The position numbers and the translations under genes were made by a program. The notes beneath the pieces are model-generated. The model had not been told where the DNA came from and made no database searches. It saw nothing but the letters and a program-made list of their open reading frames with translations. A DNA stretch of 64,000 nucleotides from Anaeromyxobacter dehalogenans 2CP-1 (GTDB lineage: Bacteria > Myxococcota > Myxococcia > Myxococcales > Anaeromyxobacteraceae), in assembly GCF_000022145.1 (NCBI RefSeq), contig NC_011891.1, forward strand, positions 4,756,501-4,820,500. Direction: 5' to 3'. This document shows, piece by piece, positions 1-64,000 of the stretch; the stretch's first letter is position 1, and every line of letters begins with the position of its first letter.

Positions 1-657
1 CAGATCGCGGCCGGCTCGGGGTACATGCGCGAGATGCCGTACGAGATGGCGCTCCGCGACACCCGCATCAACCGCATCTTCGAGGGCACGAACGAGATCC
101 TCCGGCTGTTCATCGCGCTCACCGCGGTGAACGACCTGGGCCAGGAGCTGGCCGACGTGGCGGAGTCGATGAAGGGCGTGCTCGCCGATCCCATCAAGGG
201 CTTCGGCGTCATGTCCGACTACGCGAAGCGCCGCGCCGCGCTCGCCACCGGGCTGCGCCGCAAGAAGGGCAAGTGGACCATGCTCCACCCGGCGCTCGCC
301 GAGGACGCGGCGGTGTTCGAGGCCGCCGCCACCGACCTCGCCATCGCCGCGGACAAGCTGCTGCGCAGGTACGGCAAGAAGATCGTGGGCGCGCAGCTCC
401 TCACCAAGCGGCTCGCCGACGCGATGATCGACCTGTTCACGCTCGCCTGCATGCTGGCGCGCGTGTCCACGCGGCTCGAGGACCACGGCGAGGCGGCCGC
501 GGTGGAGGAGCGGCGCATCCTGACGGTGTTCGCGCGCCAGGCCCGCCGGCGCGTGGAGGCGGGGCTCGCCGGCCTCGAGCAGAACGAGGACGGCGCGCTC
601 CAGGCCGTCGCGGCGCACGCGCTCGAGACCGGCCGGTACGGCTGGGACAATCTGTAG
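1..657 (+). CDS. Acyl-CoA dehydrogenase, C-terminal part (5' end outside window)
   Basis: The reading frame is open from base 1, so this is the last 218 codons of a longer gene. The segment RDTRINRIFEGTNEILRLFIA is typical of the C-terminal helical domain of acyl-CoA dehydrogenases, where the R-I-F-E-G-T-N-E-I stretch lies near the FAD and subunit interface. The following 140 residues look like the extra C-terminal extension of very-long-chain (VLCAD/ACAD9-type) enzymes. The expected role is FAD-dependent alpha,beta-dehydrogenation of fatty acyl-CoA in beta-oxidation. The catalytic glutamate lies upstream and cannot be checked here. The gene converges on the next one across a strong hairpin. 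Confidence 0.88.
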   Translation, partial: QIAAGSGYMREMPYEMALRDTRINRIFEGTNEILRLFIALTAVNDLGQELADVAESMKGVLADPIKGFGVMSDYAKRRAALATGLRRKKGKWTMLHPALAEDAAVFEAAATDLAIAADKLLRRYGKKIVGAQLLTKRLADAMIDLFTLACMLARVSTRLEDHGEAAAVEERRILTVFARQARRRVEAGLAGLEQNEDGALQAVAAHALETGRYGWDNL

Positions 658-671
658 CGCGGACGCGAAGC

Positions 672-708
672 GCCCGCGCGCTCCCCGGGGACGGTGGAGC
701 GCGCGGGC
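672..708. terminator. Hairpin between convergent genes
   Basis: Two perfectly complementary 13-bp arms (672-684, GCCCGCGCGCTCC, and 696-708) enclose an 11-nt loop. The hairpin sits 15 bp after the acyl-CoA dehydrogenase stop and 39 bp before the stop of the opposing gene. There is no T tract, so it may act as a bidirectional barrier or processing structure rather than a textbook intrinsic terminator. Confidence 0.5.
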
Positions 709-747
709 CGTGGGTTCGCGGGCGAGGGGCACCGCGGCCGCGCCGGG

Positions 748-1449
748 CTACGCGGCGTGCAGGAACGCGAACACGACCTTGCGCCAGCCCTCCTCGCCGA
801 GCGCGGCGGGGAGCGGCTCGACCAGCGCGCCGCCGTCGGCCGCGGCGAGGCCCAGCTCGGACTCGACGAAGCGCGACAGCCGCGTGCGCTCGGCCGAGAG
901 CCAGCCGCCCGCCTCCCGGTCCTGCGGCAGGCGCATGTAGGCCGCGTCCGCGGGCGCGAGCGTGAACAGCCAGCCGCCGCCGTACGGCTCGCGGTGCACC
1001 AGCCCCGGGTCCCGGCGCACGGCCGGGTTCACCCGCATCACCTTGCCGTCCACCGGCGCGCCCATGCGGACGGTCCGGCCTCCGGCGCGGAGCACGACGA
1101 TGGGGTCGCCGCGGTGGACGTCCATGCCGGGCCGCGGCAGCTCGACGGACGTCACCGACGGCAGGATGTGCCGCGCCAGGTCGTCGACACCAACGGTGAA
1201 CTCGCCGGTGCGGCGCCCCGGCGCGAGCCAGGTGTGGTTGGGGGCGAAGTACGCCCCGGGCCGCCAGGCGAGCCCGTCCTCCATGGGCACCGCGCGTGCG
1301 CGCCGCTGCCGCAGCGCGTGGATCCCGACGCCCAGGAGCACCGCCGGGATCGCGAGCGCGAGCCCGCCCGCGATGCTGAGCGCGAGGCGCCCACCCATGC
1401 CGACCAGGAGCGAGCCGGCGGCTTCCAGGATCTCCATCAAGGTCGTCAT
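748..1449 (-). CDS. Membrane-anchored glycine-cleavage H-protein-like protein lacking the lipoyl lysine
   Basis: This 233-residue protein has an N-terminal hydrophobic segment (about residues 10-42) followed by an H-protein/biotinyl-lipoyl-like fold. HTWL, FTVGVDDLA, SVELPRPG and EPYGGGWLF all line up with GcvH. In GcvH the lipoylated lysine lies in ESVKAASDLYSPVSG; here the aligned stretch is RAGGRTVRMGAPVDG, and the lysine position appears to be glycine. A normal lipoyl carrier role is therefore unlikely. The ATG at 1449 is preferred over the longer frame because the hydrophobic anchor starts just after it and a GGAG lies directly upstream. The function is unknown. No gcvT or gcvP is nearby. 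Confidence 0.75.
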   Translation of the reverse strand: MTTLMEILEAAGSLLVGMGGRLALSIAGGLALAIPAVLLGVGIHALRQRRARAVPMEDGLAWRPGAYFAPNHTWLAPGRRTGEFTVGVDDLARHILPSVTSVELPRPGMDVHRGDPIVVLRAGGRTVRMGAPVDGKVMRVNPAVRRDPGLVHREPYGGGWLFTLAPADAAYMRLPQDREAGGWLSAERTRLSRFVESELGLAAADGGALVEPLPAALGEEGWRKVVFAFLHAA

Positions 1450-1823
1450 CTCCGCTGCCGCCTTTCCGGCGGGAGGGGTCCCCCGAGCCTGCGGAGCCGC
1501 TCCGCCGGGAAAGACCCAATGCAAGGGGCAGGCCATCCGCGGACCCCAGCGGTTTCGCGCCCCTGCGATCCTCCGCGGCAAGCCGCCGCGTCGAGAAGCT
1601 CACCATACGATGGGTGCGACCCGCGCGAACCTCTCGCCTTCACTGCGGTTCGGCCCTGCGTCGAGATCCTCGACAGGTGATGCGATCCTCACCTGCGCCG
1701 GACGCCGCCGGAGGCTCCGGGCGCGCGGCGCTGGCCCCCCGGTGCGCCGCCCCACCGGATGCGACCGGCGAGGCTTGCCCCCGCCGCCGCGGCCGCCAAG
1801 CTTCCGGTGCGGAGGTTCCACGG
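1450..1823. other. Gene-free divergent spacer with possible structured leader
   Basis: No gene is supported here. On the minus strand, directly upstream of the H-protein-like gene, two arms (about 1462-1472 and 1502-1513, CCGCCGGAAAG against CTTTCCCGGCGG, one bulge) can form a long stem enclosing smaller hairpins such as GGAGCGGCTCC. Further upstream, GCAGGGGC can pair with GCCCCTTGC around a CCGC/GCGG hairpin. This could be a structured 5' leader. It does not match the cores I know for glycine or cyclic-di-GMP riboswitches. Confidence 0.35.
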
Positions 1824-2420
1824 ATGCTCCGCCACGCCCTCGTGATCCCGCTCGCGGCCGCCCTCGCGCTGCCGGCCCGCGCCGAAGACCCCGAGCCACC
1901 GGTGGAGGGTCGGCTCGAGGCCGGCGCCGCGCAGGTGGAGATCCTGGGCCGCCCGGTCCGGGTGGGCGAGCGCATCGAGCTCCCCGAGGGCTACCTGATC
2001 GTGGAGGAGAAGGGCACCGAGGACGCGCGGGTGGGCTCCTTCAGCGTGGTCCCGGCGGAGTCGTTCCAGCCGGTGGCGATGTTGGCGATGGCCGCGGGCG
2101 ACGGCGCCGGGCGAGGCACGGCCTCCGACGCCGCGCCCGCCCCGGCGCCGGCCGCGCCCGCCGTCCTCCCCGCCGGGCAGCGCCCCGAGCCGCCGTGCCG
2201 CGGCGAGCGCGCCGCCTACCTGCGCGAGCTGTGGAAGACCTCCGGCATCGACGTGCGGGACCCGGACGCCCTGCTGACCGGGCTGGAGGCGGGAGCGGCC
2301 GGGCCGGCCACCGGCTACTACTGGTTCGCGCTCGCGACCGACCCGTTCCGCCCGCTGGCGTGGTCGTCCGACCTGCGCGAGCGCGCGGACGCGCTGGCGC
2401 GCTGCGTCCGCGGGCGCTGA
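1824..2420 (+). CDS. Exported protein of unknown function
   Basis: This is a 198-residue product with a Sec signal peptide (MLRHALVIPLAAALALPARA, cleavage about residue 20). GGAGG 8 nt upstream supports the ATG at 1824 over the longer open frame. After the signal comes a compact region (VEILGRPVRVGERIELPEGYLIVEEKG), then an Ala/Pro linker (about residues 95-120), then a segment with two cysteines and several aromatic residues (PPCRGERAAYLRELW, TGYYWFA). I do not recognise the family. The gene ends only 5 bp from the stop of the opposing sensor kinase. Confidence 0.72.
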   Translation: MLRHALVIPLAAALALPARAEDPEPPVEGRLEAGAAQVEILGRPVRVGERIELPEGYLIVEEKGTEDARVGSFSVVPAESFQPVAMLAMAAGDGAGRGTASDAAPAPAPAAPAVLPAGQRPEPPCRGERAAYLRELWKTSGIDVRDPDALLTGLEAGAAGPATGYYWFALATDPFRPLAWSSDLRERADALARCVRGR

Positions 2421-2425
2421 GCCCG

Positions 2426-4564
2426 CTAGCCGCCGACGAGGGCGCGCCCGTCGTCGAGCTCCCGCGCCGGTGGCGACGCAGCCTCGCGCTCGGACTCCTC
2501 CACGCCGACCGGCAGCTCCAGCCGGAACACGGCCCCGCCGCCCTCCGGCGCCTCCACCGACACGCGGCCGCCGTGCGCCTCGGCGATGCTGCGGGTGATG
2601 TAGAGCCCGAGGCCGAGCCCCCCGGTGCCCGCGCTCCGCTCGCCCTGCTCGAACAGCTCGAAGATGCGCGCCCGGTCCGCCTCGGAGATGCCGCGCCCGG
2701 CGTCCTTCACCGCCACCTCGACCGCGGCGCCGCGCCGCGAGACGCGCAGCGCCACCGGCCCGGACGCGCCGTGCTTGACCGCGTTGGAGAGCAGGTTGGT
2801 GATGACCTGGTCCACGCGCCCGCGGTCCCACACGCCGCGCAGCGCCTCCGGCGTCTCCACCGTGAACGCGCGCCCCTGCAGCGCGAGCACGTCCTCGAAG
2901 CGCCCGGCCACGTCGCGCGCGATCTCGACGAGGTCGCAGGGGGCGCGCTCCAGCGCCAGGCGCCCGCTCCGGATCCGGGCCAGGTCGAACAGGCTGTTCA
3001 CGAGCCCGCCGAGCCGCTCCACCTGCTTCACCGCGCCGCGTACGCGCCGCTGCAGCTCCTCGCGCGAGCCGGGCGGCACCGGGATGCGCCCGGTGTCGAG
3101 GAGCTGGTTCAGCACGCGAGCCTGCAGCAGCAGCGCCGCCAGCGGCGTGCGCAGCTCGTGCGAGGCGATGGAGAGGAAGCGCTCGCGCAGCTCCACCGCC
3201 TCCTTCGCGCGGTGGTAGAGGAGCGCGTTCTCCACCGCCTGCGCGACGCGCCGGCCCAGCTCGGCGGCGAGCTCGAGGTCGCGGGCGCGCGCCGGGCGCG
3301 AGGTGAAGAGGCGCATGGTGCCGAGGCGCTGGTCGTGCGCGGTGAGCGCGACCTGCACGATCTCCGCGGCGGCGAGCGCGTCGAGATCGCGCGCCAGCCC
3401 CTCGCCGTCCGCGTCCAGCAGGCCGGCCGGATCCTGGATCACCTCGGTGCCGCGCTCCGGCCCCCGGCCGAGCGACGGGTGACGGGCCACGCGCTCGAGC
3501 GCCTCGCGCGCCTCCGGGCGGACGTGGGCGACCGCGCGCACGGGCGGGGCGCGCGGATCGACCACCACCTCGACCGCGCAGCCCTCGCCGAGCGACGGCA
3601 CCGCCACCGCCGCGGCGCGCGCGACCGTGTCCCGGCAGTCGAGCGAGCCGGACAGCTCGGCGGTCGCCCGCGCCAGGAGCTCCAGCGCGGCGCGCCCCTC
3701 CACCACCTCGGTCACCTCGACCGAGAAGCCGCGCAGCTCGAGGCCGGCGCCGTCCTCGCCGGGCAGGAGCCGCGCCGCCGTCTCGAACCACGCCTCGGAC
3801 CCGTCGGCGCGCACGAAGCGGTGCTGCAGCGTGGTGCCGTGGCTGCCGGCCGTGATGGCGCGGAGCGACGCCAGCACCTGGTCGCGATCGGCCGGGTGCA
3901 GCGCCGCCGCGAACAGGCCAGGGTCCGCGGTCCAGCGGTCCGCCGGGTGACCGAGGATCGCCTCGGCGCTCGGGCTCACGAAGCGGCACACCAGCGTGTC
4001 GGGATCGATCACCCACACCAGCGCGTGGGTGATCCCCTCGACCAGCGTGCGGTAGCGCTTCTGCGCCGCCTCCTGCCGGCGCAGGCTCTGCAGCTCGAGC
4101 TGCGCCAGCGCCAGGGCGTGCTCGCGCCGCTCGTGCGCCCGGAGCTGCTCCGCCTGCGCCAGGATCTGCCGCTGCGCGCGGTGCAGCGCCACGAACGCCG
4201 CCACCTTGGAGCGGAGCAGCTCGGGGGTCACCGGCTTGAACAGGTAGTCGACCGCGCCCGCCTCGTAGCCGCTCAGCACCCGGCGCTCGTCGGCGCCGTA
4301 CGCGGTGATGAAGACGACCGGGATGTTGCGGGTGCGCGGGTTCTGCCGGACCAGGCGCGCGGTCTCGTACCCGTCCATTTCCGGCATGTTCACGTCGAGC
4401 AGGATGAGCGCGCACTCGTCGCGCAGCAGGAACCGCAGCGCCTCCGCGCCGGATCCGGCCTTCACCAGCTCGTACCCCGCCCCGGAGAGCGCCGATTCGA
4501 GCGCCAGCAGGTTCGCCGGCCGATCGTCGACCAGCAGGATCTTCACGGGCTCGACACCGTCCAT
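2426..4564 (-). CDS. Receiver-PAS-GAF sensor histidine kinase
   Basis: A soluble 712-residue protein with no membrane segment. Domain order is: receiver domain (1-125; phospho-acceptor D57 in LILLDVNMPEMDG, K110 in LFKP), coiled coil (130-170), PAS (about 170-290), GAF-like (about 295-455), HisKA with H469 in [14 protein letters not shown], and HATPase_c with N, G1 and G2 boxes (NLLSNAVKHG, DAGRGI, GLGLGLYI). An N-terminal receiver suggests the kinase is itself controlled by phosphotransfer from another kinase. The gene is divergent from the HAMP-array kinase across a 198-bp spacer, so the two may work in one pathway. No dedicated output regulator is adjacent. Confidence 0.9.
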   Translation of the reverse strand: MDGVEPVKILLVDDRPANLLALESALSGAGYELVKAGSGAEALRFLLRDECALILLDVNMPEMDGYETARLVRQNPRTRNIPVVFITAYGADERRVLSGYEAGAVDYLFKPVTPELLRSKVAAFVALHRAQRQILAQAEQLRAHERREHALALAQLELQSLRRQEAAQKRYRTLVEGITHALVWVIDPDTLVCRFVSPSAEAILGHPADRWTADPGLFAAALHPADRDQVLASLRAITAGSHGTTLQHRFVRADGSEAWFETAARLLPGEDGAGLELRGFSVEVTEVVEGRAALELLARATAELSGSLDCRDTVARAAAVAVPSLGEGCAVEVVVDPRAPPVRAVAHVRPEAREALERVARHPSLGRGPERGTEVIQDPAGLLDADGEGLARDLDALAAAEIVQVALTAHDQRLGTMRLFTSRPARARDLELAAELGRRVAQAVENALLYHRAKEAVELRERFLSIASHELRTPLAALLLQARVLNQLLDTGRIPVPPGSREELQRRVRGAVKQVERLGGLVNSLFDLARIRSGRLALERAPCDLVEIARDVAGRFEDVLALQGRAFTVETPEALRGVWDRGRVDQVITNLLSNAVKHGASGPVALRVSRRGAAVEVAVKDAGRGISEADRARIFELFEQGERSAGTGGLGLGLYITRSIAEAHGGRVSVEAPEGGGAVFRLELPVGVEESEREAASPPARELDDGRALVGG

Positions 4565-4659
4565 GAACGCTCCGGAGGCTCCGCCGAAATGCGTCCATGA
4601 TCCGTTCGACCCCCCGCATGCGTAACGCCCCCGGTGCGGCCCCTTCCCGCCAGGGTCTG

Positions 4660-4680
4660 TTCGTACTGACAGTCAACGAA
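4660..4680. promoter_or_regulatory. Possible operator between the two kinase genes
   Basis: In the 198-bp divergent spacer, the arms TTCGT (4660-4664) and ACGAA (4676-4680) flank an inner dyad TGACAGTCA (4667-4675). A TTGACT hexamer reads outward on the minus strand through the same bases and could be a -35 element, but I see no convincing -10. The stretch is more A+T-rich than its surroundings. This is pattern evidence only. Confidence 0.3.
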
Positions 4681-4762
4681 ACCCCCCGGCGGGGAATGGA
4701 GAAACGCGCTCCAGATGGAGAAATGGATCCCTCTTCCCGTCCTACTCTTCCGAGGAACCCCC

Positions 4763-10306
<5,544 letters not shown>

Positions 10307-10631
10307 CCGGGAGGCGGCCGCCGCGGCGCGCCTGCGGCGGCCGGCCCCGCCGCGTGCGGTTGACTTCCCCGCGCGCGTGGCCGACAACGGGATCGTCGTG
10401 ATCGGAACCCTCGCCCAGCGCTCCTCCGCCCGCCTCGCGGCATCACCGGCCCTCCGGCCGGCGGCGGCCGCGTGCGCTCCGGCGCCGGCCTGTCTTGGTT
10501 CCCGCGTCCTGGCGCAGCGCGCGTAGCGCCGCCGGGACGCAGCCTCGCACCTCAGGCCCCGCACCACCCCAGCGTCCACCCGCGCCGGGGGCGCGCGCGC
10601 GCGCGCCGCCCGGAGAGAGGAGCTCCACGTC
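10307..10631. other. Gene-free spacer with a GC hairpin
   Basis: This spacer between the HAMP kinase and the baeRF-like gene holds no supported gene. A hairpin with 9-bp perfect arms (10316-10324 GGCCGCCGC and 10334-10342) lies 10 bp after the kinase stop and may terminate transcription, though no T tract follows. A TTGACT hexamer at 10360-10365 could be a -35 element, but the expected -10 region (ACAACG) is poor. Confidence 0.45.
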
Positions 10632-11729
10632 ATGAAGCGCGTGACCATCCGGGATCTGCACTGGCTCATCGGGCCCCAGGAGCCCCCTTGCCTGTCCGTG
10701 TACCTCACGCTCGACGCGGGGTGGCCGGGCGGCCCGGAGGACTGCCGGCGCCTGAACGCGCTGCTCGAGGAGGCGGCGCGGCGCCTCGCGGCGTCGCACC
10801 CGCGCGACGAGGTGAACGCGCTCCTGAAGCCGATGGTCCGCGGGCTCGAGCGCGGGTGGCCCCCGCGCGCCCGCGCGCTGGCGCTGCTGCGCTCGCACGA
10901 GGTCAACCTCGCCTTCGAGCTGCCGTTCGAGGTGCCGGCGCTTGCGATCGTGGCGGACGCGTTCCACACCAAGCCGCTCCTGCGCGACGCGGACCGGAGC
11001 CGGTTCTTCGTGCTCCGGCTCCTCGGCGGCGGGACGGCCGAGCTGCTGGAGGGCACGCCGGAGGCGCTCGCCGAGGTGGAGCCCTCCCGCACGCCTCGCG
11101 CGCTGCGCGCCGCGCTCGCGGGCGAGGTGCGCGAGGACGAGGTGGCCGTGCGGCCGCTCCGGCTGGTGGCCGGGCGCGAGGAGGAGGCGCGCCTGCGGCG
11201 GCGGTTCCGCGCGCTCGACGACGCGCTCTGCGCGTTCCTGGACGACCGCGGCACGCCGCTGGTGCTGGCCGGCGTGGCGGAGCACCACGCGCCGTTCCGC
11301 GCGGTGAGCGCCTACCCGCACCTGCTCGACGACGGGATCGAGGAGGAGGTGGCGGACCTGGAGGCGCTCCACGCGCGCGCGTGGGGCCTGGTGCGCGCGC
11401 ACCACGAGGAGGTGGAGCAGCTCGCCGCCTCGCAGTTCGTGAGCGCGTCGCTGCGTGGCGAGGCGAGCGACCGGCTCGACGAGATCGCCGCGGCCGCCGC
11501 CGACGGCCGGGTGGGGCTGCTGCTCCACCGCGAGGGCGCGCACGTGCCGGGCCGGGTGGACCCGCGCAGCGGCGCCTGCGCGCTCGCGCCCGGTCGCGAG
11601 CCCCGCGCCGGCGCGGACGTCATCGACGCGCTCTGCGACCTCACGCTGCTGCGCGGCGGCGACGTGGTCGAGGTGCATCCGAGCCGCATGCCCAGCGACT
11701 CCCCCATCGCCGCGGTGTTCTGGAGCTGA
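10632..11729 (+). CDS. baeRF-like (archaeo-eukaryotic release-factor fold) protein
   Basis: This soluble 365-residue protein has a good GAGGAG ribosome site before ATG 10632. The layout fits the bacterial relatives of archaeo-eukaryotic release factor 1 (baeRF). It opens with a PCLSVYLTLD-type strand, then a core FHTKPLLRDADRSRFFVLRL in the middle, a second alpha/beta domain with YPHLLDD, and a C-terminal domain with GRVGLLLHREGAHVPG and the ending SPIAAVFWS. I see no GGQ tripeptide, so peptidyl-tRNA hydrolysis is not implied; ribosome or translation-stress roles have been proposed for the family. Assignment rests on pattern recall and is moderate. It is followed after 41 bp by a co-directional membrane gene. 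Confidence 0.6.
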   Translation: MKRVTIRDLHWLIGPQEPPCLSVYLTLDAGWPGGPEDCRRLNALLEEAARRLAASHPRDEVNALLKPMVRGLERGWPPRARALALLRSHEVNLAFELPFEVPALAIVADAFHTKPLLRDADRSRFFVLRLLGGGTAELLEGTPEALAEVEPSRTPRALRAALAGEVREDEVAVRPLRLVAGREEEARLRRRFRALDDALCAFLDDRGTPLVLAGVAEHHAPFRAVSAYPHLLDDGIEEEVADLEALHARAWGLVRAHHEEVEQLAASQFVSASLRGEASDRLDEIAAAAADGRVGLLLHREGAHVPGRVDPRSGACALAPGREPRAGADVIDALCDLTLLRGGDVVEVHPSRMPSDSPIAAVFWS

Positions 11730-11770
11730 GCCGATCGTCCCCGCCGACCCCGACCGGACAGGAGGTGCAC

Positions 11771-12562
11771 ATGTTCACGGAGCTGCGGCTCGAGCGCAGG
11801 CTCGAGCTGCTCGATCTGGAGGAGCGCAGGCTCCTCACCCGCGCCGCGCTCGGTGCGGCCGCGGCGGTGGCGCTCGCCGTCGCCGGCGTGGTGGGCGCGG
11901 CCAGCCTGGGCGCGTCCGGCGCGACCGCCCTCTCGCAGGCGCTCACCACCGCGCCGCTGCCGCTGGCGGCGCTGGTGGGCGCCTGGGCGTACGGGCAGCG
12001 GCGCCGCGCCGGCGAGCTCCGCGAGCGCCGGGCCGAGGCGCGCACGGCGCTCGAGGCCGGACCGGACGGCGACCTGCTCGACGATTTGGGACCGGCGGGG
12101 CGGGTCTCGCCGGCCGACCTCATCGCCCTGGAGCGCCTGATGCGCACGTTCTACGAGTCGGCCTCGGGCGCGCCCGCCGAGAAGCGCTGGGGCCGGTTCA
12201 CCGCGCTGTTCGCCCCCGGGGCGCTCGTCGAGACCGGGCGCGGCGGGCCGTCCGACGCGGGCCTGCCGGTGGACCGGTACGTGGCGCTGGCGCGGCTGGA
12301 GGGGCGCGAGGTGTGGCTCCGCGAGGTGGAGCGGACGCTGCACCTCCTCGGCGAGGTCGCGGTGGCGCTGAGCGCGTTCGAGGCGCACGAGCCGGACGCC
12401 CCCGCGCCGACGCGCGGCGTGAACGTCCTGCGGCTGCGGAAGGTGCGCGGCGCGTGGGAGGTGGAGGGGGTCACCTCCCGGCCGCTGGAGCGGCCCGTCA
12501 CGCTGCGGCGCACGCTGGCGCCGTCGTCCGGCCCGCGACCGCCGCCCCCGCGCGCAGCCTGA
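11771..12562 (+). CDS. Membrane protein with C-terminal NTF2-like domain
   Basis: A 263-residue protein whose ATG at 11771 is set by a strong AGGAGG six bases upstream; the frame runs open further 5' without function. Residues 1-30 are a charged helix (LERRLELLDLEERRLL), 31-80 carry two transmembrane helices, 80-115 are charged, and about 120-245 look like an NTF2/SnoaL-type alpha+beta cone (LMRTFYESASG, GRFTALFAPGALVETG, LRLRKVRGAWEVEGVTSRPLE). The tail is Pro/Arg-rich. The NTF2-like pocket would face the cytoplasm. No catalytic residues can be assigned. It probably shares a transcript with the baeRF-like gene. Confidence 0.68.
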   Translation: MFTELRLERRLELLDLEERRLLTRAALGAAAAVALAVAGVVGAASLGASGATALSQALTTAPLPLAALVGAWAYGQRRRAGELRERRAEARTALEAGPDGDLLDDLGPAGRVSPADLIALERLMRTFYESASGAPAEKRWGRFTALFAPGALVETGRGGPSDAGLPVDRYVALARLEGREVWLREVERTLHLLGEVAVALSAFEAHEPDAPAPTRGVNVLRLRKVRGAWEVEGVTSRPLERPVTLRRTLAPSSGPRPPPPRAA

Positions 12563-12652
12563 CGGCGGCGCGTGAGCGCGGCGGGCGGGCGTGGAGGCGG
12601 CCTCGCGTGAGGGCGCACGAGGCGGCGTCAGGGGATGGGTGCGGGCGGGGCG

Positions 12653-13294
12653 TCAGGAGACGCCCCACGGCGCGGAGAGCCCGCCGGTCCCCTCCAGCCA
12701 GCCCGCCACCCGGTCGGCCGCGCCCGCCACGTCGCCGTCGGTGACGTCGAGCTCGAGCCAGGGCAGCGACGACTCGCGCACCAGCCGGCGGAACAGGTCC
12801 TGCTCGCGCACGAACGCGTCGAGGTCGTCGTACTGCGAGGGCTTGCCGGAGATCTTCAGCCGCTCGGCGCGGGCGGCGGCGAAGGTCTCCGGCCGGCGCG
12901 TGCAGAGCACGTGGCGGAAGCCGAGCACGCGCAGGCGCGGATCGAGCCAGGAGAAGTCCGGGTCGCGGCGGCCGGCCTGGAGCTGGTACGCGCGGGTGGA
13001 GACGTGGAAGCGGTCCACGATCCACGAGTAGTAGCGGTTCAGCTCGAACAGCCGGGCCCAGGTGGCGTACGTCTCCATCGCCTGGGCCTCCTCCTCCGGC
13101 GCGTAGTTGATGGGTCCGCGGCCCCAGGGCACGTCGGTGAACGCGCACCACTCCGCCGACACGAGCGGCGAGTGGTACCGGTACCTGCGCGGGCCGACGA
13201 TGCGCGGGTGCTCGTTCAGCGCGAACGCGAGGTCGGTCTTGTGCGTGAGGCGGGTGCCCTCGAGGATGATCTTCGGCGTGAGCTTCGCGCCCAT
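12653..13294 (-). CDS. P-loop (deoxynucleoside/thymidylate kinase-like) protein with degenerate Walker A
   Basis: A 213-residue soluble protein. It opens with a beta strand and P-loop-like turn, PKIILEGTRLTHKTDLAFAL, where the usual GxxxxGK[ST] glycine before lysine is histidine. Later segments (VDRFHVSTRAYQLQAGR, LRVLGFRHVLCTRRPETFAAARAER, LELDVTDGDVAGAADRVAGWL) follow the layout of thymidylate and deoxynucleoside kinases: the DRFH motif, a lid-like arginine region, and a final helix after a mononucleotide-binding strand. AGGAGG just upstream decides the ATG at 13294. It may bind nucleotide weakly or have lost kinase activity; the substrate is unknown. It converges with the membrane NTF2-like gene. 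Confidence 0.6.
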   Translation of the reverse strand: MGAKLTPKIILEGTRLTHKTDLAFALNEHPRIVGPRRYRYHSPLVSAEWCAFTDVPWGRGPINYAPEEEAQAMETYATWARLFELNRYYSWIVDRFHVSTRAYQLQAGRRDPDFSWLDPRLRVLGFRHVLCTRRPETFAAARAERLKISGKPSQYDDLDAFVREQDLFRRLVRESSLPWLELDVTDGDVAGAADRVAGWLEGTGGLSAPWGVS

Positions 13295-13494
13295 GCGGCC
13301 TCCTTGCGCCGCGCAGGATAGCGCCGTCCTCGCGCGCCACCGCCCGCCGCCTGGGGCGTGCGCCGGGATCGATCCCCCGGGCGCGGGGCGTCGCCGTCCC
13401 TCCCGCACGCCTGCGCCCTTTTCGACCGCAGGTGACCGCCGCGCGGCGCGCTAGAGTCGCGGCTCCGGCGCCCTGGCGCGCCCCCGGAGGCCGC

Positions 13495-15120
13495 ATGACC
13501 CCGTCCCGCCGCCCCGCCGCGCTCCTCGCCGCCGCCCTCGCCGCGCTCGCGTGCGCGCACGCGCCCGCCGGATCCTCCGGCGCCGGCCCGGCCCGGGCCA
13601 CCGGCGCGCCGGCCGCGCCGTGGTGGAAGGGCGCGGTCTTCTACGAGGTGTTCGTGCGCAGCTTCGCGGACTCCGACGGCGACGGGAAGGGCGATCTCCG
13701 CGGCCTCACCGCGAAGCTCGACTACCTGAACGACGGCGATCCGGCCACCGCCACCGACCTCGGCGTGGACGCGATCTGGCTCATGCCGGTGTTCGCCTCG
13801 CCCAGCTACCACGGCTACGACGTCACCGATTACCTGAAGGTCAACCCCGACTACGGCACCGAGGCCGACCTCGACCGGCTCATCGCGGAGGCGCACCGGC
13901 GCGGCGTCCGCGTGGTCCTCGACCTCGTCCTCAACCACACCTCCGACCAGCACCCGTGGTTCCGCGAGTCGGCCTCCTCGCGCACCTCGCCGCGCCGCGA
14001 CTGGTACGTGTGGCGCGCGGACGATCCGGGCTGGACGCAGCCGTGGAACCCGTCGCAGGCCGCCTGGTACCGCCGCGGCGGCGAGTGGTACTACGCGATC
14101 TTCTGGAGCGGGATGCCGGACCTGAACTACCGGAACCCGGCCGTGCGCGAGGAGGCGAAGCGGATCGCGGCGCACTGGCTGGGGAAGGGCGTGGACGGGT
14201 TCCGCCTCGACGCCATCCGCCACCTCGTCGAGACCGGCCCGGGGGCGGGCCAGTCCGGCTCGCAGGAGAACCACGTCTTCCTGCGCGAGCTCGCGGCGGC
14301 GGTCCGTGCCGGAAAGCCGGACGCGGTCCTGGTGGGCGAGGTCTGGTCGGAGACCGACGACATCGCGCGGTACTACGGGGACGGGAAGGACGAGCTGCAG
14401 CTCCTGTTCGACTTCCCGCTCGCGAAGGCGATCGTGGAGGGGGTGGACGCGGGCGACGGCGGCTTCACCGCGCACGTGCTCCGCGAGGTCGCCGCGGCGT
14501 ATCCGCCCGGCGCGGTGGACGCGCCGTTCCTCACCAACCACGACCAGTTCCGGGTCGCGACGCAGCTCGCGAACGACGCCGGGAAGCTGCGGCTCGCGGC
14601 GGCGATCCTGCTCACGCTCCCCGGCGCGCCGTTCGTCTACTACGGCGAGGAGCTGGGGATGCAGAACGGCCCCGGCCGCGAGGACGAGTGGAAGCGGACG
14701 CCCATGCCCTGGGACCGCTCGGAGCAGGGCGGGTTCACCCGGGGTGACCCGTGGATGCCGCTCGGGCCGGGGCACGAGAGCGCGAACGTGGCGGTCGAGT
14801 CGAGCGATCCGGGGTCGCTGCTGTCGAGGTACCGGGCGCTCGTGCGCGCGCGGAAGGGGTCCGCGGCGCTCGCGCGCGGGGATGCGGTGCCGCTGTCGAC
14901 GCCGGGTTCGGCGCTCGCGTACGTGCGGCGGGTCGAGGGGGAGACGGTGCTGGTGGTGCACAACATGGGGGCGGGGCCGCTCGAGATCGGGGGGCTGGAG
15001 GCGCCGGGTGCGGTTGCGGAGGCGGTGTTCGTGGATCCTGGCGCGGCGCTGGTGCGGGACGGGACGGGGTGGCGGGTCGTGCTGCCGCCGCGGGCCTCCG
15101 GGGTTTGGAGGGTGAGGTAG
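13495..15120 (+). CDS. Alpha-amylase family (GH13) lipoprotein
   Basis: A 541-residue GH13 enzyme with a lipoprotein signal (LAALAC, cysteine near residue 21), so probably anchored to the outer or inner membrane facing outward. The four GH13 signature regions are present: DLVLNHTS, GFRLDAIRH with nucleophile D239, LVGEVWS with acid/base E282, and FLTNHDQ with D350. An N-terminal Asp-rich loop (DSDGDGKGD) may bind calcium. The C-terminal beta domain ends with ASGVWRVR. It likely cuts alpha-1,4-glucans to maltodextrins that feed the mal operon on the opposite strand nearby. CGGAGG upstream supports the start. Confidence 0.93.
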   Translation: MTPSRRPAALLAAALAALACAHAPAGSSGAGPARATGAPAAPWWKGAVFYEVFVRSFADSDGDGKGDLRGLTAKLDYLNDGDPATATDLGVDAIWLMPVFASPSYHGYDVTDYLKVNPDYGTEADLDRLIAEAHRRGVRVVLDLVLNHTSDQHPWFRESASSRTSPRRDWYVWRADDPGWTQPWNPSQAAWYRRGGEWYYAIFWSGMPDLNYRNPAVREEAKRIAAHWLGKGVDGFRLDAIRHLVETGPGAGQSGSQENHVFLRELAAAVRAGKPDAVLVGEVWSETDDIARYYGDGKDELQLLFDFPLAKAIVEGVDAGDGGFTAHVLREVAAAYPPGAVDAPFLTNHDQFRVATQLANDAGKLRLAAAILLTLPGAPFVYYGEELGMQNGPGREDEWKRTPMPWDRSEQGGFTRGDPWMPLGPGHESANVAVESSDPGSLLSRYRALVRARKGSAALARGDAVPLSTPGSALAYVRRVEGETVLVVHNMGAGPLEIGGLEAPGAVAEAVFVDPGAALVRDGTGWRVVLPPRASGVWRVR

Positions 15121-15589
15121 GGGGGCTTTGAAGGGCGCGGCGGGGGTGCGTGGCCGGAATGGGTTCGGAAGCGGAGCTGGAGGTCGGGCAGCGGGCTTGC
15201 GGGACGGGCCTCGCTGGCCGCGGCCGGCGACGGGGGATCGGCTTGCGAGAGGCCTGATGGCGGGGCGGGGCTGGCTTCCGCCGGGCGCGGCCGCGCTTCT
15301 CCGCTCATGGTGAGCCCCGTCGAACCATGAGCGGGATGCCGGGACCGAAGTCACGCTGAGTGACTGCTTGCAGCCCAACTGGAACGCGCTCCGCGGTTGA
15401 CGCTCCCTTCACTGTAAGACGATCCCGCGGTCTTGGGCGCACGGGAACCCTGCCCAGAACGCACTGCCTCTCGCCTGCGCCTCGCGCTCTCGTTCCGAGC
15501 GCGTTTGCGACCCTGCCCTCCCCTTCGCGTGCCTGGCGCCGAATGCGTGCGTTCGGGGAGGGCCCGGAAACGCGTGAGAGAGTGTCGAC
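15121..15589. other. Gene-free spacer before the HNH endonuclease
   Basis: No gene is supported in these 469 bases. The notable content is the hairpin repeat at 15301-15334. Downstream of it base composition is visibly lower in G+C than in the flanking genes. A TTGACG hexamer at 15397-15402 is followed by TAAGAC only 12 bases later, which is too close for a normal sigma-70 promoter. GAGAGAG 7 nt before ATG 15590 serves as ribosome site for the HNH gene. Confidence 0.5.
15301..15334. repeat. Hairpin repeat, copy 1 (left of HNH gene)
   Basis: The perfect 10-bp arms CCGCTCATGG (15301-15310) and CCATGAGCGG (15325-15334) enclose the 14-nt loop TGAGCCCCGTCGAA. The arms-plus-loop pattern (CCGCTC ... 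GAGCC ... GTCGA ... GAGCGG) recurs at 16635-16667 on the other side of the HNH gene, with matched compensating changes in the stem. It resembles the widely dispersed REP-like palindromes with a TGAGC-N-GTCGA core seen in proteobacteria. Confidence 0.65.
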
Positions 15590-16663
15590 ATGGGCACTGC
15601 GCGTGAACTCTCGGATCGGCTCGCCACCCTCCTACGCCGTGAGCGCTCGGCGCTCGCGGAGTTCCTGGTCGCGCTCGCGGGCTTCGACGCGAGGCGCGCG
15701 TGGGCGGAGCTGGGGTACGCCTCGCTCTTCCACTACCTGCATCGCGACCTCGGGCTGTCGAAGGGCTCGGCGCAGTACCGGAAGGTCGCGGCGGAGCTGA
15801 TCCAGGCGGTCCCGGCCATCGTCGAACCGCTGCGGGACGGGCGGCTGTGCTTCACGACCATCATCGAGGTGGCGCGGGTCGTCACGGCGGAGAACTGGGA
15901 GACGGTGCTGCCTCGGTTCTTCGGGCTGTCGCGGCACGAGGCGACCGAGGTCGTCGCGGCGCTCGCGCCGCACCCGGCGCCGCCGGTGCGGACGGTGCTC
16001 ACGGCGGTGCCTCGGGCGCCGGCTGGTTCAACTGTTGAACTGAATGTCCCTGCGGTGACTTTTGGTTCAACTGTTGAACCGACGGGCACGACGGTGGCGT
16101 CCAGTTCAACTGTTGAACTGACCGCCGCGGCGCACTCTCCCCGCGGCGCGACGGTCACACCGCTCACCGCGACCCTTCAGCGGCTTCATGTCACGGTAAG
16201 CGAACGTTTCGGGCGCAAGCTTGAGCGGCTGCGCGATCTTCGCCCGGATCTCTCCGACGACGCGCTCCTCGAGGCCGCGGTGGATCTGCTGCTGGCGAAG
16301 GCGGAGAAGCGGAAGGGCGGCGGAGCTCGTTCCTCGGACCGGCCTCGTGCCTCGGTCCGGCCTTCCCGCGACCCAGGCTACATCCCTGCCCACGTTCGCC
16401 GGGAGGTCTGGCGGCGCGACGGTGGGTGCTGCCAGTGGCGGCTCGCCAACGGCGAGATCTGCGGCTCCACGCATGCGCTGCAGCTCGACCACGTCGTGCC
16501 GCGCGCGCTGGGCGGGGAGTCCAGCGTGGGCAACCTTCGCGTGCTCTGCGCGGCGCACAACCTCGAGGCGGCGCGGCGGGTGTTCGGCGACGCGCTGATC
16601 GACGCGTACGCGCCGGGACGTCTGCACCGGGCTACCGCTCGTCCCGAGCCTGTCGAGGGATGA
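15590..16663 (+). CDS. HNH endonuclease with DUF222-like N-terminal region
   Basis: A 357-residue protein. The N-terminal helical part (1-135; AWAELGYASLFHYLHRDLGLSKGSAQYRK) matches the DUF222-like region that precedes HNH domains in many actinobacterial and myxobacterial proteins. The C-terminal HNH domain (about 265-340) has IPAHVRREVWRRDGGCCQW, ALQLDHVVPRALGGES and NLRVLCAAHNLEAAR, giving the H-D-H and N/H residues of the beta-beta-alpha metal finger. A Ser/Thr/Val-rich linker (about 143-185) contains three STVE[L/P] repeats encoded by palindromic DNA. The last codons (ARPEPVEG) are supplied by a hairpin repeat. It is presumably a nicking or double-strand endonuclease of mobile or defence type. 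It stands alone without a partner methylase. Confidence 0.85.
   Translation: MGTARELSDRLATLLRRERSALAEFLVALAGFDARRAWAELGYASLFHYLHRDLGLSKGSAQYRKVAAELIQAVPAIVEPLRDGRLCFTTIIEVARVVTAENWETVLPRFFGLSRHEATEVVAALAPHPAPPVRTVLTAVPRAPAGSTVELNVPAVTFGSTVEPTGTTVASSSTVELTAAAHSPRGATVTPLTATLQRLHVTVSERFGRKLERLRDLRPDLSDDALLEAAVDLLLAKAEKRKGGGARSSDRPRASVRPSRDPGYIPAHVRREVWRRDGGCCQWRLANGEICGSTHALQLDHVVPRALGGESSVGNLRVLCAAHNLEAARRVFGDALIDAYAPGRLHRATARPEPVEG
16026..16120. repeat. Three palindromes at exact 39-bp spacing inside the HNH gene
   Basis: Three inverted repeats share the core TTCAACTGTTGAA. Their centres lie at 16033, 16072 and 16111, each 39 bp apart. Perfect arms are 7 bp (16026-16040), 8 bp (16064-16080) and 9 bp (16102-16120), each around a single central T. 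In frame they encode the repeated tetrapeptide STVE followed by L or P. They are more A+T-rich than the gene around them. Confidence 0.9.
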
Positions 16664-16667
16664 GCGG
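16635..16667. repeat. Hairpin repeat, copy 2 (overlaps HNH stop codon)
   Basis: The arms CCGCTCGTCC (16635-16644) and GGATGAGCGG (16658-16667) pair over 10 positions with one G-T. The loop is CGAGCCTGTCGAG. The HNH stop codon (16661-16663) lies in the right arm. The core matches copy 1 at 15301-15334, so the two copies bracket the HNH gene. Confidence 0.65.
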
Positions 16668-16700
16668 GCGCGGTGGACACCACGGGGCGCGCGTGCTGTC

Positions 16701-16949
16701 ATGCCCGCCGCCATGGGTGGCATGGGCCGCACCGAGCTGTTCCTCGTCGTCCTGCTCGCGCTCGCCGTCGTCGGCGTGGCGTGGTTCCTGCGCACGGGCG
16801 CCTGGAAGCGCGGGCGGATCGGGATCGTCGCGGCCGCGGTGCTGGTGGGGCTGCTGCTGCTCACCCGGCGCGTGGGGTGGGGGGAGCTCGCCGTCGTGCT
16901 GGTGCTGGCGGGGATCCCGTTCTTCCTGCTGGCGCCGCGGCGGCGCTGA
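16701..16949 (+). CDS. Small membrane protein of unknown function
   Basis: An 82-residue product with two or three hydrophobic helices (TELFLVVLLALAVVGVAWFL, IGIVAAAVLVGLLLL, LAVVLVLAGIPFFLLA) and a basic end (PRRR). No Shine-Dalgarno sequence is obvious; ATGs at 16701, 16713 and 16722 are all possible starts. It ends 12 bp from the stop of an opposing lipoprotein gene. The hydrophobic pattern supports a real gene, but no family is recognised. Confidence 0.55.
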   Translation: MPAAMGGMGRTELFLVVLLALAVVGVAWFLRTGAWKRGRIGIVAAAVLVGLLLLTRRVGWGELAVVLVLAGIPFFLLAPRRR

Positions 16950-16961
16950 GGTCGGCGATCG

Positions 16962-17984
16962 CTACGGCCCGGTGCAGGTACCGTGGGGCGAGGCGAGCAT
17001 CATCAGCTTGCCGGAGAGCCGGTCGACGAACATCTGGTACCCCGTCTCGCAGCCAGGCGTCATCTCGAGGTACATGCCGGGCGATTGCGGCGAGCAGGTG
17101 GAGTCGGCCTGCACGCCGTACTGGAGCACGAGGGTCTCGCCGTTCGCGAGCGGGACGGCGGTCTCGGCCAGCACCTCGAACGCCTCCGGGTCCGTGCACG
17201 GGGTCCACTGGTACAGCGTGGCCGTGTGCTGGCGGTCGATCACGACCGACGACTCGATCCACAGATAGCGCTCCGACATGGGCGGCCCGGCCACGCGCTC
17301 GTCGAAGGCCACGATCTCCGCACGGCCCTCCGGCCCGAGGCCGGCGAGGTAGTCGTCCAGCCAGCTCGCCCCCGAGCCGCCTTCCTGCAGCGTCCGCACC
17401 GGGATCGCGATCCCCTGGTACGCACCGCCCGCGGGATCGGGCCCCGATCCGAGCGACCAGTGCACGATCCTCGCGCCCGAGGCGTCCGTGTCCACGGTCA
17501 GGGCCGCGTTCATCCACAGCTCGATGAAGTCGCGACCAGGATCCGAGATGTCGACGGGATCGGGCGCGAGGATCAGGGTGACGACGCGGCGGGTCCGCAA
17601 CACGCTCTCTGTGACGCGCTCCAGGCCGGTCGCCGGATCCACGTTGCCGACGCGCGCCACCCGCTCGCCTCCGTCGGCAGAGCGGATCACGATGCGGACG
17701 TTCGTCCCCTCGCTCGTGTCGGAGTAGCGGTCGAGCATGGGGACCCAGGCGTGTCCGGTGTAGGAGCCGCTGCCGGCTCCGAACGGCTGGTAGTCGACGT
17801 CGGTGACCACGTACGGCAGGGTCACTGCCTGCGTATCCACGATCTCCCACTCGGCGCAGCCGCAGGCTCCGCCGTGGCGCTCGGCCCGGACGCAGCCGGC
17901 GGGGGCCGCGCAGTCCCCCGTGCTGCAGCCGGAGAGGCCGGTGGCGACGGCCGAGAGCAGGGCGAGAGCGGGGAGCGCACGCAT
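16962..17984 (-). CDS. Lipoprotein of unknown function
   Basis: A 340-residue exported lipoprotein: MRALPALALLSAVATGLSGC has a clear LSGC lipobox. A cysteine-rich start (CSTGDCAAPAGCVRAERHGGACGCAEW) may hold disulfides at the mature N-terminus. The rest is beta-rich with many acidic and aromatic residues (WVPMLDRYSDTSEGTNVRIVIRS, DFIELWMNAALTVDTDASG). No enzyme motif is seen. The ATG at 17984 begins the signal peptide; the frame upstream is not plausible as protein. It lies after the intrinsic terminator of the mal operon, so it is probably transcribed separately. Confidence 0.7.
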   Translation of the reverse strand: MRALPALALLSAVATGLSGCSTGDCAAPAGCVRAERHGGACGCAEWEIVDTQAVTLPYVVTDVDYQPFGAGSGSYTGHAWVPMLDRYSDTSEGTNVRIVIRSADGGERVARVGNVDPATGLERVTESVLRTRRVVTLILAPDPVDISDPGRDFIELWMNAALTVDTDASGARIVHWSLGSGPDPAGGAYQGIAIPVRTLQEGGSGASWLDDYLAGLGPEGRAEIVAFDERVAGPPMSERYLWIESSVVIDRQHTATLYQWTPCTDPEAFEVLAETAVPLANGETLVLQYGVQADSTCSPQSPGMYLEMTPGCETGYQMFVDRLSGKLMMLASPHGTCTGP

Positions 17985-18050
17985 CGGAGGGCACCTTTCG
18001 CTGGAAGCTTTGGCGCCACCGTACCCCGTCACACGCTACGTGAGAACACC

Positions 18051-18081
18051 CAAAGAGAAACGGCCGGGTCGCCCCGGCCGT
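18051..18081 (-). terminator. Intrinsic terminator of the mal operon
   Basis: On the minus strand, 9-bp arms (ACGGCCGGG at 18060-18068 against 18073-18081) with a 4-nt loop are followed directly by TTTCTCTTTG. This is a hairpin plus T-rich tail 27 bp after the stop of the PUD gene, the clearest Rho-independent terminator in the window. Confidence 0.85.
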
Positions 18082-18107
18082 CCCCCCTGCGTCGATCCGT
18101 CGCGCGG

Positions 18108-18590
18108 CTACTTCTTCATCGCCTTCTCGGCGTCCGCCTTCGACGTGTAGACCTTGCAGTCGCCCGAGACGACCCAGGCCTCCTTGGAGTCCTTGATCAT
18201 CCAGAACATGTCCTTGTTGCACTGATCCTTCTTGTCGCCCTTGTGGATGATGTAGTTCACCCGGCCGTTCTCGTACTCGCTCGCCGGGATCGTCCAGAAG
18301 ACGCCGAAGTCGTCCTTGCCGCTCGGCTGCATGGGCTTGAACCAGGTCACCCCCTTCAGCGGACGGTCCGACATCTGCTTCGCCGCCCACTCGTCCGACG
18401 CCTCGGACTTCGCCTGGAAGCTCTCCCACGTGTGGAGCGCCCAGCCGTCGTAGCTGCCGTCGGCGCGGTGGTAGTGGAGCGTGACGTTGTCACCTGCGGC
18501 CGCCGCCTTCTCCTCGGCCGCCGCCGGCCCCGCGAACCCCATCACGGCGGCGATCAGGCCGGCCGCGAGCATTTCGACGATACGCTTCAT
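18108..18590 (-). CDS. Exported PUD/CBM41-type starch-binding protein
   Basis: A 160-residue protein with a signal peptide (MKRIVEMLAAGLIAAVMGFAGPAAA) and one pullulanase-associated (PUD, CBM41-like) domain. NVTLHYHRADGSYDGWALHTWE, FGVFWTIPA and VNYIIHKGDKKD are the conserved strands with the tryptophans that stack on glucan rings. It has no catalytic domain, so it is probably a periplasmic or surface alpha-glucan binder serving the transporter. AGGAGG upstream decides the start at 18590 over the ATG at 18608. It is the last gene of the mal operon, 88 bp after lamB, and is followed by the terminator. Confidence 0.85.
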   Translation of the reverse strand: MKRIVEMLAAGLIAAVMGFAGPAAAEEKAAAAGDNVTLHYHRADGSYDGWALHTWESFQAKSEASDEWAAKQMSDRPLKGVTWFKPMQPSGKDDFGVFWTIPASEYENGRVNYIIHKGDKKDQCNKDMFWMIKDSKEAWVVSGDCKVYTSKADAEKAMKK

Positions 18591-18678
18591 GACGGTTCCC
18601 TCCTGCACTGACTGTAATCGGCGAGGCCGCCGAGGCCGGGGGAACCTGCCCCCCGGCCCCGCCGGTGATGCGCCTCGG

Positions 18679-20004
18679 CTAGAACCAGGTCTCGAGCTGG
18701 GCGCCGAAGGTGACGCCGTGCTTCTTGTCGCCGAAGACCCTCGACGGACCGTTGCCGTTCGGGCCCGAGTAGTACACGGCGTTCCAGCTCTGCAGGAAGC
18801 CGGCCTCGGCGGTGTTCCAGTTCGCGTAGGTCACGAACATCCGGAGCTCCGGACGGACGAAGAAGGCGCCGCCGGGCCCGGGGGCCGGCGAGAGGGTCGG
18901 CGCGAACGACGCCGTGAACAGCTTCGCCTCGTCGGTCGGCGGATCCTTCGGCTTGAAGGACTGGTAACCGACCTCGGCCTGCAGCTTGAAGTAGTCGTTC
19001 ACGTGGTAGACCGGGCGCGCGCCGAGCGACCAGGTCTTGAAGCTGTCGAACGCGCCGTCGCCGCCGTACTGGTGCGAGACGTCCTCGTAGACGAACGCGA
19101 GCATGCCGGAGAAGAGCGAGTTCGGCTGCACGACCATCTGCTCCACGATGCGCCAGCGCTCCGCCTTGTCGCTGTTCTGCGGCTCGGGGTAGGCGGTCAT
19201 CGGCGCGATGGTGCCCGTGGCGTACTGGACTGCGAGCTTGTTGAAACCGCCCAGCAGGCCCGGCTGCACGTGCTGCAGGGTGAACATCGGGCTCACCTTC
19301 TGCACGTCGGCGCCGCGCGGGCTGCCGCTGTTGATGGCCAGCTCCGCGCCGACCTCGAGGTTGCCGCCAAAGAAGAACGGGATCGAGTAGATGCGCAGGT
19401 CGGGCCGCCACACGGCGGTCTTGTCGTTGCGATCGTACCCGAGGCCCCAGCCACCCTTGTTCTGCAGCACCGCGAACGCGACCTTGGCGAAGCCGGCCAG
19501 GTCCACGTCCTCGATGCCGGCGCCCTGGCCCGAGGCGTCCCAGTAGAAGAAGTCGAGGATGTGGAGGTCGTTGCGGCGGTAGTACCGGTTGCCGACCCAC
19601 ACCGCCGCGCCGCCCATGAAGGGCAGGTTCTTCGCGATGATGTAGTTCTGCCGCAGCGCGAGCTCGTTGATGGCGGTGTCGCCGCCGCTGTTGTTGTTGA
19701 GCGGCTCCGCGTTCCGGAGGCCGCCGGTCTTGTAGTGCAGCATGCCGACGTAGTCGAACTGCACGCCGCTGCGATCCCGGTACAGCGTCTGGCCGAACTC
19801 GAGCTCGGCGTAGGTCTCGCACTCGTTGCCGAGGCGGAACTTGTAGCCGACCGGCGCGGTCAGGAAGCAGACCTGGTTGCCGCCGTCCTCGTTGCCGCCG
19901 ATGCCGGTGCGCAGGTACCCGTGAAGCTCGACCGCCTGCGCCGGGATCGCCGTGAAGGCGATCGCCGCCGCGAGGATGCCGACCAACGTCTTTCTGGCGT
20001 TCAT
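18679..20004 (-). CDS. lamB: Maltoporin (LamB-type outer-membrane porin)
   Basis: A 441-residue protein with a signal peptide ending AIPAQA, followed by VELHGYLRTGIG, the typical start of LamB porins. The body is alternating beta strands with aromatic girdles, and the chain ends QLETWF with the terminal phenylalanine needed for BAM assembly. LRQNYIIAKNLPFMGGAAVWVGNRYYRRNDLHILDFFYWDASG is the conserved LamB segment. It is expected to form 18-stranded trimers that pass maltodextrins across the outer membrane. It lies between the glucodextranase-domain gene and the PUD gene in the mal operon. AGGGAG before the ATG supports the start. Confidence 0.92.
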   Translation of the reverse strand: MNARKTLVGILAAAIAFTAIPAQAVELHGYLRTGIGGNEDGGNQVCFLTAPVGYKFRLGNECETYAELEFGQTLYRDRSGVQFDYVGMLHYKTGGLRNAEPLNNNSGGDTAINELALRQNYIIAKNLPFMGGAAVWVGNRYYRRNDLHILDFFYWDASGQGAGIEDVDLAGFAKVAFAVLQNKGGWGLGYDRNDKTAVWRPDLRIYSIPFFFGGNLEVGAELAINSGSPRGADVQKVSPMFTLQHVQPGLLGGFNKLAVQYATGTIAPMTAYPEPQNSDKAERWRIVEQMVVQPNSLFSGMLAFVYEDVSHQYGGDGAFDSFKTWSLGARPVYHVNDYFKLQAEVGYQSFKPKDPPTDEAKLFTASFAPTLSPAPGPGGAFFVRPELRMFVTYANWNTAEAGFLQSWNAVYYSGPNGNGPSRVFGDKKHGVTFGAQLETWF

Positions 20005-20092
20005 GTGATCTCCCTGGTGATGCTCCCGTGCTGCTCCAGCGGGCCGTGCCGGCCCCGCCCTCCTCCCACTCGCTGCCGCCTTCCCTCCCCCG

Positions 20093-20896
20093 CTACTTGC
20101 GGACCAGCGTCAGCGTGGCCGGCTTCTTCACCGTGCCGTCCGCGTTGCACTCGTAGGCGAGCATCTCGTGCTGCGCCGCGATCTCCGACTTGTCGCCCAC
20201 CGCCTTGCCCGCGAGCACGTCGATCACGTGCGGATCGCAGTCGGTGTCGGTGCCGCCGCCGAAGCGGTGCTGGCCCTCGTACTCGTTCACCTTGCGGGTG
20301 AGCAGGTCGGTCTTGTCCGGGAAGCCCTCGTTCGACTGCATCAGGACCTGGTAGCCCCACCTCGCGATGGAGCCCTCGCCCAGGTCCTTCTTGCTCACCG
20401 TGCCGGTGATGGTGCGGCCCTTCCCGATGGTCTCGTCGGGCACCACGATGGCGGCGAGCAGGTCGGCCGCCTTCTGCTTCGCCTCCGAGCGCACGCGGCC
20501 CGCCGGCTGCGGCGAGAGGATCACCACCTTGTTCCAGGCGGAGTCCTTGGCGAACACGACGTTGGTGCCGGGCAGCCCCTTGGTGAAGCTCGGGCCCTTG
20601 CCGGTCTGGACGTGGATGAACGCCATCTGCACCGAGAAGTTCGCCGGCGCGGGCATGCCCCACGGGTCCTCGAGGTCGGAGTTCACCGTGATCTCGAAGG
20701 TGACCTTGTCGCCCTTCTCGGTGACCTCGAGCTGCGTGAGGTCGAACGAGCCGGCCTTGTACACGGGGTCGGTCGGGTAGACGTACTTGCCGGGCCCGTT
20801 GTCGTCGCCGACCGGATCCTTGAACACGACCTCCTGCGCCGCGGCGGTGGTGGCCGCGAGGGCGGCGAGCGCTGCCAGCACGAGACGGTGAATCAT
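20093..20896 (-). CDS. Exported glucodextranase C-terminal-domain (DOMON-like) protein
   Basis: A 267-residue protein with a signal peptide (MIHRLVLAALAALAATTAAAQ). It begins VVFKDPVGDDNGPGKYVYPTDPVYKAGSFDLTQLEVTEKGDKVTFEITV, the hallmark of the C-terminal binding domain of glucodextranases and amylopullulanases, here free of any catalytic domain. This fold is thought to bind alpha-glucans or the cell surface. GGAGGAG before ATG 20896 sets the start. It lies 38 bp after malG in the mal operon, so a role as substrate-capturing accessory protein is the natural inference. Confidence 0.8.
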   Translation of the reverse strand: MIHRLVLAALAALAATTAAAQEVVFKDPVGDDNGPGKYVYPTDPVYKAGSFDLTQLEVTEKGDKVTFEITVNSDLEDPWGMPAPANFSVQMAFIHVQTGKGPSFTKGLPGTNVVFAKDSAWNKVVILSPQPAGRVRSEAKQKAADLLAAIVVPDETIGKGRTITGTVSKKDLGEGSIARWGYQVLMQSNEGFPDKTDLLTRKVNEYEGQHRFGGGTDTDCDPHVIDVLAGKAVGDKSEIAAQHEMLAYECNADGTVKKPATLTLVRK

Positions 20897-20934
20897 GGTT
20901 CGACTCCTCCGAGTGCCGCGGGACGCGGCGTGGT

Positions 20935-21816
20935 TCAGCCCTTCACGCTGCCGGCGGTGAGGCCGGACACGAGGTACTTCTGGAGGTACAGGAACAGCAC
21001 CACGACCGGGATCGACACGATGATCGAGCCGGCCGCGAAGTACCCCCACTGCTGCGAGAACCCGCCGACGAAGAAGCGCAGGCCGACGGGGGCCGTGTAC
21101 ATCTCCTCCTTGTCCATGAACGTCGCCGCGAGGATGAACTCGTTCCACGCGGTCATGAACGAGAACAGCGCGGTGATGGCGATGGCCGGCTTCGCGAGCG
21201 GCACCACCACCGTCCAGAAGACCCGCGCCGGACCGGCGCCCTCGATGATGGCCGCCTCCTCCAGCTCGCGCGGGATGGTGTCGAAGTAGCCCTTCAGCAT
21301 CCACACGCAGAACGGGATGGCGGTGGTGGCGTAGGTGAGCACCAGCCCGATGCGCGTCGAGCCGAGCCCCAGCCACTTCACGATGATGATGTAGAGCGGG
21401 ATGAGCATCAGCGTGCCGGGGAACATCTGCGACACGAGAAACGACATCATCCCGGTGCGCCGCCCGGGGAAGCGGAAGCGCGAGAACGCGTAGGCGGCGG
21501 TGGACGCCAGGAACACCCCCAGCACCGTCGTGGCGGCCGACACGATCACGCTGTTCAGCATCCAGCGGCCGAACGGCTGGTCGCCGAACACCGCGGTGAA
21601 GTTCGCCGCGCTGAAGCGCTCCGGCCACGGGATCACCGCCCGGAGCAGATCGAGCTTGCCAGGGTCCGCGGGCAGCGACGCCAGCGCCAGGCTCTGCCCG
21701 CCGGAGAGCGCGATGCTGATCACCCAGAGCAGCGGGTAGACGGTGACGAGCACCATCCCCACCAGCACGGCGTGCAGGATCCAGTGCGGGATCCGCTCCT
21801 CGCGGCGCGACGCCAT
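20935..21816 (-). CDS. malG: Maltodextrin ABC transporter permease MalG
   Basis: A 293-residue inner-membrane permease of the MalG family with six predicted helices. The EAA loop that contacts the ATPase reads EEAAIIEGAGPARVFWTVVVPLAKPAI. MMSFLVSQMFPGTLMLIPLYIIIVKWLGLGSTRIGLVLTYATTAIPFCVWMLKGYFD and the C-terminal YLQKYLVSGLTAGSVKG are typical of MalG. Its ATG shares a base with the MalF stop (TGATG), so translation is coupled. It pairs with MalF to form the channel. Confidence 0.93.
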   Translation of the reverse strand: MASRREERIPHWILHAVLVGMVLVTVYPLLWVISIALSGGQSLALASLPADPGKLDLLRAVIPWPERFSAANFTAVFGDQPFGRWMLNSVIVSAATTVLGVFLASTAAYAFSRFRFPGRRTGMMSFLVSQMFPGTLMLIPLYIIIVKWLGLGSTRIGLVLTYATTAIPFCVWMLKGYFDTIPRELEEAAIIEGAGPARVFWTVVVPLAKPAIAITALFSFMTAWNEFILAATFMDKEEMYTAPVGLRFFVGGFSQQWGYFAAGSIIVSIPVVVLFLYLQKYLVSGLTAGSVKG

Positions 21817-23525
21817 CAGATCCCCTCCGTGGCGCGCGTGACCCGGTTCTGGAACACGCCGTAGGCGAGCAGGATGAGGAAGATGACGGTCGAGTACGCG
21901 GCGGCGTAGCCGTAGCGGTACTGCTGGAACGCGTACTTGTACGCCTGGGTGATGAGGATCTCGGTGGTGCCGTTCGGCTCGCCCGCGGTGACGAGGAAGA
22001 TGATGTTGAACATGTTGAAGGTCCACACCACCGAGAGGATCACGGCGGGGACCAGCGCGGGCTTCAGCGACGGGAGCGTGATGGCCTTGAACTGCTGCCA
22101 GCGCGTGGCGCCGTCCACCCGCGCCGCCTCGTAGAGGTCGGCCGGGATCGACTGCAGGGCGCCGAGCGAGACCACCATCATGAACGGGAAGGAGAGCCAG
22201 CCGTTCGTGGCGAGCGCGGTGAGGTAGGACGTGAACGGGTGATCGAACCAGGAGATGGGGTCGAGCCCGAACAGCATCCGCCCGTAGTTCACGACGCCGA
22301 ACTGCCGGTGGAACATGCCGCGCCAGATGAGCGCGGTGATGTAGTTCGGCATGGCCCAGGGCAGGATGAGCAGCACGCGGTAGATCGGCCGGAACGCGAG
22401 CCCGCGGGTGTTGAGGATGAGCGCCAGCACCAGGCCCAGCGAGACGCCGATGGCGACGTTCGTGACCGTCCAGATGACGTTGAACGCGAGCGTCCAGTAG
22501 AAGGACGGGCTGCCGTCGGGCATCCGGAACGCGAAGGTCCGCAGGATGTCGACGTAGTTCTGCAGGCCCACCCAGAGCTCGGTGAGCGGCGCGCTGGTGT
22601 TGTAGATGGTCTGTCCGGTGAACGAGAGCACCACCCCGTACAGGAACGGGAAGAACACCAGCACCAGCATCCCGATCATCGCCGGGACGGCGTACGCGTA
22701 GGCCACCCGGTGCCGCCGGAGCGCCGCCCCCGTGCGGCTCGCCGCGCCGAGCGCCACGAACAGCAAGAGCGCGAGCCCGACCGCCGCCGAGAGCCCCAGC
22801 GCGCGGACGCCCTCGCCGCCCCCTCCCGCGAGCCGCAGCGCCCAGGCCGCGAACCCGCCCACGCCGGCGGCGTACAGCACGAGCGCCGCCGCGAGCGCCG
22901 GCCCGCTCCGGGCCACGGCGCGCCGGAGCGGCAGGAGCACGAGGAGCGGCAGCGCCACCGCGGCGAGCGCGGCCGGCACGCCGGGCGCGGCCGGCGGGGG
23001 CTTCGCGGGCCGGTCCACCTCCACCGCCCCCACCACCGCGCCGTCCTTGCGCACGGGCGCCCCGAGCGCGTACCGGCCCTGGAGGCGCTCCACCTCCACC
23101 TCGGCGCGCGCGAAGCCCTGCTCCGCGTTCTCCATCACGACGCCGCGGAGGCGCTGGGCCTGGTCGTACGCCCACTTCTCGTCGCGCTGGAGCCGGCGCG
23201 GCGCGGCGCGCTCGCCTACGTCGCGCGGATCGGTCGAGCCCTCCAGGCGCGCGCCGGAGACGATCACCAGGCGCGCCACCGTCCCGGCCGGCTGGCCCGC
23301 CTGCCAGGCGGAGAGCGCGGCGCGGGCGGCGTCGCCCTCGCCCCCGGCCTGCTCCACCGCCTTCGCGAGCTGCGTGACCGCCCCCACCGCCTCCGCCCTG
23401 GCCCGCTCCTCGTACCCGCCGGCCGAGGCCGCGCGGAGCCACGCCCAGGAGAGCGCGACCGCGACGGCGAGGCCGGCGGCGAGGGCCGCGAGCGCCCGGG
23501 GCCAGTGGGAGACGGGCCGGGTCAC
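21816..23525 (-). CDS. malF: Maltodextrin ABC transporter permease MalF with extracytoplasmic Cache-like insert
   Basis: A 569-residue permease. The C-terminal half (about 275-569) is a normal MalF with EAA loop YEAARVDGATRWQQFKAITLPSLKPAL. The N-terminus differs from E. coli MalF. One helix (about 8-30) is followed by about 135 extracytoplasmic residues, with VARLVIVSGARLEGSTDPRDVGERA, a long charged helix and RYALGAPVRKDGAVVGAVEVDRPA, then several extra helices (170-270). The insert resembles a single Cache-type sensor fold. The GTG start at 23525 overlaps the MalE stop (GTGA). Confidence 0.87.
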   Translation of the reverse strand: MTRPVSHWPRALAALAAGLAVAVALSWAWLRAASAGGYEERARAEAVGAVTQLAKAVEQAGGEGDAARAALSAWQAGQPAGTVARLVIVSGARLEGSTDPRDVGERAAPRRLQRDEKWAYDQAQRLRGVVMENAEQGFARAEVEVERLQGRYALGAPVRKDGAVVGAVEVDRPAKPPPAAPGVPAALAAVALPLLVLLPLRRAVARSGPALAAALVLYAAGVGGFAAWALRLAGGGGEGVRALGLSAAVGLALLLFVALGAASRTGAALRRHRVAYAYAVPAMIGMLVLVFFPFLYGVVLSFTGQTIYNTSAPLTELWVGLQNYVDILRTFAFRMPDGSPSFYWTLAFNVIWTVTNVAIGVSLGLVLALILNTRGLAFRPIYRVLLILPWAMPNYITALIWRGMFHRQFGVVNYGRMLFGLDPISWFDHPFTSYLTALATNGWLSFPFMMVVSLGALQSIPADLYEAARVDGATRWQQFKAITLPSLKPALVPAVILSVVWTFNMFNIIFLVTAGEPNGTTEILITQAYKYAFQQYRYGYAAAYSTVIFLILLAYGVFQNRVTRATEGI

Positions 23526-24724
23526 TTGCTCTTGCGCAGCTTCGCGACGTCCTCGGTGACCTTGGCCTGCGCCTTGGCGAGCGCGGCCTTCGCGTCGCCG
23601 CCGCGGGTGATGGCGCCCATGGCGGTCGTGGCGGGCGACCAGACCATCGTCATCTCGGGCAGGTTGGGCATGGGCACCGCCACGTCCACCTGCTTCTTGA
23701 ACGCGGCCAGCACCGGGTCGGCCGCCACCTTCGCGTCGGCGTAGACCTTCGCGTTGGCGGGGCTCTGCCGGCCCTCGAGCGCCATGATCCGCGCGGCGTC
23801 CACGTCGGTGGCGAACTTCACGAAGTCGAACGCGGCGTCCTTGTGCTTCGAGGGCGCGGCCACGTAGACGCCCTCCACCGTGGTCCACGGGCGCATGGGC
23901 TTCCCGCCCGCCTCGGTGAGCGCCGGCAGCGTGGCGACGGCCCAGTCGATGCCCGGGGCGATCTCGCCCAGGAACCAGTTGCCCGAGAACACCATCGCCG
24001 CCTTGCCCTCGTTGAACAGCGAGGTGATGAGCGCGGTGGACGGCTCCGCCGGCATGAAGCCCGCCTTGATCCAGGCCTGCAGCAGCTCCGCCGCCTTCAC
24101 GTTCTCGGGCGCGTCGAGCACGGGCTTGCCGGCGTCGAACACCCGGCCGCCGAACGTGTTCTGGAGGGCCGCGTGGTAGTAGTAGTCGGAGTAGGAGTAC
24201 GCGAGGCCGAACCGGCCCGCGGCGCGCTGGGTGAGCTTCTTCGCGACGGCCTCCAGCTCCGCGCTGGTCCTCGGCGGCGCCTTCACCAGCTTCTTGTTGT
24301 AGACGAGCGCGATGCACTTGTAGTTGAGCGGGAGCCCCCACACGCCGCCGCGGTAGGTCATCGCCTCGAGCGTGGAGGGGATGAAGCGCGCCTTCAGCGC
24401 GTCGTCCATGAAGAAGTCGATCGACTCGACGGTGTTGCCCGCCTCGATCCAGCCGCCCAGGCGGTCCTGCGCGAAGATGAAGACGTCCGGCCCCTTGCCG
24501 CGCGGCACCGCCGCGGAGATCTTGTCGGCGAACGCGTCGTAAGGGACGGCGAGCGTGGTCACCTTGTTCGGGTTGCCGGGGCGCGCGTTGTACGCGGCGG
24601 CGACCTTCTCGAAGGCGGCCTTCTCGGCGCCGCGGTAGGCGTGCCACACCACCACCTCCGCCGCGGAGGCGAGGCCGGGGAGCAGCAGGGCGGCGAGCAG
24701 GGCGAGCAGCGAGCGGTTCCGCAT
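23522..24724 (-). CDS. malE: Maltodextrin-binding protein MalE
   Basis: A 400-residue periplasmic solute-binding protein with signal peptide MRNRSLLALLAALLLPGLASA. The family 1 extracellular binding-protein pattern is clear: EVVVWHAYRGAEKAAFEKVAAAYN, GKGPDVFIFAQDRLGGWIEAG, GGVWGLPLNYKCIALVYNKKL, FNEGKAAMVFSGNWF. Tryptophan and tyrosine residues along the cleft would stack on the glucan. GAGGAGG upstream supports the start. It delivers maltodextrins to MalFGK and is translated together with MalF through a 4-nt overlap. Confidence 0.92.
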   Translation of the reverse strand: MRNRSLLALLAALLLPGLASAAEVVVWHAYRGAEKAAFEKVAAAYNARPGNPNKVTTLAVPYDAFADKISAAVPRGKGPDVFIFAQDRLGGWIEAGNTVESIDFFMDDALKARFIPSTLEAMTYRGGVWGLPLNYKCIALVYNKKLVKAPPRTSAELEAVAKKLTQRAAGRFGLAYSYSDYYYHAALQNTFGGRVFDAGKPVLDAPENVKAAELLQAWIKAGFMPAEPSTALITSLFNEGKAAMVFSGNWFLGEIAPGIDWAVATLPALTEAGGKPMRPWTTVEGVYVAAPSKHKDAAFDFVKFATDVDAARIMALEGRQSPANAKVYADAKVAADPVLAAFKKQVDVAVPMPNLPEMTMVWSPATTAMGAITRGGDAKAALAKAQAKVTEDVAKLRKSK

Positions 24725-24744
24725 GGTTCCTCCTCGCGCCGCCC

Positions 24745-25827
<1,083 letters not shown>

Positions 25828-25904
25828 GCCCCACCTCTCGGCCGCCTCGGCCCAGGCCCGTCCGATGGGCGCCCATGTCTAGACCGCCGCGCTCCGCGTG
25901 AGGG

Positions 25905-25963
25905 TCAGCCAGATGGGGCCTGCGGACAATGCGACCAATGTACGCAAACCCCCATTTACGCGG
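25905..25963 (-). promoter_or_regulatory. Candidate control region of the mal operon
   Basis: The 138-bp gap before malK contains a stretch that is A+T-rich for this genome (25926-25962). It has a CGTAAA-N6-TTTGCG dyad (one mismatch) and two ATTG-bearing half-repeats on the minus strand. These could be an operator for a maltose-type regulator. No confident -35/-10 pair is visible, and no regulator gene is adjacent. Confidence 0.3.
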
Positions 25964-25965
25964 AG

Positions 25966-27552
25966 TTAGCGACGAATCGCCGCGCCGGGTGCGGGCTTCG
26001 GCACCACGACCCGGGCCGCGCGACCCGGGAGCTCCAGGGTCATCCTGCCGTCGCCGACCGATATCGCACCGCCCTCCAGGGCGTCCTCCAGGTCCCGCCC
26101 TTCCCAGCCGGCGGGGACCGGGATCCTCAGGGAGAGAGGCGAGTTTCCCCGGTTCACCGCCACCACGACCGCGTCGTCTCCGTCCCTGCGCAGGAACACC
26201 AGGCCGTCACCGTCGGTCGAGAGCGGCGCGTGGGTTCCGCGGGACAGGGCGGGGTGCGCGCGACGCAGGGCGATCACCCGCTGGTAAAACGCGCGCATTG
26301 CCTCGTCGCGCGGCTTTCCGGCGCCGGGGAGCACGTCCCTTTGCCCCCATGGCATGTCCGACCGATTGTCCGGCCACTCGCCGATGGGCCGCGCCACCTC
26401 CTCCCCGTAGTAGACGGTCGGGATCCCCACGGTGGTGAGCTGCAGCAGCGCGGCAAGGCGAAACAGCGCGCGGTCGCCGCCGAGCAGGTGCAGCGCGCCC
26501 GGCTGGTCGTGCGAGGAGAGGTACTGCGCGAGCAGGTGCCCGGCCCGGACCTTGTGGCGCGACGCGAGGTAGCGCTCGTAGGCGATGGTGCGGCCGCGGC
26601 CGAGCAGCCACCCGACCGTCGAGCCCTGGAAGCCGAAGTCGAGCCCGGCGTCGAGCGTGTCGGCGGCGAAGTACGGGTCGAGCGACTCGCGGTCGCCGCC
26701 CCACAGCTCGCCGAGCAGGAAGAAGCCGGGGACGAGCTCGGCGCGCACGCGCCGCCGGTGGAGCTCCCAGAAGGCCGGCTCGACGTGCTTCACCGTGTCG
26801 AGGCGGAAGCCGTCCACGCCCGAGCGCTTCGCCCACCCGAGCTGCGCCGCGAGCAGGAACTCGCGGACCTCGGGCAGCTCGGTCTTCCAGTCGGGCAGGC
26901 CGGCCAGGCAGCTCGTCAGGTCGTCGTCGCCGCAGTCGCCCACCACGTTGTTGCGGAGCCACGGGCGCGTGCGGGGATCGCGCAGGTACGCGCTGTCGTA
27001 GCCAGCGTGGTTGTAGACGACGTCGAGCAGCACGCGGAGGCCGCGCGCGTGGCAGGCGTTCACGAAGGCGGCGAGCTCGGCCTCGTCCCCGAAGCGCGGA
27101 TCGAGGCGCGACAGGTCGTCCATCCAGTAGCCGTGGTAGGCCCAGTCCGGGAAGCCGGCGCCGCTCACGTAGCCGGGGATGTTGCGCACCAGCGGGTTCA
27201 CCCAGATCGCGGTCACGCCCAGCGCGGCGATCTCGTCGAGCTGCGCGGTGAGGCCCCGCAGGTCGCCGCCGTGGAACGTGCCCTTGCCGGCGAGGTCCAC
27301 GTCGCGGTCGTTGCCGCGGTCGCCGTCGGCGAAGCGGTCCACCAGCACGAAGTAGAGGACCTCGTCCTGCCACGGGCGCGGCGGCAGCGGCCGGGGCGGC
27401 GCCCCGGCGAGCGCGGTCGCCGCCGCGGCGCCGGCGGGCGGGCCGGCCGGCGCGCGCGGCGCGCAGGCCGCGAGCGCGAGGGCCGCGAGGCACGGCACGA
27501 GCGCGGCGAGGGTGGCACGGCGGCGACGTGGGGCGAACGGCATGGGCGGCAT
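25966..27552 (-). CDS. Alpha-amylase (GH13) lipoprotein
   Basis: A 528-residue GH13 enzyme with lipobox LALAAC. Signature regions: VLLDVVYNHAGYD, GFRLDTVKH (nucleophile Asp), FLLGELWGG (acid/base Glu), YLSSHDQPG (transition-state Asp). The opening DEVLYFVLVDRFADGDRGNDRDVDLAGKGTFHGGDLRGL is typical of neopullulanase/cyclomaltodextrinase-like outer-surface amylases. An ATG at 27543 has a better spaced GGAAG and may be the true start, shortening the protein by three residues. The enzyme probably degrades starch outside the cell and supplies the mal transporter encoded just downstream on the same strand. Confidence 0.92.
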   Translation of the reverse strand: MPPMPFAPRRRRATLAALVPCLAALALAACAPRAPAGPPAGAAAATALAGAPPRPLPPRPWQDEVLYFVLVDRFADGDRGNDRDVDLAGKGTFHGGDLRGLTAQLDEIAALGVTAIWVNPLVRNIPGYVSGAGFPDWAYHGYWMDDLSRLDPRFGDEAELAAFVNACHARGLRVLLDVVYNHAGYDSAYLRDPRTRPWLRNNVVGDCGDDDLTSCLAGLPDWKTELPEVREFLLAAQLGWAKRSGVDGFRLDTVKHVEPAFWELHRRRVRAELVPGFFLLGELWGGDRESLDPYFAADTLDAGLDFGFQGSTVGWLLGRGRTIAYERYLASRHKVRAGHLLAQYLSSHDQPGALHLLGGDRALFRLAALLQLTTVGIPTVYYGEEVARPIGEWPDNRSDMPWGQRDVLPGAGKPRDEAMRAFYQRVIALRRAHPALSRGTHAPLSTDGDGLVFLRRDGDDAVVVAVNRGNSPLSLRIPVPAGWEGRDLEDALEGGAISVGDGRMTLELPGRAARVVVPKPAPGAAIRR

Positions 27553-27618
27553 CTTCCGCCTGCCGATCCAGCCCGTCAGCTTTCCCGTCGGGGTCCGGTC
27601 GCGCGGCGCGCCCCCGCG

Positions 27619-28437
27619 CTATCTCACCAGCGCCACCGAGCCCGCGGCGCCGGGGAGCAGCGTCACCGACTCGGCGAGCGAGATGAGGTGGAAGATGCCC
27701 TCGCGCCCGTCGTAGGCGGCGGTGAGCTCCTGGCCGACCACGGCCTGCGGCCCCGAGGCGCTGCGGACCACCACCACCGCGCCGTCGTGGAGCCCGGGCG
27801 CCTTCACGATCCCGCCCTCGAACGCGGGGAGGAGCTGCTGGTAGGGCGTCAGCGAGGAGCCCGGGAACGGCCGGAACAGCTGGTAGAAGCGCGCCGGCGA
27901 CACCGCCGCGGCGTAGGGCCCGTGGCGCCCCGCCGCGTCGAGCGCGGCGAGCGCCGCGAGCAGCGCGTCGGCGGCGCGGGCGGGATCGGCCCAGTCGCCC
28001 GCCGGCACCTCGACGAGACCGGGGTGGTCGAGCAGCCCGCGCACCCCCGCGCCCGCGTGACCCTCGAACAGCAGGCGGTCCTCGGCGCGCGCGATCCGGC
28101 GCGCGGCCTCCGCCGCCTCGGTGAGCGCGAGCGGCTCGCCCCGCCGCTGGAGCGCCTCCACCGCGCGCGCGCCCAGCCGGAACGTCCGGTGGAGCACGGG
28201 GAGCGGGCGGACGCTCGGCACGTGCACGTGCGTCTCTTCGCTCGCCTCCGGCTCGTCCTCTCCCCCGGCCGGCGCGTCCTCCGCCACCCCTGCGCGCGCG
28301 TCGAAGCCGAGCGGCCCGATGACCTTGAGGAGCCGCCGCCCCGCGCGCGCCTCGGCGGCCGCCGCCTCGACCGCCCCGTCGATCCGGTCCCACACCTGCT
28401 GCCCGAAGGGCGCGCCGTCGCGGTCCCGCCAGCTCAT
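27619..28437 (-). CDS. Encapsulin shell protein (family 1)
   Basis: A 272-residue shell protein of the HK97-fold encapsulin (linocin M18) family. The N-terminal helix FGQQVWDRIDGAVEAAAAEARAGRRLLKVIGPLG and the E-loop region ETHVHVPSVRPLPVLHRTFRLGARAVEAL are characteristic. So are the P-domain helix ARAEDRLLFEGHAGAGVRGLLDHPG and the A-domain stretch YQQLLPAFEGGIVKAPGLHDGAVVV. It self-assembles into a nanocompartment that encloses the EncFtn cargo encoded immediately upstream. The ATG overlaps the cargo gene stop by 4 bp (ATGA), so cargo and shell are translationally coupled. Confidence 0.9.
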   Translation of the reverse strand: MSWRDRDGAPFGQQVWDRIDGAVEAAAAEARAGRRLLKVIGPLGFDARAGVAEDAPAGGEDEPEASEETHVHVPSVRPLPVLHRTFRLGARAVEALQRRGEPLALTEAAEAARRIARAEDRLLFEGHAGAGVRGLLDHPGLVEVPAGDWADPARAADALLAALAALDAAGRHGPYAAAVSPARFYQLFRPFPGSSLTPYQQLLPAFEGGIVKAPGLHDGAVVVVRSASGPQAVVGQELTAAYDGREGIFHLISLAESVTLLPGAAGSVALVR

Positions 28438-28793
28438 CGCCCGCCCTCCCCGCCCTCGCGCCCCTCGACGTCCGCCGCGCCGGACGCCTCCTCGGCCTCC
28501 TCCTCGCGCACGATCGGCCCGGCGTGCCCGGTGTGCATCCGCAGCATCCGCGCGAACACCACGTCGTGGCGGCGGATCCACTCCAGGATCATCATGGCGT
28601 GCTCCACCTCCTCGTCGCGGTTGTGCTGCAGAACGCGCTTGAGGTCCGGATCCGAGGCCGCGTCGACGCGCTGCTGGTACCAGTCGATCGCCTCCAGCTC
28701 CTCCTGCAGGGAGACGAGCGCCCGGTGGAGGTCCTTGGTCCGCGCCGAGAGCGCGTCCTCGCGCTCGTGGAAGCCCTGCGATGCACCGGCCAT
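28434..28793 (-). CDS. Encapsulated ferritin-like protein (EncFtn)
   Basis: A 119-residue two-helix ferritin-like protein. Helix 1 carries EELEAIDWYQQRVD and helix 2 HNRDEEVEHAMMILEWIRRHD. E32, E62 and H65 fall exactly at the ferroxidase ligand positions described for Rhodospirillum rubrum EncFtn, supporting Fe(II) oxidation at a subunit interface. The tail (97-119) is acidic and Gly-rich (EEEAEEASGAADVEGREGGEGGR) and lacks the usual LTVGSLRR-like cargo peptide. ATG 28793 is preferred over 28829, though the ribosome site is weak. It is divergent from the DedA gene. Confidence 0.9.
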   Translation of the reverse strand: MAGASQGFHEREDALSARTKDLHRALVSLQEELEAIDWYQQRVDAASDPDLKRVLQHNRDEEVEHAMMILEWIRRHDVVFARMLRMHTGHAGPIVREEEAEEASGAADVEGREGGEGGR

Positions 28794-28873
28794 GTCGGAA
28801 GGGGTGCGCAGGCGCGCCGGGCGCGCCAAGCCCCCGCGCGAACCGTCGCTTCCGCGGCGGCGCGGTTCGTGGC

Positions 28874-29536
28874 ATGGAAGCGTGGGTGGAGAGTCCCGCT
28901 TCCTTCCTCGAGCGCTGGCACTACGGCGGCCTGTTCGCGGTGATCCTGGCCGAGGAGGCGGGCGTCCCGCTGCCGCTCCCCGGCGACCTGTTCATCGCGG
29001 CCATGGGCTTCCTCGCCCACTCGCACCGCGCCGCCTTCCTGCCCACCGCGGCGGTGGTGACCTCGGCCACGGTGCTGGGCGCCACGGTCCTGTACCTCGT
29101 CTCGCGGCACGCCGGGCGGCCGCTGCTGCTCCGGGTGGCGCGGCGCTTCGGCTACACCGAGGCGCGGGAGGCGCGTCTCGAGGGCTGGCTCACCCGGCGC
29201 GGCGCGGCGGCGGTGGTGATCGGCCGGCTCATCCCCGGGCTGCGGATCGTGATGACGGTGGTCGCGGGCGCGCTCCGCCTGCGCCAGGGCACCTTCGTCG
29301 CCGGCACGCTGGTGGCGGGCGCGCTCTGGGCGACGATCTACTTCTGGCTCGGGTGGGCGCTGGGCGCCGGCTACGAGCGGCTCGCGGGCGAGATCCGCCT
29401 CGAGGCGGTCTGGCCCTGGGCGGCGGCGGCCGGGGTCCTCGCGGCGGGCGCGGTGCTCTCCTGGCGTGCGCGCCGGCGGGCCGCGGCGGCCGCCGAGGCG
29501 TCCGTCGAGAGCCCGCCCTCCGGGACCGCCGGCTGA
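28874..29536 (+). CDS. DedA-family membrane protein
   Basis: A 220-residue integral membrane protein of the DedA/SNARE-associated family. The family motifs are visible: AVILAEEAGVPLPLPGDLFIAAMGFLA near the start, and VVIGRLIPGLRIVMTVVAGALRLRQGTFVAGTLVAGALWATIYFWLGWALG, which contains the conserved R-x-x-P-G-x-R stretch. DedA proteins are linked to phospholipid (undecaprenyl-phosphate or PE) scrambling and membrane homeostasis. The ATG at 28874 follows an 80-bp divergent spacer shared with EncFtn. The tail is Ala/Arg-rich and cytoplasmic. Confidence 0.88.
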   Translation: MEAWVESPASFLERWHYGGLFAVILAEEAGVPLPLPGDLFIAAMGFLAHSHRAAFLPTAAVVTSATVLGATVLYLVSRHAGRPLLLRVARRFGYTEAREARLEGWLTRRGAAAVVIGRLIPGLRIVMTVVAGALRLRQGTFVAGTLVAGALWATIYFWLGWALGAGYERLAGEIRLEAVWPWAAAAGVLAAGAVLSWRARRRAAAAAEASVESPPSGTAG

Positions 29537-29593
29537 GCGCGGTCCGGTGGGGCCCCCGTCGCGCCGCAGCCCCGGGCTGTCTAGGTTCGGTAC

Positions 29594-29968
29594 GTGGGAG
29601 CCGCCGGCAACGTCGTTCGCAGGGTGATCCTGGTGGAGGACGATCCCGGGATGCGGGAGGCCATCCGCGCGCTGCTCGTGCGGGTTGGCTACCAGGTGGC
29701 GCCCGCGGTGGACGGCGCCGAGGCCTGGGAGCTGCTCGCGCGCGGGCCGCGGCCGGTCGCGGTGCTGGTGGACCTCTACACCCCGCGAATGACCGGCCAC
29801 GACCTGGTGGCGCGCATCCGCCGGACGCCCCGCCTGGCGGTGGTCCCCATCATCGCCATGAGCGGCGAGCGCGCCTCGCGCGACCGCCCCGCGGCGGAGG
29901 CGTTCCTCGAGAAGCCGTTCTCCCGGGAGCAGCTCGAGTGGGCGCTCGAACAGGTGGGCGCGGGCTGA
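29594..29968 (+). CDS. Single-domain response regulator
   Basis: A 124-residue receiver domain with no output domain. It has the acidic pair in VILVEDDPGM, phospho-acceptor Asp in VAVLVDLYTPRMTG, Ser in IIAMSGE, and Lys in FLEKPFS. It would relay phosphate, act by protein contact, or serve as a sink, as CheY-like proteins do. The GTG at 29594 is the assumed start; a GTG at 29623 is a possible alternative. No kinase is adjacent; the two large kinases are about 20 kb away. Confidence 0.85.
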   Translation: MGAAGNVVRRVILVEDDPGMREAIRALLVRVGYQVAPAVDGAEAWELLARGPRPVAVLVDLYTPRMTGHDLVARIRRTPRLAVVPIIAMSGERASRDRPAAEAFLEKPFSREQLEWALEQVGAG

Positions 29969-29998
29969 CCCGCGGCCGGGGCGGCCGCCCGGCCGCTC

Positions 29999-30161
29999 AG
30001 AGCGCGTGAATCCATCCCCGGACCGAGCCAGGCGGTCGAGACGCGAGCAGCGCGAGGCGCGACGACCGAGCATGCCCCGAGGCATGTGAGGGAGGAGCCA
30101 CGACGCGATGCGACGCGGATCGGCCGCCGCGGCGACGGGAGGGGATGGGTTCACGTGCTCT
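29999..30161. mobile_element. 163-bp inverted-repeat element (MITE-like or long hairpin)
   Basis: Twenty-one-base ends (29999-30019 and 30141-30161) are inverted copies with two transitions; the shared blocks are CGTGAA and CCATCCCC. Inside, CATGCC-ccga-GGCATG (30071-30086) forms a hairpin, and further dyads are present. The element fills the convergent spacer and its right end touches the stop codon of the RND gene. TCA is found at both outer edges, which could be a short target duplication but also occurs by chance. Confidence 0.45.
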
Positions 30162-32683
30162 CAAGGTTGCGGCTGCGCGTCGGTGCCGCCGCGCGCCGCA
30201 GCCGCCTGCGCCGCCGCCGCCCGGGCGCGCGACCGCTCCCGCCAGCGCATCGCGGCCGGCAGCGCCAGCAGCGCCGCGGCCAGGCACGCCACCTCGCCCA
30301 GCACCGCCAGCAGCCCGAACGAGATGAGCGCCTGGTTCCGCGCGATGAGCAGCGACGAGTAGCCGATGATGGTCGTGAGCGAGCAGAGCGCCACCGCGCC
30401 GCCGGTGGTCCGGACGATGTCCGCCACCGAGCCCGCGTGGTCCACCCGCCGGCGCTGGAAGATGTTCGTCGCGTAGTCCACGCCGATGCCGAACGTGATG
30501 GGCAGCGCGATGAAGTTCAGCATGTTGAGCCGGAGCTGGAGCGCGCCGGCGAGCCCCATGAACCAGAGCACGCCCACGCCCAGCGCGGCGAGCACGCCCA
30601 GCGCGTCGCCGAGCGAGCGCACCGAGCGGCGGCCCAGCCCGAACGCGATCAGCACCAGCGCCACCACCCCGAGGAGCGACAGCACGGTGGCGCGCGGCCC
30701 GTCGCGCTCGATGGCGTCGAGCACGTCCGCGAACACCAGGGTGGAGCTGGCCATGGGCAGGTCGGCGCGGGGCATCGGCACCGAGCGCAGCTCGCGCGCG
30801 AAGCGCCGCACGTCGAGCCCGTTCCACACGTCCATCCGGCCCGAGGGGTACAGCAGCACCGGCGTGCCCACGCGCCCGTCCACCTCGGTGAGCTGGCGCC
30901 GGATCATGTCCGGCAGGTCCTTCGCGCCGAACGGGCGCAGCTCCTCGGGCGGCAGCACCTGCTCGATGGCGAGCCGCTTCTCGGGCGAGAGGAAGGAGAG
31001 GTTCTCGGGGGTGGCGAGCGCGCGCAGCTCCCGGATGAGCGGGAGCTTCGCCTCCTGGCCCTCCGGCACGAACGCGGCGATGGAGAGCACGTGGCCGAAG
31101 GTGGTGTCCGGCGTCGCGCGCATGTGCGCGTCGAGCGCGTTCGCGATGGCGCGCGCCTCGCCCTCGTCGCGGGCCAGGATGGCGGTGGGCGAGAGGTGGT
31201 CGCCGTGCAGCGCGTCCACCCGCTGGTCCCACCAGCCCGGCCCGCCGTCGGCGAGCGCCGACTGGTCGCGCAGGCGGCGGAAGTCGTGCTCGATGGGATC
31301 CCGCGACCAGCGGACCACCATCACGGCCGACGCGATCGAGAGCAGCACCGCCACCGTCACCATGCGGCGCGGCGCGCGCTCCACGATGGCCGAGATCGCG
31401 TAGGTGAAGATCGGGCGGGCCGGACGCTGCCCCTGCCGCGGGATGGGCGCGCGGCGCTCCCACGCGAGCACCAGCGCCGGGGTGACCGCGTACGCGGAGA
31501 GCCAGGAGAACGCCATGCCCAGCCCGCCGATCAGGCCGAACTGGTTGAAGCCGCGGAAGTCGGTGGAGAGCAGCGAGGCGTAGGACACCCCGGCGGCGAG
31601 CGCGGCGGTGAGCGTGGCGAGCCAGGTGTTGGCGAGCGCCGTGACCATGGCGGGCCGGGGCTCCTGCCCGCGCCGACGGTCCTCGAGGTAGCGCGCGAAC
31701 AGGATCAGCCCGACGTTGATGCCGTTGCCCACCACGATGGAGCCGAGGAAGGCGGTGTTGGAGTTGAGGTGGCCGACGAAGATCTCGGCCAGCCCGAACG
31801 TCGCGAACGTGCCGACGAGGAGGGGCGCGCCCACCGCGAAGACGGCCTTCCAGGTGCGGTTGTAGACGACCACCGAGGCCGCCACCGCGAGCAGCACCAG
31901 GATGGTGGCCCACACCAGGTCCTCGGCCAGGGCGTCGTGCTCGAGGATGTTGTTGGCCACGTACCCGCCGTAGCCCACCTCGATGCCGGCCTTCTCGGGC
32001 TCGAGCCGGCGGACGGTGTCCTTCACCACCCGCTGCAGCGCCACCACGTCGCGGTAGTCGTCCGGAGGCGCGTCGAGCCGGATCACCATGGCGAGCGCGG
32101 TCATGGTCTCGCCGGGCGCGTGACCGGGCACCTCGCCCATGACGTAGCCGCTCGGGAACTTGCCGAGCAGCCCCTTCCGCTCGCCGGCGATCCGGTCGAC
32201 CAGCCCCTCCACGTCCGGGGCCGGCCCCTCGGCCTTCCCGGCCTGCCGGGCCCGCTCCCACGCCACCCGCGCGCCGAGCGTGTCGCGCAGCGACGCCAGC
32301 TCCTCGCGCGAGAGGAACAGCAGCAGGCGCGGCTTGAAGAAGTCGCGCGCCTCGTCCACGCGGTACTCGACCCAGCGCAGCAGGCCGGGCGGCGCGTCCT
32401 TCAGCGCGTCGTCGAGGTCGTCCGCGAAGAGCTGCAGGGCGAGCGGGTCCTTCCCCGCCAGCACCACCGACAGCTCGGCGAACCCGCCGATGCGCTTCGT
32501 GAGCGCCTCGAGGTCGCGGGCGCTCCGGCTGTTGGCGGGGAGCAGCTCGGACATGTCCGGGCGCAGGTCGGCGTACAGCCGGAAGGTGCCGTACCCGCCG
32601 ACGAGCGCCACCAGGGCGGCGACGGCCAGGATGACGACGCGGCGCCGCTCGGAGAAGCGGACGAAGGCTTCGATGATGCGCAT
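30161..32683 (-). CDS. RND/MMPL-family exporter
   Basis: An 840-residue inner-membrane protein with two repeats, each of one helix, a large periplasmic loop and five helices (HpnN/MmpL layout). NGINVGLILFARYLEDRR (about residue 330) and GIGVDYATNIFQRRR (about 750) are the equivalent TM4 regions with the proton-relay acidic residues. The N-terminal loop contains LRPDMSELLPANSRSARDLEAL, common in hopanoid/lipid RND exporters. It is the last gene of the inositol-lipid operon, 48 bp after the phosphoesterase, so the lipid made by that cluster is the best guess for cargo. The tail is Ala/Arg-rich. Confidence 0.85.
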   Translation of the reverse strand: MRIIEAFVRFSERRRVVILAVAALVALVGGYGTFRLYADLRPDMSELLPANSRSARDLEALTKRIGGFAELSVVLAGKDPLALQLFADDLDDALKDAPPGLLRWVEYRVDEARDFFKPRLLLFLSREELASLRDTLGARVAWERARQAGKAEGPAPDVEGLVDRIAGERKGLLGKFPSGYVMGEVPGHAPGETMTALAMVIRLDAPPDDYRDVVALQRVVKDTVRRLEPEKAGIEVGYGGYVANNILEHDALAEDLVWATILVLLAVAASVVVYNRTWKAVFAVGAPLLVGTFATFGLAEIFVGHLNSNTAFLGSIVVGNGINVGLILFARYLEDRRRGQEPRPAMVTALANTWLATLTAALAAGVSYASLLSTDFRGFNQFGLIGGLGMAFSWLSAYAVTPALVLAWERRAPIPRQGQRPARPIFTYAISAIVERAPRRMVTVAVLLSIASAVMVVRWSRDPIEHDFRRLRDQSALADGGPGWWDQRVDALHGDHLSPTAILARDEGEARAIANALDAHMRATPDTTFGHVLSIAAFVPEGQEAKLPLIRELRALATPENLSFLSPEKRLAIEQVLPPEELRPFGAKDLPDMIRRQLTEVDGRVGTPVLLYPSGRMDVWNGLDVRRFARELRSVPMPRADLPMASSTLVFADVLDAIERDGPRATVLSLLGVVALVLIAFGLGRRSVRSLGDALGVLAALGVGVLWFMGLAGALQLRLNMLNFIALPITFGIGVDYATNIFQRRRVDHAGSVADIVRTTGGAVALCSLTTIIGYSSLLIARNQALISFGLLAVLGEVACLAAALLALPAAMRWRERSRARAAAAQAAAARGGTDAQPQP

Positions 32684-32731
32684 GGATGCCGTCTTCTACC
32701 TCATCCCGCGCCCGGGGCGCGGATCCGCAAT

Positions 32732-33427
32732 CTACCCCTTCGCCGCCGGGGCCGTTCCCGGGTCCGGCAGGTCGCCGGCGCGGAGCACGGCGAGCCGTGG
32801 GCCGCGGGGCCCGAGCTCCAGGTACTCGAGGGCCTCGCCGTGGAGCGAGCCCGCGTTGGCGTAGCGATCCCCCGGCGCGAGGTGGGCCCGGTGCACGTGC
32901 CCGAACACGCCCAGCGCGAAGCCCTCCCGCTCCACCTCGGCCAGGCACCGGCGCCGGAACGTCGCCACCATCCAGTCCTCGGCCAGCGCGCGGGCGGCCG
33001 CCTCGGCGAACCAGGCCGCGCCCCGCACCACCCCGAACCGGCCGAAGCGGCGGGAGATTCCGTCCCCGAGCCGCCCCAGCGCCGAGGCGTTCACCGGGTC
33101 GGCGGCGTGCCCGTGCGCGACCAGCACGCGGCCGGTCCCGGGCACCTCCAGCACCACCCGCTCCTCGCCCGCGCCCGGATCGTGGTTGCCGCGCGTTCGC
33201 CGCAGCCGGCCCTCGCGGCCGAGCGCCTCCAGCTCGGCGACCACCAGCGGGTGCGCCGCCTCGGCCCGTCCACCTCCGGTGAACAGGTCGTCGAACGCGT
33301 CGCCGTTCAGCACCACCGTGGCGCCGTCGGCGCGCGCGCGGGCCAGGAAGGCGCGCGCCAGCCGGCCGTGCACCGCCGGGCTGCCGGGCGCGAGGTGCCA
33401 GTCGCTGGCGATGCGCCAGGTGGTCAC
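32732..33427 (-). CDS. Calcineurin-like metallophosphoesterase (LpxH-like)
   Basis: A 231-residue soluble phosphoesterase with the full metal-binding motif set: SDWHL, NGDAFDDL, RGNHD, VAHGHAAD and FGHVHRAH. The overall plan is like UDP-2,3-diacylglucosamine hydrolase (LpxH). However, its place inside the inositol-lipid operon suggests that it may instead dephosphorylate a lipid intermediate, such as phosphatidylinositol phosphate. The GTG start at 33427 overlaps the stop of the upstream acyltransferase (GTGA). The substrate is inferred from context only. Confidence 0.8.
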   Translation of the reverse strand: MTTWRIASDWHLAPGSPAVHGRLARAFLARARADGATVVLNGDAFDDLFTGGGRAEAAHPLVVAELEALGREGRLRRTRGNHDPGAGEERVVLEVPGTGRVLVAHGHAADPVNASALGRLGDGISRRFGRFGVVRGAAWFAEAAARALAEDWMVATFRRRCLAEVEREGFALGVFGHVHRAHLAPGDRYANAGSLHGEALEYLELGPRGPRLAVLRAGDLPDPGTAPAAKG

Positions 33428-34170
33428 CGCCCCGTGCCCCGCTGCGCGATCAGCCGGTCGTAGAGCGCCTGCGTGCGCGCGCGCGCCAGCTCCTGGAGCG
33501 GCTTCACCACCGCCGGATCCCGCGCCGACTCCGGCCGCCGCTCCACCGGGATGGGCTCGCCGATCGCCATCTCCATCCGCGCGGGGAGCGGCAGCGGCGA
33601 CCAGAACGAGAGCTTGCCCCACCGCACGCCCGGGTACGCCTCCGCGCCGCCCACCACCGCCACCGGGACGATGGGCACGCCGGTGCGCACCGCCATGCGC
33701 GCGAAGCCGAGCCGCCCGTCCCAGCGCAGCCGGTAGAAGTCGCGCGAGGGCTGCGCCTCGCGCATGCCGCCCGGCGTGACGAGCAGCGACTCGCCGCGCT
33801 CCAGCACCGCCACGCAGTCCTCCTCGTCGGTCCCGATGATGCCGGCGTGCTCCTTCACCCGCGGCAGGCCGGGCAGGAAGCGCTCGATCTGCGACTCTGC
33901 CCCCACGATGCGGAGCGGGCGCCAGTCCTCCCGCCGCCCGCTCTCGTGGAACTCCTTCCAGCCGAGGAAGTAGCAGGCCAGCACCAGGTCGAGCACGAGG
34001 TACCCGGCGCCGTGCAGCGCCACGTAGACGCACGGACCCTGCGGCACCGTGCCCTCCACCGTCATGCGGTGGTAGCGCGCGAGCCGGCGCGCACCCCCGA
34101 GGATCCAGCGGTAGGCCGGGTGGCGCGGATCGAGCGGCGGCGGCGGGGCGTGCGGGGCGTGGCGGCTCAC
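33424..34170 (-). CDS. Lysophospholipid-type acyltransferase (second of two)
   Basis: A 248-residue PlsC-like acyltransferase, probably membrane-bound peripherally. VYVALHGAGYLVLDLVLACYFLGW holds the block I histidine and a later aspartate. ESLLVTPGGMREAQPSRDFYRLRWDGRLGFARMAVRTGVPIVPVAVVGG is the conserved PEG(G)/P block followed by the GxPIxPV motif, of DGAT/acyltransferase type. It uses GTG 34170, overlapping the previous stop by 4 bp. Within this operon it would acylate glycerol, inositol or sugar hydroxyls of the lipid. Confidence 0.83.
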   Translation of the reverse strand: MSRHAPHAPPPPLDPRHPAYRWILGGARRLARYHRMTVEGTVPQGPCVYVALHGAGYLVLDLVLACYFLGWKEFHESGRREDWRPLRIVGAESQIERFLPGLPRVKEHAGIIGTDEEDCVAVLERGESLLVTPGGMREAQPSRDFYRLRWDGRLGFARMAVRTGVPIVPVAVVGGAEAYPGVRWGKLSFWSPLPLPARMEMAIGEPIPVERRPESARDPAVVKPLQELARARTQALYDRLIAQRGTGR

Positions 34171-34883
34171 GGGCGGCTCCGGGTCCGGGCGGGGATCCAG
34201 CTGCGGCGGGCGCGGACGGCCTGGTCGAGCAGCGCCTGCGTGGCGGCGGCGACGCGGTCGGCGTAGGCCGCCACCCCGGCGGCGTCGCCGGGCGACGGCG
34301 GCGGCATGGGCGCGCCGAACCAGAAGTCGAGCGCCACCGGCAGCGGCACGGGAGGCAACCAGAGCGAGCCGCCCTTGCCGAGCGGGAGGCGGAGCGGGTG
34401 CTGCTGGTCGGCCCCGGCGATCGCCACCGGCACCACCGGCACGCCGGCGGCGGCGGCGATGCGCGCGTAGCCGCGGCGCCCGGCCCAGTCGAGCGCGTCC
34501 TCGTCGCCGTACAGCTCGCGCGCGCCGCCCGGGAACACGAGCAGCGACTCGCCGCCGCGGAGCGCCGCGAGCGCCGCCGCTTCGGTGGCCTCGATGCTGC
34601 CGACGTGGCGCCGGACCCAGGCGAGGCCGGGGATGCGATGCAGCGAGGTGCCGCGCTTCTCCATGGGGCGGAACGGGATCCGGTCGGCGTCCCAGAACGT
34701 GAGCAGCCCGAGCAGGAAGATCTCGAAGTAGAGCCAGGTGCGCGGGTGCTTCGCGACGTAGATGACCGGCCGATCGCGCGGGACCGCCTCGAGCCCGTGC
34801 ACGCGCGGGCGGTACCAGAGCTTCAGGCCGCGCGCGAACGGGACGAGGATCGCCTTCTGGCGCCAGGTGCGGGGGAAGGCCAT
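34167..34883 (-). CDS. Lysophospholipid-type acyltransferase (first of two)
   Basis: A 238-residue relative of the next gene in the operon and probably an old duplicate. VIYVAKHPRTWLYFEIFLLGLL carries the catalytic-type histidine, and RPMEKRGTSLHRIPGLAWVRRHVGSIEA is a conserved connector. ESLLVFPGGARELYGDEDALDWAGRRGYARIAAAAGVPVVPVAIAGADQQ gives the glycerol-phosphate-binding PGG block. A basic N-terminus (FPRTWRQKAILVPFARGLKLWYRPR) should sit on the membrane. It starts 12 bp after the glycosyltransferase stop. Two acyltransferases suggest two acylation steps or two acceptors. Confidence 0.84.
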   Translation of the reverse strand: MAFPRTWRQKAILVPFARGLKLWYRPRVHGLEAVPRDRPVIYVAKHPRTWLYFEIFLLGLLTFWDADRIPFRPMEKRGTSLHRIPGLAWVRRHVGSIEATEAAALAALRGGESLLVFPGGARELYGDEDALDWAGRRGYARIAAAAGVPVVPVAIAGADQQHPLRLPLGKGGSLWLPPVPLPVALDFWFGAPMPPPSPGDAAGVAAYADRVAAATQALLDQAVRARRSWIPARTRSRP

Positions 34884-34895
34884 CGCGCGCTCCCG

Positions 34896-36035
34896 CTAGC
34901 CCCGCGCCGCGCGCGCCACCGGCGCGAGCGGCGGGACGGCGAGCGCGGGGCTCCCGGCGCCGGCCACCTGGTAGATGTGCAGCACGCGGGCCGCCACCCG
35001 CGACCAGCACAGCGCGTCGGCGCGCGCCCGCCCGCGGGCCCAGAGGCGCGCCCGCAGCCCGGGGTCGTGAGCGGCCCGCGACAGCGCCGTGGCGAGCGCG
35101 TCCGGATCGCCGGCCCGCACCAGCAGCGCCGCGCCGCGGGCCGCCTCGGCGTACCCGGGGATGTCGCTCGCCACCACCGGGCAGCCCGCCGCCATGGCCT
35201 CGGCGAGCACCATCCCGAAGCTCTCGCCGCCCAGCGACGGCGCGCAGAACACGTCGCCGTCGCGGTAGGCGCGGGCGAGCGCGTCGTCGCTCACCCGGCC
35301 CAGGAAGCGCACCCCGGCGCGGGCGGCGCGCCCGGCGAAGCGGTCCGCCGGCCCGTCGCCCACCACCTCGATGTCCACCGCCTCGCCGCGGGCGCGCAGC
35401 CGCTCCGCCGCGTCGAGCAGCACCGCCAGGCCCTTGCGCGGCTCGCCGAAGCGCCCGACGAACAGGACCCGCGGCGGCGCGTGCGGCGGGCGCGGCGCGG
35501 CGTCGGTGTCCGCGCCGAACCGCGACCGGTCCACGCCGTTCGGGATGACCGCGATGCGGCCGCGGAAGATGGGGCGCGCGAAGCGCTTCGCCTGGCGCGA
35601 GACCGCGATGCCGAAGTCCACCCGGGAGAGGCCCGCGGAGGCGAAGCGGCGCAGCACCGACTGCAGCCAGGGCTCGCGCTCGGCGTTCGCGTGGAACGTC
35701 GCGACCACCGGCCCGCGCGCGTGGCGGAGCGCGTGGCGCCCCGGCCCGGGCACGATGGGCTCGTGCACGTGGACGACGTCGAAGTCGTGCGCGTCGAGGT
35801 AAGCGCGGGTGGCGCGCTCCGAGACGAGCAGGCCGATGCGCGCGACCGAGCCGTTCGCCGGCACGGGCAGGACGCCCCGGAGCCCGTCGCAGCCGTCCGG
35901 CACCGCGCCGCTCGCCGGGCCGAGCACCCGCGCCTCCACGCCGAGGCCACCCAGCGCGCGGGCCAGCCCGAGCGCGTGGCGGTTCACGCCGCCGTCGTGG
36001 GACAGGTCGTACGGCGTGACGATGCAGACGCGCAC
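34896..36035 (-). CDS. GT4 glycosyltransferase, PimA-like
   Basis: A 379-residue GT-B enzyme resembling PimA, the GDP-mannose:phosphatidyl-myo-inositol mannosyltransferase. Signatures: N-terminal MRVCIVTPYDLSHDGGVNRHALGLARAL (gly-rich acceptor loop), VVHVHEPIVPG, IPNGVDRSRF, RVLFVGRFGEPRKGL, VVGDGPADRF and the EX7E donor motif in GGESFGMVLAEAMAAGCPVVASDIPGY. The enzyme is cytosolic or membrane-peripheral. It starts at GTG 36035, 10 bp after the CDP-alcohol phosphotransferase gene. Adjacency to Ino1 and that transferase is the main reason to propose a phosphatidylinositol acceptor; the sugar is not determined by sequence. Confidence 0.86.
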   Translation of the reverse strand: MRVCIVTPYDLSHDGGVNRHALGLARALGGLGVEARVLGPASGAVPDGCDGLRGVLPVPANGSVARIGLLVSERATRAYLDAHDFDVVHVHEPIVPGPGRHALRHARGPVVATFHANAEREPWLQSVLRRFASAGLSRVDFGIAVSRQAKRFARPIFRGRIAVIPNGVDRSRFGADTDAAPRPPHAPPRVLFVGRFGEPRKGLAVLLDAAERLRARGEAVDIEVVGDGPADRFAGRAARAGVRFLGRVSDDALARAYRDGDVFCAPSLGGESFGMVLAEAMAAGCPVVASDIPGYAEAARGAALLVRAGDPDALATALSRAAHDPGLRARLWARGRARADALCWSRVAARVLHIYQVAGAGSPALAVPPLAPVARAARG

Positions 36036-36045
36036 GGCCGGATCC

Positions 36046-36825
36046 CTAGGGCGTGCCGGCCGGCGGCGCCCCCGGGGCGCCGTGCCGGGCCCCGCCCGCG
36101 GCCGCTCCCTCGCCGTGGCGGAGCATCTGGTGGATCACCCACAGCCGCCCGAGCGCGGTGCCGCCGGCGCCGAGCGCCACCAGCGCGCAGGTGGTCTCGA
36201 GTAGCGGCGACACGGCCGCGGCGGGCGCGAACGACGCTGCGAGCAGCGCCGCCATGAGCATCACCACCCGGTGCGGCCGCTCCAGGCCGAAGGTCGGGCA
36301 GGAGACGCCCAGGCCCTCGCCGCGGGCCCGGGTGTACGACACCATCATCGAGGCGGAGAGCGCGCCCACCGCCCACAGCATCCCGGAGCGGTCCGGGAAT
36401 GCCGCCGCGAGGCCGCCGAACATGGCCATCTCGGAGACGCGGTCGAGGTTCGAGTCGAGGAACGCGCCCGCCTTGGTCTGCGTGCCGGTGCGGCGGGCCA
36501 GCTCGCCGTCGAGCAGGTCGCACCAGGAGCCGTAGACCAGCAGCAGGAACGCCCAGCCGAAGCCCCCCATCCCGACCGCCACGCCGGCCGCCGCGGTGAG
36601 CGCGGTGCCGATGGCGGTGACGCCGTTCGCGGTGAGCCCGGCCGCGTTCGCGGCGCGCAGCAGCGGCCCGCTCACGAAGTACGCCCACCGGCCCAGGATC
36701 CCGATGATCCCGCGCCGGCCGGTGAAGCGGGCCGGCTCGGGCGGGCGCACCACCGCGTACGCCAGGGCGGTGGCCGCGCCGAGGGCCAGGTGGGCGAGGA
36801 TCGCGAGTCGCGCGCCGGTCGGCAT
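36046..36825 (-). CDS. CDP-alcohol phosphatidyltransferase (phosphatidylinositol-phosphate synthase candidate)
   Basis: A 259-residue membrane protein with about six helices. The full CDP-alcohol motif is present as CDLLDGELARR followed by GAFLDSNLDR, matching D-x2-DG-x2-AR-x8-9-G-x3-D-x3-D. The family joins CDP-diacylglycerol to an alcohol phosphate. Encoded 6 bp downstream of inositol-phosphate synthase, the likely acceptor is L-myo-inositol-1-phosphate, giving phosphatidylinositol phosphate as in actinobacteria. The N-terminal helix is longer than in minimal members and the tail is Gly/Pro/Ala-rich. Confidence 0.87.
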   Translation of the reverse strand: MPTGARLAILAHLALGAATALAYAVVRPPEPARFTGRRGIIGILGRWAYFVSGPLLRAANAAGLTANGVTAIGTALTAAAGVAVGMGGFGWAFLLLVYGSWCDLLDGELARRTGTQTKAGAFLDSNLDRVSEMAMFGGLAAAFPDRSGMLWAVGALSASMMVSYTRARGEGLGVSCPTFGLERPHRVVMLMAALLAASFAPAAAVSPLLETTCALVALGAGGTALGRLWVIHQMLRHGEGAAAGGARHGAPGAPPAGTP

Positions 36826-36831
36826 CGCCGG

Positions 36832-38139
36832 CTAGCCGACCGCGGCCTGCTTGGCGGCCTGCGCCGCCGCGTCGGCGTACTCGCGCAGCTTCGCGAACAG
36901 GTTCGTCTGCTGCTGGAAGAGGTCGTGCACCGCGCCGTTGCCGGCCGCGGTCACCGGGCTCTTGAAGAAGAAGGAGAGCCACTCCTGCGGCCCCTTCTCC
37001 CCGGCCCGCTGCGCCAGGTCGGCGAGGATCGCGAGGTCGACGGCGAGCGGCGCCGCCAGGATCGAGTCGCGGCACTGGAAGTTGACCTTGATCTGCATCG
37101 GGTAGCCGAGCCACCCGTAGAGATCGATCGCGTCCCAGCCTTCCTTGTTGTCGCCGCGCGGCGGGTAGTAGTGGATCGTGACCTTGTGGTCGATGTCCCC
37201 GTAGAGCTCGGGGTGCTGCTTCGGCGACAGGATCGAGTCGAGCACCGAGAGCTTCGAGACCTCCTTGGTCTTGAAGCTGGCGGCGTCGTCGAGGACCTCG
37301 CCGTCGCGGTTTCCGAGGATGTTCGTGGAGAACCAGCCGTCGAGCCCGAGCAGCCGCGCGTGCAGCATGGGGGCGATGGTGGTCTTCATCAGCGTCTGGC
37401 CGGTCTTGAAGTCCTTGCCGCCGGTGACGATGCCCTCGCGCTCGGCCAGCTCGCGGAGCGCCGGGGTGTCCTGCGAGAGGTTCGGCGCGCCGTTCATGAA
37501 CGGCAGCCCGGTCTTCATCGCGGCGTAGGCGTACACCATCGACGGCGCGATGGTCGGGTCGTTCCGGTCGAGCGCGGCCTCGAACGCCTCCAGCGAGGCG
37601 TGGGCCGGGCCGATCTCGGCGTAGACCTCGGTCGAGCCGGTCCACACCATGACGCCGCGGGCGCAGCGGTGCTTCTCCATGAAGCCGCGGATGTCGGCCT
37701 GCAGCGCCTCGGCCTTCTCGCGCAGCGAGCCCTTCTTGACGTTCGGGCCGTCGAGGCGGCGCACCCACTCGGTGTCGAACACCGCCGGCATGGGCTTGAT
37801 GGCCTCGAGCTCCGCCTTGAGCGGCTCGAGGTGGTCGCGGTTCAGCACCCGGGCGCGACACGCGGCCGCGTACACGTCGTCCGGAATGGGGTCCCACCCG
37901 CCGAACACGAGGTCGTCGAAGGACGCGAGCGGCAGCACATCCTTGATGAGGCGGCCGTGGTTGTGGCCGTCGTCCAGGAAGTGGCCGAGCTGGGTGAGCG
38001 ACCCCACCGGCTGCGCCAGCTTCTTGCGGACGGCGTGGACCCCGGCGATGGCGGTGGTGGCGACGGCGCCCATGCCAGGCATGAGCACCGCCAGCTTTTC
38101 CCCCTTGCGCAGGGGCTTCAGACCGGAAACGATTTTCAT
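36832..38139 (-). CDS. Myo-inositol-1-phosphate synthase
   Basis: A 435-residue Ino1-type enzyme that converts glucose-6-phosphate to 1L-myo-inositol-1-phosphate with NAD+. The N-terminal Rossmann stretch is KLAVLMPGMGAVATTAIAGV. Conserved blocks include VMVWTGSTEVYAE, SMVYAYAAMKTGLPFMNGAPNLSQDTPALRELAEREGIVTGGKDFKTGQTLMKTTIAPML and NILGNRDGEVLDDAASFKTKEVSK, the last two carrying the catalytic lysines. GAGGTG before ATG 38139 sets the start. It is the first gene of a seven-gene operon that continues with phospholipid head-group, glycosyl and acyl transfer. Confidence 0.93.
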   Translation of the reverse strand: MKIVSGLKPLRKGEKLAVLMPGMGAVATTAIAGVHAVRKKLAQPVGSLTQLGHFLDDGHNHGRLIKDVLPLASFDDLVFGGWDPIPDDVYAAACRARVLNRDHLEPLKAELEAIKPMPAVFDTEWVRRLDGPNVKKGSLREKAEALQADIRGFMEKHRCARGVMVWTGSTEVYAEIGPAHASLEAFEAALDRNDPTIAPSMVYAYAAMKTGLPFMNGAPNLSQDTPALRELAEREGIVTGGKDFKTGQTLMKTTIAPMLHARLLGLDGWFSTNILGNRDGEVLDDAASFKTKEVSKLSVLDSILSPKQHPELYGDIDHKVTIHYYPPRGDNKEGWDAIDLYGWLGYPMQIKVNFQCRDSILAAPLAVDLAILADLAQRAGEKGPQEWLSFFFKSPVTAAGNGAVHDLFQQQTNLFAKLREYADAAAQAAKQAAVG

Positions 38140-38260
38140 GTGCACACCTCTGGGCGGTGGCCGCGAAGGGCGCGGCGCCTCCTCTTCCTGCCCCCGCGCT
38201 CCGGAAGGCTGCACGCCGCCCAGGAACGCCTGACGGCAGAACGGGCTGCCGGTGGCCGGG

Positions 38261-38289
38261 TTTCTACCTCATGGCGGGCCCGGGCGAAA
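38261..38289 (-). promoter_or_regulatory. Possible promoter of the inositol-lipid operon
   Basis: On the minus strand TTTCGC (38284-38289) and TAGAAA (38261-38266) are separated by 17 bp, with TAGAAA as -10 (4 of 6 matches to TATAAT). This places a start site about 115 bp before ino1. The -35 is poor, so this is a guess based on spacing and local A+T content. Confidence 0.3.
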
Positions 38290-38317
38290 GGGTAAGGCGC
38301 ACGCCGTCGGCCCGCGC

Positions 38318-39442
38318 TCACCGGCGGCCGGCCGCGTTGGGCCGGGCGAAGCGCACGTCGTGGACCCGCGCGCCGGGCTCCATGAAGCGCAGCAGCGCCT
38401 CGCCCTCGGCGGCCAGCGCCAGCCGCGCGGCGCCCTCGAGCGCGGCGAACGGCTCCACCACGAGCGCCGTCCCGCGCCGCCCGCGCTCGGTGCGCCAGGT
38501 CCCGGCCACCCGCCCGTCCACCAGGAAGCACGCGCGCACCAGCCCGTTGTTCGTCACCACCAGCGGGCGGTGCGCGTCGTCGATGAAGCGGCGCCGGTCG
38601 GCGTGGGCGAGCAGCAGCGCGTCGAACTCCCCCAGGAACCGCACCGGCGCGGCCACGTCCTCGGGCGGGCGCGGCGCGTCGGCGAGGTCCACCAGCTCGC
38701 GGCCGTCCTCGTCGCGAAAGGTGCGCAGGTCCGCCCCGAGCCCCTCGAGCGCCTCGCGCACGGCGCCGAGGCCGGTGAAGGTGGCGAGGTCGGCGGCGCT
38801 GGCCGGTCCGACGGCCGCGAGCGCGCGGCGCAGGAGCGCCTGCAGCGCCGCCGCGGGCTCGCAGGCGCGCCCCAGCCACGCCTCCGCGTCCGCGAACGCC
38901 GCCGCGGCCGGCCAACCCCAGGGCGCGGCCGCCTCGGGGACCTGCACCAGCGGGACGCCGTAGCGCACCGCCAGCGAGGCCGCGTGCAGGTCGGCGCGCG
39001 GGAAGCGCTCCGCCACGAGCGCCCGCAGCGCGTCGAAGGTGCGCGGCGCCTCCGCCAGCCAGCCGCGCGCCGCCTCCGCCAGCGCCGGCCGGTCGACGGT
39101 CTCCAGCTTCCGGCCGGCGGCGCTGCGCAGCGCCGGCTCGAGCGAGGGGCCGAGCGCGGCGCGCAGGCGCAGGAAATCGCGGGCGGAGAGCAGGTGCAGG
39201 GTGCCGCGCAGGAACGGGGCGCGCACGATCTCGCGCGCCAGCGCGGCCCGCGTCAGGTCCACGGGCACGAAGCCGTCGAGCCGCGTCCAGAGCGCCAGGA
39301 ACGGCGGCCGGGCGAGCTGCGCCTGCAGGCAGAGGAGCCGCTCCAGGGCGCGCACCGGCGCCGCCCGCTCGCGGGCGAGGAGCAGCTGGCGGGCGAGCGT
39401 GGCGCGGTTCAGCGCCCGGCGGGTGAGGAGCGGCGGGGGCAT
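38318..39442 (-). CDS. Winged-helix (HTH_42) AlkZ-like DNA glycosylase
   Basis: A 374-residue protein of the HTH_42/DUF1006 group, built from tandem winged helices. LLCLQAQLARPPFLALW contains the Q-x-Q motif that defines the AlkZ-like subgroup of interstrand-crosslink glycosylases (the YcaQ/AlkX subgroup has Q-x-D). LRGTLHLLSARDFLRLRAAL and VRFLGEFDALLLAHADRRRFIDDAHRPLVVTNNGLVRACFLVDGRVAGTW are family blocks. It would excise alkylated bases, giving resistance to self-made or environmental alkylators. The ATG at 39442 follows GGCGGA. It is transcribed alone, upstream of ino1 on the same strand but 178 bp away. Confidence 0.78.
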   Translation of the reverse strand: MPPPLLTRRALNRATLARQLLLARERAAPVRALERLLCLQAQLARPPFLALWTRLDGFVPVDLTRAALAREIVRAPFLRGTLHLLSARDFLRLRAALGPSLEPALRSAAGRKLETVDRPALAEAARGWLAEAPRTFDALRALVAERFPRADLHAASLAVRYGVPLVQVPEAAAPWGWPAAAAFADAEAWLGRACEPAAALQALLRRALAAVGPASAADLATFTGLGAVREALEGLGADLRTFRDEDGRELVDLADAPRPPEDVAAPVRFLGEFDALLLAHADRRRFIDDAHRPLVVTNNGLVRACFLVDGRVAGTWRTERGRRGTALVVEPFAALEGAARLALAAEGEALLRFMEPGARVHDVRFARPNAAGRR

Positions 39443-39569
39443 TCCGCCGACAGTGTACCCCTGGCCTCCGTCGCGCGGGCGCCCGGCCGCCCGGCGGCGC
39501 GCGCGGCCGGTTGCGGCCGGTTGCGGCCGGTCGCACCGGTGCGGATCGTCGTCGCGGGAGGGGAACGCG

Positions 39570-40073
39570 ATGCGGAGGGCGGACGGTCTTTGGCGGCGGC
39601 GCGCGGGGGCGGTGGCGGACCTGCCCGCGCGCCTGGCGCTCGGCAGCAGCATGCTCTACCACGGGCTGTCCAAGCTGCGCGGCGACGGGCCGGCGCAGAC
39701 GGCGCGGATGTTCGAGGGGCTCGGGCTCCGGCCCGGCCGCGCGCTCGCGATGGCGACCGGCCTGGCCGAGACGTTCGCGGGCGCGGCCGCCATCCTCGGC
39801 ATCGCCACCGCCCCTGCGGCGCTGGCGGTGATCGTGACGCAGGCGGTCGCCATCCGGAAGGTGCACGCGCCGAACGGCTTCAACGTCGTGAAGGGCGGCA
39901 TGGAGTTCAACCTCGCGCTCGTCGCGATGGCGCTCGCGCTGCTCGCCGAGGGGCCGCGGACGGTCTCGGCGCACCACGCGGCGCGCCGGCTGGCGCGTCG
40001 GCACGGCCTGCCGGCCCTCCTCGCCGCCGGGCGCCCGGGCCGCGTCGAGCGCGCGCTCGCCGTCCTCGGCTGA
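39570..40073 (+). CDS. DoxX-family membrane protein
   Basis: A 167-residue protein with four hydrophobic helices in the DoxX pattern: ARLALGSSMLYHGLSKLRG, ALAMATGLAETFAGAAAILGIATAPAALAVIVTQAVAIRKVHAPNGF, then GGMEFNLALVAMALALLAEGP. The G-x-E-[FY]-N-L stretch is the DoxX signature. Members are quinone-linked or redox-related membrane proteins. GGAGG 9 nt upstream supports ATG 39570. It is divergent from the AlkZ-like gene; the 127-bp spacer carries GGTTGCGGCCGGTTGCGGCC, a short tandem repeat. Confidence 0.85.
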   Translation: MRRADGLWRRRAGAVADLPARLALGSSMLYHGLSKLRGDGPAQTARMFEGLGLRPGRALAMATGLAETFAGAAAILGIATAPAALAVIVTQAVAIRKVHAPNGFNVVKGGMEFNLALVAMALALLAEGPRTVSAHHAARRLARRHGLPALLAAGRPGRVERALAVLG

Positions 40074-40283
40074 CCGCCCGGCCTGCGCCGGCCCGGCGTC
40101 CCCGCCCCCCCCGGCGAGCGCCGGGACGGCGGGATGCGCGCCACCGCCCACCCACGCGGGTGAGCGGAGGTGGACCTGGGCCGAATGTCACGGGATTATG
40201 CGCTCGGCCTCCTTGTTTCCCGACGGGCGAGCGCGCGAAGCGTGAAATACGCGGTCCGCTGCCCCGTAGGGCCGGGCACGCAC

Positions 40284-41015
40284 ATGACCGCATCCGAGCT
40301 TTCCACCGACGGTTCCATCCTGCTCCGCGCGCTCGCGGTGCCGCAGCACGGGTTCCCGCTCGTGACCACGCGCCGCCGCGCCGGGCTCGCGCTCGCGCTC
40401 GCCACCGCCGCCGCGCTCGCCACCGCCGCCGCCGTGCTCCCGAGCACCGACTTCGGGGCCGCGGCCCTGGCGGCCGACCGCGGCGAGGACGGCGCCGAGC
40501 TGACCGTCAGCCAGCGCGAGGACAACGCCGCCACCGCGCGCAAGCTCGGCCTGATCGCCGGCTGGGCCGGCGCCGCCGCGCTGCCCGCGCTGCTCGCGGT
40601 GGCCGCCGCGGGCTGCCTGTTCGTCGGCTTCCGCGTCGCCGGCGCCCGCCCGGACTTCAAGGCCACGCTGGCGGTGACCGCGCACGGGATGCTGCCGGTG
40701 TGGCTGCGCGGGCTGCTCGCCATCCCGGCCGCGCTGGTGCACGCGCCGCTCGCGCCGGCCGACGTGCCGCGGCTCGTGCCCTCGAGCCTCGCCGCGCTCG
40801 TCCCGTCGGCGCCGCCGCCGCTCGCCGCCGCGCTCGGCGCCGCCGACCTGTTCACCGTGTGGGCGCTCGTGCTGGTGGCGGTCGGCATGGCCCGCGCCGC
40901 GGGGACCTCGCGCCTGCGGGCCGCGGTCGTGACGCTGGTGCTCTTCGCCGCCTACGTGGCGCTCTTCCAGGTGGTCCCCGCCGCGCTGTCGGCGGGCGGC
41001 CCCGGCCCCCGCTAG
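40284..41015 (+). CDS. Yip1-domain membrane protein
   Basis: A 243-residue membrane protein with about five helices. The pattern DFKATLAVTAHGMLPVWLRGLLAIPAALV followed by AADLFTVWALVLVAVGMARAAGTSRLRAAVVTLVLFAAYVALF is typical of bacterial Yip1-family proteins. These are often encoded with MacAB-like ABC efflux systems, as here. Between helices 1 and 2 is an acidic stretch (DRGEDGAELTVSQREDN). The ATG at 40284 has only a weak ribosome site. tolC follows 19 bp downstream, so this is probably the first gene of the efflux operon. Confidence 0.77.
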   Translation: MTASELSTDGSILLRALAVPQHGFPLVTTRRRAGLALALATAAALATAAAVLPSTDFGAAALAADRGEDGAELTVSQREDNAATARKLGLIAGWAGAAALPALLAVAAAGCLFVGFRVAGARPDFKATLAVTAHGMLPVWLRGLLAIPAALVHAPLAPADVPRLVPSSLAALVPSAPPPLAAALGAADLFTVWALVLVAVGMARAAGTSRLRAAVVTLVLFAAYVALFQVVPAALSAGGPGPR

Positions 41016-41034
41016 CACAAGGACCCGAGACCGC

Positions 41035-42378
41035 ATGCGCTCCCTCGCCGCCGCGCTCCTCCTCGCCCTCGCCTCCGCGACGCGCGCCCAGGCCCCCATC
41101 ACGCTCGACGACGCGCTCGCGCAGGCCGCGCGCGCCAACGCCGACCTCTCCATGGCGCGCGCCGACCGCGGCATGGCCGCCGCCGACCGCGGCCAGGCGC
41201 GCGCCGCGGTGCTGCCGCGCCTCGACCTCGACGCCGGGTTCGGCCACAGCTTCATCGGCCGCGCCTCCGGCGCCGGAGCGCTCATCGACCCGATCACCGG
41301 GCAGGTGACCGTGATCGGCGTCGCGAGCGACTCCGAGGCCTACAGCGCCTCGCTCTCGCTCTCGCAGCCGCTCTTCGACTGGGCCCGCTTCAAGGACCTC
41401 GACCGCGCCCGCTGGGGCGCCCGCGCCAGCGACCGCGGCTACGACGAGACCGCGCTGTCCGTCTCCTTCGAGGTCACCCGCCGCTTCTACGACCTCGTGA
41501 AGCAGGAGCGGAGCCTCGAGGTGCTGCAGAAGACCGTGACGCGCTCGCAGGAGCTGGTGGACCGCGCCGAGGCGCTGTTCACCGCCGGCCGCGCGCCGAA
41601 GAGCGACACCTACTCGGCCCGCGTGAACCTGCAGAACGACCGGATCGCGGTGGAGGGGCAGCACATCCGCGTGGCGCAGGCCCGCACCGCGCTCGCCCAG
41701 GTGCTCGGGCGCATCGACGCCGAGGCGATCTCGGTGGTGGCGCCCGCGGCGATCGACGCGCCCGGCGTCCCCGGCGCCGAGCCTCCCCCGGCCGACGCGC
41801 TCCTCGCCCGCGCCCGCGAGCGCCGCCCGGCGGTGCTGGCCCAGGCGGCCTCGGTGCACGCGGCCCGCGCCGGGGTCGGCGGCGCGCAGGCGGGCTACCT
41901 GCCCACGGTCTCGGCGGTGGGCTCCTACGCGCGGCAGGGCACGGTGCTCGGCGGCCAGGGCGGCGTCTACGGCGACCCCTCGCGCGACTACAGCGCCTCC
42001 GCCCAGGTGGTCCTCTCCTGGAACCTGTTCGAGGGGTTCGGCACCTCCGCCCGCGTGCAGCGCGCCTCGGCCTCGCTCGACCGCGCCCGCGCCGACGAGG
42101 ACCGCACGCTCCAGGCGGTCGCGAAGGAGATCGGCGACGCGCGGGCGGCGACGGTGGCGCTCGCCCGGCAGGTGGCGCTCGCCACCGACACGCTCACCAT
42201 CGCGCAACAGTCCCTGGCGCTCGCCACCGAGCGGCTGGAGGCGGGCCTCGCCAACCAGCTCGAGCTCCGCGACGCCAATCTCAAGCTGACGCAGGCGGAG
42301 CTCTCGCTCCTCGAGTCCCGCATCGATCACGCCGTGGCGGTCGCCGACCTGGCGCGCGCCGCGGGAGGAACGCTCTAG
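41035..42378 (+). CDS. TolC-family outer-membrane efflux protein
   Basis: A 447-residue outer-membrane factor with signal peptide [20 protein letters not shown]. It has the repeated TolC pattern: [23 protein letters not shown] near the start, and coiled-coil halves with [12 protein letters not shown] and [47 protein letters not shown] near the end. It should trimerise into the exit duct for the efflux pump encoded downstream. The stop codon is directly followed by the ATG of the membrane-fusion gene with no spacing. Confidence 0.93.
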
Positions 42379-43755
42379 ATGGCCACGCAGAACCCGCTCC
42401 CGATGCCCTCCCCCGACCACGCTGCCCCGGCCCCGGACGCCCCGGTGCTCGCCGCCCTCCCGCCGCAGCCGCGCATGAGCTGGGGCAAGCGGATCGTCGC
42501 CGGCCTGTTCGTGGTGGCGGTGGTCGCCATCACCGTCTCCGCGCTCCGCCCGAAGCCGCCGCCGCCCATCGGCATCCAGGCGGTGGCGGCGAAGCGCGGG
42601 CCCATCACCCGCCTCGTCACCGCCGCCGGCAAGCTGCAGGCGGCCACCGAGGTGAAGCTCTCCGCGAACGTCTCGGGCGACCTGCTCGAGCTCGACGCGC
42701 ACGAGGGCGACCTGGTGAAGAAGGGCCAGGTGCTGGGAAAGGTGGACTCGCGGCGCTACAGCGCGCAGGTGGCGCAGCAGACCGCGGCGCGCGCCAGCGC
42801 CGCCGCCGACGTCGAGCTGGAGAAGGTGAAGGTCGCGCAGCTCGAGCAGGAGCTGGCCCGGGTGGAGCGCCTGGTGAAGACCGGCAACGCGAGCGCGGCC
42901 GAGCTCGACACCGCCCGCTCCAACCTCGGGGCCGAGCGGGCCCGCCAGCAGGCGGCGGTCGAGCGGGTGGCCCAGGCCGAGGCGGCGCTCAGCGAGGCGC
43001 GCCACGCGCTCTCGCTCACCACGCTCGCCTCGCCCATCGACGGCGTCATCACCAAGCGCCAGAAGACCGCGGGCGAGCGCGTGCGGGGCTCGGACCTCTC
43101 CGAGGACGTGGTGCTCATCATCTCCACGCTCTCCAAGATGGAGGCGAAGATCGAGGTGGGCGAGCACGAGGTCGTCTACGTGAAGGAGGGCGACACCGCC
43201 GAGGTCGAGATCGACGCCTTCCCGGACCAGAAGTTCCCGGCGACCGTCGTGGAGGTGGCGCGCAACGCCACCGTGAAGAACCAGGGCACCGAGGGCGAGG
43301 TGACCACGTTCTTCGTGCGGCTCGCGCTCGACCACCCGGTGCAGAACGCGCTCCCCGGCATGAGCGCGCAGGCGTCGATCGCCACCGACACGCGCGACAG
43401 CGCGGTGGTGGTGCCGATCCAGGCCGTGACCGTCCGGCCCGAGCGCGAGCTGACCGGCGCCGGCCCCGCGCCGGAGGGCCCGCCCGCCCCGGCACAGGGC
43501 GCCGGCCAGAAGAAGGCCAAGCGCGACCCGCTGCGCAAGGTGGTGTTCGTGATCGAGGACGGGGTGGCGAAGATCCGCCCGGTCGAGACGGGCCTCGCCA
43601 GCGACACCGAGCTCGAGATCACCTCCGGCCTGAAGGAGGGCGAGAAGGTGGTGGAGGGCCCGTACCGCGTGCTCTCGCGCGAGCTCGCCGACGGCAAGCG
43701 CGTCAACGAGGAGCCGCTGGGCGGCAAGCCGGGCGCCGGCGGGAAGAAGGGCTAG
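42379..43755 (+). CDS. MacA-like membrane-fusion (periplasmic adaptor) protein
   Basis: A 458-residue adaptor. One membrane anchor lies at about residues 35-57. The lipoyl/barrel-sandwich halves are visible in [40 protein letters not shown] and [23 protein letters not shown]. Between them is a long alpha-hairpin (about 130-215), followed by beta-barrel and membrane-proximal domains. A Pro/Ala/Lys-rich insertion (about 360-385, [21 protein letters not shown]) interrupts the last part. It links TolC to the ABC permeases. It is coupled directly to tolC and lies 2 bp before the ATPase gene. Confidence 0.92.
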
Positions 43756-43757
43756 CC

Positions 43758-44483
43758 GTGGCCGAGCCGCTCATCGTCGTCGAGGAGCTTCACCGGCACT
43801 ACGTGGTGGGCGGCGAGACCGTGCGCGCGCTCGACGGCGTGTCGTTCACCATCGAGCGCGGGGAGTGGGTCGCGATCGTGGGCCAGTCCGGCTCGGGCAA
43901 GTCCACGCTCATGAACCTGCTCGGCTGCCTCGACACGCCCAGCGCCGGCGTCTACCGCCTGAACGGCTCGGACGTGGAGGGGCTCGCCGACGATCAGCTC
44001 GCCGACCTGCGCAACCGCGAGATCGGGTTCGTGTTCCAGACGTTCCAGCTCCTGCCCCGCGCCAGCGCGGTGCAGAACGTGGAGCTGCCGCTCGTGTACC
44101 GCGGGGTGCCCCGCCGCGAGCGGCGCGCCCGCGCCGAGGGGGCGCTGCGGGCGGTCGGCCTCGGGCACCGCATGACCCACCGGCCCAACGAGCTGTCCGG
44201 CGGCCAGCGGCAGCGCGTCGCCATCGCGCGCGCGCTGGTGGGCGAGCCGTCGATCCTGCTCGCCGACGAGCCCACCGGCAACCTCGACTCCGCCACCGGC
44301 GAGGAGATCATCCGGCTGTTCTCCGAGCTGCACCAGCGCGGCCACACCATCATCCTCGTCACCCACGAGCCGCGGCTGGCGGCGCGCTGCCCGCGCGCCA
44401 TCCGGCTGTCCGACGGCCGGGTGGTGGGCGACGGCCCCGGCGCCGAGGTGGCGCTGTCCGGCGCCCGGGCGGTCCACGCATGA
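43758..44483 (+). CDS. ABC transporter ATPase, MacB/LolD type
   Basis: A 241-residue free-standing ATPase with Walker [11 protein letters not shown]-loop FQTFQLLPR, signature [15 protein letters not shown], Walker [17 protein letters not shown] and H-loop VTHEP. It is the MacB/LolD/FtsE subclass, which powers mechanotransmission rather than direct transport. It begins with GTG 43758. Its stop overlaps the ATG of the first permease by 4 bp (ATGA). One ATPase serves two different permease genes, so the complex is probably a heterodimer of permeases with two copies of this subunit. Confidence 0.92.
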
Positions 44484-45742
44484 ACCGCGTCGCCCGGGCC
44501 TTCGTCCGCGCCGGCGCGGAGCTCGCCGAGTCGGTGCGCATCGCGCTCGAGTCCCTGATCGGCGCGCGCCTGCGCAGCTTCCTCACCACGCTCGGCATCG
44601 TCATCGGCGTGATGACGGTGATCGCCATCGTCGCCATCATCCAGGGGCTGAACCGCTCGTTCGAGGGGCAGATCGCGAACCTGGGCGCGAACACGCTCTA
44701 CGTCTCCAAGTTCGCCTGGCTGGCGCAGGGCCGCGGCGAGTGGTGGGAGATGCGGAACCGCAAGGACCTGGGCAAGCGCGAGCTCGCGGCGGTGGAGCGC
44801 GAGGTGACGCTCGCCACGGCGGTCGCGCCGCAGGCGGGAACGCGCGGGACGGTCACCCGGCTCGACAAGGAGCTCTCCGGCGTCCAGCTCATCGGCACGA
44901 ACGCGCGCTACCTCGACACCGGGGCCGGCTCGGTGCAGGCCGGGCGCTTCCTCACCGACACCGACGTGGACCTGGAGCGCGCCGCCGCGGTGCTGGGGCA
45001 CGCGGTGGCGGAGCGGCTGTTCCCGGGCGCCTCGCCGGAGACCGTGCTCGGCCAGCGCGTCACGCTGGAGGGCCACCCGTTCACGGTGGTGGGGGTGATG
45101 GCGAAGCGCGGGCAGATGCTCGGCATGGACATGGACAGCAACGTCATCCTGCCGTTCACGACGTTCCTGCGCGACCTCGGCTCGAAGCGCTCCCTCAACC
45201 TGGCGGTGGCGGCCGCGCCGGAGAACCTCTCCGCGCTCGAGGACCAGATCGTCGGGGTGCTGCGCCGGGTCCGGCAGGTGGCCCCGGACAAGAAGGACGA
45301 CTTCGCCATCAACCGGCAGGAGCAGTTCCTGCGCATCTACCGCCAGCTCACCGGCGCGCTGTACGGCGTCGCCATCGGCGTGGGGCTCATCACGCTGGTG
45401 GTGGGCGGCATCGGCATCATGAACATCATGCTGGTGTCGGTGACCGAGCGGACCCGCGAGATCGGGGTGCGGCGCGCGCTCGGGGCCCGGCGGCGCACCA
45501 TCCTCCTGCAGTTCCTGATCGAGTCGTCGGTGGTGGCGGCGCTGGGCGGCGCGGTGGGCACCACGCTCGGCCTCGGGGTGGCGCAGCTCGTGGCGCTGCT
45601 CACGCCGCTCGCCGCGGCGGTGACGCCGTCGGCGGTGGCGCTCGGGCTCGGCTTCTCCGCGGGCGTGGGCCTGCTGTTCGGCTCCTGGCCGGCCTGGCGC
45701 GCCGCGCGCCTCGATCCGGTCGAGGCGCTGAGGTACGAATGA
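44480..45742 (+). CDS. MacB/FtsX-type ABC permease 1
   Basis: A 420-residue permease with the MacB layout: helix 1 ([26 protein letters not shown]), a periplasmic MacB-PCD domain (about 65-290) and a C-terminal three-helix FtsX domain with [43 protein letters not shown]. The ending [12 protein letters not shown] is the family C-terminus. Unlike E. coli MacB, the ATPase is a separate protein. It overlaps both neighbours by 4 bp. Confidence 0.92.
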
Positions 45743-46980
45743 ACGCCTTCCTCGACACGCTGGCGATGGCCATCGGCACGCTGCGCGGGAACGTGCTGCG
45801 GTCGATGCTGACGCTGCTCGGCATCGTGATCGGCGCCTGCACCGTGGTGGCGATGATGTCGCTCACCGAGGGGCTCCGCCTCAAGATGACGACCGACTTC
45901 GCCATGCTGGGCGCCGGCGCGTTCCAGGTCCAGAAGTGGCCGCACATGAACTTCGGGCCGATCGACTGGCGCAAGTACGAGCAGCGCAAGCCGCTCACCC
46001 GCGAGCAGGGCGAGGCGCTCCGGTCGCTCCCGCACGTGAAGTTCGTGTCGATCGAGGAGTACCCGAGCGGCGACGGCAACGGCGCGGCGGTGGTCTCCAC
46101 GCCGGAGCGGGCCACCCGGCGCGAGGTCGCGTTCGGCGGGGTGCTCCCCGACTACGAGCCCGCCAACGGCGTCACCGTCGGCCAGGGTCGGTTCATCAGC
46201 ACCACCGACGTGCTGCTCGGCCGCCGGGTGACGTTCGTGGGCACCGACGTGGTGGACGTGCTGTTCCCGAAGATGGACCCCATCGGCCGCGAGGTGCGCA
46301 TCCGCGGCGTGCCGTTCGAGATCATCGGCGTCTCGATGAAGCAGGGGAGCATCTTCGGCCAGTCGAAGGACTCCTGGGCGGTGGTGCCCTGGACCGCCTA
46401 CGAGGTCGCGTTCGGGCGGAACCGCAACAACAACATCGCCATCCAGGCCACCTCGCCCGAGGACCTGCCGCTCGCCATGGACGAGGTGGTCGCGGCGTTG
46501 CGGCGGCTGCGCGGGCTCGGGCCGCAGGAGGAGAACGACTTCGAGCTGTTCTCCAACGACACCTCGGCGGAGATGTTCGACAACCTGGCGCGGATGGTGG
46601 GCGCGGCCACGTTCGGCGTGTGCGCGCTGGCGCTGCTGGTCGGCGGCATCGGCGTCATGAACATCATGCTCGTGTCGGTGACCGAGCGGACCCGGGAGAT
46701 CGGCGTCCGGATGGCGCTGGGCGCCCGGCGCGGCCGCATCCTGATGCAGTTCCTGCTCGAGTCGATCACGCTCTCCGGCCTGGGCGGCCTGGTGGGCGTC
46801 CTGGTCGGCGCCGGGCTCGCCCTGGGCGCCCGCGCCGTGTTCGACGTTCCGGCGAGCATCCCGGCGTGGGCGGTGATACTCTCCCTCGCCTCCGCCTGCG
46901 GGGCCGGGTTGCTGTTCGGCATCTACCCGGCCGCCCGAGCCTCGAAGCTCGACCCGGTGGAGGCGATGCGGATCGAATAG
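45739..46980 (+). CDS. MacB/FtsX-type ABC permease 2
   Basis: A 413-residue paralogue of permease 1: same helix 1 (SMLTLLGIVIGACTVVAMMSL), a diverged periplasmic domain (QVQKWPHMNFGPIDWRKYEQRKPLTREQGEALRSL) and a near-identical FtsX core [42 protein letters not shown], ending ASKLDPVEAMRIE. The periplasmic domains of the two permeases differ much more than their membrane cores, consistent with an asymmetric heterodimer. It overlaps permease 1 by 4 bp and is followed after 14 bp by the signal peptidase gene. Confidence 0.92.
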   Translation: MNAFLDTLAMAIGTLRGNVLRSMLTLLGIVIGACTVVAMMSLTEGLRLKMTTDFAMLGAGAFQVQKWPHMNFGPIDWRKYEQRKPLTREQGEALRSLPHVKFVSIEEYPSGDGNGAAVVSTPERATRREVAFGGVLPDYEPANGVTVGQGRFISTTDVLLGRRVTFVGTDVVDVLFPKMDPIGREVRIRGVPFEIIGVSMKQGSIFGQSKDSWAVVPWTAYEVAFGRNRNNNIAIQATSPEDLPLAMDEVVAALRRLRGLGPQEENDFELFSNDTSAEMFDNLARMVGAATFGVCALALLVGGIGVMNIMLVSVTERTREIGVRMALGARRGRILMQFLLESITLSGLGGLVGVLVGAGLALGARAVFDVPASIPAWAVILSLASACGAGLLFGIYPAARASKLDPVEAMRIE

Positions 46981-46994
46981 GAGAGCGGCGGCGC

Positions 46995-47684
46995 GTGGAC
47001 AGAGCGAAGGTGATGAGAGAGGTACGGGGCTGGACGCTCACCATCCTCGCGGTGCTCGCCTTCCGGACGTTCCTCTACGAGGCCGTCTACATCCCGTCGG
47101 GCTCGATGCTGCCGACGCTGGAGATCGGCGACTACGTCATCGTGGAGAAGTGGGCCTACGGCGCGCGGCTGCCGTTCACCGCGACCGCGCAGGCCACGTG
47201 GGCCACCCCGAAGCGCGGCGACATCGTGGTGCTGCTCGCGCCCCCCGGGAACCCGCGCGACGACGACCTCATCAAGCGGGTGGTGGCGGTCGGCGGCGAC
47301 ACGGTCGAGATCCTCGACGGGCACCTGGTGCTGAACGGCCAGCCCGTGCCCCGCGAGCGCATCGCCGGCTCGTGCAGCTACTGGGATCGCCCCGAGGGCT
47401 CCGGCTGGCGCGAGGAGCCGTGCGTGGACGCCCTCGAGCAGCTCGGGCCGCACCGCTACCACACGTACTGCACCCCGTACCAGGAGTGCGGTGACGTGCC
47501 GGCGCAGAAGGTGCCCGAGGGCACGGTGTGGCTCGCCGGCGACCACCGCGACCACTCCGCCGACAGCCGCGTGTTCGGCCCCGTCCCCGTCGGCCGCATC
47601 AAGGGCCGCGCCTGGATCGCGCTCGCGTCCTGGGGGCCGGGCGGGCCGCGGTGGAACCGGCTGTTCCACTTCGTGAATCATTAG
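46995..47684 (+). CDS. lepB: Signal peptidase I
   Basis: A 229-residue leader peptidase with a single N-terminal membrane helix (about 12-28). Box B with nucleophile serine is IPSGSMLPTLEIGDYVIVEKWAYG, box D with general-base lysine is GDIVVLL...DDLIKRVVAVGGDTVEI, and box E is LAGDHRDHSADSRVFGPV. An insertion (about 130-175) carries four cysteines (GSCSYWD, EPCVD, TYCTPYQECGD) that could form disulfides on the periplasmic side. GTG 46995, preceded by AGGAG about 11 nt away, is chosen; ATG 47013 is an alternative that loses six residues. Confidence 0.9.
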   Translation: MDRAKVMREVRGWTLTILAVLAFRTFLYEAVYIPSGSMLPTLEIGDYVIVEKWAYGARLPFTATAQATWATPKRGDIVVLLAPPGNPRDDDLIKRVVAVGGDTVEILDGHLVLNGQPVPRERIAGSCSYWDRPEGSGWREEPCVDALEQLGPHRYHTYCTPYQECGDVPAQKVPEGTVWLAGDHRDHSADSRVFGPVPVGRIKGRAWIALASWGPGGPRWNRLFHFVNH

Positions 47685-48140
47685 CCACGGGGACTGCGTC
47701 CCCGCCCCGCCGGCGGAGCCGTCGGGGCCCCACCCCTGCTGCGCGGGGCCCGTGACCTCGCGCGCCCGCCTGCGCGGGCGCGCGCGAGGTCCCCGCGGCG
47801 AGGGGCTACGCCCCTCCCCCGCTGCGCGGTGCCCCCTCCCTGCTCGCCTTCCATCGGCTGACGGCGAGCGTGGCCGCGGGAACGACGTGGGTCTGTCGAG
47901 GGGCGTTTCGGGCGCCCGAAACGAAGGTGGGCATTTCATGCGCATGAAACGCCGCCGCCCCACCCTCGTCCGCGCTCGAGCCGGCGGGCGCCACGCCGGC
48001 TCCGCGTGACGCGCACCGTGGCTCGCCCTCCGGCCTCTCGCGAGCCGACCGCGCGGCCCCGGTTCCGGGCCCGCGGAACCGTCCCGGACGCCGTCGAACC
48101 CTCGAAGCCCGTGCCCGCTCCCGCTCGGCACGACATCCCT
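47685..48140. other. Gene-free convergent spacer rich in hairpins
   Basis: These 456 bases between lepB and the ligase hold no supported gene but many dyads. Examples are GGGGAC-tgc-GTCCCC just after lepB, a bulged stem built from CCTCGCGCGCCCGC and its complement, GAGGGGC-tac-GCCCCTC, the two perfect palindromes at 47904-47949, and CGGTTCC-N8-GGAACCG near 48066. The first could serve as the lepB terminator. Nothing here looks like tRNA or a known structured RNA. Confidence 0.55.
47904..47949. repeat. Pair of perfect palindromes with shared TTTC...GAAA ends
   Basis: CGTTTCGGGCGCCCGAAACG (47904-47923) is a perfect 20-bp palindrome. TTTCATGCGCATGAAA (47934-47949) is a perfect 16-bp palindrome. 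Both have the form TTTC-N8-GAAA and their centres are 28 bp apart. In addition GGCGTTTC at 47902 can pair with GAAACGCC at 47946-47953, so the pair can also fold as one large hairpin. Confidence 0.8.
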
Positions 48141-49682
48141 TCACCCTCCGTACAACCCCCGCACCGTCTCGATCGTGTCCGCGTCCTCGGGGCGCTTGTC
48201 CTCGCGGTAGCGCTTCACGCGCGCGAAGCGGAGGGCGAGGCCGCCGGGGTAGCGCGGGCTGGACTGGATCCCGTCGAACGCGACCTCCACCACCAGCTCG
48301 GGGCGCACCGGGACCTGCCAGGCGTCGAGGGGACCCGTGGCGAGCGCCTTCAGCCGCTCGGTCTGCCACGCGAGCATGGCGTCGGTCATGCCCTTGAACG
48401 TCTTGCCGAGCATGACGAAGCCTCCGGTGGATGGGTCGCGCGCGCCGAGGTGCAGGTTGGAGAGCCAGCCGCGGCGCCGGCCGCTGCCCCACTCCGCGGC
48501 GAGCACCACCAGGTCGAGCGTGTGCGCGCGCTTCACCTTCAGCCACGCCGCGCCGCGGCGGCCGGCCTCGTAAGGCGCGTCGAGCGCCTTCGCCACCACG
48601 CCCTCCTGACCGCGGGCGAGCGCGTCCTCGAGGAACGCGCCGGCCTCGGCGGGATCGCGGGTGACGAGCCGCGGGACGCGCTGCTCCGCCGGGACGGCGC
48701 GCTCGAGCGCGGCCCAGCGCACGCGCTCCGGGCTCGCCAGCAGCTCTGCGCCGCCGGCCACCAGCGCGTCGAAGAAGAACGCGGTGAGCGGCAGATCGGG
48801 CGCGAGGCGCTCCACGTCCAGCCTCCGGCCGAAGCGGCGCATGGTGACCTGGAACGGCTCGGGCGTGCCGTCGGCGCGGAGCGCGATGGCCTCGCCGTCG
48901 AGCACGAGCCGCGGCTCGGGCGCGGCGCGCAGGAGCGCCACCACCTCGGGCACGGCCGCGGTCACGTCGCGCAGCGAGCGGGAGAACACGCGCACCTCGC
49001 CGCCGTCGCGGTGCGCCTGGATCCGCGCGCCGTCCAGCTTCCACTCCAGCGCGGCCTCGCCGCCGAGCGCCCGGAGCGCCTCCTCCACGTCCGCCGCGGT
49101 CTGCGCCAGCATGGGCGACACGGGCTCGCCCACCCGCAGCCGGAAGCGCGCCAGGCCGGCGGCGCCCTCCGAGAGCGCCGCGACCGCGACCGGCGGGAGC
49201 GCGCCGGCGAGCATGGCGGCGCGCCGGACCTCGGCCGCGGGGAGCCCCGCGGCCCGCGCCACCGCGTCGGCGAGCACGCCCTCCAGCGCGCCCTGCCGCA
49301 GCTCGCCGAGGAGGAGCGCCGCCAGGAACCAGCGCTCGGGGGCGCCGGCCCGGGCGAGCAGCGCATCGAGCTCCCGGCGACGGGCGCCGGCCGAGCCCGC
49401 GCCGGACGCGGTCGCGATGCGGCCCAGCGCCGCGTCCACCTCCGCCACCGTGAGCCCCGGCCCGCCGCCCTCCGCCGGCGCCGCGTCGAGCGCGGCCCGC
49501 ACGGTGGCGCCGCCGATCCCGATGCGCCCGCCGGGCAGGTCGCCCGCGAGCCAGCTCGCGCCCACCGCGCGCTCGTCCGGCGCGAGCCGGCGGAGCGCCT
49601 CGGCGAGGCGCGCGATCTTCTCGAGGCGCGCCGGGGTGGCGGCCACGGCGCGGGAGACCTCGGCGAGCTCGGCGAGCAGCAC
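48141..49682 (-). CDS. ATP-dependent DNA ligase
   Basis: A 513-residue ligase of the ATP-dependent (LigB/LigC-like, archaeal-type) group. The N-terminal DNA-binding domain (1-190) ends in VGEPVSPMLAQ. The nucleotidyltransferase domain has motif I with adenylated lysine K215 in EWKLDGARIQAH, motif III FFFDALV, motif IV EGVVAK and motif V WLKVKR. The OB domain includes ELVVEVAFDGIQSSPRYPGGLALRFARVKRYREDK. It seals nicks using ATP. GTG 49682 is the start, 10 bp after the hydrogenase maturation protease stop, so it appears to be the last gene of the hydrogenase transcript, an odd context. No Ku gene is adjacent. Confidence 0.92.
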   Translation of the reverse strand: MLLAELAEVSRAVAATPARLEKIARLAEALRRLAPDERAVGASWLAGDLPGGRIGIGGATVRAALDAAPAEGGGPGLTVAEVDAALGRIATASGAGSAGARRRELDALLARAGAPERWFLAALLLGELRQGALEGVLADAVARAAGLPAAEVRRAAMLAGALPPVAVAALSEGAAGLARFRLRVGEPVSPMLAQTAADVEEALRALGGEAALEWKLDGARIQAHRDGGEVRVFSRSLRDVTAAVPEVVALLRAAPEPRLVLDGEAIALRADGTPEPFQVTMRRFGRRLDVERLAPDLPLTAFFFDALVAGGAELLASPERVRWAALERAVPAEQRVPRLVTRDPAEAGAFLEDALARGQEGVVAKALDAPYEAGRRGAAWLKVKRAHTLDLVVLAAEWGSGRRRGWLSNLHLGARDPSTGGFVMLGKTFKGMTDAMLAWQTERLKALATGPLDAWQVPVRPELVVEVAFDGIQSSPRYPGGLALRFARVKRYREDKRPEDADTIETVRGLYGG

Positions 49683-49692
49683 GCCGGATCGT

Positions 49693-50214
49693 CTAACCGG
49701 CCTCCTCCGCCAGCGCGCGGGCGGCGGCGCGCGCGGCCGCCTCCACCGCCGGGACGGCCGCGGCCACCGCCGGGGTGAGCCCCTCGCCGACCTCGTCCAG
49801 GATCTCGGCCTCCACCGCGACGAGCTGGATCCGGGACGGGACCGGCGCGCCGGCGGCGCGGGCGCGGGCCACCGCGGAGGGGAGCCCGATGGCGTGCGGC
49901 GAGGGACCCCCCGGGGCGTGGATGGCCTCGAGCGGCAGCGCGTGCACGGTGCCCGGCGGCGCCGCCCCGGTCCGCACCGCGTCCACCACCACCACGCGGT
50001 CGAAGCCCTCCATGTCGTCGAGCAGGTACAGGCCGGCCTGCGCGCTGGTGCGGACCTCGACGTCCGGCTCCGGCCGAGCTGCCAGCCGCGCCGCGACGTG
50101 CAGCGCCACCGCGTCGTCGCGACGGAGCGGGTTGCCCAGGCACAGGATGAGGACCGATGCGACGGGGCGCCGCCCCGGCGGCCTCGCTGCGCTCGCTGGC
50201 CGTTCGGGGTCCAT
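49693..50214 (-). CDS. [NiFe]-hydrogenase maturation protease
   Basis: A 173-residue HycI/HoxW-family endopeptidase that trims the C-terminus of the hydrogenase large subunit after nickel insertion. LILCLGNPLRRDDAVALHVA carries the first nickel-sensing acidic residue, GFDRVVVVDAVRTGAAPPGTV the second (Asp), and HAIGLPSAVARARAAG the histidine. It starts at ATG 50214 with an unusual basic leader (MDPERPASAARPPGRRP). It lies 11 bp downstream of the large-subunit gene. The large subunit here ends DPCNACASHALPGELP followed by a further 35 residues, so a cleavable tail is possible but its cut site is not obvious. Confidence 0.87.
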   Translation of the reverse strand: MDPERPASAARPPGRRPVASVLILCLGNPLRRDDAVALHVAARLAARPEPDVEVRTSAQAGLYLLDDMEGFDRVVVVDAVRTGAAPPGTVHALPLEAIHAPGGPSPHAIGLPSAVARARAAGAPVPSRIQLVAVEAEILDEVGEGLTPAVAAAVPAVEAAARAAARALAEEAG

Positions 50215-50225
50215 GCGCGGCAGCC

Positions 50226-51710
50226 TCAGTCCACGTCCTCCGGCACGCGCCGCCGGATCACCTCGCGCACCGCGCCGTCGGCGCCGCGCACCGTGACCAC
50301 CAGCGGCAGCTCGCCGGGCAGCGCGTGCGACGCGCACGCGTTGCAGGGGTCGTACGCCCGGAACGCCATCTCCAGGCGGTTCAAGAGCGCCGCGTCCACC
50401 TTCCCGCCGCGGATGAGCCCCTTCGCCGCCTTCCGCACCGAGACCTGCACCGGCGCGGCGTTGTGCTGCGAGGCGACCACCAGGTTCGCGGCGGTGAGGA
50501 TCCCGTCGGCGTCGGCGGCGTAGTGGTGGAAGAGCGTGCCCCGCGGCGCCTCCACCGCGCCCACGCCCTCGCGCGGCCCGGGCAGCGGCGCCGGCACCTC
50601 GCGCACGTGCGGATCGCCGAGGCCCGGATCCTCCGCGAGCTGCTGCGCGGTCTCCGCCGCCTGGAGCGCCTCGACCAGCCGCGCCCAGTGGAACGCGAGC
50701 GTCTGGTGCGCCGGCCAGCCCAGCGCCTCGAACAGCCGCTGCCGCTCCGCCTCGGCGCGCGGCGTGGCCATGGCGCGGGCCACGTTGAGCCGCGCCAGCG
50801 GGCCCACGCGGTACAGGCCGGTGTCGTCGCCCTCGGTGAAGCCGGTCCAGCCCTTCGACTTCAGATACGTGAGCTTCGCGTAGGTCCAGGGCTCGACCCG
50901 CTCGGCCAGGTGGTCGAGCCAGTCGCGCGGCGCGAACGTCGCCAGCTCGCGCCCGGCGGGGTCGATCACCCGCAGCCGCCCGTCGAGGAACGCGAGCCGG
51001 CCGTCCGCGTCCACCATGCCCATCGAGTGGCAGCGCACCCGGTACGCGTCGCTGGCGAGCGCCTCCGAGTACTCCGGGTGGTCGAGCACCGCCGCGCGGA
51101 ACGAGGCGAGCGTGTCCTCGGCGAAGCGCACCAGCCCGGGCGCGAGCGCGCGGGCGCGGGCCACCGTGGCGGCGTCCACCGCCTTCGAGATGCCGCCCGG
51201 CAGCGCGAACACCGGGTGCACGGTGCGCCCGGCCAGCGCCGCCATCAGCTCGCGCGCCTCCCGCCGGGCGGAGAGGATGCGCTTGCCGAGATCCGCGCCC
51301 ACCTTCGCGAGCACGCCCAGGATGTTGCGCATGGGCGCGGGCGCGTCCGAGCCGGCGTAGAAGTCCGGGCCGCCCATGTACCAGTAGTGGAGGAGGTGAT
51401 CCTCGAAGATGAAGAGCTGGTAGTAGAGCGCGCGGGCGAGCCGGGCCGCCGGCGGCGGCTCGACGGCGTAGAGCGCGTCGAGCGCCTGCACCGCCGCGAG
51501 GTGGTGCGCCGCCGGGCAGACGCCGCACACGTGCGCGGTGAGCTGCGGCATCTCCTCGGCCGGGCGGCCCACGCAGAAGCGCTCGAAGCCGCGCAGCTCC
51601 GGCACCTGCAGGAGCGCGCTCTCCACGTCGCCGGCGTCATCGAGCAGGATCTCGATCTTCCCGTGCCCCTCGAGCCGGGTGATGGGGTCGATGGTGATCC
51701 GCCGCGTCAC
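50226..51710 (-). CDS. [NiFe]-hydrogenase large subunit (MvhA/group 3-like)
   Basis: A 494-residue catalytic subunit. It opens RITIDPITRLEGHGKIEILLDD. The two nickel-binding motifs are complete: HVCGVCPAAHH near residue 65 and DPCNACASH near the C-terminus. The overall form is that of the soluble group 3 enzymes (MvhA/F420-non-reducing type). With the fused MvhD-MvhG subunit it would oxidise or evolve H2 and pass electrons to HdrA. GTG 51710 overlaps the previous stop by 4 bp. The enzyme should be cytoplasmic because no Tat signal is present on the small subunit. Confidence 0.92.
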   Translation of the reverse strand: MTRRITIDPITRLEGHGKIEILLDDAGDVESALLQVPELRGFERFCVGRPAEEMPQLTAHVCGVCPAAHHLAAVQALDALYAVEPPPAARLARALYYQLFIFEDHLLHYWYMGGPDFYAGSDAPAPMRNILGVLAKVGADLGKRILSARREARELMAALAGRTVHPVFALPGGISKAVDAATVARARALAPGLVRFAEDTLASFRAAVLDHPEYSEALASDAYRVRCHSMGMVDADGRLAFLDGRLRVIDPAGRELATFAPRDWLDHLAERVEPWTYAKLTYLKSKGWTGFTEGDDTGLYRVGPLARLNVARAMATPRAEAERQRLFEALGWPAHQTLAFHWARLVEALQAAETAQQLAEDPGLGDPHVREVPAPLPGPREGVGAVEAPRGTLFHHYAADADGILTAANLVVASQHNAAPVQVSVRKAAKGLIRGGKVDAALLNRLEMAFRAYDPCNACASHALPGELPLVVTVRGADGAVREVIRRRVPEDVD

Positions 51711-53176
51711 GCGCCCGCCTCGCCTTCCGGTCCGGACGGCCCGGCCGGCCGCACCCGGCGCGGCAGCAGCGCCGCGGCGTAGGAGTAGCGCCAGAACGTG
51801 CCCGCCGGATCCGGCACCGCCGCGCCGAGCGCCGCCGGGTCGGCGCCGCCCAGCAGCGAGGCGAAGCCGGAGAGCATGGCCGCGCCCGCGTCGCGCACGC
51901 CGTCGAGCGGCCCGAAGCAGCCGCGGCAAGGCATCCCCGCCTCGACGCAGCCGGGCTGGCACCCCTGGCGCGTCGCCGGGCCCATGCACACGAGCCCCTG
52001 GGCGAGGAAGCACAGGTCGGGGTCCACGGCGGAGGTGGCGAGGCGGCGGAGCGCGTCGAGCGCGATGCGCTCCGGCCGCGAGCCCTTGCGCGGGCAGCCT
52101 TCGCAGAGCGAGACGTCCGGCGCGAGCACCGCGCCGCGCGGCGGCGGGGCGTCGCCGAGCAGCGCGTCGAGCGCCGCCTGCACCACCGCCGGCGAGGGCG
52201 GGCAGCCGGGGACGGTGTAGTCCACCGGCACCACGTCCGCGAGCGTGAGCGTGCGCGGCAGGAGCACCGGCAAGGAGAGCGCCGCGCCGTCCACGCGCAC
52301 CGGCCCGCCGGGCAGCGGCGCGTCCGGGTTCGCGACGCTGGGCGGCGCGCGGTAGGCGGCCTCGAGCAGCGCCTCCGGCTCGGACAGGTTCCCGAGCCCC
52401 ACCACGCCGCCCAGGTGCGCGCAGGCGCCGAACGCCACCAGCGTGCGCGCCTTGCGGCGCAGCAGGCGGGCCCAGTCCTCCTGCTCGTCGAGGCGCACCG
52501 CGCCGTTCACGAACGCGAGGTCGATCCCGCCGTCGGGCAGCGCCTCCACGTCGGCGCGCTTGTGGTCGGTCGCGACCGGCCAGAGCACCACCTCGACGCG
52601 CTCCAGCAGGCCGGCGAAGCCGTCGCCCAGGTCCACCACCGCCTCCTCGCAGCCGCCGCAGGAGGCGTTCCAGTAGAACGCGACGCGCGGCTTCCCGCCG
52701 GCGCGCGGGGAGAGCGGCGCCGGCGCGGGATCGGCGCCGGCGAGCGCGGCGCCGGCCCCGTCGAGCGCGCGCCGCGCGTAGTCGAGCGGCCCGAGCGCCC
52801 GGAGCGCCGCGGTCATCTCGCGCACCTCGCCGGCGAGCCGCTCCGCCTCGTTCGCGCCCGCCCACGTCATCCGGAAGCGCGCCGGCTCGATGCCCGCCTG
52901 CTCGAGCGCGCCCGCCAGCACCGCGCCGCGGGCCGCGGCCCGCAGGTTGCCGTCGAGGTAGTGGCAGTCGCCCGGGTGGCAGCCGGCCACCAGCACGCCG
53001 TCGGCGCCCTCGCGAAAGGCCTGGAGCACGAACGCCGGCTCCACCCGCCCGGTGCACATGACGCGCACCGTGAGCAGGCTCTGCGGCATCTCCAGGCGTT
53101 GCTGCCCGGCGCGGTCCGCGGCGGCGTACGCGCACCCGTTGCAGAGGAACGCCACGATGCGCGGCTCGTGGGCCAC
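51707..53176 (-). CDS. Fused MvhD-MvhG (electron-transfer plus small hydrogenase subunit)
   Basis: A 489-residue fusion. Residues 1-150 are MvhD/FlpD-like: IVAFLCNGCAYAAADRAG, VRVMCTGRVEPAFVLQAFREGADGVLVAGCHPGDCHYLDGN. Residues 180-489 are the small subunit MvhG. KPRVAFYWNASCGGCEEAVVD, GACAHLGGVVGLGN and YTVPGCPPSPAVVQ give the proximal cluster, and CEGCPRKGSRPE with CFLAQGLVCMGPATRQGCQPGCVEAGMPCRGCFGP gives the medial and distal clusters. In methanogens these are separate proteins. GTG 53176 has GGAGG 7 nt upstream and is favoured over GTG 53185, which overlaps the HdrA stop. Confidence 0.87.
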   Translation of the reverse strand: MAHEPRIVAFLCNGCAYAAADRAGQQRLEMPQSLLTVRVMCTGRVEPAFVLQAFREGADGVLVAGCHPGDCHYLDGNLRAAARGAVLAGALEQAGIEPARFRMTWAGANEAERLAGEVREMTAALRALGPLDYARRALDGAGAALAGADPAPAPLSPRAGGKPRVAFYWNASCGGCEEAVVDLGDGFAGLLERVEVVLWPVATDHKRADVEALPDGGIDLAFVNGAVRLDEQEDWARLLRRKARTLVAFGACAHLGGVVGLGNLSEPEALLEAAYRAPPSVANPDAPLPGGPVRVDGAALSLPVLLPRTLTLADVVPVDYTVPGCPPSPAVVQAALDALLGDAPPPRGAVLAPDVSLCEGCPRKGSRPERIALDALRRLATSAVDPDLCFLAQGLVCMGPATRQGCQPGCVEAGMPCRGCFGPLDGVRDAGAAMLSGFASLLGGADPAALGAAVPDPAGTFWRYSYAAALLPRRVRPAGPSGPEGEAGA

Positions 53177-53181
53177 CCGGC

Positions 53182-55080
53182 TCACCTCCCCGCCAGCAGC
53201 GCGGAGATCTCCGCGGCGATCTGGGCGCGGGTGAAGTGGCGGGCGCTGGCCGCGCCGGTCGGGCAGGCCGCGGCGCACGTGCCGCAGCCGCGGCAGTCCA
53301 CCGCCAGCACCGTGGCCTTTCCGTCCGCGCCGTCGATCACCATCGCGCCGAACGGGCAGGCGGCGACGCACATCCCGCAGCCGCCGCACAGCGCCGCGTC
53401 CACCTCGGCGGCGAGCGGCTCGAGCGCGCGCCGCTCCCCCGGCCGCAGCGTGGCGAGCACCTGGCCGGCCGCGGCGGCGCCGTCGCGGATGGCGTCGCGG
53501 ATGCTCCGCGGGCCGGCGGCCGCGCCGGCCACGTACACGCCGGCGGTGCGGGTGGCGGTGGGCTCGAACGGGCTCGCGCCGCCGTCGGCGAGGAAGCCGC
53601 GGCGGTCGGGCGCGAGGCGCAGCAGGGCGGCGAGCGAGGCGGCGCCGCCCGCGCCGCGCGAGGGCGCGTGGATCGCCACCAGGTCGGCCCGCCGGCGCGT
53701 GGCGCCGCCGCCGGGCTCGGCCAGCCGGACCTCGAGCGCGCCGTCCGCCGCGGCGACGCCGCCTTCGACGAGCGCGCCCGGGAGCAGCTCGACCCCCTCG
53801 CGCCGGAGCGCGGCCGCGAGGCCGACGAGCTGCGGCGCGCGATCGAGGCCGCCCGCGACGGCCACCCGCGCCGAGGGCAGCCGGGCGCGGACCCGCTGCG
53901 CGAGCTTCAGCACCTCGCGCAGCGCCAGCTCCCCGTCCGCCTCCGCCGCGCTGGTGGCGAGCAGCACCGCCTCCGGCGTCCGCCCACCCGCGCCGCGCAG
54001 CGCGCCGCCGGTGGGGCCGTCCGGGTGGAGCATCCGCTCGAGCTGCCAGGAGGACACGAGCCCCTCCGGCCCCTCCACCGCGCCGGGCTCGAGGCCGGTC
54101 GCGATCACGATCGCGCCCACCTCCACCTCGCGCGAGCGCGGGGCGTCGTCGAGGCGCACCGCGCCGAACGGGCAGGCGCCGGCGCAGGCGGCGCAGCCGG
54201 GCGGGCAGGCGGCGCGGTCCACCACCGCCGCGTGCGGCAGGCACCCTGCGTACGGCAGGTGGATGGCCTTGCGGGCCGGCTCGCCGCCGGACGGATCCGC
54301 GACCTCGACCGGGCAGGCGGCGCCGCACACCTCGGCGCAGCCCAGGCACGCGGCCGGGTCCACGTGGCGCGGCGCGACGACCAGCTCCACCGTGAACCGG
54401 CCGGCCGAGCCGCGCACGCGCCGGACCTCGGCGCCGGTGAGCACCTCGATGCGGTCCGAGTGCAGGACGCGGTCGAGCGCCGGCTCCATGAAGCAGCTCG
54501 CGCAGGCGAGCTCCGGGAACACCTCGTCGAGCCGGTTCGCGAGCCCGCCGAGCGCGTGCGCGCGCTCCACCAGCACGACCTTCCGGTCCTTCTGCGCGAG
54601 CGCCAGCGCCGCGGAGATCCCGGCCGCGCCGCCGCCCACCACCAGCGCGTCGGCGCTCACCTCGACGTCGCCCTCCGGCAGCGGGCGCTGCAGCGCCACC
54701 CGCGCCAGGCCCGCGGCCACCAGGCGCCGGGCGCGCGCGGTCACGTCCGCCGGCGCGCCGCCCAGCCACTCGGCCTGCTCGCGCAGGTTCACCATGTGGA
54801 GCTGCCAGGGCGAGCGCCCCGCGCCGGCGAGGACGCCGCGGAAGGTGTGCTCGTGCTCGCGGGGCGAGCAGGCCCCCAGCACCACGCGCTCGATCCCGCC
54901 CGCGCGGATCCGCTCGGCGAGCCACGCCTGGCCCTCCGGCGAGCAGAGCACGTCGTGGACGGCCACGTCGGCGGCGGCGGGGAACGCGCCGGGCGCGGAG
55001 AGATCCGGCAGCCGCACCGCGCGCCCGAGGTTCGGCCCGCAGCGGCAGAAGTAGAGGCCGGTCCGGCTCGGCGACGCCAT
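53182..55080 (-). CDS. hdrA: HdrA-like flavin/iron-sulfur subunit
   Basis: A 632-residue HdrA. The N-terminal cysteine pair is in LYFCRCGPNLGR. The FAD-binding Rossmann turn is ALVVGGGAAGISAALALAQKDRKVVLVER. Two inserted ferredoxin-type clusters are seen as CLGCAEVCGAACPVEV and CPPGCAACAGACPFGAV, and the C-terminal pair as CGGCGMCVAACPFGAM and CRGCGTCAAACPTGA. In methanogens HdrA bifurcates electrons from MvhADG between HdrBC and ferredoxin. Here no hdrB or hdrC lies in the window, so the acceptor is unknown. It follows tusA by 41 bp and precedes the fused hydrogenase subunit. Confidence 0.9.
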   Translation of the reverse strand: MASPSRTGLYFCRCGPNLGRAVRLPDLSAPGAFPAAADVAVHDVLCSPEGQAWLAERIRAGGIERVVLGACSPREHEHTFRGVLAGAGRSPWQLHMVNLREQAEWLGGAPADVTARARRLVAAGLARVALQRPLPEGDVEVSADALVVGGGAAGISAALALAQKDRKVVLVERAHALGGLANRLDEVFPELACASCFMEPALDRVLHSDRIEVLTGAEVRRVRGSAGRFTVELVVAPRHVDPAACLGCAEVCGAACPVEVADPSGGEPARKAIHLPYAGCLPHAAVVDRAACPPGCAACAGACPFGAVRLDDAPRSREVEVGAIVIATGLEPGAVEGPEGLVSSWQLERMLHPDGPTGGALRGAGGRTPEAVLLATSAAEADGELALREVLKLAQRVRARLPSARVAVAGGLDRAPQLVGLAAALRREGVELLPGALVEGGVAAADGALEVRLAEPGGGATRRRADLVAIHAPSRGAGGAASLAALLRLAPDRRGFLADGGASPFEPTATRTAGVYVAGAAAGPRSIRDAIRDGAAAAGQVLATLRPGERRALEPLAAEVDAALCGGCGMCVAACPFGAMVIDGADGKATVLAVDCRGCGTCAAACPTGAASARHFTRAQIAAEISALLAGR

Positions 55081-55121
55081 CGTGGTTCCCGCGGCGCGCC
55101 CCACGCAGATCGGCCGCTCTC

Positions 55122-55334
55122 TCAGTACTGTATCTGGATCACCGTCTTCACGCCGTCGCCGCGTACCGAGAGCAGCGTCTTGCGGCGGCGCTCGCAGAAG
55201 GTGCGGATGTCCTTCTCGAACGTGGGGCAATCGCCGGTGATCTCGACCATCGTGCCGGACGGCGTCTCGGCGGTCTCGACCGCCAGCTTCAACACCGGCT
55301 GCGGGCAGCGCATGCCGCTGCAGTCGATCTTCAT
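55122..55334 (-). CDS. TusA-family sulfur carrier protein
   Basis: A 70-residue protein starting MKIDCSGMRCPQPVLKLAVE, with the family C-P-x-P motif whose cysteine carries persulfide sulfur. The rest follows the two-layer TusA/SirA fold (MVEITGDCPTFEKDIRTFCERR ... KTVIQIQY). A second cysteine (DCPTF) and a third (FCERR) are present. Encoded first in the hdrA-hydrogenase operon, it could bring sulfane sulfur to HdrA. TusA genes also accompany sHdr sulfur-oxidation clusters, but the rest of such a cluster is missing here. Confidence 0.87.
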   Translation of the reverse strand: MKIDCSGMRCPQPVLKLAVETAETPSGTMVEITGDCPTFEKDIRTFCERRRKTLLSVRGDGVKTVIQIQY

Positions 55335-55439
55335 GATGGATCCCACCGCTCGCTTCCTCCAGGGCCGGACGCGACCGGGACCGGTGCCCCCCGCCGGCGC
55401 GATCGGGAGGGGCGGGGTGGGTCGCGTTCGCCGGGCGGG

Positions 55440-55469
55440 ACCATACCTGTCCGCTCCGCTCGACGTCAA
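55440..55469 (-). promoter_or_regulatory. Sigma-70-type promoter for tusA-hdrA-hydrogenase operon
   Basis: On the minus strand TTGACG (55464-55469) and TATGGT (55440-55445) are separated by 18 bp. This gives five of six and four of six matches to consensus and a start site near 55433, about 100 bp before tusA. It is the best promoter pair seen in the window. No -24/-12 (sigma-54) pair was found here. Confidence 0.6.
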
Positions 55470-55482
55470 ACCCAGGCGGGGC

Positions 55483-55540
55483 ACTCCCCGAGCGCCGTGA
55501 CGACGCAGGGAATCCCCGTGTTCGCGGGGAGTTACGGCGC
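55483..55540. other. Interlocked dyads and CRISPR-like solitary hairpin
   Basis: TCCCCG-N6-CGGGGA (55513-55530) forms a hairpin that resembles the core of type I-E CRISPR repeats, but only one copy exists and no spacers are seen. Separately, ACTCCCCG (55483-55490) and GCGCCGT (55492-55498) can pair with CGGGGAGT (55525-55532) and ACGGCGC (55534-55540) in crossed order, a pseudoknot-type arrangement that competes with the hairpin. It lies between the ptsN stop and the tusA promoter. Confidence 0.45.
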
Positions 55541-55585
55541 AGCGTGGCAGGTCGGTCGGCCGCCCGGCGGGCGCCCGGTCGGACG

Positions 55586-56044
55586 TCAGTACTTCGCGTC
55601 CTCCGCCTCGATGAGGCGGTAGATCTCGGCCGCGTCGGGCGCCTTCATGATCGCCTCGCGGAAGGCCGGGTTCTTGAAGATCCGGCTGATCCGGGCGAGC
55701 GCCTTGAGGTGCGTGCCGGCCGAGTTCTCGGGGGCGAACAGCGCGAAGAACAGGTGGGTGGGCTTGCCGTCGATGGCGCGGAAGTCCACGCCGCCGGCGG
55801 ATCGGCCGAAGCTCGCCATCAGGCCGGGCAGGCCTGGGACCTTGCCGTGCGGGATGGCCACGCCCTCGCCGATGCCGGTCGAGCCGAGCTTCTCGCGATC
55901 GAGCAGCGTCTCGACCAGCCGCTGCCCGTCGACCTTCTGGCTGGCGGCGAGCGGACGGACCAGCTCGGCCAGCACGGCGGGCGCCGCCTGCCCGGAGAGG
56001 CTGGCGATCACGGCGTCGGACCGGAGGAACTCGACGATCTTCAT
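55586..56044 (-). CDS. ptsN: PTS EIIA-type nitrogen regulatory protein
   Basis: A 152-residue EIIA(Ntr)-type protein. LLDREKLGSTGIGEGVAIPHGKVPGL holds the phospho-accepting histidine in the I-P-H motif. KPTHLFFALFAPENSAGTHLKALARISRIF is the conserved second block. It is phosphorylated by the PTS(Ntr) chain and usually regulates K+ transport, kinases or sigma-54-linked functions by contact. Location downstream of rpoN and hpf is the conserved proteobacterial order. No npr or rapZ gene follows here. Confidence 0.92.
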   Translation of the reverse strand: MKIVEFLRSDAVIASLSGQAAPAVLAELVRPLAASQKVDGQRLVETLLDREKLGSTGIGEGVAIPHGKVPGLPGLMASFGRSAGGVDFRAIDGKPTHLFFALFAPENSAGTHLKALARISRIFKNPAFREAIMKAPDAAEIYRLIEAEDAKY

Positions 56045-56177
56045 GGCGGACCGGCGTCAGCTAACACAGGTGGCAACGTGTGGGCAAGAAGGCAAGGCGA
56101 GGGGCCGGCGGGTCGCGCGGGGGACGCCGCGACGGGCGGGACGCGGCGCCCCGGGACGCCGCGCCCCACCGCCGGGA

Positions 56178-56732
56178 TCAGGCCGGGTGCGCCTCGATGA
56201 GGCCGACGTTCCCGTCGTCGCGCCGGTACACCACGTTGATGCTCCGGTCCTCCGCGTTCTGGAACACGTAGAAGTGCGCGTCGAGGAGGTCGAGCTGGAG
56301 GATCGCCTCGTCGAGCGACATGGGCTTCGCCTGGAACTCGGTGCTCTTGATCACCTTGTGGCTGGGGCGCGACGAGTCCTCGAGGATCCCGAGCACGTCG
56401 TGGCGCACGTCCACCGGCGGCTGCTCCGGCGCCGCGGGGGCGGCCTTGTGGTTCTGGAGCTTCTCCTTGTGCTTCTTCAGCTGCCGCTCGATCTTGTCCG
56501 CGGCCGCGTCGATCGACGCGTACATGTCCCCGGTCTTGGCGGTGCCGCGCAGCAGGAACCGCCCCGCCTTCACGGTCAGCTCGGCGTGGTGCTTCAGGTT
56601 CTCCAGGTGGAGGACCGCGTACGCCTCGGTCGGGCGGTCGATGTACTTCTGCACGCGCTCGACGCGATCGCGGACGTGGGCCTTGAGGGCTTCGGTGGGA
56701 TCCAGATGCCGGAAGGTGATGTTCACCTGCAT
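56178..56732 (-). CDS. hpf: Ribosome hibernation promoting factor, long form
   Basis: A 184-residue long-type HPF. The N-terminal S30AE domain (MQVNITFRHLDPTEALKAHVRDRVERVQKYI ... ELTVKAGRFLLRGTAKTGDMYASIDAAADKIERQLKKHKEKLQ) binds the 30S decoding region. A Pro/Ala linker leads to the C-terminal dimerisation domain (VIKSTEFQAKPMSLDEAILQLDLLDAHFYVFQNAEDRSINVVYRRDDGNVGLIEA), which pairs ribosomes into 100S dimers. AGGAGG precedes ATG 56732. It lies between rpoN and ptsN. Confidence 0.94.
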   Translation of the reverse strand: MQVNITFRHLDPTEALKAHVRDRVERVQKYIDRPTEAYAVLHLENLKHHAELTVKAGRFLLRGTAKTGDMYASIDAAADKIERQLKKHKEKLQNHKAAPAAPEQPPVDVRHDVLGILEDSSRPSHKVIKSTEFQAKPMSLDEAILQLDLLDAHFYVFQNAEDRSINVVYRRDDGNVGLIEAHPA

Positions 56733-56843
56733 GAACCGCCTCCTTGGGAGGACCGCAAATGCTTCGGCCGCGGTCCGGCGGGTTCTGTGTCCCGTCGGTG
56801 CCGCGGCCGCGAATGCTGCCGGAGCTGGCAACATGTCGAGGTC

Positions 56844-56849
56844 ATAATA
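56844..56849 (-). promoter_or_regulatory. Possible -10 element for hpf
   Basis: TATTAT on the minus strand, in an otherwise very G+C-rich 264-bp spacer between rpoN and hpf, is a strong -10 match. No good -35 lies 16-18 bp upstream. It would give a leader of about 105 bases. It suggests that hpf and ptsN can be transcribed separately from rpoN. Confidence 0.4.
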
Positions 56850-56996
56850 CCCCAGGGCCGCCGCGATCGATCTCCGCGATCGCCCTCGCCCCGGGCCTGA
56901 CGGGGCCTCGGCGCTCCCGCGATCGGGCGCCCGGCCGGCCTCCGCGGGCCGGGTCGCCCCGCCGCCCGTCGCCGGATCCCGGGACGCCGTCCGCGG

Positions 56997-58502
56997 CTAG
57001 AAGTACTTCTTGCGCTTCGAGCTGGGCAGGATCCCCAGCACCTCGCGGTACTTCGCGACGGTGCGGCGGGCGATCTCGATGTTCTGGCCCTTCAGGAGCT
57101 CGACGATCTTCTGGTCGGAGTGCGGGTGCTTCGGGTCCTCGGCCGCGACGATCTGGCGGATGTGGTTCTTCACCGCCTCGCTCGCGATCTCGTCGCCGCC
57201 GGTCTTCTGGATCGCCGAGTTGAAGAAGAACTTCAGCTCGTAGATGCCCTGCGGCGTGTGGACGTACTTGTTCGTGGTGACGCGCGAGACGGTGGACTCG
57301 TGCATCCCGATGTCCTCGGCCACGTCTCGCAGGATGAGCGGCTTCAGGTGGGCGATCCCCTTGTCGAGGAAGTCGCGCTGGAACTTCACGATCGACTCGG
57401 TGACCTTGTAGATGGTCCGCTGCCGCTGGTGGATGGACCGGATGAGCCACACCGCGCTGCGCAGCTTCTCCTGGATGTACTCCTTGGCCTTGCCCGCCTC
57501 GCCGTTCTTGAGCGCGGCGCGGTACATGCCGGAGATGCGCAGCTTCGAGAGGCCGTCGTCGTTGAGGACGGTGACGTACTTGTCGCCCATCTTGTGGACG
57601 TAGACGTCGGGGGTGATGTACTGCGCCTCCTCGCCGGAGTAGGCGCGGCCCGGCTTCGGCTCGAGGCGGCTGATCACCTTCACCGCCTTCACCACCTCCT
57701 CGATGGGAACCTTCAGGTCCTTGGCGATGGCCTGGTAGTTCTTCGACTCGAGGTGCTTCAGGTGGCGCTCGATGATCGCGACGATCTCGGGCGTGTCGGC
57801 GTTGATCGCGACCACCTGGATCAGCAGGCACTCGCGCAGGTCGCGGGCGGCGACGCCGATCGGGTCGAAGGTCTGCACCTTCCGCAGCACCCGCTCGGCG
57901 ACCTCGATGCCCTGCCCCGACTCGAACGCCACCCGCACCAGCGGATCGCGCGAGGTGGCCTCGTCGGCCTCGCCCTCCACCGCCGGCATCTTGAAGTAGC
58001 CGTCGTCGTCGAGGTTCCCGATGATGAGCATCGCGACCTGCTCCTCGTCGGGCGTGAAGTTCGAGAGGCGCAGCTGCCACACCAGGTGGTCGACGAGGTC
58101 GGTCTTCTTGGTGAGCGTGGCCTCGTAGCCGGGCAGCTCCTCGTCGGAGAGGCCGCGGTTGGAGGGCGCGGTGTGGCCCTGGAGCTGGTACTGGTCGAGG
58201 TACTGGTCCCAGTCGATCTCGTTCGCGCCCTCCTCGCCCTTCACCTCCTCGGCCTTTTCCGCCTCCTTGTGCTCGGGCTTCGCCTCGATCTCGGCCTGCT
58301 CGGCGGGGCTGGCGCCGTCGGGCACCGCCTGCTCGTCGTTCTCGTCCGCCCCCTCCAGCATGGGGTTCTCGGTCATCTCGGTGCGGATGAGATCGACCAG
58401 CTCCATGCGCGAGAGCTGCAGGAGCTTGATGGCCTGCTGCAGCTGGGGCGTCATCACCAGCTGCTGGGTCATCTTGAGGTGCTGCTTCAGCTCGAGGCTC
58501 AT
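56997..58502 (-). CDS. rpoN: RNA polymerase sigma-54 factor
   Basis: A 501-residue sigma-54. Region I is glutamine/leucine-rich ([39 protein letters not shown]). An acidic region II covers about 50-110. The core-binding domain and the helix-turn-helix ([37 protein letters not shown]) follow. The RpoN box is [16 protein letters not shown] near the C-terminus. It directs transcription from -24/-12 promoters with enhancer-binding ATPases, important in myxobacteria. The ATG overlaps the lptB stop by 4 bp, the conserved lptB-rpoN linkage. Confidence 0.96.
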
Positions 58503-59263
58503 CGAGGCTCCGCTGGCTGGTGGTCGTCCAGCCTGAACTTGTCGCCGAGGTACACGGCCCGCGCGCGCGGGCTCGCGGCGATCTCGACGGGCGTCCCCTG
58601 CTCGAGGATCGAGCCCGAGGAGAGGATGTACGCGCGCCCGCAGATGCCGAGCGCCTCGCGCACGTTGTGGTCGGTGATGAGGACGCCGATGCCGCGATCG
58701 CGCAGGCCGCCGATGAGGCGCTGCAGCTCGCCCACCGCGATGGGATCCACGCCGGCGAACGGCTCGTCGAACAGGATGTAGCGGGGGCTGGAGAGCAGGC
58801 TGCGCGCCACCTCGGCGCGGCGGCGCTCGCCGCCGGAGAGCTGCTCGCCCAGCGAGTCCGCGACCTTCTCCAGCCGGTACTCGGCGAGCAGCGCCGCGGC
58901 GCGCGCGTTCCGCTCGGCGCGCCCGACGCCGAGCGCCTCCAGCACGCCCACGAAGTTCTGGCGCACCGTGAGCTTGCGGAAGATCGACGCCTCCTGCGGC
59001 AGGTACCCGACGCCGAGCCGCGCGCGCCGGTGCATGGGCAGCCGGGTGAGGTCGTGCTCGCCGAGCGTCACCTTGCCGCGCTCCGGCACCACCAGCCCCA
59101 CCACCATGTTGAACGAGGTGGTCTTGCCGGCGCCGTTCGGGCCGAGCAGCCCCACCACCTCGCCGGGCGCGACGTGGAACGACACGCCGTCCACCACGCG
59201 GCGGCCGCGGTAGGACTTCACCAGCCCCTCGGCCCTGAGGAGCGCGTCGCCGGCCGCGGTCAC
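58499..59263 (-). CDS. lptB: LPS export ABC ATPase LptB
   Basis: A 254-residue ATPase that powers lipopolysaccharide extraction from the inner membrane. Walker [10 protein letters not shown]-loop [15 protein letters not shown], signature [15 protein letters not shown], Walker [14 protein letters not shown] and H-loop ITDHNVRE. The Q-loop stretch and the FAGVDPIAV block are diagnostic for LptB among ABC ATPases. GTG 59263 overlaps the lptA stop (GTGA). The LptF and LptG permeases are not in the window. Confidence 0.95.
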
Positions 59264-59805
59264 TTGCCCTGCCCCTTGCGCTGCGCGTCCAGCTCGCGGC
59301 GCCGCTGCTCCACCTCGGCGCCCGGCACGGTGATCCGGACCGGCACGCCGCCGCCCTCCAGCTTCACCTCGTCGGTGCGCAGCTCGTACACGAGCCGCCG
59401 GCCGTGCGCCTCGGTGCCGCGGTCGCGCAGCACCGCCGCGCCGTCGCAGGTCACCCGCGCGGCCGCGTTCTCGTAGGTGGCGGTCTGGCAGGTCACGGTG
59501 CGCTCGCCGCGGACCAGCTTCACGTCGCCGCGGCACACCGCCGTCTCGATCACGCCCGCCTCGTCGTTCTTCGCCTCGAGCCGCGCGCAGGTCAGCACCG
59601 CGTCGTCGCGGGTGAGCGTCACCGGCTTCCCGGTGAACACCACCTCGCGGCGCTGGAACGCGTAGCGGACCTCGGCGGCGTCCACCCGGTAGTCCGGGGC
59701 CGCCCGCGCGGCGCCCTTCGCGGCGGGCGCAGGCCGGGTCACGGGCTTGCCCTGGGCCGGCGCCGGGGCGGCGGTGAGCAGCGCGGCGGCGAGGAGCGCG
59801 ATCAC
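59260..59805 (-). CDS. lptA: LptA-like periplasmic LPS transport protein
   Basis: A 181-residue periplasmic protein with signal [19 protein letters not shown]. The OstA/LptA beta-jellyroll core is seen as [114 protein letters not shown], a repeat of short strands that makes the lipid bridge. It is slightly Cys-rich (four cysteines). It starts with GTG 59805 overlapping the lptC stop and is followed by lptB with another GTGA overlap. Identity is supported by this operon order. Confidence 0.87.
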
Positions 59806-60344
59806 CGCAGCTCCCCCCCGCCGGTCAGCCGCGGGCTCCCGCCCAGCGTCAGCTCGCCGGTGCCGGCGTCGAGCACGAACCCGGTGCCCTCGAGCCGGTA
59901 GCCGCGCCCGTCCACCGTGAGCGCCTGGTCCCCGCGGACCATCCCGCCCTCGCCCTCGGGCGTGTACCGGGCGCTGGGCGTCCGGGCCACGTCGTCCCGG
60001 TGACGCACCGTGACACCGCCGTGCGCCTCGAAGGTGTGAGCCGACAGGGTCCCCGAGCCCTCCGGCGCGGCGATCCGCACCGGGTCCCCACCGCGCGGGA
60101 GGACGGCCACGACGTCCCGTGCCCGGAGCAGGGTCGAGTCGCGCTCCAGCGTCGCGGTGCGCGCCTCGCCCTCGACGCGCAGGTCCGCCCCCCGCCACAC
60201 GCGGAATCGAACCCCCTCGAGCATCAGCTCAGGCACCACGTCACGCGCCTCCACGGGCTGGGCGGGCTGGCATCCGGTGCCGAGCCCGAGCGCGAGAGCG
60301 GCGGCCAAGCCGGCCGCCGTCCGCATCCAAAGCCGCTGAAACAT
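59802..60344 (-). CDS. lptC: LptC-like LPS transport protein
   Basis: A 180-residue LptC-like bitopic or lipidated protein. The N-terminal hydrophobic segment ends LALGLGTGC, which may be a lipobox, unlike the simple anchor of E. coli LptC. The domain ([43 protein letters not shown] ... [70 protein letters not shown]) has the repeating short strands of the Lpt beta-jellyroll. AGGAAAG lies upstream of ATG 60344. It hands LPS from LptFG to LptA. Confidence 0.83.
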
Positions 60345-60400
60345 AGCATTCTTTCCTTGGTGGATCGACAGGCACAGACCTTGCTTTATGCCCGGGCGCC

Positions 60401-61378
60401 CTAGCCGCGTGAAAGCTCAGCGCTTTTCGGCACTGCCTTTGCTTGGGGTCCGTCGGCCTGGTTCTCGCCTTCGGGGCGCGTCTTCCAGCGCTCGTGCATC
60501 CACACCCACTCGGCCGGGTTCCGCCGGATGGCTGTCTCCAGGGCGGCAGAGCAGGCGGCGGTCAGCCGGACCGCCTCGGCCTCGCGATCGGGCGGGTCGG
60601 CGGCGAACGGGATCTCCACGCACTCGAGGAGGTGGCCGTCGCCCGCGCGCGGCCCTCGGCGGCGGATGGTGCCGACCACGACCGGCGCGCCGAAGCGGAT
60701 CGCGAGGTCGGCCGCGGCGCGCGGCGTGTACGCGAGCCGGCCGAAGAACGGGACGAACACGCCCTGGACCTTCGTGTCCTGGTCGATGAGCAGCCCGAGG
60801 GCCTTCCCCTGCCGGAAGGTGCGGATGATGGCGCGGCCCGTGTCGGGGTTCTCGCGCCAGAGCGTGGTGACGCCGCCGGCGGCCCGGAAGCGCTCCGCCA
60901 CCCGGTTCAGCCCGGCGTCGCCGCCGGCCTTGGCGATGACGGCGTTCGGGATGCCGGCCCGGGCGATGCGCCGGGCGAGGAGCTCCCAGCTCCCCACGTG
61001 GCCGGTGACGAACACCATGCCCCGGCCGCGCGCGATGACCTCCTGGAGCAGCCCGGGCGGCGACAGCTCGACGTACGTCTCGAGCCGCGCGTCGTAGCTG
61101 CGGATGGCGGCGAGCTCGAGCGCGGTGCGCCCGAGGTGCACGAACATGGCGCGCGCGATGGCCTCGCGCTCGGCCTCGGGCTTCTCGGGGAACGCGACGG
61201 CGAGGCTCCGGAGCGCGAGCCGCCGCGTGCCGCGGGCGAGGTGGTAGCCGGCGCGGCCCACCAGCCCGCCGAGCGCGAGGGCGGGACCGAGGGGCAGGAG
61301 GCCCAGGATCCAGAGGAGGGCGCGGACCAGCGCGGAGCGGACGCTCCTCTTGATCCGCTTGCGGAGCGGTACGGCCAT
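60401..61378 (-). CDS. Lipid A late acyltransferase (LpxL/HtrB family)
   Basis: A 325-residue inner-membrane acyltransferase with an N-terminal anchor (ALLWILGLLPLGPALALGGLVGRAGYHLA). GMVFVTGHVGSWELLARRIARAG contains the catalytic H-x4-E pair. LIDQDTKVQGVFVPFFGRLAYTPRAAADLAIRFGAPVVVG is the second conserved block, and EWVWMHERWKTRPEGE is the typical end. It transfers a secondary acyl chain onto Kdo-lipid A, matching the Kdo genes upstream. Kdo2-lipid A assembly and Lpt transport are thus encoded together. Confidence 0.9.
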   Translation of the reverse strand: MAVPLRKRIKRSVRSALVRALLWILGLLPLGPALALGGLVGRAGYHLARGTRRLALRSLAVAFPEKPEAEREAIARAMFVHLGRTALELAAIRSYDARLETYVELSPPGLLQEVIARGRGMVFVTGHVGSWELLARRIARAGIPNAVIAKAGGDAGLNRVAERFRAAGGVTTLWRENPDTGRAIIRTFRQGKALGLLIDQDTKVQGVFVPFFGRLAYTPRAAADLAIRFGAPVVVGTIRRRGPRAGDGHLLECVEIPFAADPPDREAEAVRLTAACSAALETAIRRNPAEWVWMHERWKTRPEGENQADGPQAKAVPKSAELSRG

Positions 61379-61449
61379 GGCGGGCGCACGCTAGCACGGG
61401 ATCCGGGGCGATCGTCAGCCCCGGGCGGCCTCGGCCCGGCGCGGCCGGC

Positions 61450-61944
61450 CTACAGGCCGCGGGCGCGGAGCAGCAGGTCGCAGAGCTCGCGGACCGCGCC
61501 GCGGCCGCCGGGCGCGGCGGTGACGAGGTGCGCGACGGCCTTCGCCTCGGGCCGCGCGTCGGCGGGGCAGGCGGCGAGGCCCACCTTCGCGAGCAGCGGG
61601 ACGTCGTTCACGTCGTCGCCCATGTACGCCACCTCGGCGTCGGGGATGCCCAGGTGCGCGAGCCGCGCGTAGCCGGCCAGCTTGTCGCGCTCGCCGAACA
61701 CGAGGTGCTGGAAGCGCAGCTCGCGGAGGCGCGCCTCCGAGGCCTTGCCCGGCCGGCCGGAGACGACGCCGAACGGGACGTGCTCGCGCAGGAGCACGAT
61801 GCCGTGGCCGTCCTTCACGTCGAAGACCTTCAGCGCCTCGCCGTCCGGGCCGTAGTAGAGCCGGCCGTCGGTGAGCACCCCGTCCACGTCCAGCAGCACC
61901 AGCCGGACGCGCGCGGCGCGGGCGAGGAGCTCGGCCTCGGTCAC
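61450..61944 (-). CDS. kdsC: 3-deoxy-manno-octulosonate-8-phosphate phosphatase KdsC
   Basis: A 164-residue HAD-family phosphatase without a cap domain. It has the nucleophile motif LVLLDVDGVLTDGRLYYG, motif II VVSGR, the motif III lysine in FGERDKLAGY, and motif IV GDDVNDVPLL. KdsC tetramers hydrolyse Kdo-8-phosphate to Kdo. The GTG at 61944 overlaps the kdsA stop (GTGA). KdsD, which makes the arabinose-5-phosphate precursor, is not encoded here. Confidence 0.94.
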   Translation of the reverse strand: MTEAELLARAARVRLVLLDVDGVLTDGRLYYGPDGEALKVFDVKDGHGIVLLREHVPFGVVSGRPGKASEARLRELRFQHLVFGERDKLAGYARLAHLGIPDAEVAYMGDDVNDVPLLAKVGLAACPADARPEAKAVAHLVTAAPGGRGAVRELCDLLLRARGL

Positions 61945-62771
61945 GGCTGCCCCAGCGCGTGCCGGACCGCCAGCACCTCGCGGAGCACGCGGTCGGCGGT
62001 GGGGAAGTCGAGCGAGTTGGGCCCGTCGGACTTCGCCACCGCCGGGTCCTCGTGGATCTCCATGAACAGCGCGTCGATGCCGACGGCCGCCGCGGCGCGC
62101 GCCAGCGGCGCCACGAACTGCCGGTCGCCGGCGGTGGTGTCGCCGCCGGAGCCCGGCATCTGCACGCTGTGGGTCGCGTCCATGCACACCGGCACGCCCA
62201 GCTCGCGCATCTGCACCAGCCCGCGCATGTCCACCACCAGGTTGCCGTAGCCGAAGGTGGCGCCGCGCTCGGTGAGGAACACGTTCTCGTTGCCGCCCTC
62301 GCGGCACTTGGCGACCGCATGGCGCATCTCGCGCGGCGCGAGGAACTGGCCCTTCTTCACGTTCACGGCGCGCCCGTGGCGCGCGCAGGCGATGACGAGG
62401 TCGGTCTGCCGGCACAGGAACGCGGGCACCTGCAGCACGTCCACCACCCGCCCGGCCGGCTCGGCCTGCCAGGTCTCGTGCACGTCGGTGAGGCACGGCA
62501 GCCCGGTCTCGCGCTTCACCGCCTGGAACGCGGCGAGGCCCGCCTCCAGGCCGGGGCCGCGGTAGCTCTTGCCGGAGGAGCGGTTGGCCTTGTCGAAGCT
62601 GGCCTTGAACACCACCGGCAGGCCGTGCTTCGCGGCGAGCTCCTTCACGCGGCGGGCGTGGCGGAGGCCGTGCGCCTCGTCCTCCATGACGCACGGCCCG
62701 GCGATGAGCAGGAGCGGCTGCCCGTCGCCCACGAGGTGCCCGCCCACGCGGGCCAGGATCGGCTGGGACAT
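61941..62771 (-). CDS. kdsA: 2-dehydro-3-deoxyphosphooctonate aldolase KdsA
   Basis: A 276-residue TIM-barrel synthase that condenses phosphoenolpyruvate with arabinose-5-phosphate to give Kdo-8-phosphate. Family blocks: LLIAGPCVMEDE, VVFKASFDKANRSSGKSYRGPG, LTDVHE, QVPAFLCRQTDL, VKKGQFLAP and MDATHSVQMPG. The cysteine in GPCVMEDE corresponds to the metal-ligand cysteine of metal-dependent KdsA enzymes. It lies 3 bp after the pyrG stop and overlaps kdsC. Confidence 0.95.
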   Translation of the reverse strand: MSQPILARVGGHLVGDGQPLLLIAGPCVMEDEAHGLRHARRVKELAAKHGLPVVFKASFDKANRSSGKSYRGPGLEAGLAAFQAVKRETGLPCLTDVHETWQAEPAGRVVDVLQVPAFLCRQTDLVIACARHGRAVNVKKGQFLAPREMRHAVAKCREGGNENVFLTERGATFGYGNLVVDMRGLVQMRELGVPVCMDATHSVQMPGSGGDTTAGDRQFVAPLARAAAAVGIDALFMEIHEDPAVAKSDGPNSLDFPTADRVLREVLAVRHALGQP

Positions 62772-62774
62772 CGG

Positions 62775-64000
62775 CTATCCGTTCTTCCCGACCGCGAGCT
62801 TCTTCACCTCGGCCGGGGGCTGGCGCTGCTGGGCGTCGCGGTGCTCGAGGGCGGCCTTCACGAAGCCCGCGAACAGCGGGTGCGGCGCGAAGGGCTTGGA
62901 GCGGAACTCGGGGTGGAACTGGCAGCCCACGAAGTGCTGCCCGGGCAGCTCGATCATCTCCACCAGGCCGAGGTCCGGGTTCACGCCGGAGAACACCATC
63001 CCGGCGGCCTCGAACTGGGCGCGGTAGTCGTTGTTGAACTCGAAGCGGTGGCGGTGGCGCTCGTGCACCAGGTCGGCGCCGTACAGCGCGCGGGCCTTGG
63101 TGCCCTCCTTCAGCGCGCACGGGTACGCGCCGAGGCGCATGGTCCCGCCCTTGTCGGTCACGCCCTTCTGCCCCTCCATCAGCGTGACCACCGGGTGCGG
63201 CGTCTGCTCGTCGAACTCCAGCGAGTTCGCGCCGGCCAGCCCGAGCACGTTGCGCGCCATCTCGATGACCGCCATCTGCAGGCCGAGGCAGATGCCGAAG
63301 AACGGCACCTTGTGCTCGCGGGCGTACTTCACGCCCAGGATCTTCCCCTCGGTCCCACGGATGCCGAAGCCGCCCGGCACCAGGATCGCGTCCACCTTCT
63401 CCAGGTCGGAGAGGTCGCCCTCCTCCAGCTTGGTCGAGTCGATGAACGCCAGCTTCACCCGCGCGTCGTTCGCGATGCCGCCGTGGACCAGCGCCTCGTT
63501 GAGGCTCTTGTAGCTCTCGTGGAGCTCCACGTACTTGCCGACGATGCCGATCCGCACCTCGCCGCGGCGCGGGTTCTTCACCTTGTCGACGATGGTCTCC
63601 CAGCGCTCGAGGCGCGGGGCGCGGCTCCAGATGTTGAACAGCTCGGCCAGCTTGTCGTCGAGCCCCTCGCGGTGGAGCGAGAGCGGCACCTCGTAGATCG
63701 ACGGGACGTCGAGCGCGGTGAACACCGCCGACGGGTCCACGTTGCAGAACAGCGCGATCTTGTCCTTCATGTCGCGCGGGATCTCGCGGTCGGAGCGGCA
63801 CAGCAGCAGGTCGGGCTGGATGCCGATCTCGCGCAGCTCCTTGACGCTGTGCTGGGTGGGCTTCGTCTTCAGCTCGCCGGCCGCGGCGATGAACGGCACG
63901 AGCGTGAGGTGCGCGTAGACCGCGTTCTCCTCGCCCACGTCGTACTTCATCTGGCGGATCGCCTCGAGGAACGGCAGCGACTCGATGTCGCCGACCGTGC
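62775..64000 (-). CDS. pyrG: CTP synthase (5' end outside window)
   Basis: This is the last ~408 codons of CTP synthase. The frame is open to the window edge, and the visible start [20 protein letters not shown] continues upstream, so roughly 130 residues are missing. The amidoligase part includes [27 protein letters not shown]. The glutaminase domain has [19 protein letters not shown] with the nucleophile cysteine, and the His-Glu pair in [12 protein letters not shown]. It converts UTP to CTP with glutamine. The CTP product feeds CMP-Kdo and CDP-diacylglycerol, which may explain its location before kdsA. Confidence 0.95.

Follow-up and report, generated by a model that had tools for sequence, protein, structure and literature searches.

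Within the window, that is, the 64,000-nucleotide stretch of the Anaeromyxobacter dehalogenans 2CP-1 genome analyzed here, an HNH nuclease gene carries three perfect palindromes in the DNA that encodes its predicted disordered linker. Such palindromes are concentrated in the linkers of a multi-copy gene family that shows concerted evolution, they are constrained at the level of codons, and they switch together with a helix of the encoded proteins. As judged from these sequence patterns, the palindrome is very probably the protein's own binding site. The whole statement, in which an HNH gene harbors its own parS-like site in the linker, site and helix have co-diversified, and the arrangement plays a selfish role through gene conversion, is one that we favor with more reserve. 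The gene and its parts are laid out as follows.

15590..16663, + strand: HNH nuclease gene, 357 aa, one of 15 loci of its family in the genome
15590..15967, + strand: N-terminal helical domain, residues 1-126, DUF222-like, with a predicted ParB/Noc/KorB-type helix-turn-helix (model and fold comparison)
15740..15781, + strand: predicted recognition helix-turn-helix, codons 51-64, with the positions that switch in the sister subfamily (51, 55, 60 and 63)
15968..16159, + strand: linker-coding region for residues 127-190, with predicted disorder (block pLDDT of 36-61 for residues 131-190), containing the palindromes
16026..16040, no strand: palindrome 1, GTTCAACTGTTGAAC, arms of 7 bp, center at 16033
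16064..16080, no strand: palindrome 2, GGTTCAACTGTTGAACC, arms of 8 bp, center at 16072
16102..16120, no strand: palindrome 3, CAGTTCAACTGTTGAACTG, arms of 9 bp, center at 16111
16178..16327, + strand: strand-helix-helix segment resembling a ribbon-helix-helix dimer domain, residues 197-246 (model)
16388..16609, + strand: HNH nuclease domain, residues 267-340 (PF01844 and model)

The three perfect palindromes, their 39-bp spacing and their arms of 7, 8 and 9 bp had been described in an earlier note on this DNA, and both coordinates and centers were confirmed. The motif that they share, TTCAACTGTTGAA, occurs three times in the window (16027-16039, 16066-16078 and 16105-16117); with up to two mismatches it has six matches on both strands, against 0.13 expected per shuffle of the window. 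The genome-wide search that the note had proposed returned nine copies in the 5,029,329-bp single-contig genome, all of them in three HNH paralogues with three copies apiece, spaced by 39 or 78 bp; the rest of the 5.03-Mb genome has none. Since 39 bp correspond to 13 codons, the repeats keep the reading frame. Over 27 units from three loci in three genomes, the palindromes (15 bp) are 97.5% identical while the spacers (23 bp) are 50.5% identical; within one gene the same set gives 96.9% and 50.1%, and the spacers of the window gene's own three units are 48-52% identical. Because the palindromes are so much better conserved than the spacers, the array is judged to be old, with its palindromes under selection. 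The recent tandem expansion suggested earlier is rejected, since the spacers have diverged as far within a gene as over all units, and what stands of that idea is that the number of tandem units varies between orthologous loci (3/2/3, 4/3/3 and 5/1/3). The growth of the arms from 7 to 9 bp, which had been read as a sign of expansion, is due only to chance bases flanking a 15-bp core.

A protein search of the genome yielded 20 matching stretches, which we grouped into 15 loci, leaving aside one further weak match (28% identical). All 15 loci have a perfect linker palindrome with arms of at least 7 bp, in several different sequences: GTTCAAC-n-GTTGAAC in three loci, TTCGGGCGCCCGAA in nine, one of which also has TTCATGCGCATGAA, TTCATGCGCATGAA in two further loci, and TTCATCCGGATGAA together with TTCACCCGGGTGAA in one. 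Relatives belong to Anaeromyxobacter, and 22 of the 24 genomes of the taxonomic family have between 1 and 40 matches, with other palindromes; those in the linkers of relatives include TTCTGACGTCAGAA (arms up to 15 bp), TCCCGACGTCGGGA, TCCAACCGGTTGGA and CGGACTTCGCCGGCGAAGTCCG, while AACTGGCCGTACGGCCAGTT is the linker palindrome in Eisenbacteria MAGs. The peptide encoded at the palindrome differs by group (STVE, FRAPE or FHAHE). The exact TTCAACTGTTGAA is absent from most homologues, and such an absence, which the note had offered as a pointer to a chance coding repeat, would have misled, because different palindromes occupy its place. A 38%-identical multi-copy subfamily (L135-L151, in genomes G003, G005 and G007) has no A/T-containing linker palindrome and provides a natural negative control, and the copies in G004 and G006 have imperfect repeats only. 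Plasmids and phages, when searched, contained few relatives, and viral contigs gave HNH-domain matches only, or none. Four copies of one genome, G011 (L128, L130, L131 and L132), have in addition a second palindrome, TCGCTCCTCGCCGAGGAGCGA, with arms of 9-10 bp, some 40 nt after the start of the gene in the part that encodes the N-domain.

The palindromes are concentrated in linkers and constrained at the codon level. Taken alone, a per-gene shuffle test is not significant for most 7-bp cases (p 0.06-0.33 for copies of TTCGGGCGCCCGAA), because GC-rich codons yield chance palindromes, and we therefore turned to pooled and codon-level tests. The 207 ORFs comprised 152 distinct ones, forming 113 clusters at 90% identity, of which 112 were counted (linker of 90-450 nt). 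Palindromes with arms of at least 7 bp and at least four A/T bases are present in 60 of these 112 linkers, as opposed to a mean of 4.3 and a maximum of 8 of 112 in synonymous shuffles; flanking windows have them in 54 of 1518 cases. When arms of at least 9 bp are required, the figures are 27.7% of linkers against 1.5% of synonymous shuffles, 0.9% of N-domains, 0% of C-domains and 1.5% of the 1518 flanks. Codon usage points the same way. STVE at palindromes is encoded by TCA-ACT-GTT-GAA in 23 of 24 units, the exception differing at the center base only, and none of the 25 other STVE occurrences in the same set uses these codons. As for FRAPE, all five codons are invariant in 11 aligned TTCGGG genes, compared to 34% of 205 other residue-invariant columns. 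A chance coding repeat is ruled out by these codon controls (shuffles, flanks and STVE codon use).

A comparison of 12 proteins whose genes have TTCGGGCGCCCGAA with six whose genes have TTCATGCGCATGAA, in which L040, with both palindromes, was placed in the first group, links the site to a short stretch of the protein. Over 346 aligned columns, 138 of which are variable outside the linker, the only fixed differences outside the linker are R51H, G55K/R, A60S and Y63L. Just seven of the 138 variable columns fall in positions 51-63, and the chance that all four fixed ones lie there is 2.4e-6. Of 20,000 random splits, 19,912 were without a fixed column, 87 had one and a single split had four. As the 18 sequences are related, the split test is not a strict probability, and more weight rests on the way in which the four columns cluster. 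An Anaeromyxobacter ParB alignment matches positions 55 and 63 to G170 and N178 of Caulobacter ParB, both of which contact parS according to the accessible text of PMC7383237. The pair of site and helix differs between species at two orthologous loci (L032/L076 and L041/L078/L089), and a protein 48% identical to that of the window (L193) combines TTTCGGGCGCCCGAAA with the same residues R51, A60 and Y63. Two copies fit less well: L040 has the first helix type along with both palindromes, and moving it to the other group would abolish the fixed differences, and L196 is a contrary case with TTCGGGCGCCCGAA and a different helix. In a partial Mantel test on 60 representatives with palindromes, the helix did not stand out from the remainder of the N-domain (r 0.07, p 0.14). 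The earlier note had named three options, namely recent expansion, an operator for autoregulation and the enzyme's own target; as a putative binding site the last is the best supported, because the palindrome changes with the predicted DNA-recognition residues, while cutting is a further step that we infer.

The AlphaFold2 model, built from a 41-sequence alignment, begins with a helical N-domain; a disordered linker leads to a strand-helix-helix segment (residues 197-246), and an HNH domain follows. In a fold comparison of the modeled N-domain (pLDDT 95), ranks 1-12 are all ParB, Noc, Spo0J or KorB (Z 5.5-8.0) and the first unrelated fold follows at Z 4.7, values to be read with the caution that a Z of about 8 is modest for helical folds and can be unspecific, and that the N-domain structure is a prediction. 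The DNA-binding domains of ParB, Noc, Spo0J and KorB also come top for the N-domain when the full model is compared. A direct hhalign of the N-domain with ParB gives a weak match (probability 1.5%, E 0.034) that aligns the helix-turn-helix stretches, and a sequence search of the N-domain against solved structures found nothing convincing. The label DUF222-like given in the earlier note is justified by the relatives, 9 of 41 of which match PF02720 at E <=0.01 (best 8.2e-5), though the window protein itself has no match at E 0.01; in the genome this profile matches ten places at E 0.001. In the predicted model, residues 197-246 resemble ParD2 (7b22, Z 4.9) and the ribbon-helix-helix of plasmid ParB (Z 4.7), an RHH_5 profile matches one of the 41 relatives, and this ribbon-helix-helix-like segment is a probable dimer contact. 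PF01844 matches the window protein with 22.9 bits, above the curated cut-off of 21.4, which places it in the HNH superfamily, and it matches 32 of the 41 relatives; the HNH part is similar to McrA, to IscB and to a Geobacter HNH nicking enzyme.

The family is comparable to ParB/Noc/KorB and their parS or NBS sites in its predicted N-domain fold, in a putative switch of specificity at the equivalents of residues 170 and 178, and in a putative site that is a palindrome of 13-16 bp, most often with TTC...GAA edges that resemble parS. It differs from ParB/Noc/KorB in having an HNH domain and no CTPase domain, and in its many copies with different sites per genome. No ParB CTPase fold is seen in the model, which is a helical domain from residue 4 on, and the three places in G000 that match TIGR00180 do not include a gene of the HNH family. 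The available part of PMC12704722 reports a fusion of a ParB-CTPase fold with HNH, from which the window protein differs, since its model lacks that fold. The mycobacterial DUF222-HNH genes of the REP13E12 (13E12) type are likewise multi-copy genes that combine DUF222-like and HNH parts, and the available text of a preprint (PMC13061034) lists REP13E12 loci among the most frequently gene-converted loci of Mycobacterium tuberculosis. An internal cognate site is not described for REP13E12 in the portions of the literature covered. Unlike the family studied here, four canonical DUF222 genes (L305, L306, L312 and L307) have no linker palindrome, and an extension to canonical DUF222 genes is unsupported by these four copies, with L305 as one odd case. 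This canonical DUF222-HNH gene, from another Myxococcota genome, has CGTCTCCGCGGAGACG twice in its ORF, at positions 2139 and 2691 and outside the linker; the three other canonical copies have none.

At the three TTCAAC loci in three genomes, the N-part is as similar between orthologues (identity 0.906) as between paralogues of the same genome (0.905), while for the C-part the values are 0.852 and 0.824; the flanks are 90.6-97.9% identical at the two TTCAAC loci where they align apart from the gene. This pattern of N-part and flank identity fits gene conversion, or concerted evolution, among copies.

The mechanism that we prefer would start from an HNH nuclease composed of an N-terminal ParB/Noc/KorB-type helix-turn-helix, a disordered linker, a ribbon-helix-helix-like segment and an HNH domain, whose linker-coding DNA would carry the dimer's own parS-like palindrome, making the gene its own target. 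Site and recognition helix would be inherited as one block and would have diversified jointly, giving paralogue groups with different addresses. The protein would bind the palindrome and its HNH domain would nick or cut, and breaks in or near the linker, once repaired from another copy, would lead to mutual conversion that keeps the family alive, a putatively selfish role. Given at least a dozen homologous copies from which breaks could be repaired, a palindrome-reading dimer joined to a nuclease could direct gene conversion. HNH homing endonucleases are alike in combining HNH with site-specific binding (here predicted) and in a possible spread or persistence by break-induced gene conversion. 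In homing, however, the site lies in the empty allele and is absent or split in the allele that carries the gene, whereas here, provided that the palindrome serves as recognition site, it lies intact inside the enzyme ORF at 15 of 15 loci, and the family consists of dispersed paralogues. More tentatively, the family may represent self-addressed nucleases in which reader and address form one block, each paralogue group has a separate address, gene conversion is aimed, and bare addresses are left behind as relics or mini-elements.

The main rival, which we consider unlikely but which could coexist with a self-targeting nuclease, is autoregulation, in which the protein, bound at the site within the gene, would keep its own and possibly toxic nuclease from being transcribed. 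The sites do lie inside the gene itself, in one to five copies, and repeats 39 bp (3.7 turns) apart would bind several dimers; co-switching of helix and site suits any binding role, and plasmid partition proteins autoregulate their own operons, according to the accessible part of PMC7022226. Both mechanisms have known precedents: the self-targeting nuclease in homing through gene conversion, autoregulation in partition-type proteins that act on a site within their own gene. Against autoregulation, all nine genomic copies of TTCAACTGTTGAA are in linkers and none is at a promoter, the site is about 430 bp inside the gene, and the palindrome is perfect in dead copies without all or most of the N-domain (L291, L043 and L082). 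Of these, L043 and L082 were found by protein similarity and have lost the N-domain; L291 was found through its flank and, with most of its N-domain gone, retains CGGTTCATCCGGATGAACCG and GTGGTTCACCCGGGTGAACCAC. Our reading of the alignments is that the linker is reversed in L083 and the N-part in L044, both with palindromes kept perfect, and in L286 a deletion removed the palindrome. Another damaged copy lies in the window itself.

47904..47923, no strand: CGTTTCGGGCGCCCGAAACG, arms of 10 bp, in a gutted HNH locus between signal-peptidase-like and DNA-ligase-like genes
47934..47949, no strand: TTTCATGCGCATGAAA, second palindrome of the gutted HNH locus

The orthologous place of this relic (47904-47949) in G002 still has an HNH gene copy; the relic is a biased case, having been found via its own palindromes.

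Less likely still is a dispersed mini-element of REP or MITE type, about 40-105 bp around the palindrome, which would have lodged in a permissive linker and which the HNH protein may or may not move. This reading draws on 14 isolated sites (in G031, G012 and G025) that have no HNH gene closer than about 1.5 kb, eight of which share 41-105 bp with HNH linkers, the others sharing sequence only with one another, and on the REP-like hairpins that are also present in the linkers of L031-L039. Because of this sharing, the isolated sites are either gutted genes or a mini-element. How closely sites keep to HNH genes varies: TCCAACCGGTTGGA has 9 of its 10 sites in HNH genes (G024-G026) and TTCTGACGTCAGAA has 8 of 13 in G031 and just 3 of 11 in G012, and neither was found in G000, G006 or G011. 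Sites outside HNH genes are thus common in the two related genomes G031 and G012, and such sites count against the self-target reading. Three palindromes in the present genome have 21 of 25 sites in HNH genes or fragments, two in the relic and two elsewhere, which speaks against a mini-element, as do the co-switching helix and the finding that one position in the gene is occupied by different palindromes, both unexpected for passive insertion; the HNH gene at the orthologue of the 47.9-kb site means that a relic explains at least that site. In REP/RAYT systems, too, a family gene is associated with short palindromes in the same genome, but the enzyme there is a Y1 transposase and here HNH, and the palindrome here lies within the gene itself and for the most part has not been scattered over this genome. 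No Y1 (HUH) transposase was found, the profile matches being only HNH and DUF222-like. Among the isolated sites, one group in G012 shares a dispersed repeat of about 150-178 bp with TTCTGACGTCAGAA and no HNH gene nearby (L335 1440-1612, L339 and L342), and this group also counts toward a mini-element. A solitary TTCGGGCGCCCGAA with extended arms (CGTTTCGGGCGCCCGAAACG), close to CCTTCGACAGGCTC repeats at L154 position 2027 (G000:C1:3794226), is identical over 20 bp to the relic at window position 47904.

Finally, it is most improbable that an mRNA hairpin or the encoded peptide is the thing selected: the palindromes do lie in a transcribed ORF and some G006 copies have imperfect arms and loops, but the peptides differ between groups and codons rather than residues are constrained, the site changes along with helix residues of the predicted DNA-binding domain, relics retain the palindromes, and the 21 core types are perfectly symmetric through the center, which fits DNA, although symmetry was required by the detection.

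In the literature searched, which included few subscription journals and some papers in part, we found no description of palindromes inside DUF222-HNH genes. Should the palindrome indeed be the protein's own binding site, the targets of DUF222-HNH proteins would be readable from the genome, each gene stating what its protein recognizes. The role of repeated DUF222-HNH genes would become directly testable and their status as gene-conversion hotspots would be partly explained, and the paired helix and site variants would offer a natural set for studying how DNA-binding specificity evolves in an apparent ParB/Noc fold.

Several other features were observed. At window positions 16635-16667 the HNH gene ends in a REP-like hairpin, CCGCTCGTCCCGAGCCTGTCGAGGGATGAGCGG, which encodes the C-terminus and overlaps the stop codon; L286 has a related hairpin where its deletion is joined, and others are found in the linkers of L031-L039. 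Immediately 5' of the start codon, at about 15545-15589, is a conserved leader of about 45 nt (GTGCGT...CGAAA..CGCGTGAGA...), common to family members of several genomes and possibly their promoter; in the leaders of 29 family copies the window-type palindrome was not seen, and the leader motif is there instead. Elsewhere in the window, positions 5423-8415 hold a tandem array of 276-bp units, with 10.8 copies and 85% matches.

Follow-up and report, generated by a model that had tools for sequence, protein, structure and literature searches.

The window, a 64,000-nucleotide stretch of the genome of the soil bacterium Anaeromyxobacter dehalogenans 2CP-1, contains seven co-directional open reading frames on the minus strand, running from 38139 to 30161 and separated in operon order by 6, 10, 12, -4, -4, and 48 bp (Table 1). 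An earlier note on this DNA had described a seven-gene operon with gaps of at most 48 bp and two 4-bp overlaps (AT1/AT2 and AT2/metallophosphoesterase [hereinafter MPE]), and this is borne out by the reading frames, all seven of which are present, by their Pfam families (PF07994 with PF01658, PF01066, GT4/GT1, PF01553 twice, PF00149, and PF03176, all above cut-off), and by an independent coding-potential caller, which retained the same seven frames, those of Ino1 and AT2 being shortened at the start. Absent from that note are the DedA gene adjoining the operon, and a second Ino1 and a second phosphatidylinositol-phosphate (PIP) synthase encoded elsewhere in the genome.

Table 1. Genes of the operon and the adjoining DedA gene; positions are counted from the first nucleotide of the window.
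Product	Position	Strand	Remarks
Ino1, myo-inositol-1-phosphate synthase	36832-38139	-	435 aa, ATG start, operon gene 1
PIP synthase, CDP-alcohol phosphotransferase	36046-36825	-	259 aa
PimA-like GT4 glycosyltransferase	34896-36035	-	379 aa, GTG start
Acyltransferase AT1 (PF01553)	34167-34883	-	238 aa
Acyltransferase AT2 (PF01553, weakly DAGAT PF03982)	33424-34170	-	248 aa, GTG start
LpxH-like MPE, candidate PIP phosphatase	32732-33427	-	231 aa, GTG start
RND/MMPL transporter, HpnN type, candidate exporter	30161-32683	-	840 aa
DedA-family membrane protein (VTT domain)	28886-29536	+	convergent with operon

The assignment of the first gene to Ino1 is strongly supported (PF07994, 287 bits; PF01658, 113 bits); the second copy, about 61% identical to it, is an orphan at 2.68 Mb of the genome. 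The CDP-alcohol phosphotransferase motif (D-x2-D-G-x2-A-R-x8-G-x3-D-x3-D) is complete in the product of the next gene (P0002), whose good scores among the NCBIfam models are confined to inositol-phosphate enzymes (archaetidylinositol-phosphate synthase, 114 bits; PIP synthase, 98; BT1523, 80), all of them below the curated cut-offs, which for the PIP synthase equivalog is 170 bits. A Myxococcus xanthus-type homologue adjoining Ino1 also scores low on the PIP synthase model (97 bits), and this model may suit other groups better; we read the operon enzyme as functionally PIP synthase-like and diverged from the curated model. The top five matches in a PDB sequence search were all PIP synthases. 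Alignment showed that the equivalents of MtPgsA1 R94, S132, R137, R152, R155, and R195 are retained, with K135 replaced by arginine, whereas the genome's other three CDP-alcohol phosphotransferases, serving as in-genome controls, lack the R155 and R94 equivalents. R155 and R195 (MtPIPS numbering) are absolutely conserved across PIP synthases (PMC4634129), and R94 is a further PIP synthase residue (PMC6506517). With these inositol-phosphate-binding residues retained, and grouping with PIP synthase sequences rather than with enzymes for other acceptors, the operon phosphotransferase is strongly supported by its sequence as a true PIP synthase.

The GT4 is linked to PimA by several lines of evidence. 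A PDB search recovered PimA with 221 bits (E = 1.7e-64), the next solved structure scoring 64 bits and PimB' and MshA about 49 bits each; reciprocally, an actinobacterial PimA query recovered the operon GT4 as its first match in the genome. The residues that we take to form the PimA active site (Y9, R68, H118, R196, K202, and E274) are retained in the alignment, R68 within the NGSVAR motif, but not in the two nearest GT4 paralogs of the genome. These agreeing results strongly support a PimA-like enzyme, as opposed to a generic GT4. Lys256, common in actinobacterial PimA, is a leucine here, and the sugar donor may therefore differ. In a GT4 tree from a quick search, the enzyme fell in the same broad group as characterised PimA, as the earlier note would have it; however, the deep nodes are weak and the group also takes in two paralogs with altered catalytic residues, so that likeness to PimA is no proof of phosphatidylinositol (PI) as the acceptor. 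Its clade forms a long branch beside a small actinobacterial clade. The relatives elsewhere are mostly actinobacterial, and many have a PIP synthase roughly 1–2 kb upstream.

AT1 (PF01553, 40 bits) displays an invariant K-H-P block with L-Y-x-E after it, as well as a PGGxREL motif, and gave only weak matches in a PDB sequence search. AT2 is its paralog (about 36% identity; PF01553, 29.5 bits; PF03982, 26 bits), with HGAGYLxxD and PGGxRE motifs. The HX4D motif was sought in both sequences and not found. The PatA family, which we take to be the PatA/HtrB-type Lip_A_acyltrans family (PF03279), has an H-x4-D block; given their different Pfam family (PF01553/PF03982) and the missing motif, we reject AT1 and AT2 as PatA equivalents. 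The parallel that had been drawn with the mycobacterial set of Ino1, PgsA, PimA, and PatA thus stands for the first three on residues and scores, and fails for PatA.

The MPE (PF00149) shows the invariant motifs SDWH, NGD, GNHD, HG, and GHxH, and only weak matches in a PDB sequence search. In a fold search of the PDB with its AlphaFold model (pLDDT 85), all 12 best matches were LpxH (TM 0.59–0.66 by query length), at a sequence identity of only 17–19%. LpxH is the UDP-2,3-diacylglucosamine hydrolase, whose substrate is a sugar-nucleotide lipid. The phosphatase for the mycobacterial conversion of PIP to PI had not been identified as of two papers (PMC6506517, PMC9246714), and the Bacteroides PIP phosphatase is BT_1525 (PMC9246714). 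On its modelled fold, the MPE is a candidate PIP phosphatase, and it could have a substrate other than PIP.

The transporter had been likened to MmpL. It does belong to the MMPL superfamily (PF03176, 79.5 bits), but the NCBIfam HpnN model (215 bits, under its cut-off) and the BstA model score far above the actII model, and its best PDB matches are HpnN chains, far above MmpL4; its closest match is therefore HpnN, and we drop the MmpL reading. Relatives with 38–42% identity in sister genera adjoin genes for a PIP synthase and a serine palmitoyltransferase. The DedA protein (PF09335, 68 bits; NCBIfam UptA, 56 bits, under cut-off) has its gene next to the operon wherever a related Anaeromyxobacteraceae locus extends that far, and directly after the MPE in all four Gemmatimonadota modules described below. 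It probably belongs to the system, with a role in lipid flipping.

Gene order is kept across Anaeromyxobacter, with no scattering within the genus, as comparison of genomes showed (mid-GC genomes being searched with tblastn). Together with the groupings of the GT4 and the phosphotransferase, this leaves the earlier note's reading unrefuted on two of the points that it had set for itself. Five genomes carry the full operon (G000, G081, G171, G104, and, split between two contigs, G070), and the arrangement in other Anaeromyxobacter genomes shows about 55–99% identity. A six-gene form without the PIP synthase is found in three genomes (G064, G067, and G103), which must use the second PIP synthase that all three retain. 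A further genome (G187) has Ino1, PIP synthase, and RND genes without the block from GT4 to MPE, its contig ending inside the RND gene. Beyond the genus, four Gemmatimonadota genomes carry GT4-AT1-AT2-MPE-DedA in this order at about 50% identity, with different flanking genes in the three compared. This recurrence in other Anaeromyxobacter and in four Gemmatimonadota genomes indicates that the arrangement is not due to chance. All four module-bearing Gemmatimonadota genomes also carry a PIP synthase-like gene; since such a gene is nearly universal there (284 of 298 genomes), we dropped this co-occurrence as uninformative.

We propose, with a probability of roughly 0.68, that the operon and DedA make and move a glycosylated, acylated PI. 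Ino1 would convert glucose-6-phosphate to inositol phosphate, which the CDP-alcohol enzyme would join to CDP-diacylglycerol to give PIP; the MPE would strip the extra phosphate to yield PI; the GT4 would add one hexose, at first guess mannose; AT1 and AT2 would acylate the head group with one or two chains; and DedA would help the lipid across the inner membrane, from where the HpnN-type RND transporter would carry it toward the outer membrane. The first two steps and the acceptor class of the GT4 rest on residue-level and genomic evidence, the conversion of PIP to PI on structural inference, head-group acylation on gene linkage, and transport on gene linkage together with family knowledge; we infer the identity of the sugar, the acyl positions, and export. 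A 60-residue serine palmitoyltransferase probe gave 23–27 bits in this genome as against 97–130 in sister genera, and was likewise weak in the other operon carriers; this enzyme is thus apparently missing from the genome, and the lipid backbone is probably glycerol-based. More tentatively, and at less than even odds, GT4-AT1-AT2 (PlsC/DAGAT-type)-LpxH-like MPE-DedA may form a portable and so far undescribed route to glycosylated, acylated PI in Gram-negative envelopes, common to Anaeromyxobacter and Gemmatimonadota and independent of the mycobacterial PI mannoside (PIM) pathway after the PimA step, in which the MPE would be a bacterial PIP phosphatase of a new type.

Part of this evidence could also be read differently. 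The long GT4 branch beside a small actinobacterial clade, the leucine at Lys256, the placement of AT1 and AT2 outside the PatA family, and the likeness of the MPE model to an enzyme of a sugar-nucleotide lipid would all suit a PI glycolipid with a sugar other than mannose, the acyltransferases and MPE acting on another intermediate (a lysolipid or a sugar-nucleotide lipid) and the product not being a PIM. We consider this unlikely, as the PimA active-site letters of the GT4, NGSVAR included, are unusually complete; in most of the pathway it overlaps with the glycosylated, acylated PI proposed here.

A product that is no lipid, such as a glycosylated inositol serving as a compatible solute or thiol precursor by MshA-like use of inositol phosphate, is very improbable. 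Although MshA is also an inositol phosphate user, and Ino1 lies beside the GT4 with no PIP synthase between them in G064, G067, and G103, those genomes retain the paralogous PIP synthase, the GT4 scores 221 bits with PimA against 49 with MshA, and a solute is at odds with the pair of acyltransferases, the DedA protein, the lipid-type transporter, and the PIP synthase present in most genomes. Slightly less credible again is a sphingolipid backbone, that is, a glycosylated inositol phosphoceramide: ceramide phosphoinositol is reported from M. xanthus (PMC9246714), and the sister-genus relatives of the RND transporter and PIP synthase adjoin serine palmitoyltransferase, GNAT, and epimerase genes, but the operon has no PAP2/AUR1-like gene, and the serine palmitoyltransferase probe, strong in those sister genera, finds no strong match in this genome or the other operon carriers.

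As far as we know, PI mannosides are characteristic of Actinobacteria, and lipomannan and LAM are built on them. If the proposal of a glycosylated, acylated PI is true, a PIM-like route in bacteria with Gram-negative envelopes would mean that glycosylated PI is of use in a different type of envelope; the HpnN-type RND transporter and the DedA protein would gain a defined lipid for testing, and the MPE would offer a testable candidate for the PIP-to-PI phosphatase. With natural variants available in a single genus (three lacking the operon PIP synthase, one lacking the GT4-to-MPE block), the roles of the parts could be compared by lipidomics, with no need for genetics. We know of no glycosylated, acylated inositol phospholipid of myxobacteria; in the open-access literature we found no report of glycosyl-PI in myxobacteria or Gemmatimonadota, and no lipid data, PIM lipids included, for this organism. 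The suggestion that the lipid is undescribed needs qualifying: inositol phospholipids have already been reported in myxobacteria (PMC9131029, PMC9246714), so that any novelty would be confined to the glycosylation, acylation, and export.

Several known systems share parts with this one. The MPE resembles LpxH in predicted fold and metal motifs, but differs in its low sequence identity and in traveling with a GT4 and acyltransferases. HpnN/BstA-type RND transporters move hopanoids and sterols; the operon transporter is of the same sequence family, but falls under the family cut-offs and is linked to inositol lipid genes, not hopanoid genes. With the actinobacterial PIM pathway, including that of mycobacteria, the operon shares Ino1, the PIP synthase (PgsA1), and the PimA-type GT4 with their diagnostic residues, as well as the proximity of the PIP synthase and GT4 genes; unlike that pathway, it draws its acyltransferases from a family other than that of PatA, has no PimB', adds the LpxH-like MPE, DedA, and the HpnN-type transporter, and sits in bacteria with a Gram-negative envelope. 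The inositol lipid cluster of Bacteroides thetaiotaomicron (BT_1522-BT_1526; PMC9246714) is similar in clustering a myo-inositol-phosphate synthase with a PIP synthase, in its PIP intermediate, and in belonging to an outer-membrane bacterium. However, it has an AUR1-like ceramide step, a GtrA-motif protein, and the PIP phosphatase BT_1525, and no PimA, acyltransferase pair, or RND transporter is described for it (PMC9246714); the M. xanthus-type locus (L044) is nearer to this Bacteroides cluster than is the operon described here.

We found the seven tightly packed, same-strand genes that the earlier note had proposed as an operon for a glycosylated, acylated inositol phospholipid to be real: all lie on the minus strand, their families are confirmed by Pfam, and from Ino1 to the RND transporter consecutive genes are spaced by 6, 10, 12, -4, -4, and 48 bp. 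The window is part of one 5,029,329-bp contig, and Anaeromyxobacter sp. PSR-1 is a near relative whose genes are 95-98% identical. Elsewhere in the window (50226-55080) are frames whose protein starts, judged by eye, resemble nickel-iron hydrogenase or related subunits.

Operon genes and the neighboring DedA gene, with positions in the window
Product	Position	Strand	Remark
Ino1	36832-38139	-	Pfam above cut-off
PIP synthase (PIPS)	36046-36825	-	Pfam above cut-off
PimA-like GT4	34896-36035	-	Pfam above cut-off
AT1 acyltransferase	34167-34883	-	Pfam above cut-off
AT2 acyltransferase	33424-34170	-	Pfam above cut-off
Phosphoesterase (MPE)	32732-33427	-	Pfam above cut-off
RND transporter	30161-32683	-	Pfam above cut-off
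DedA-family protein	28886-29536	+	Adjoins operon

Gene order is conserved, with all seven genes in five sampled Anaeromyxobacter genomes (G000, which bears the window, G081, G070 on two contigs, G171, and G104) and a five-gene module, GT4-AT1-AT2-MPE-DedA, in four Gemmatimonadota genomes (about 46-58% identity). Genomes G064, G067, and G103 have the same order minus the PIP synthase and retain a paralogous one; G187 shows Ino1-PIPS-RND with no GT4-AT1-AT2-MPE block between, on a contig ending inside the RND gene; G164 and G167 hold operon fragments at contig ends. The DedA gene keeps its place in related loci extending that far, and the three Gemmatimonadota modules compared share no flanking gene. 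In the first of the four genomes an Ino1-PIP synthase pair lies on a contig other than the module's. Given these variants and the Gemmatimonadota arrangement, we distinguish three parts of the system: one for the inositol phospholipid, a portable decoration set of five genes, and a transporter. Of the 298 Gemmatimonadota genomes sampled, 284 have PIP-synthase-like genes, and finding these alongside the module therefore carries no weight in itself; inositol lipids may be a general feature of this phylum. Such genes are seen, for instance, at loci L227, L277, L279, and L280, and Ino1 is adjacent in four of six loci examined.

Searched against NCBIfam, the operon PIP synthase retrieved archaetidylinositol-P synthase, PIP synthase, and BT1523 as top models, all under cut-off; its best five PDB matches are all PIP synthases. 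R155 and R195 (M. tuberculosis numbering; R153 and R191 in RsPIPS) are absolutely conserved in PIP synthases (PMC4634129). An alignment places R94, S132, R137, R152, R155, and R195 in the operon enzyme, with K135 replaced by R. The four arginines R94, R152, R155, and R195 recur in its orthologs, the second genome copy, and all aligned relatives encoded close to Ino1, GtrA, or PimA, and R155 and R94 are absent from the genome's three other CDP-alcohol enzymes, aligned as controls, which upholds the assignment of the phosphotransferase as a PIP synthase. That second PIP synthase (G000:C1:3359551-3360255, 37%, diagnostic arginines present) and a second Ino1 (G000:C1:2679067-2680284, 61%) each stand alone outside the operon and have relatives throughout the genus; they probably serve basal phosphatidylinositol (PI) synthesis.

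The PimA-like nature of the GT4 is likewise borne out by score, back-search, and active-site letters. Among solved structures PimA is best (221 bits; next 64; PimB' and MshA about 49). A database scan with operon GT4s gave 80 loci, mostly from Actinobacteria. In many of them a PIP synthase lies some 1-2 kb upstream, a distance that by spacing alone is as expected of a PIPS-PatA-PimA locus. Back-search with one of these actinobacterial proteins returned the window GT4 first (201 bits), with paralogs at 4.08 Mb (149) and 1.72 Mb (133). Y9, NGSVAR68, H118, R196, K202, and E274, which we take to be the positions that matter in PimA, are intact in the window and Gemmatimonadota GT4s; in the 4.08 and 1.72 Mb paralogs (L244 and L245) K202 is N and E274 is A. 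L248 from Gemmatimonadota is a paralog with the same changes, such altered forms being shared by both phyla. In a quick tree, the operon GT4s and the Gemmatimonadota GT4 form one fully supported clade within a broad PimA-like group, neighboring a small actinobacterial clade with a PIPS-linked member among its sequences, deep support being weak. At the sequence level, we regard the inositol phosphate synthase family, the PIP synthase residues, and the PimA-type GT4 as established.

Every metal-site motif of the phosphoesterase is invariant in the alignment, and its AlphaFold model (pLDDT 85, from nine sequences) has LpxH as all of its first 12 matches among PDB folds (TM 0.59-0.66, identity 17-19%). 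Because LpxH acts on a lipid at the membrane and the phosphoesterase resembles it, its substrate here may plausibly be a lipid phosphate, for example PIP. The phosphoesterase would dephosphorylate a lipid intermediate, the GT4 would add a sugar, presumably a hexose, AT1/AT2 would acylate the product at a putative site, DedA would flip the lipid, and the RND protein would export it. The product is probably glycerol-based, since a 60-residue serine palmitoyltransferase probe scores at most about 28 bits in operon-bearing genomes; it reaches 97-130 bits in four sister-genus genomes and 70 in a M. xanthus-like genome. The earlier note knew of no description of a phosphatidylinositol-mannoside-like lipid of this kind. 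PI itself is reported in myxobacteria (PMC9131029); of glycosylated PI we found no report for these phyla in open-access papers. Ceramide phosphoinositol is reported in M. xanthus (PMC9246714); a candidate locus for it is L044 of the M. xanthus-like G048, encoding Ino1, a PAP2 protein, and a fusion of PIP synthase with GtrA, where, compared with Bacteroides, the PAP2 protein takes the position of the AUR1-like gene.

Likeness to the mycobacterial set is lost at the transporter and the acyltransferases. Instead of an MmpL-type exporter, the RND protein, the genome's only match of its kind at the threshold used, groups with HpnN and BstA within the MMPL superfamily. Its relatives in other genera of the family (38-42% identity) adjoin genes for PIP synthase, GtrA, an aminotransferase, a Gfo/Idh/MocA dehydrogenase, and serine palmitoyltransferase, lending independent support to an inositol lipid as candidate cargo. 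Four loci from elsewhere in the family and order, outside the genus (L062, L137, L139, and L141), combine PIP synthase, GtrA, a class-III aminotransferase, a Gfo/Idh/MocA dehydrogenase, and an HpnN-type RND. In L062 and L137 genes for serine palmitoyltransferase, GNAT, and an epimerase come next; we read the arrangement as a candidate cluster for an amino-inositol phosphosphingolipid. AT1 and AT2 are PF01553 paralogs (AT2 also weakly PF03982), so that the proposed equivalence to PatA is not supported: no HX4D motif was found in their alignments, which have an invariant His followed eight positions on by an acidic residue, and an invariant PGGxRE. PatA is described as departing in mechanism from canonical HX4D enzymes, in that respect resembling HtrB/MsbB (PMC4792965); compared with it, AT1/AT2 represent a different solution.

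Follow-up and report, generated by a model that had tools for sequence, protein, structure and literature searches.

Where do the electrons of H2 go when a hydrogenase is encoded together with the flavoprotein HdrA, but with no HdrB or HdrC to receive them? HdrA modules without HdrBC occur in several bacteria, and their acceptors are mostly unknown. We addressed this question at a locus of Anaeromyxobacter dehalogenans 2CP-1, contained in a window of 64,000 nucleotides (NC_011891.1:4756501-4820500; this is the whole stretch of DNA that was analysed) from a complete genome consisting of one contig of 5,029,329 bases. Here the absence of HdrBC coincides with an apparent loss of the HA4 cluster from HdrA and with a linked sulfur carrier, TusA.

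Operon layout and the hydrogenase subunits

A first-pass annotation of the window had placed genes for TusA, HdrA, MvhDG and MvhA at this locus. Family and structure matches confirmed all four on the minus strand and revealed a fifth operon member absent from that annotation, a gene for a HycI-type maturation protease, which is syntenic in relatives. In the direction of transcription, the features are:

55440..55469, minus strand: sigma-70-like promoter site, TTGACG-18-TATGGT, about 105 bp upstream of tusA
55122..55334, minus strand: tusA, 70 aa (Pfam TusA, 4.4e-17)
53182..55080, minus strand: hdrA, 632 aa (solved HdrA chains matched over the full length, E 5e-101)
51707..53185, minus strand: in-frame mvhD-mvhG fusion, 492 aa (Pfam FlpD and Oxidored_q6)
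50226..51710, minus strand: mvhA, [NiFe] hydrogenase large subunit (Pfam NiFeSe_Hases, 1.5e-30)
49693..50214, minus strand: HycI-type hydrogenase maturation protease, last in the cluster (TIGR00072, 3.6e-35)

The fusion and mvhA both have GTG starts that overlap the stop codon of the preceding gene (hdrA and the fusion, respectively), while tusA ends 41 nt before hdrA. The sigma-70-like site is the only one in the 8.4 kb between 47.8 and 56.2 kb (0.0 expected from shuffles); the same site is also present in the two closest genomes and was not found in more distant ones. We infer that the genes from tusA to the protease form a single operon headed by tusA. Its layout is also kept in seven other Anaeromyxobacter-type genomes.

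Comparisons with families, solved structures and cysteine sets revealed the features of an MvhADG hydrogenase: a [NiFe] large subunit, a three-cluster small subunit, and a [2Fe-2S] MvhD. The ligand motif of MvhA (CGVC...DPCNAC) is complete. As to a possible place of this subunit in [NiFe] hydrogenase group 3c, its best NCBIfam model is VhuA (9e-98, under the cut-off of the model); among single solved structures 7t2r, a NiFe hydrogenase large subunit, matches best, followed by NAD-reducing 5xf9 and then by Mvh. The host is a soil bacterium, and its hydrogenase is akin to the enzyme of methane-making archaea.

MvhD and MvhG, annotated at first as one chain of 489 residues, indeed share a single open frame, with a length of 492 aa. 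Residues 10-132 match FlpD/MvhD (Pfam, 2.7e-46) and residues 176-341 match the hydrogenase small subunit (Pfam); against solved chains, residues 7-137 align to MvhD and 165-482 to MvhG, end to end. All 17 expected cluster cysteines (MvhD part, five; MvhG part, 12) are invariant among eight aligned homologs. A sequencing error as the origin of the fusion was rejected, since the fusion is conserved in frame in at least 11 genomes. It is intact in eight of the nine genomes of the genus (the ninth being 66% complete) and is also found, always in frame, in additional genera of the same family and in G019, a genome from a different class. Selenocysteine in MvhDG, raised by ‘TGA inside’ flags in two genomes, was likewise rejected: the TGA is the terminal stop, and there is no frameshift either. 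In related loci of other Myxococcota and in 80 loci from many phyla MvhD and MvhG are encoded separately, with a few loci left unresolved. Because the two subunits already follow one another along the route of the electrons, joining them probably has little mechanistic meaning.

HdrA and its missing cluster ligands

HdrA has been described as carrying one cluster at its N terminus, a second in the thioredoxin-reductase domain together with FAD, and two clusters each in the inserted and the C-terminal ferredoxin domains (PMC12054007). The window HdrA has the FAD domain, the N-terminal cluster domain and both ferredoxin domains. Its alignment-based AlphaFold2 model (pLDDT 86, pTM 0.79), which replaced a single-sequence model with pLDDT 39, fits solved HdrA with a TM-score of 0.77-0.81 for the best-fitting entries. 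Twenty cluster cysteines are intact (4 N-terminal, 8 in the inserted ferredoxin domain, and 8 in the C-terminal one), but all four residues equivalent to Cys386, Cys399, Cys403 and Cys404 of Methanothermococcus HdrA (5odc_A; numbering counted along the alignment of HdrA with this chain) are absent, the motif C-x-GSRD...YCSxxCC having given way to a shorter Cys-free loop. HA4 has been placed between FAD and CoM-S-S-CoB, and HA3 has been named the C-terminal shuttle cluster (PMC12350162). By elimination, the four missing cysteines would be the ligands of HA4, the cluster that leads from the flavin to HdrC/HdrB, because no other set remains that could serve the thioredoxin-reductase domain and because HA4 has been placed between the flavin and the heterodisulfide. 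Ligand sets for five of the six [4Fe-4S] clusters of HdrA are present, and only that of HA4 is absent. The assignment is, we presume, in agreement with the structure paper of Wagner et al. 2017. Judged from the sequence, the canonical high-potential exit of HdrA is gone; with the HA4 cysteines lost, the loss of HdrBC appears to be built into HdrA itself.

Aligning 84 full-length HdrA sequences revealed the four-Cys motif to be complete in 73 and wholly absent in 11, and these 11 are exactly the TusA-linked clade with the MvhD-MvhG fusion. In fetched neighbourhoods, a CCG-domain gene lies near hdrA for 57 of the 73 motif-bearing sequences and for none of the 11 motif-less ones, as judged by a pattern-based scan in which some loci were cut by contig ends. 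The corresponding Fisher's exact P-value (7e-7) is an unfair measure, since all 11 belong to a single clade (SH-aLRT 100, as for the whole HdrA lineage). For the same reason, loss of HA4 and linkage to TusA are effectively one evolutionary event. One inserted-ferredoxin cysteine is also missing in HdrA of each of the genomes G041 and G019.

The absence of hdrBC, which the first-pass annotation had reported for the locus, extends further. Neither gene is present in the operon; throughout the complete genome the HdrB model TIGR03288 gave no match, and matches to the HdrC model TIGR03290 were all below the cut-off (at most 27.9 bits against 160). An HdrA without the cysteines of its FAD-to-HdrC cluster also means that HdrBC cannot simply be encoded ‘elsewhere’ and act in the customary manner. 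The genome does contain six genes for CCG-domain proteins, one of which might in principle provide conventional HdrBC-type chemistry from an unlinked position. We consider this very improbable: by length and neighbours the six appear to resemble GlcF, LutA, a membrane Fe-S oxidoreductase, a GlpC-like protein and FAD-linked oxidases, none is convincing as HdrB by these features or by the HdrB model, and the HdrA at hand lacks the cluster that would connect it to HdrC.

The flavin site tells a different story from the exit. In HdrA of M. thermolithotrophicus E356 and K409 stabilise the flavin and have been suggested to mark HdrA proteins that bifurcate (PMC12054007). The corresponding residues of the window HdrA are E356 and K400; among the motif-less HdrA, E356 is kept in 11 of 11 and K400 in 10 of 11, with the loss in G041. 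Thus, despite the lost HdrBC exit, the site still looks like that of a bifurcating enzyme. The earlier description of the module as bifurcating fits these residues, but it did not foresee the loss of the HA4 cysteines and of the canonical high-potential exit, and bifurcation itself we can only infer.

The main rival explanation starts from the same losses: with HA4 and HdrBC gone, bifurcation would have been removed as well, leaving a plain, non-bifurcating oxidoreductase between H2 and ferredoxin (or another low-potential acceptor). HdrA would then be a mere electron bridge to ferredoxin, and TusA an accessory factor that helps to assemble clusters, sulfurates a cofactor or acts in regulation. 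The intact inserted and C-terminal ferredoxin domains and the missing high-potential branch are what such an enzyme should display, while the nearly complete retention of E356 and K400 speaks against it. We regard a plain H2:ferredoxin enzyme as possible, though doubtful.

Another feature near the flavin is a conserved Cys201-x-x-Cys204, which in the HdrA model opens the helix following the FAD-binding GG. At the second of these positions (204) one solved archaeal HdrA has a non-standard residue, printed X, which is consistent with selenocysteine. From its position in the model, the pair could plausibly serve as a relay of thiols close to the flavin. A role of C201 and C204 as ligands for the lost cluster was rejected, since across the 84 HdrA they vary independently of the four-Cys motif. 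In a profile search of solved structures with the FAD region, matches to lipoamide dehydrogenase stop before C201/C204 and do not place the pair on the redox disulfide.

TusA as a candidate electron acceptor

The TusA protein contains the CPxP motif with the catalytic Cys10 (C-P-Q-P, or C-P-H-P in two sequences), and this cysteine is invariant in eight homologs. Two further cysteines, C36 (in GDC) and C47 (in FC), are invariant in the same set; in E. coli TusA, C36 is lacking and the other two of the three are present. The genome encodes two other TusA-family proteins, one of them clearly without C36.

Among 195 Myxococcota genomes, 17 encode this TusA subfamily, and 15 of the 17 also have an HdrA of the window's lineage. 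The two without such HdrA are G052 and G017, and in the latter tusA adjoins a DsrE-like gene; in G188 TusA and HdrA are on different contigs. Outside Myxococcota, strong matches to the subfamily were found in only two of 34 genomes with Mvh-type modules, a WOR-3 bacterium and the metagenome-assembled bacterium GMC4. These are also the only two of the 34 whose HdrA falls in the window's lineage (SH-aLRT 100, with long branches flagged).

The link between TusA and the module, proposed from this one locus, is seen again in further genomes, where the genes may be arranged differently. The order tusA-hdrA-DG is found in eight Anaeromyxobacter-type genomes and in G053, hdrA-tusA-DG in G041 and G019, mvhD-hdrA-tusA in G014, and tusA-mvhD-hdrA-like in the two unrelated bacterial genomes, WOR-3 and GMC4. 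HdrA of G014, WOR-3 and GMC4 has the HA4 cysteines, and a quick tree suggests that TusA may have joined this HdrA lineage before the loss of HA4. The GMC4 genome has an hdrC-hdrB-hdrA set directly next to tusA, so TusA is not everywhere tied to the absence of HdrBC.

The electron chain read from the sequence is intact from the [NiFe] site through three [4Fe-4S] clusters of MvhG, the [2Fe-2S] cluster of MvhD and the N- and C-terminal clusters of HdrA to FAD and the inserted ferredoxin clusters; HA4, HdrC and HdrB are missing. Our tentative proposal, which we hold at somewhat less than even confidence, is that an Mvh-type hydrogenase feeds an HdrA that has lost its connection to the heterodisulfide branch and works instead with a TusA of its own, whose sulfane sulfur would serve as the oxidant at the HdrA flavin. 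The hydrogenase would be cytoplasmic, and electrons from H2 would reduce the FAD of HdrA. The low-potential exit, via the inserted ferredoxin domain to ferredoxin, would be kept, and the high-potential partner would be sulfane sulfur on TusA, in persulfide or disulfide form, instead of HdrBC. This sulfur would be reduced at the flavin or close to it, perhaps via Cys201-x-x-Cys204, so that H2 electrons would be bifurcated to ferredoxin and to TusA-bound sulfur with release of sulfide, or the reaction may run in reverse. Less securely, and with some doubt on our part, a replacement of HdrBC and the heterodisulfide, as acceptor, by sulfane sulfur on TusA might make the module a flavin-bifurcating H2:TusA-sulfur oxidoreductase that also reduces ferredoxin, with the loss of HA4 as its structural mark. 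The TusA proposal makes the missing acceptor concrete and testable, in a lineage with a cultured genus.

The distribution of TusA bears on both this proposal and the plain H2:ferredoxin enzyme. Occurrence of the same subfamily away from HdrA (G017, G052 and G188), beside regulators or the DsrE-like gene, argues against TusA as the acceptor and favours an accessory role, as does the fact that tusA is the sole sulfur-metabolism gene in the operon. On the other hand, the tight and reordered linkage of TusA and HdrA in several groups exceeds what would be expected for a general maturation factor, and two more genes of the TusA family are present in the genome. Also counting against TusA as the acceptor are the intact HA4 cysteines alongside TusA in G014 and WOR-3, the hdrC-hdrB pair near tusA in GMC4, the loss of K400 in G041, and the single event to which HA4 loss and TusA linkage reduce.

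Relation to known Hdr and Mvh systems

The MvhADG-HdrABC complex of methanogens (5odc, 9sw2) has homologs of MvhA, MvhG, MvhD and HdrA, and its HdrA agrees with the present one in the FAD domain and in the cluster ligands of the N-terminal, inserted and C-terminal regions. In contrast to that complex, the present module has no HdrB, HdrC or HA4 ligands, MvhD and MvhG are fused, and TusA is added. Because the HA4 and HdrBC features are lacking, we do not count the module as a member of MvhADG-HdrABC, though it is clearly derived from the same type of machine.

HdrA together with an Mvh-type hydrogenase, with no hdrBC named in the operon, is already known (PMC1794560, PMC2702500). The selenoprotein operons glpC-hdrA-frhD-frhG-frhA of Syntrophobacter and Desulfotalea similarly combine HdrA with a complete Mvh-type hydrogenase, but they differ in containing selenocysteine and a GlpC Fe-S oxidoreductase, their D and G subunits are separate, and no TusA is reported for them (PMC1794560). 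In Desulfobacterium autotrophicum, a deltaproteobacterium sensu lato, hdrA1-mvhA2DG likewise places HdrA beside a cytoplasmic Mvh hydrogenase; there, the subunits are separate, selenoproteins are involved, and the neighbour is HysAB instead of TusA (PMC2702500).

A tie between an HdrA-type flavoprotein and sulfur transfer exists in the sulfur-oxidising Hdr-like pathway (PMC6067878; structure 6tjr). This raises the reverse direction as an alternative, in which TusA-bound sulfur or a dithiol would be oxidised and the electrons combined with those of reduced ferredoxin to form H2 (confurcation), the module acting as an electron valve. Hdr-type flavin enzymes are in principle reversible, and HdrA-like and sulfur-transfer proteins do cooperate in that pathway (PMC6067878). 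Yet its other parts are absent from the operon, including the lipoate-binding protein LbpA (PMC6067878), and the window's genome has no HdrB match. We judge such confurcation to be unlikely. The pathway differs from the module in having no hydrogenase and in its HdrB/HdrC-type partner proteins, for which the genome gave no HdrB match and only sub-cut-off HdrC matches. The HdrA-like subunit of the pathway (6tjr) is a short chain of 349 residues, whereas the window HdrA keeps the extra ferredoxin and N-terminal domains.

In the literature searched, we found no description of TusA with HdrA and Mvh, and no account of the HA4 loss or of the D-G fusion. A natural deletion of HA4 should be useful for probing how HdrA bifurcates. 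Fusion of MvhD within an Hdr system has a precedent in HdrA2-type proteins, where MvhD is fused to HdrA and HdrB2C2 is present, while here MvhD is fused to MvhG (PMC5296606).

Genes bordering the window cluster

The genes on either side of the tusA-to-protease cluster are as follows.

Window 55586-58502, minus strand: ptsN (IIA), ribosome hibernation factor and rpoN, directly upstream of tusA
Window 48141-49682, minus strand: ATP-dependent DNA ligase, directly downstream of the protease gene

Related loci in other genomes

L184:4186-6199 (genome G017): window-type TusA subfamily locus
L183:4187-7443 (G188): window-type TusA subfamily locus
L182:5475-8132 (G014): mvhD-hdrA-tusA
L191:2963-14692 (WOR-3, G195): large tusA-mvhD-hdrA-type cluster
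L190:1487-11546 (GMC4, G196): large tusA-mvhD-hdrA-type cluster

Subfamily tusA adjoins STAS/RsbT-like regulators in both G017 and G188, as well as a DsrE-like gene in G017, and HdrA adjoins it at neither locus. The G014 genes have no adjoining hydrogenase; ahead of them lie two radical-SAM-like and two SPFH-like genes, and a regulatory set of STAS/RsbT-like type comes after them. The WOR-3 and GMC4 clusters share the order tusA-mvhD-hdrA parts-two FrhB-like genes-mvhD, the former extending further into hdrA-mvhDGA and the latter carrying hdrC-hdrB-hdrA directly upstream of tusA.

HdrA residues

G014 HdrA has the cysteines of HA4, the cluster between FAD and HdrC/HdrB. Among the 11 aligned HdrA proteins lacking them, only that of G041 (L071) has a replacement at the position of K400 in the window HdrA: Glu stands there instead of the lysine at the flavin, a residue suggested to mark bifurcating HdrA (PMC12054007).
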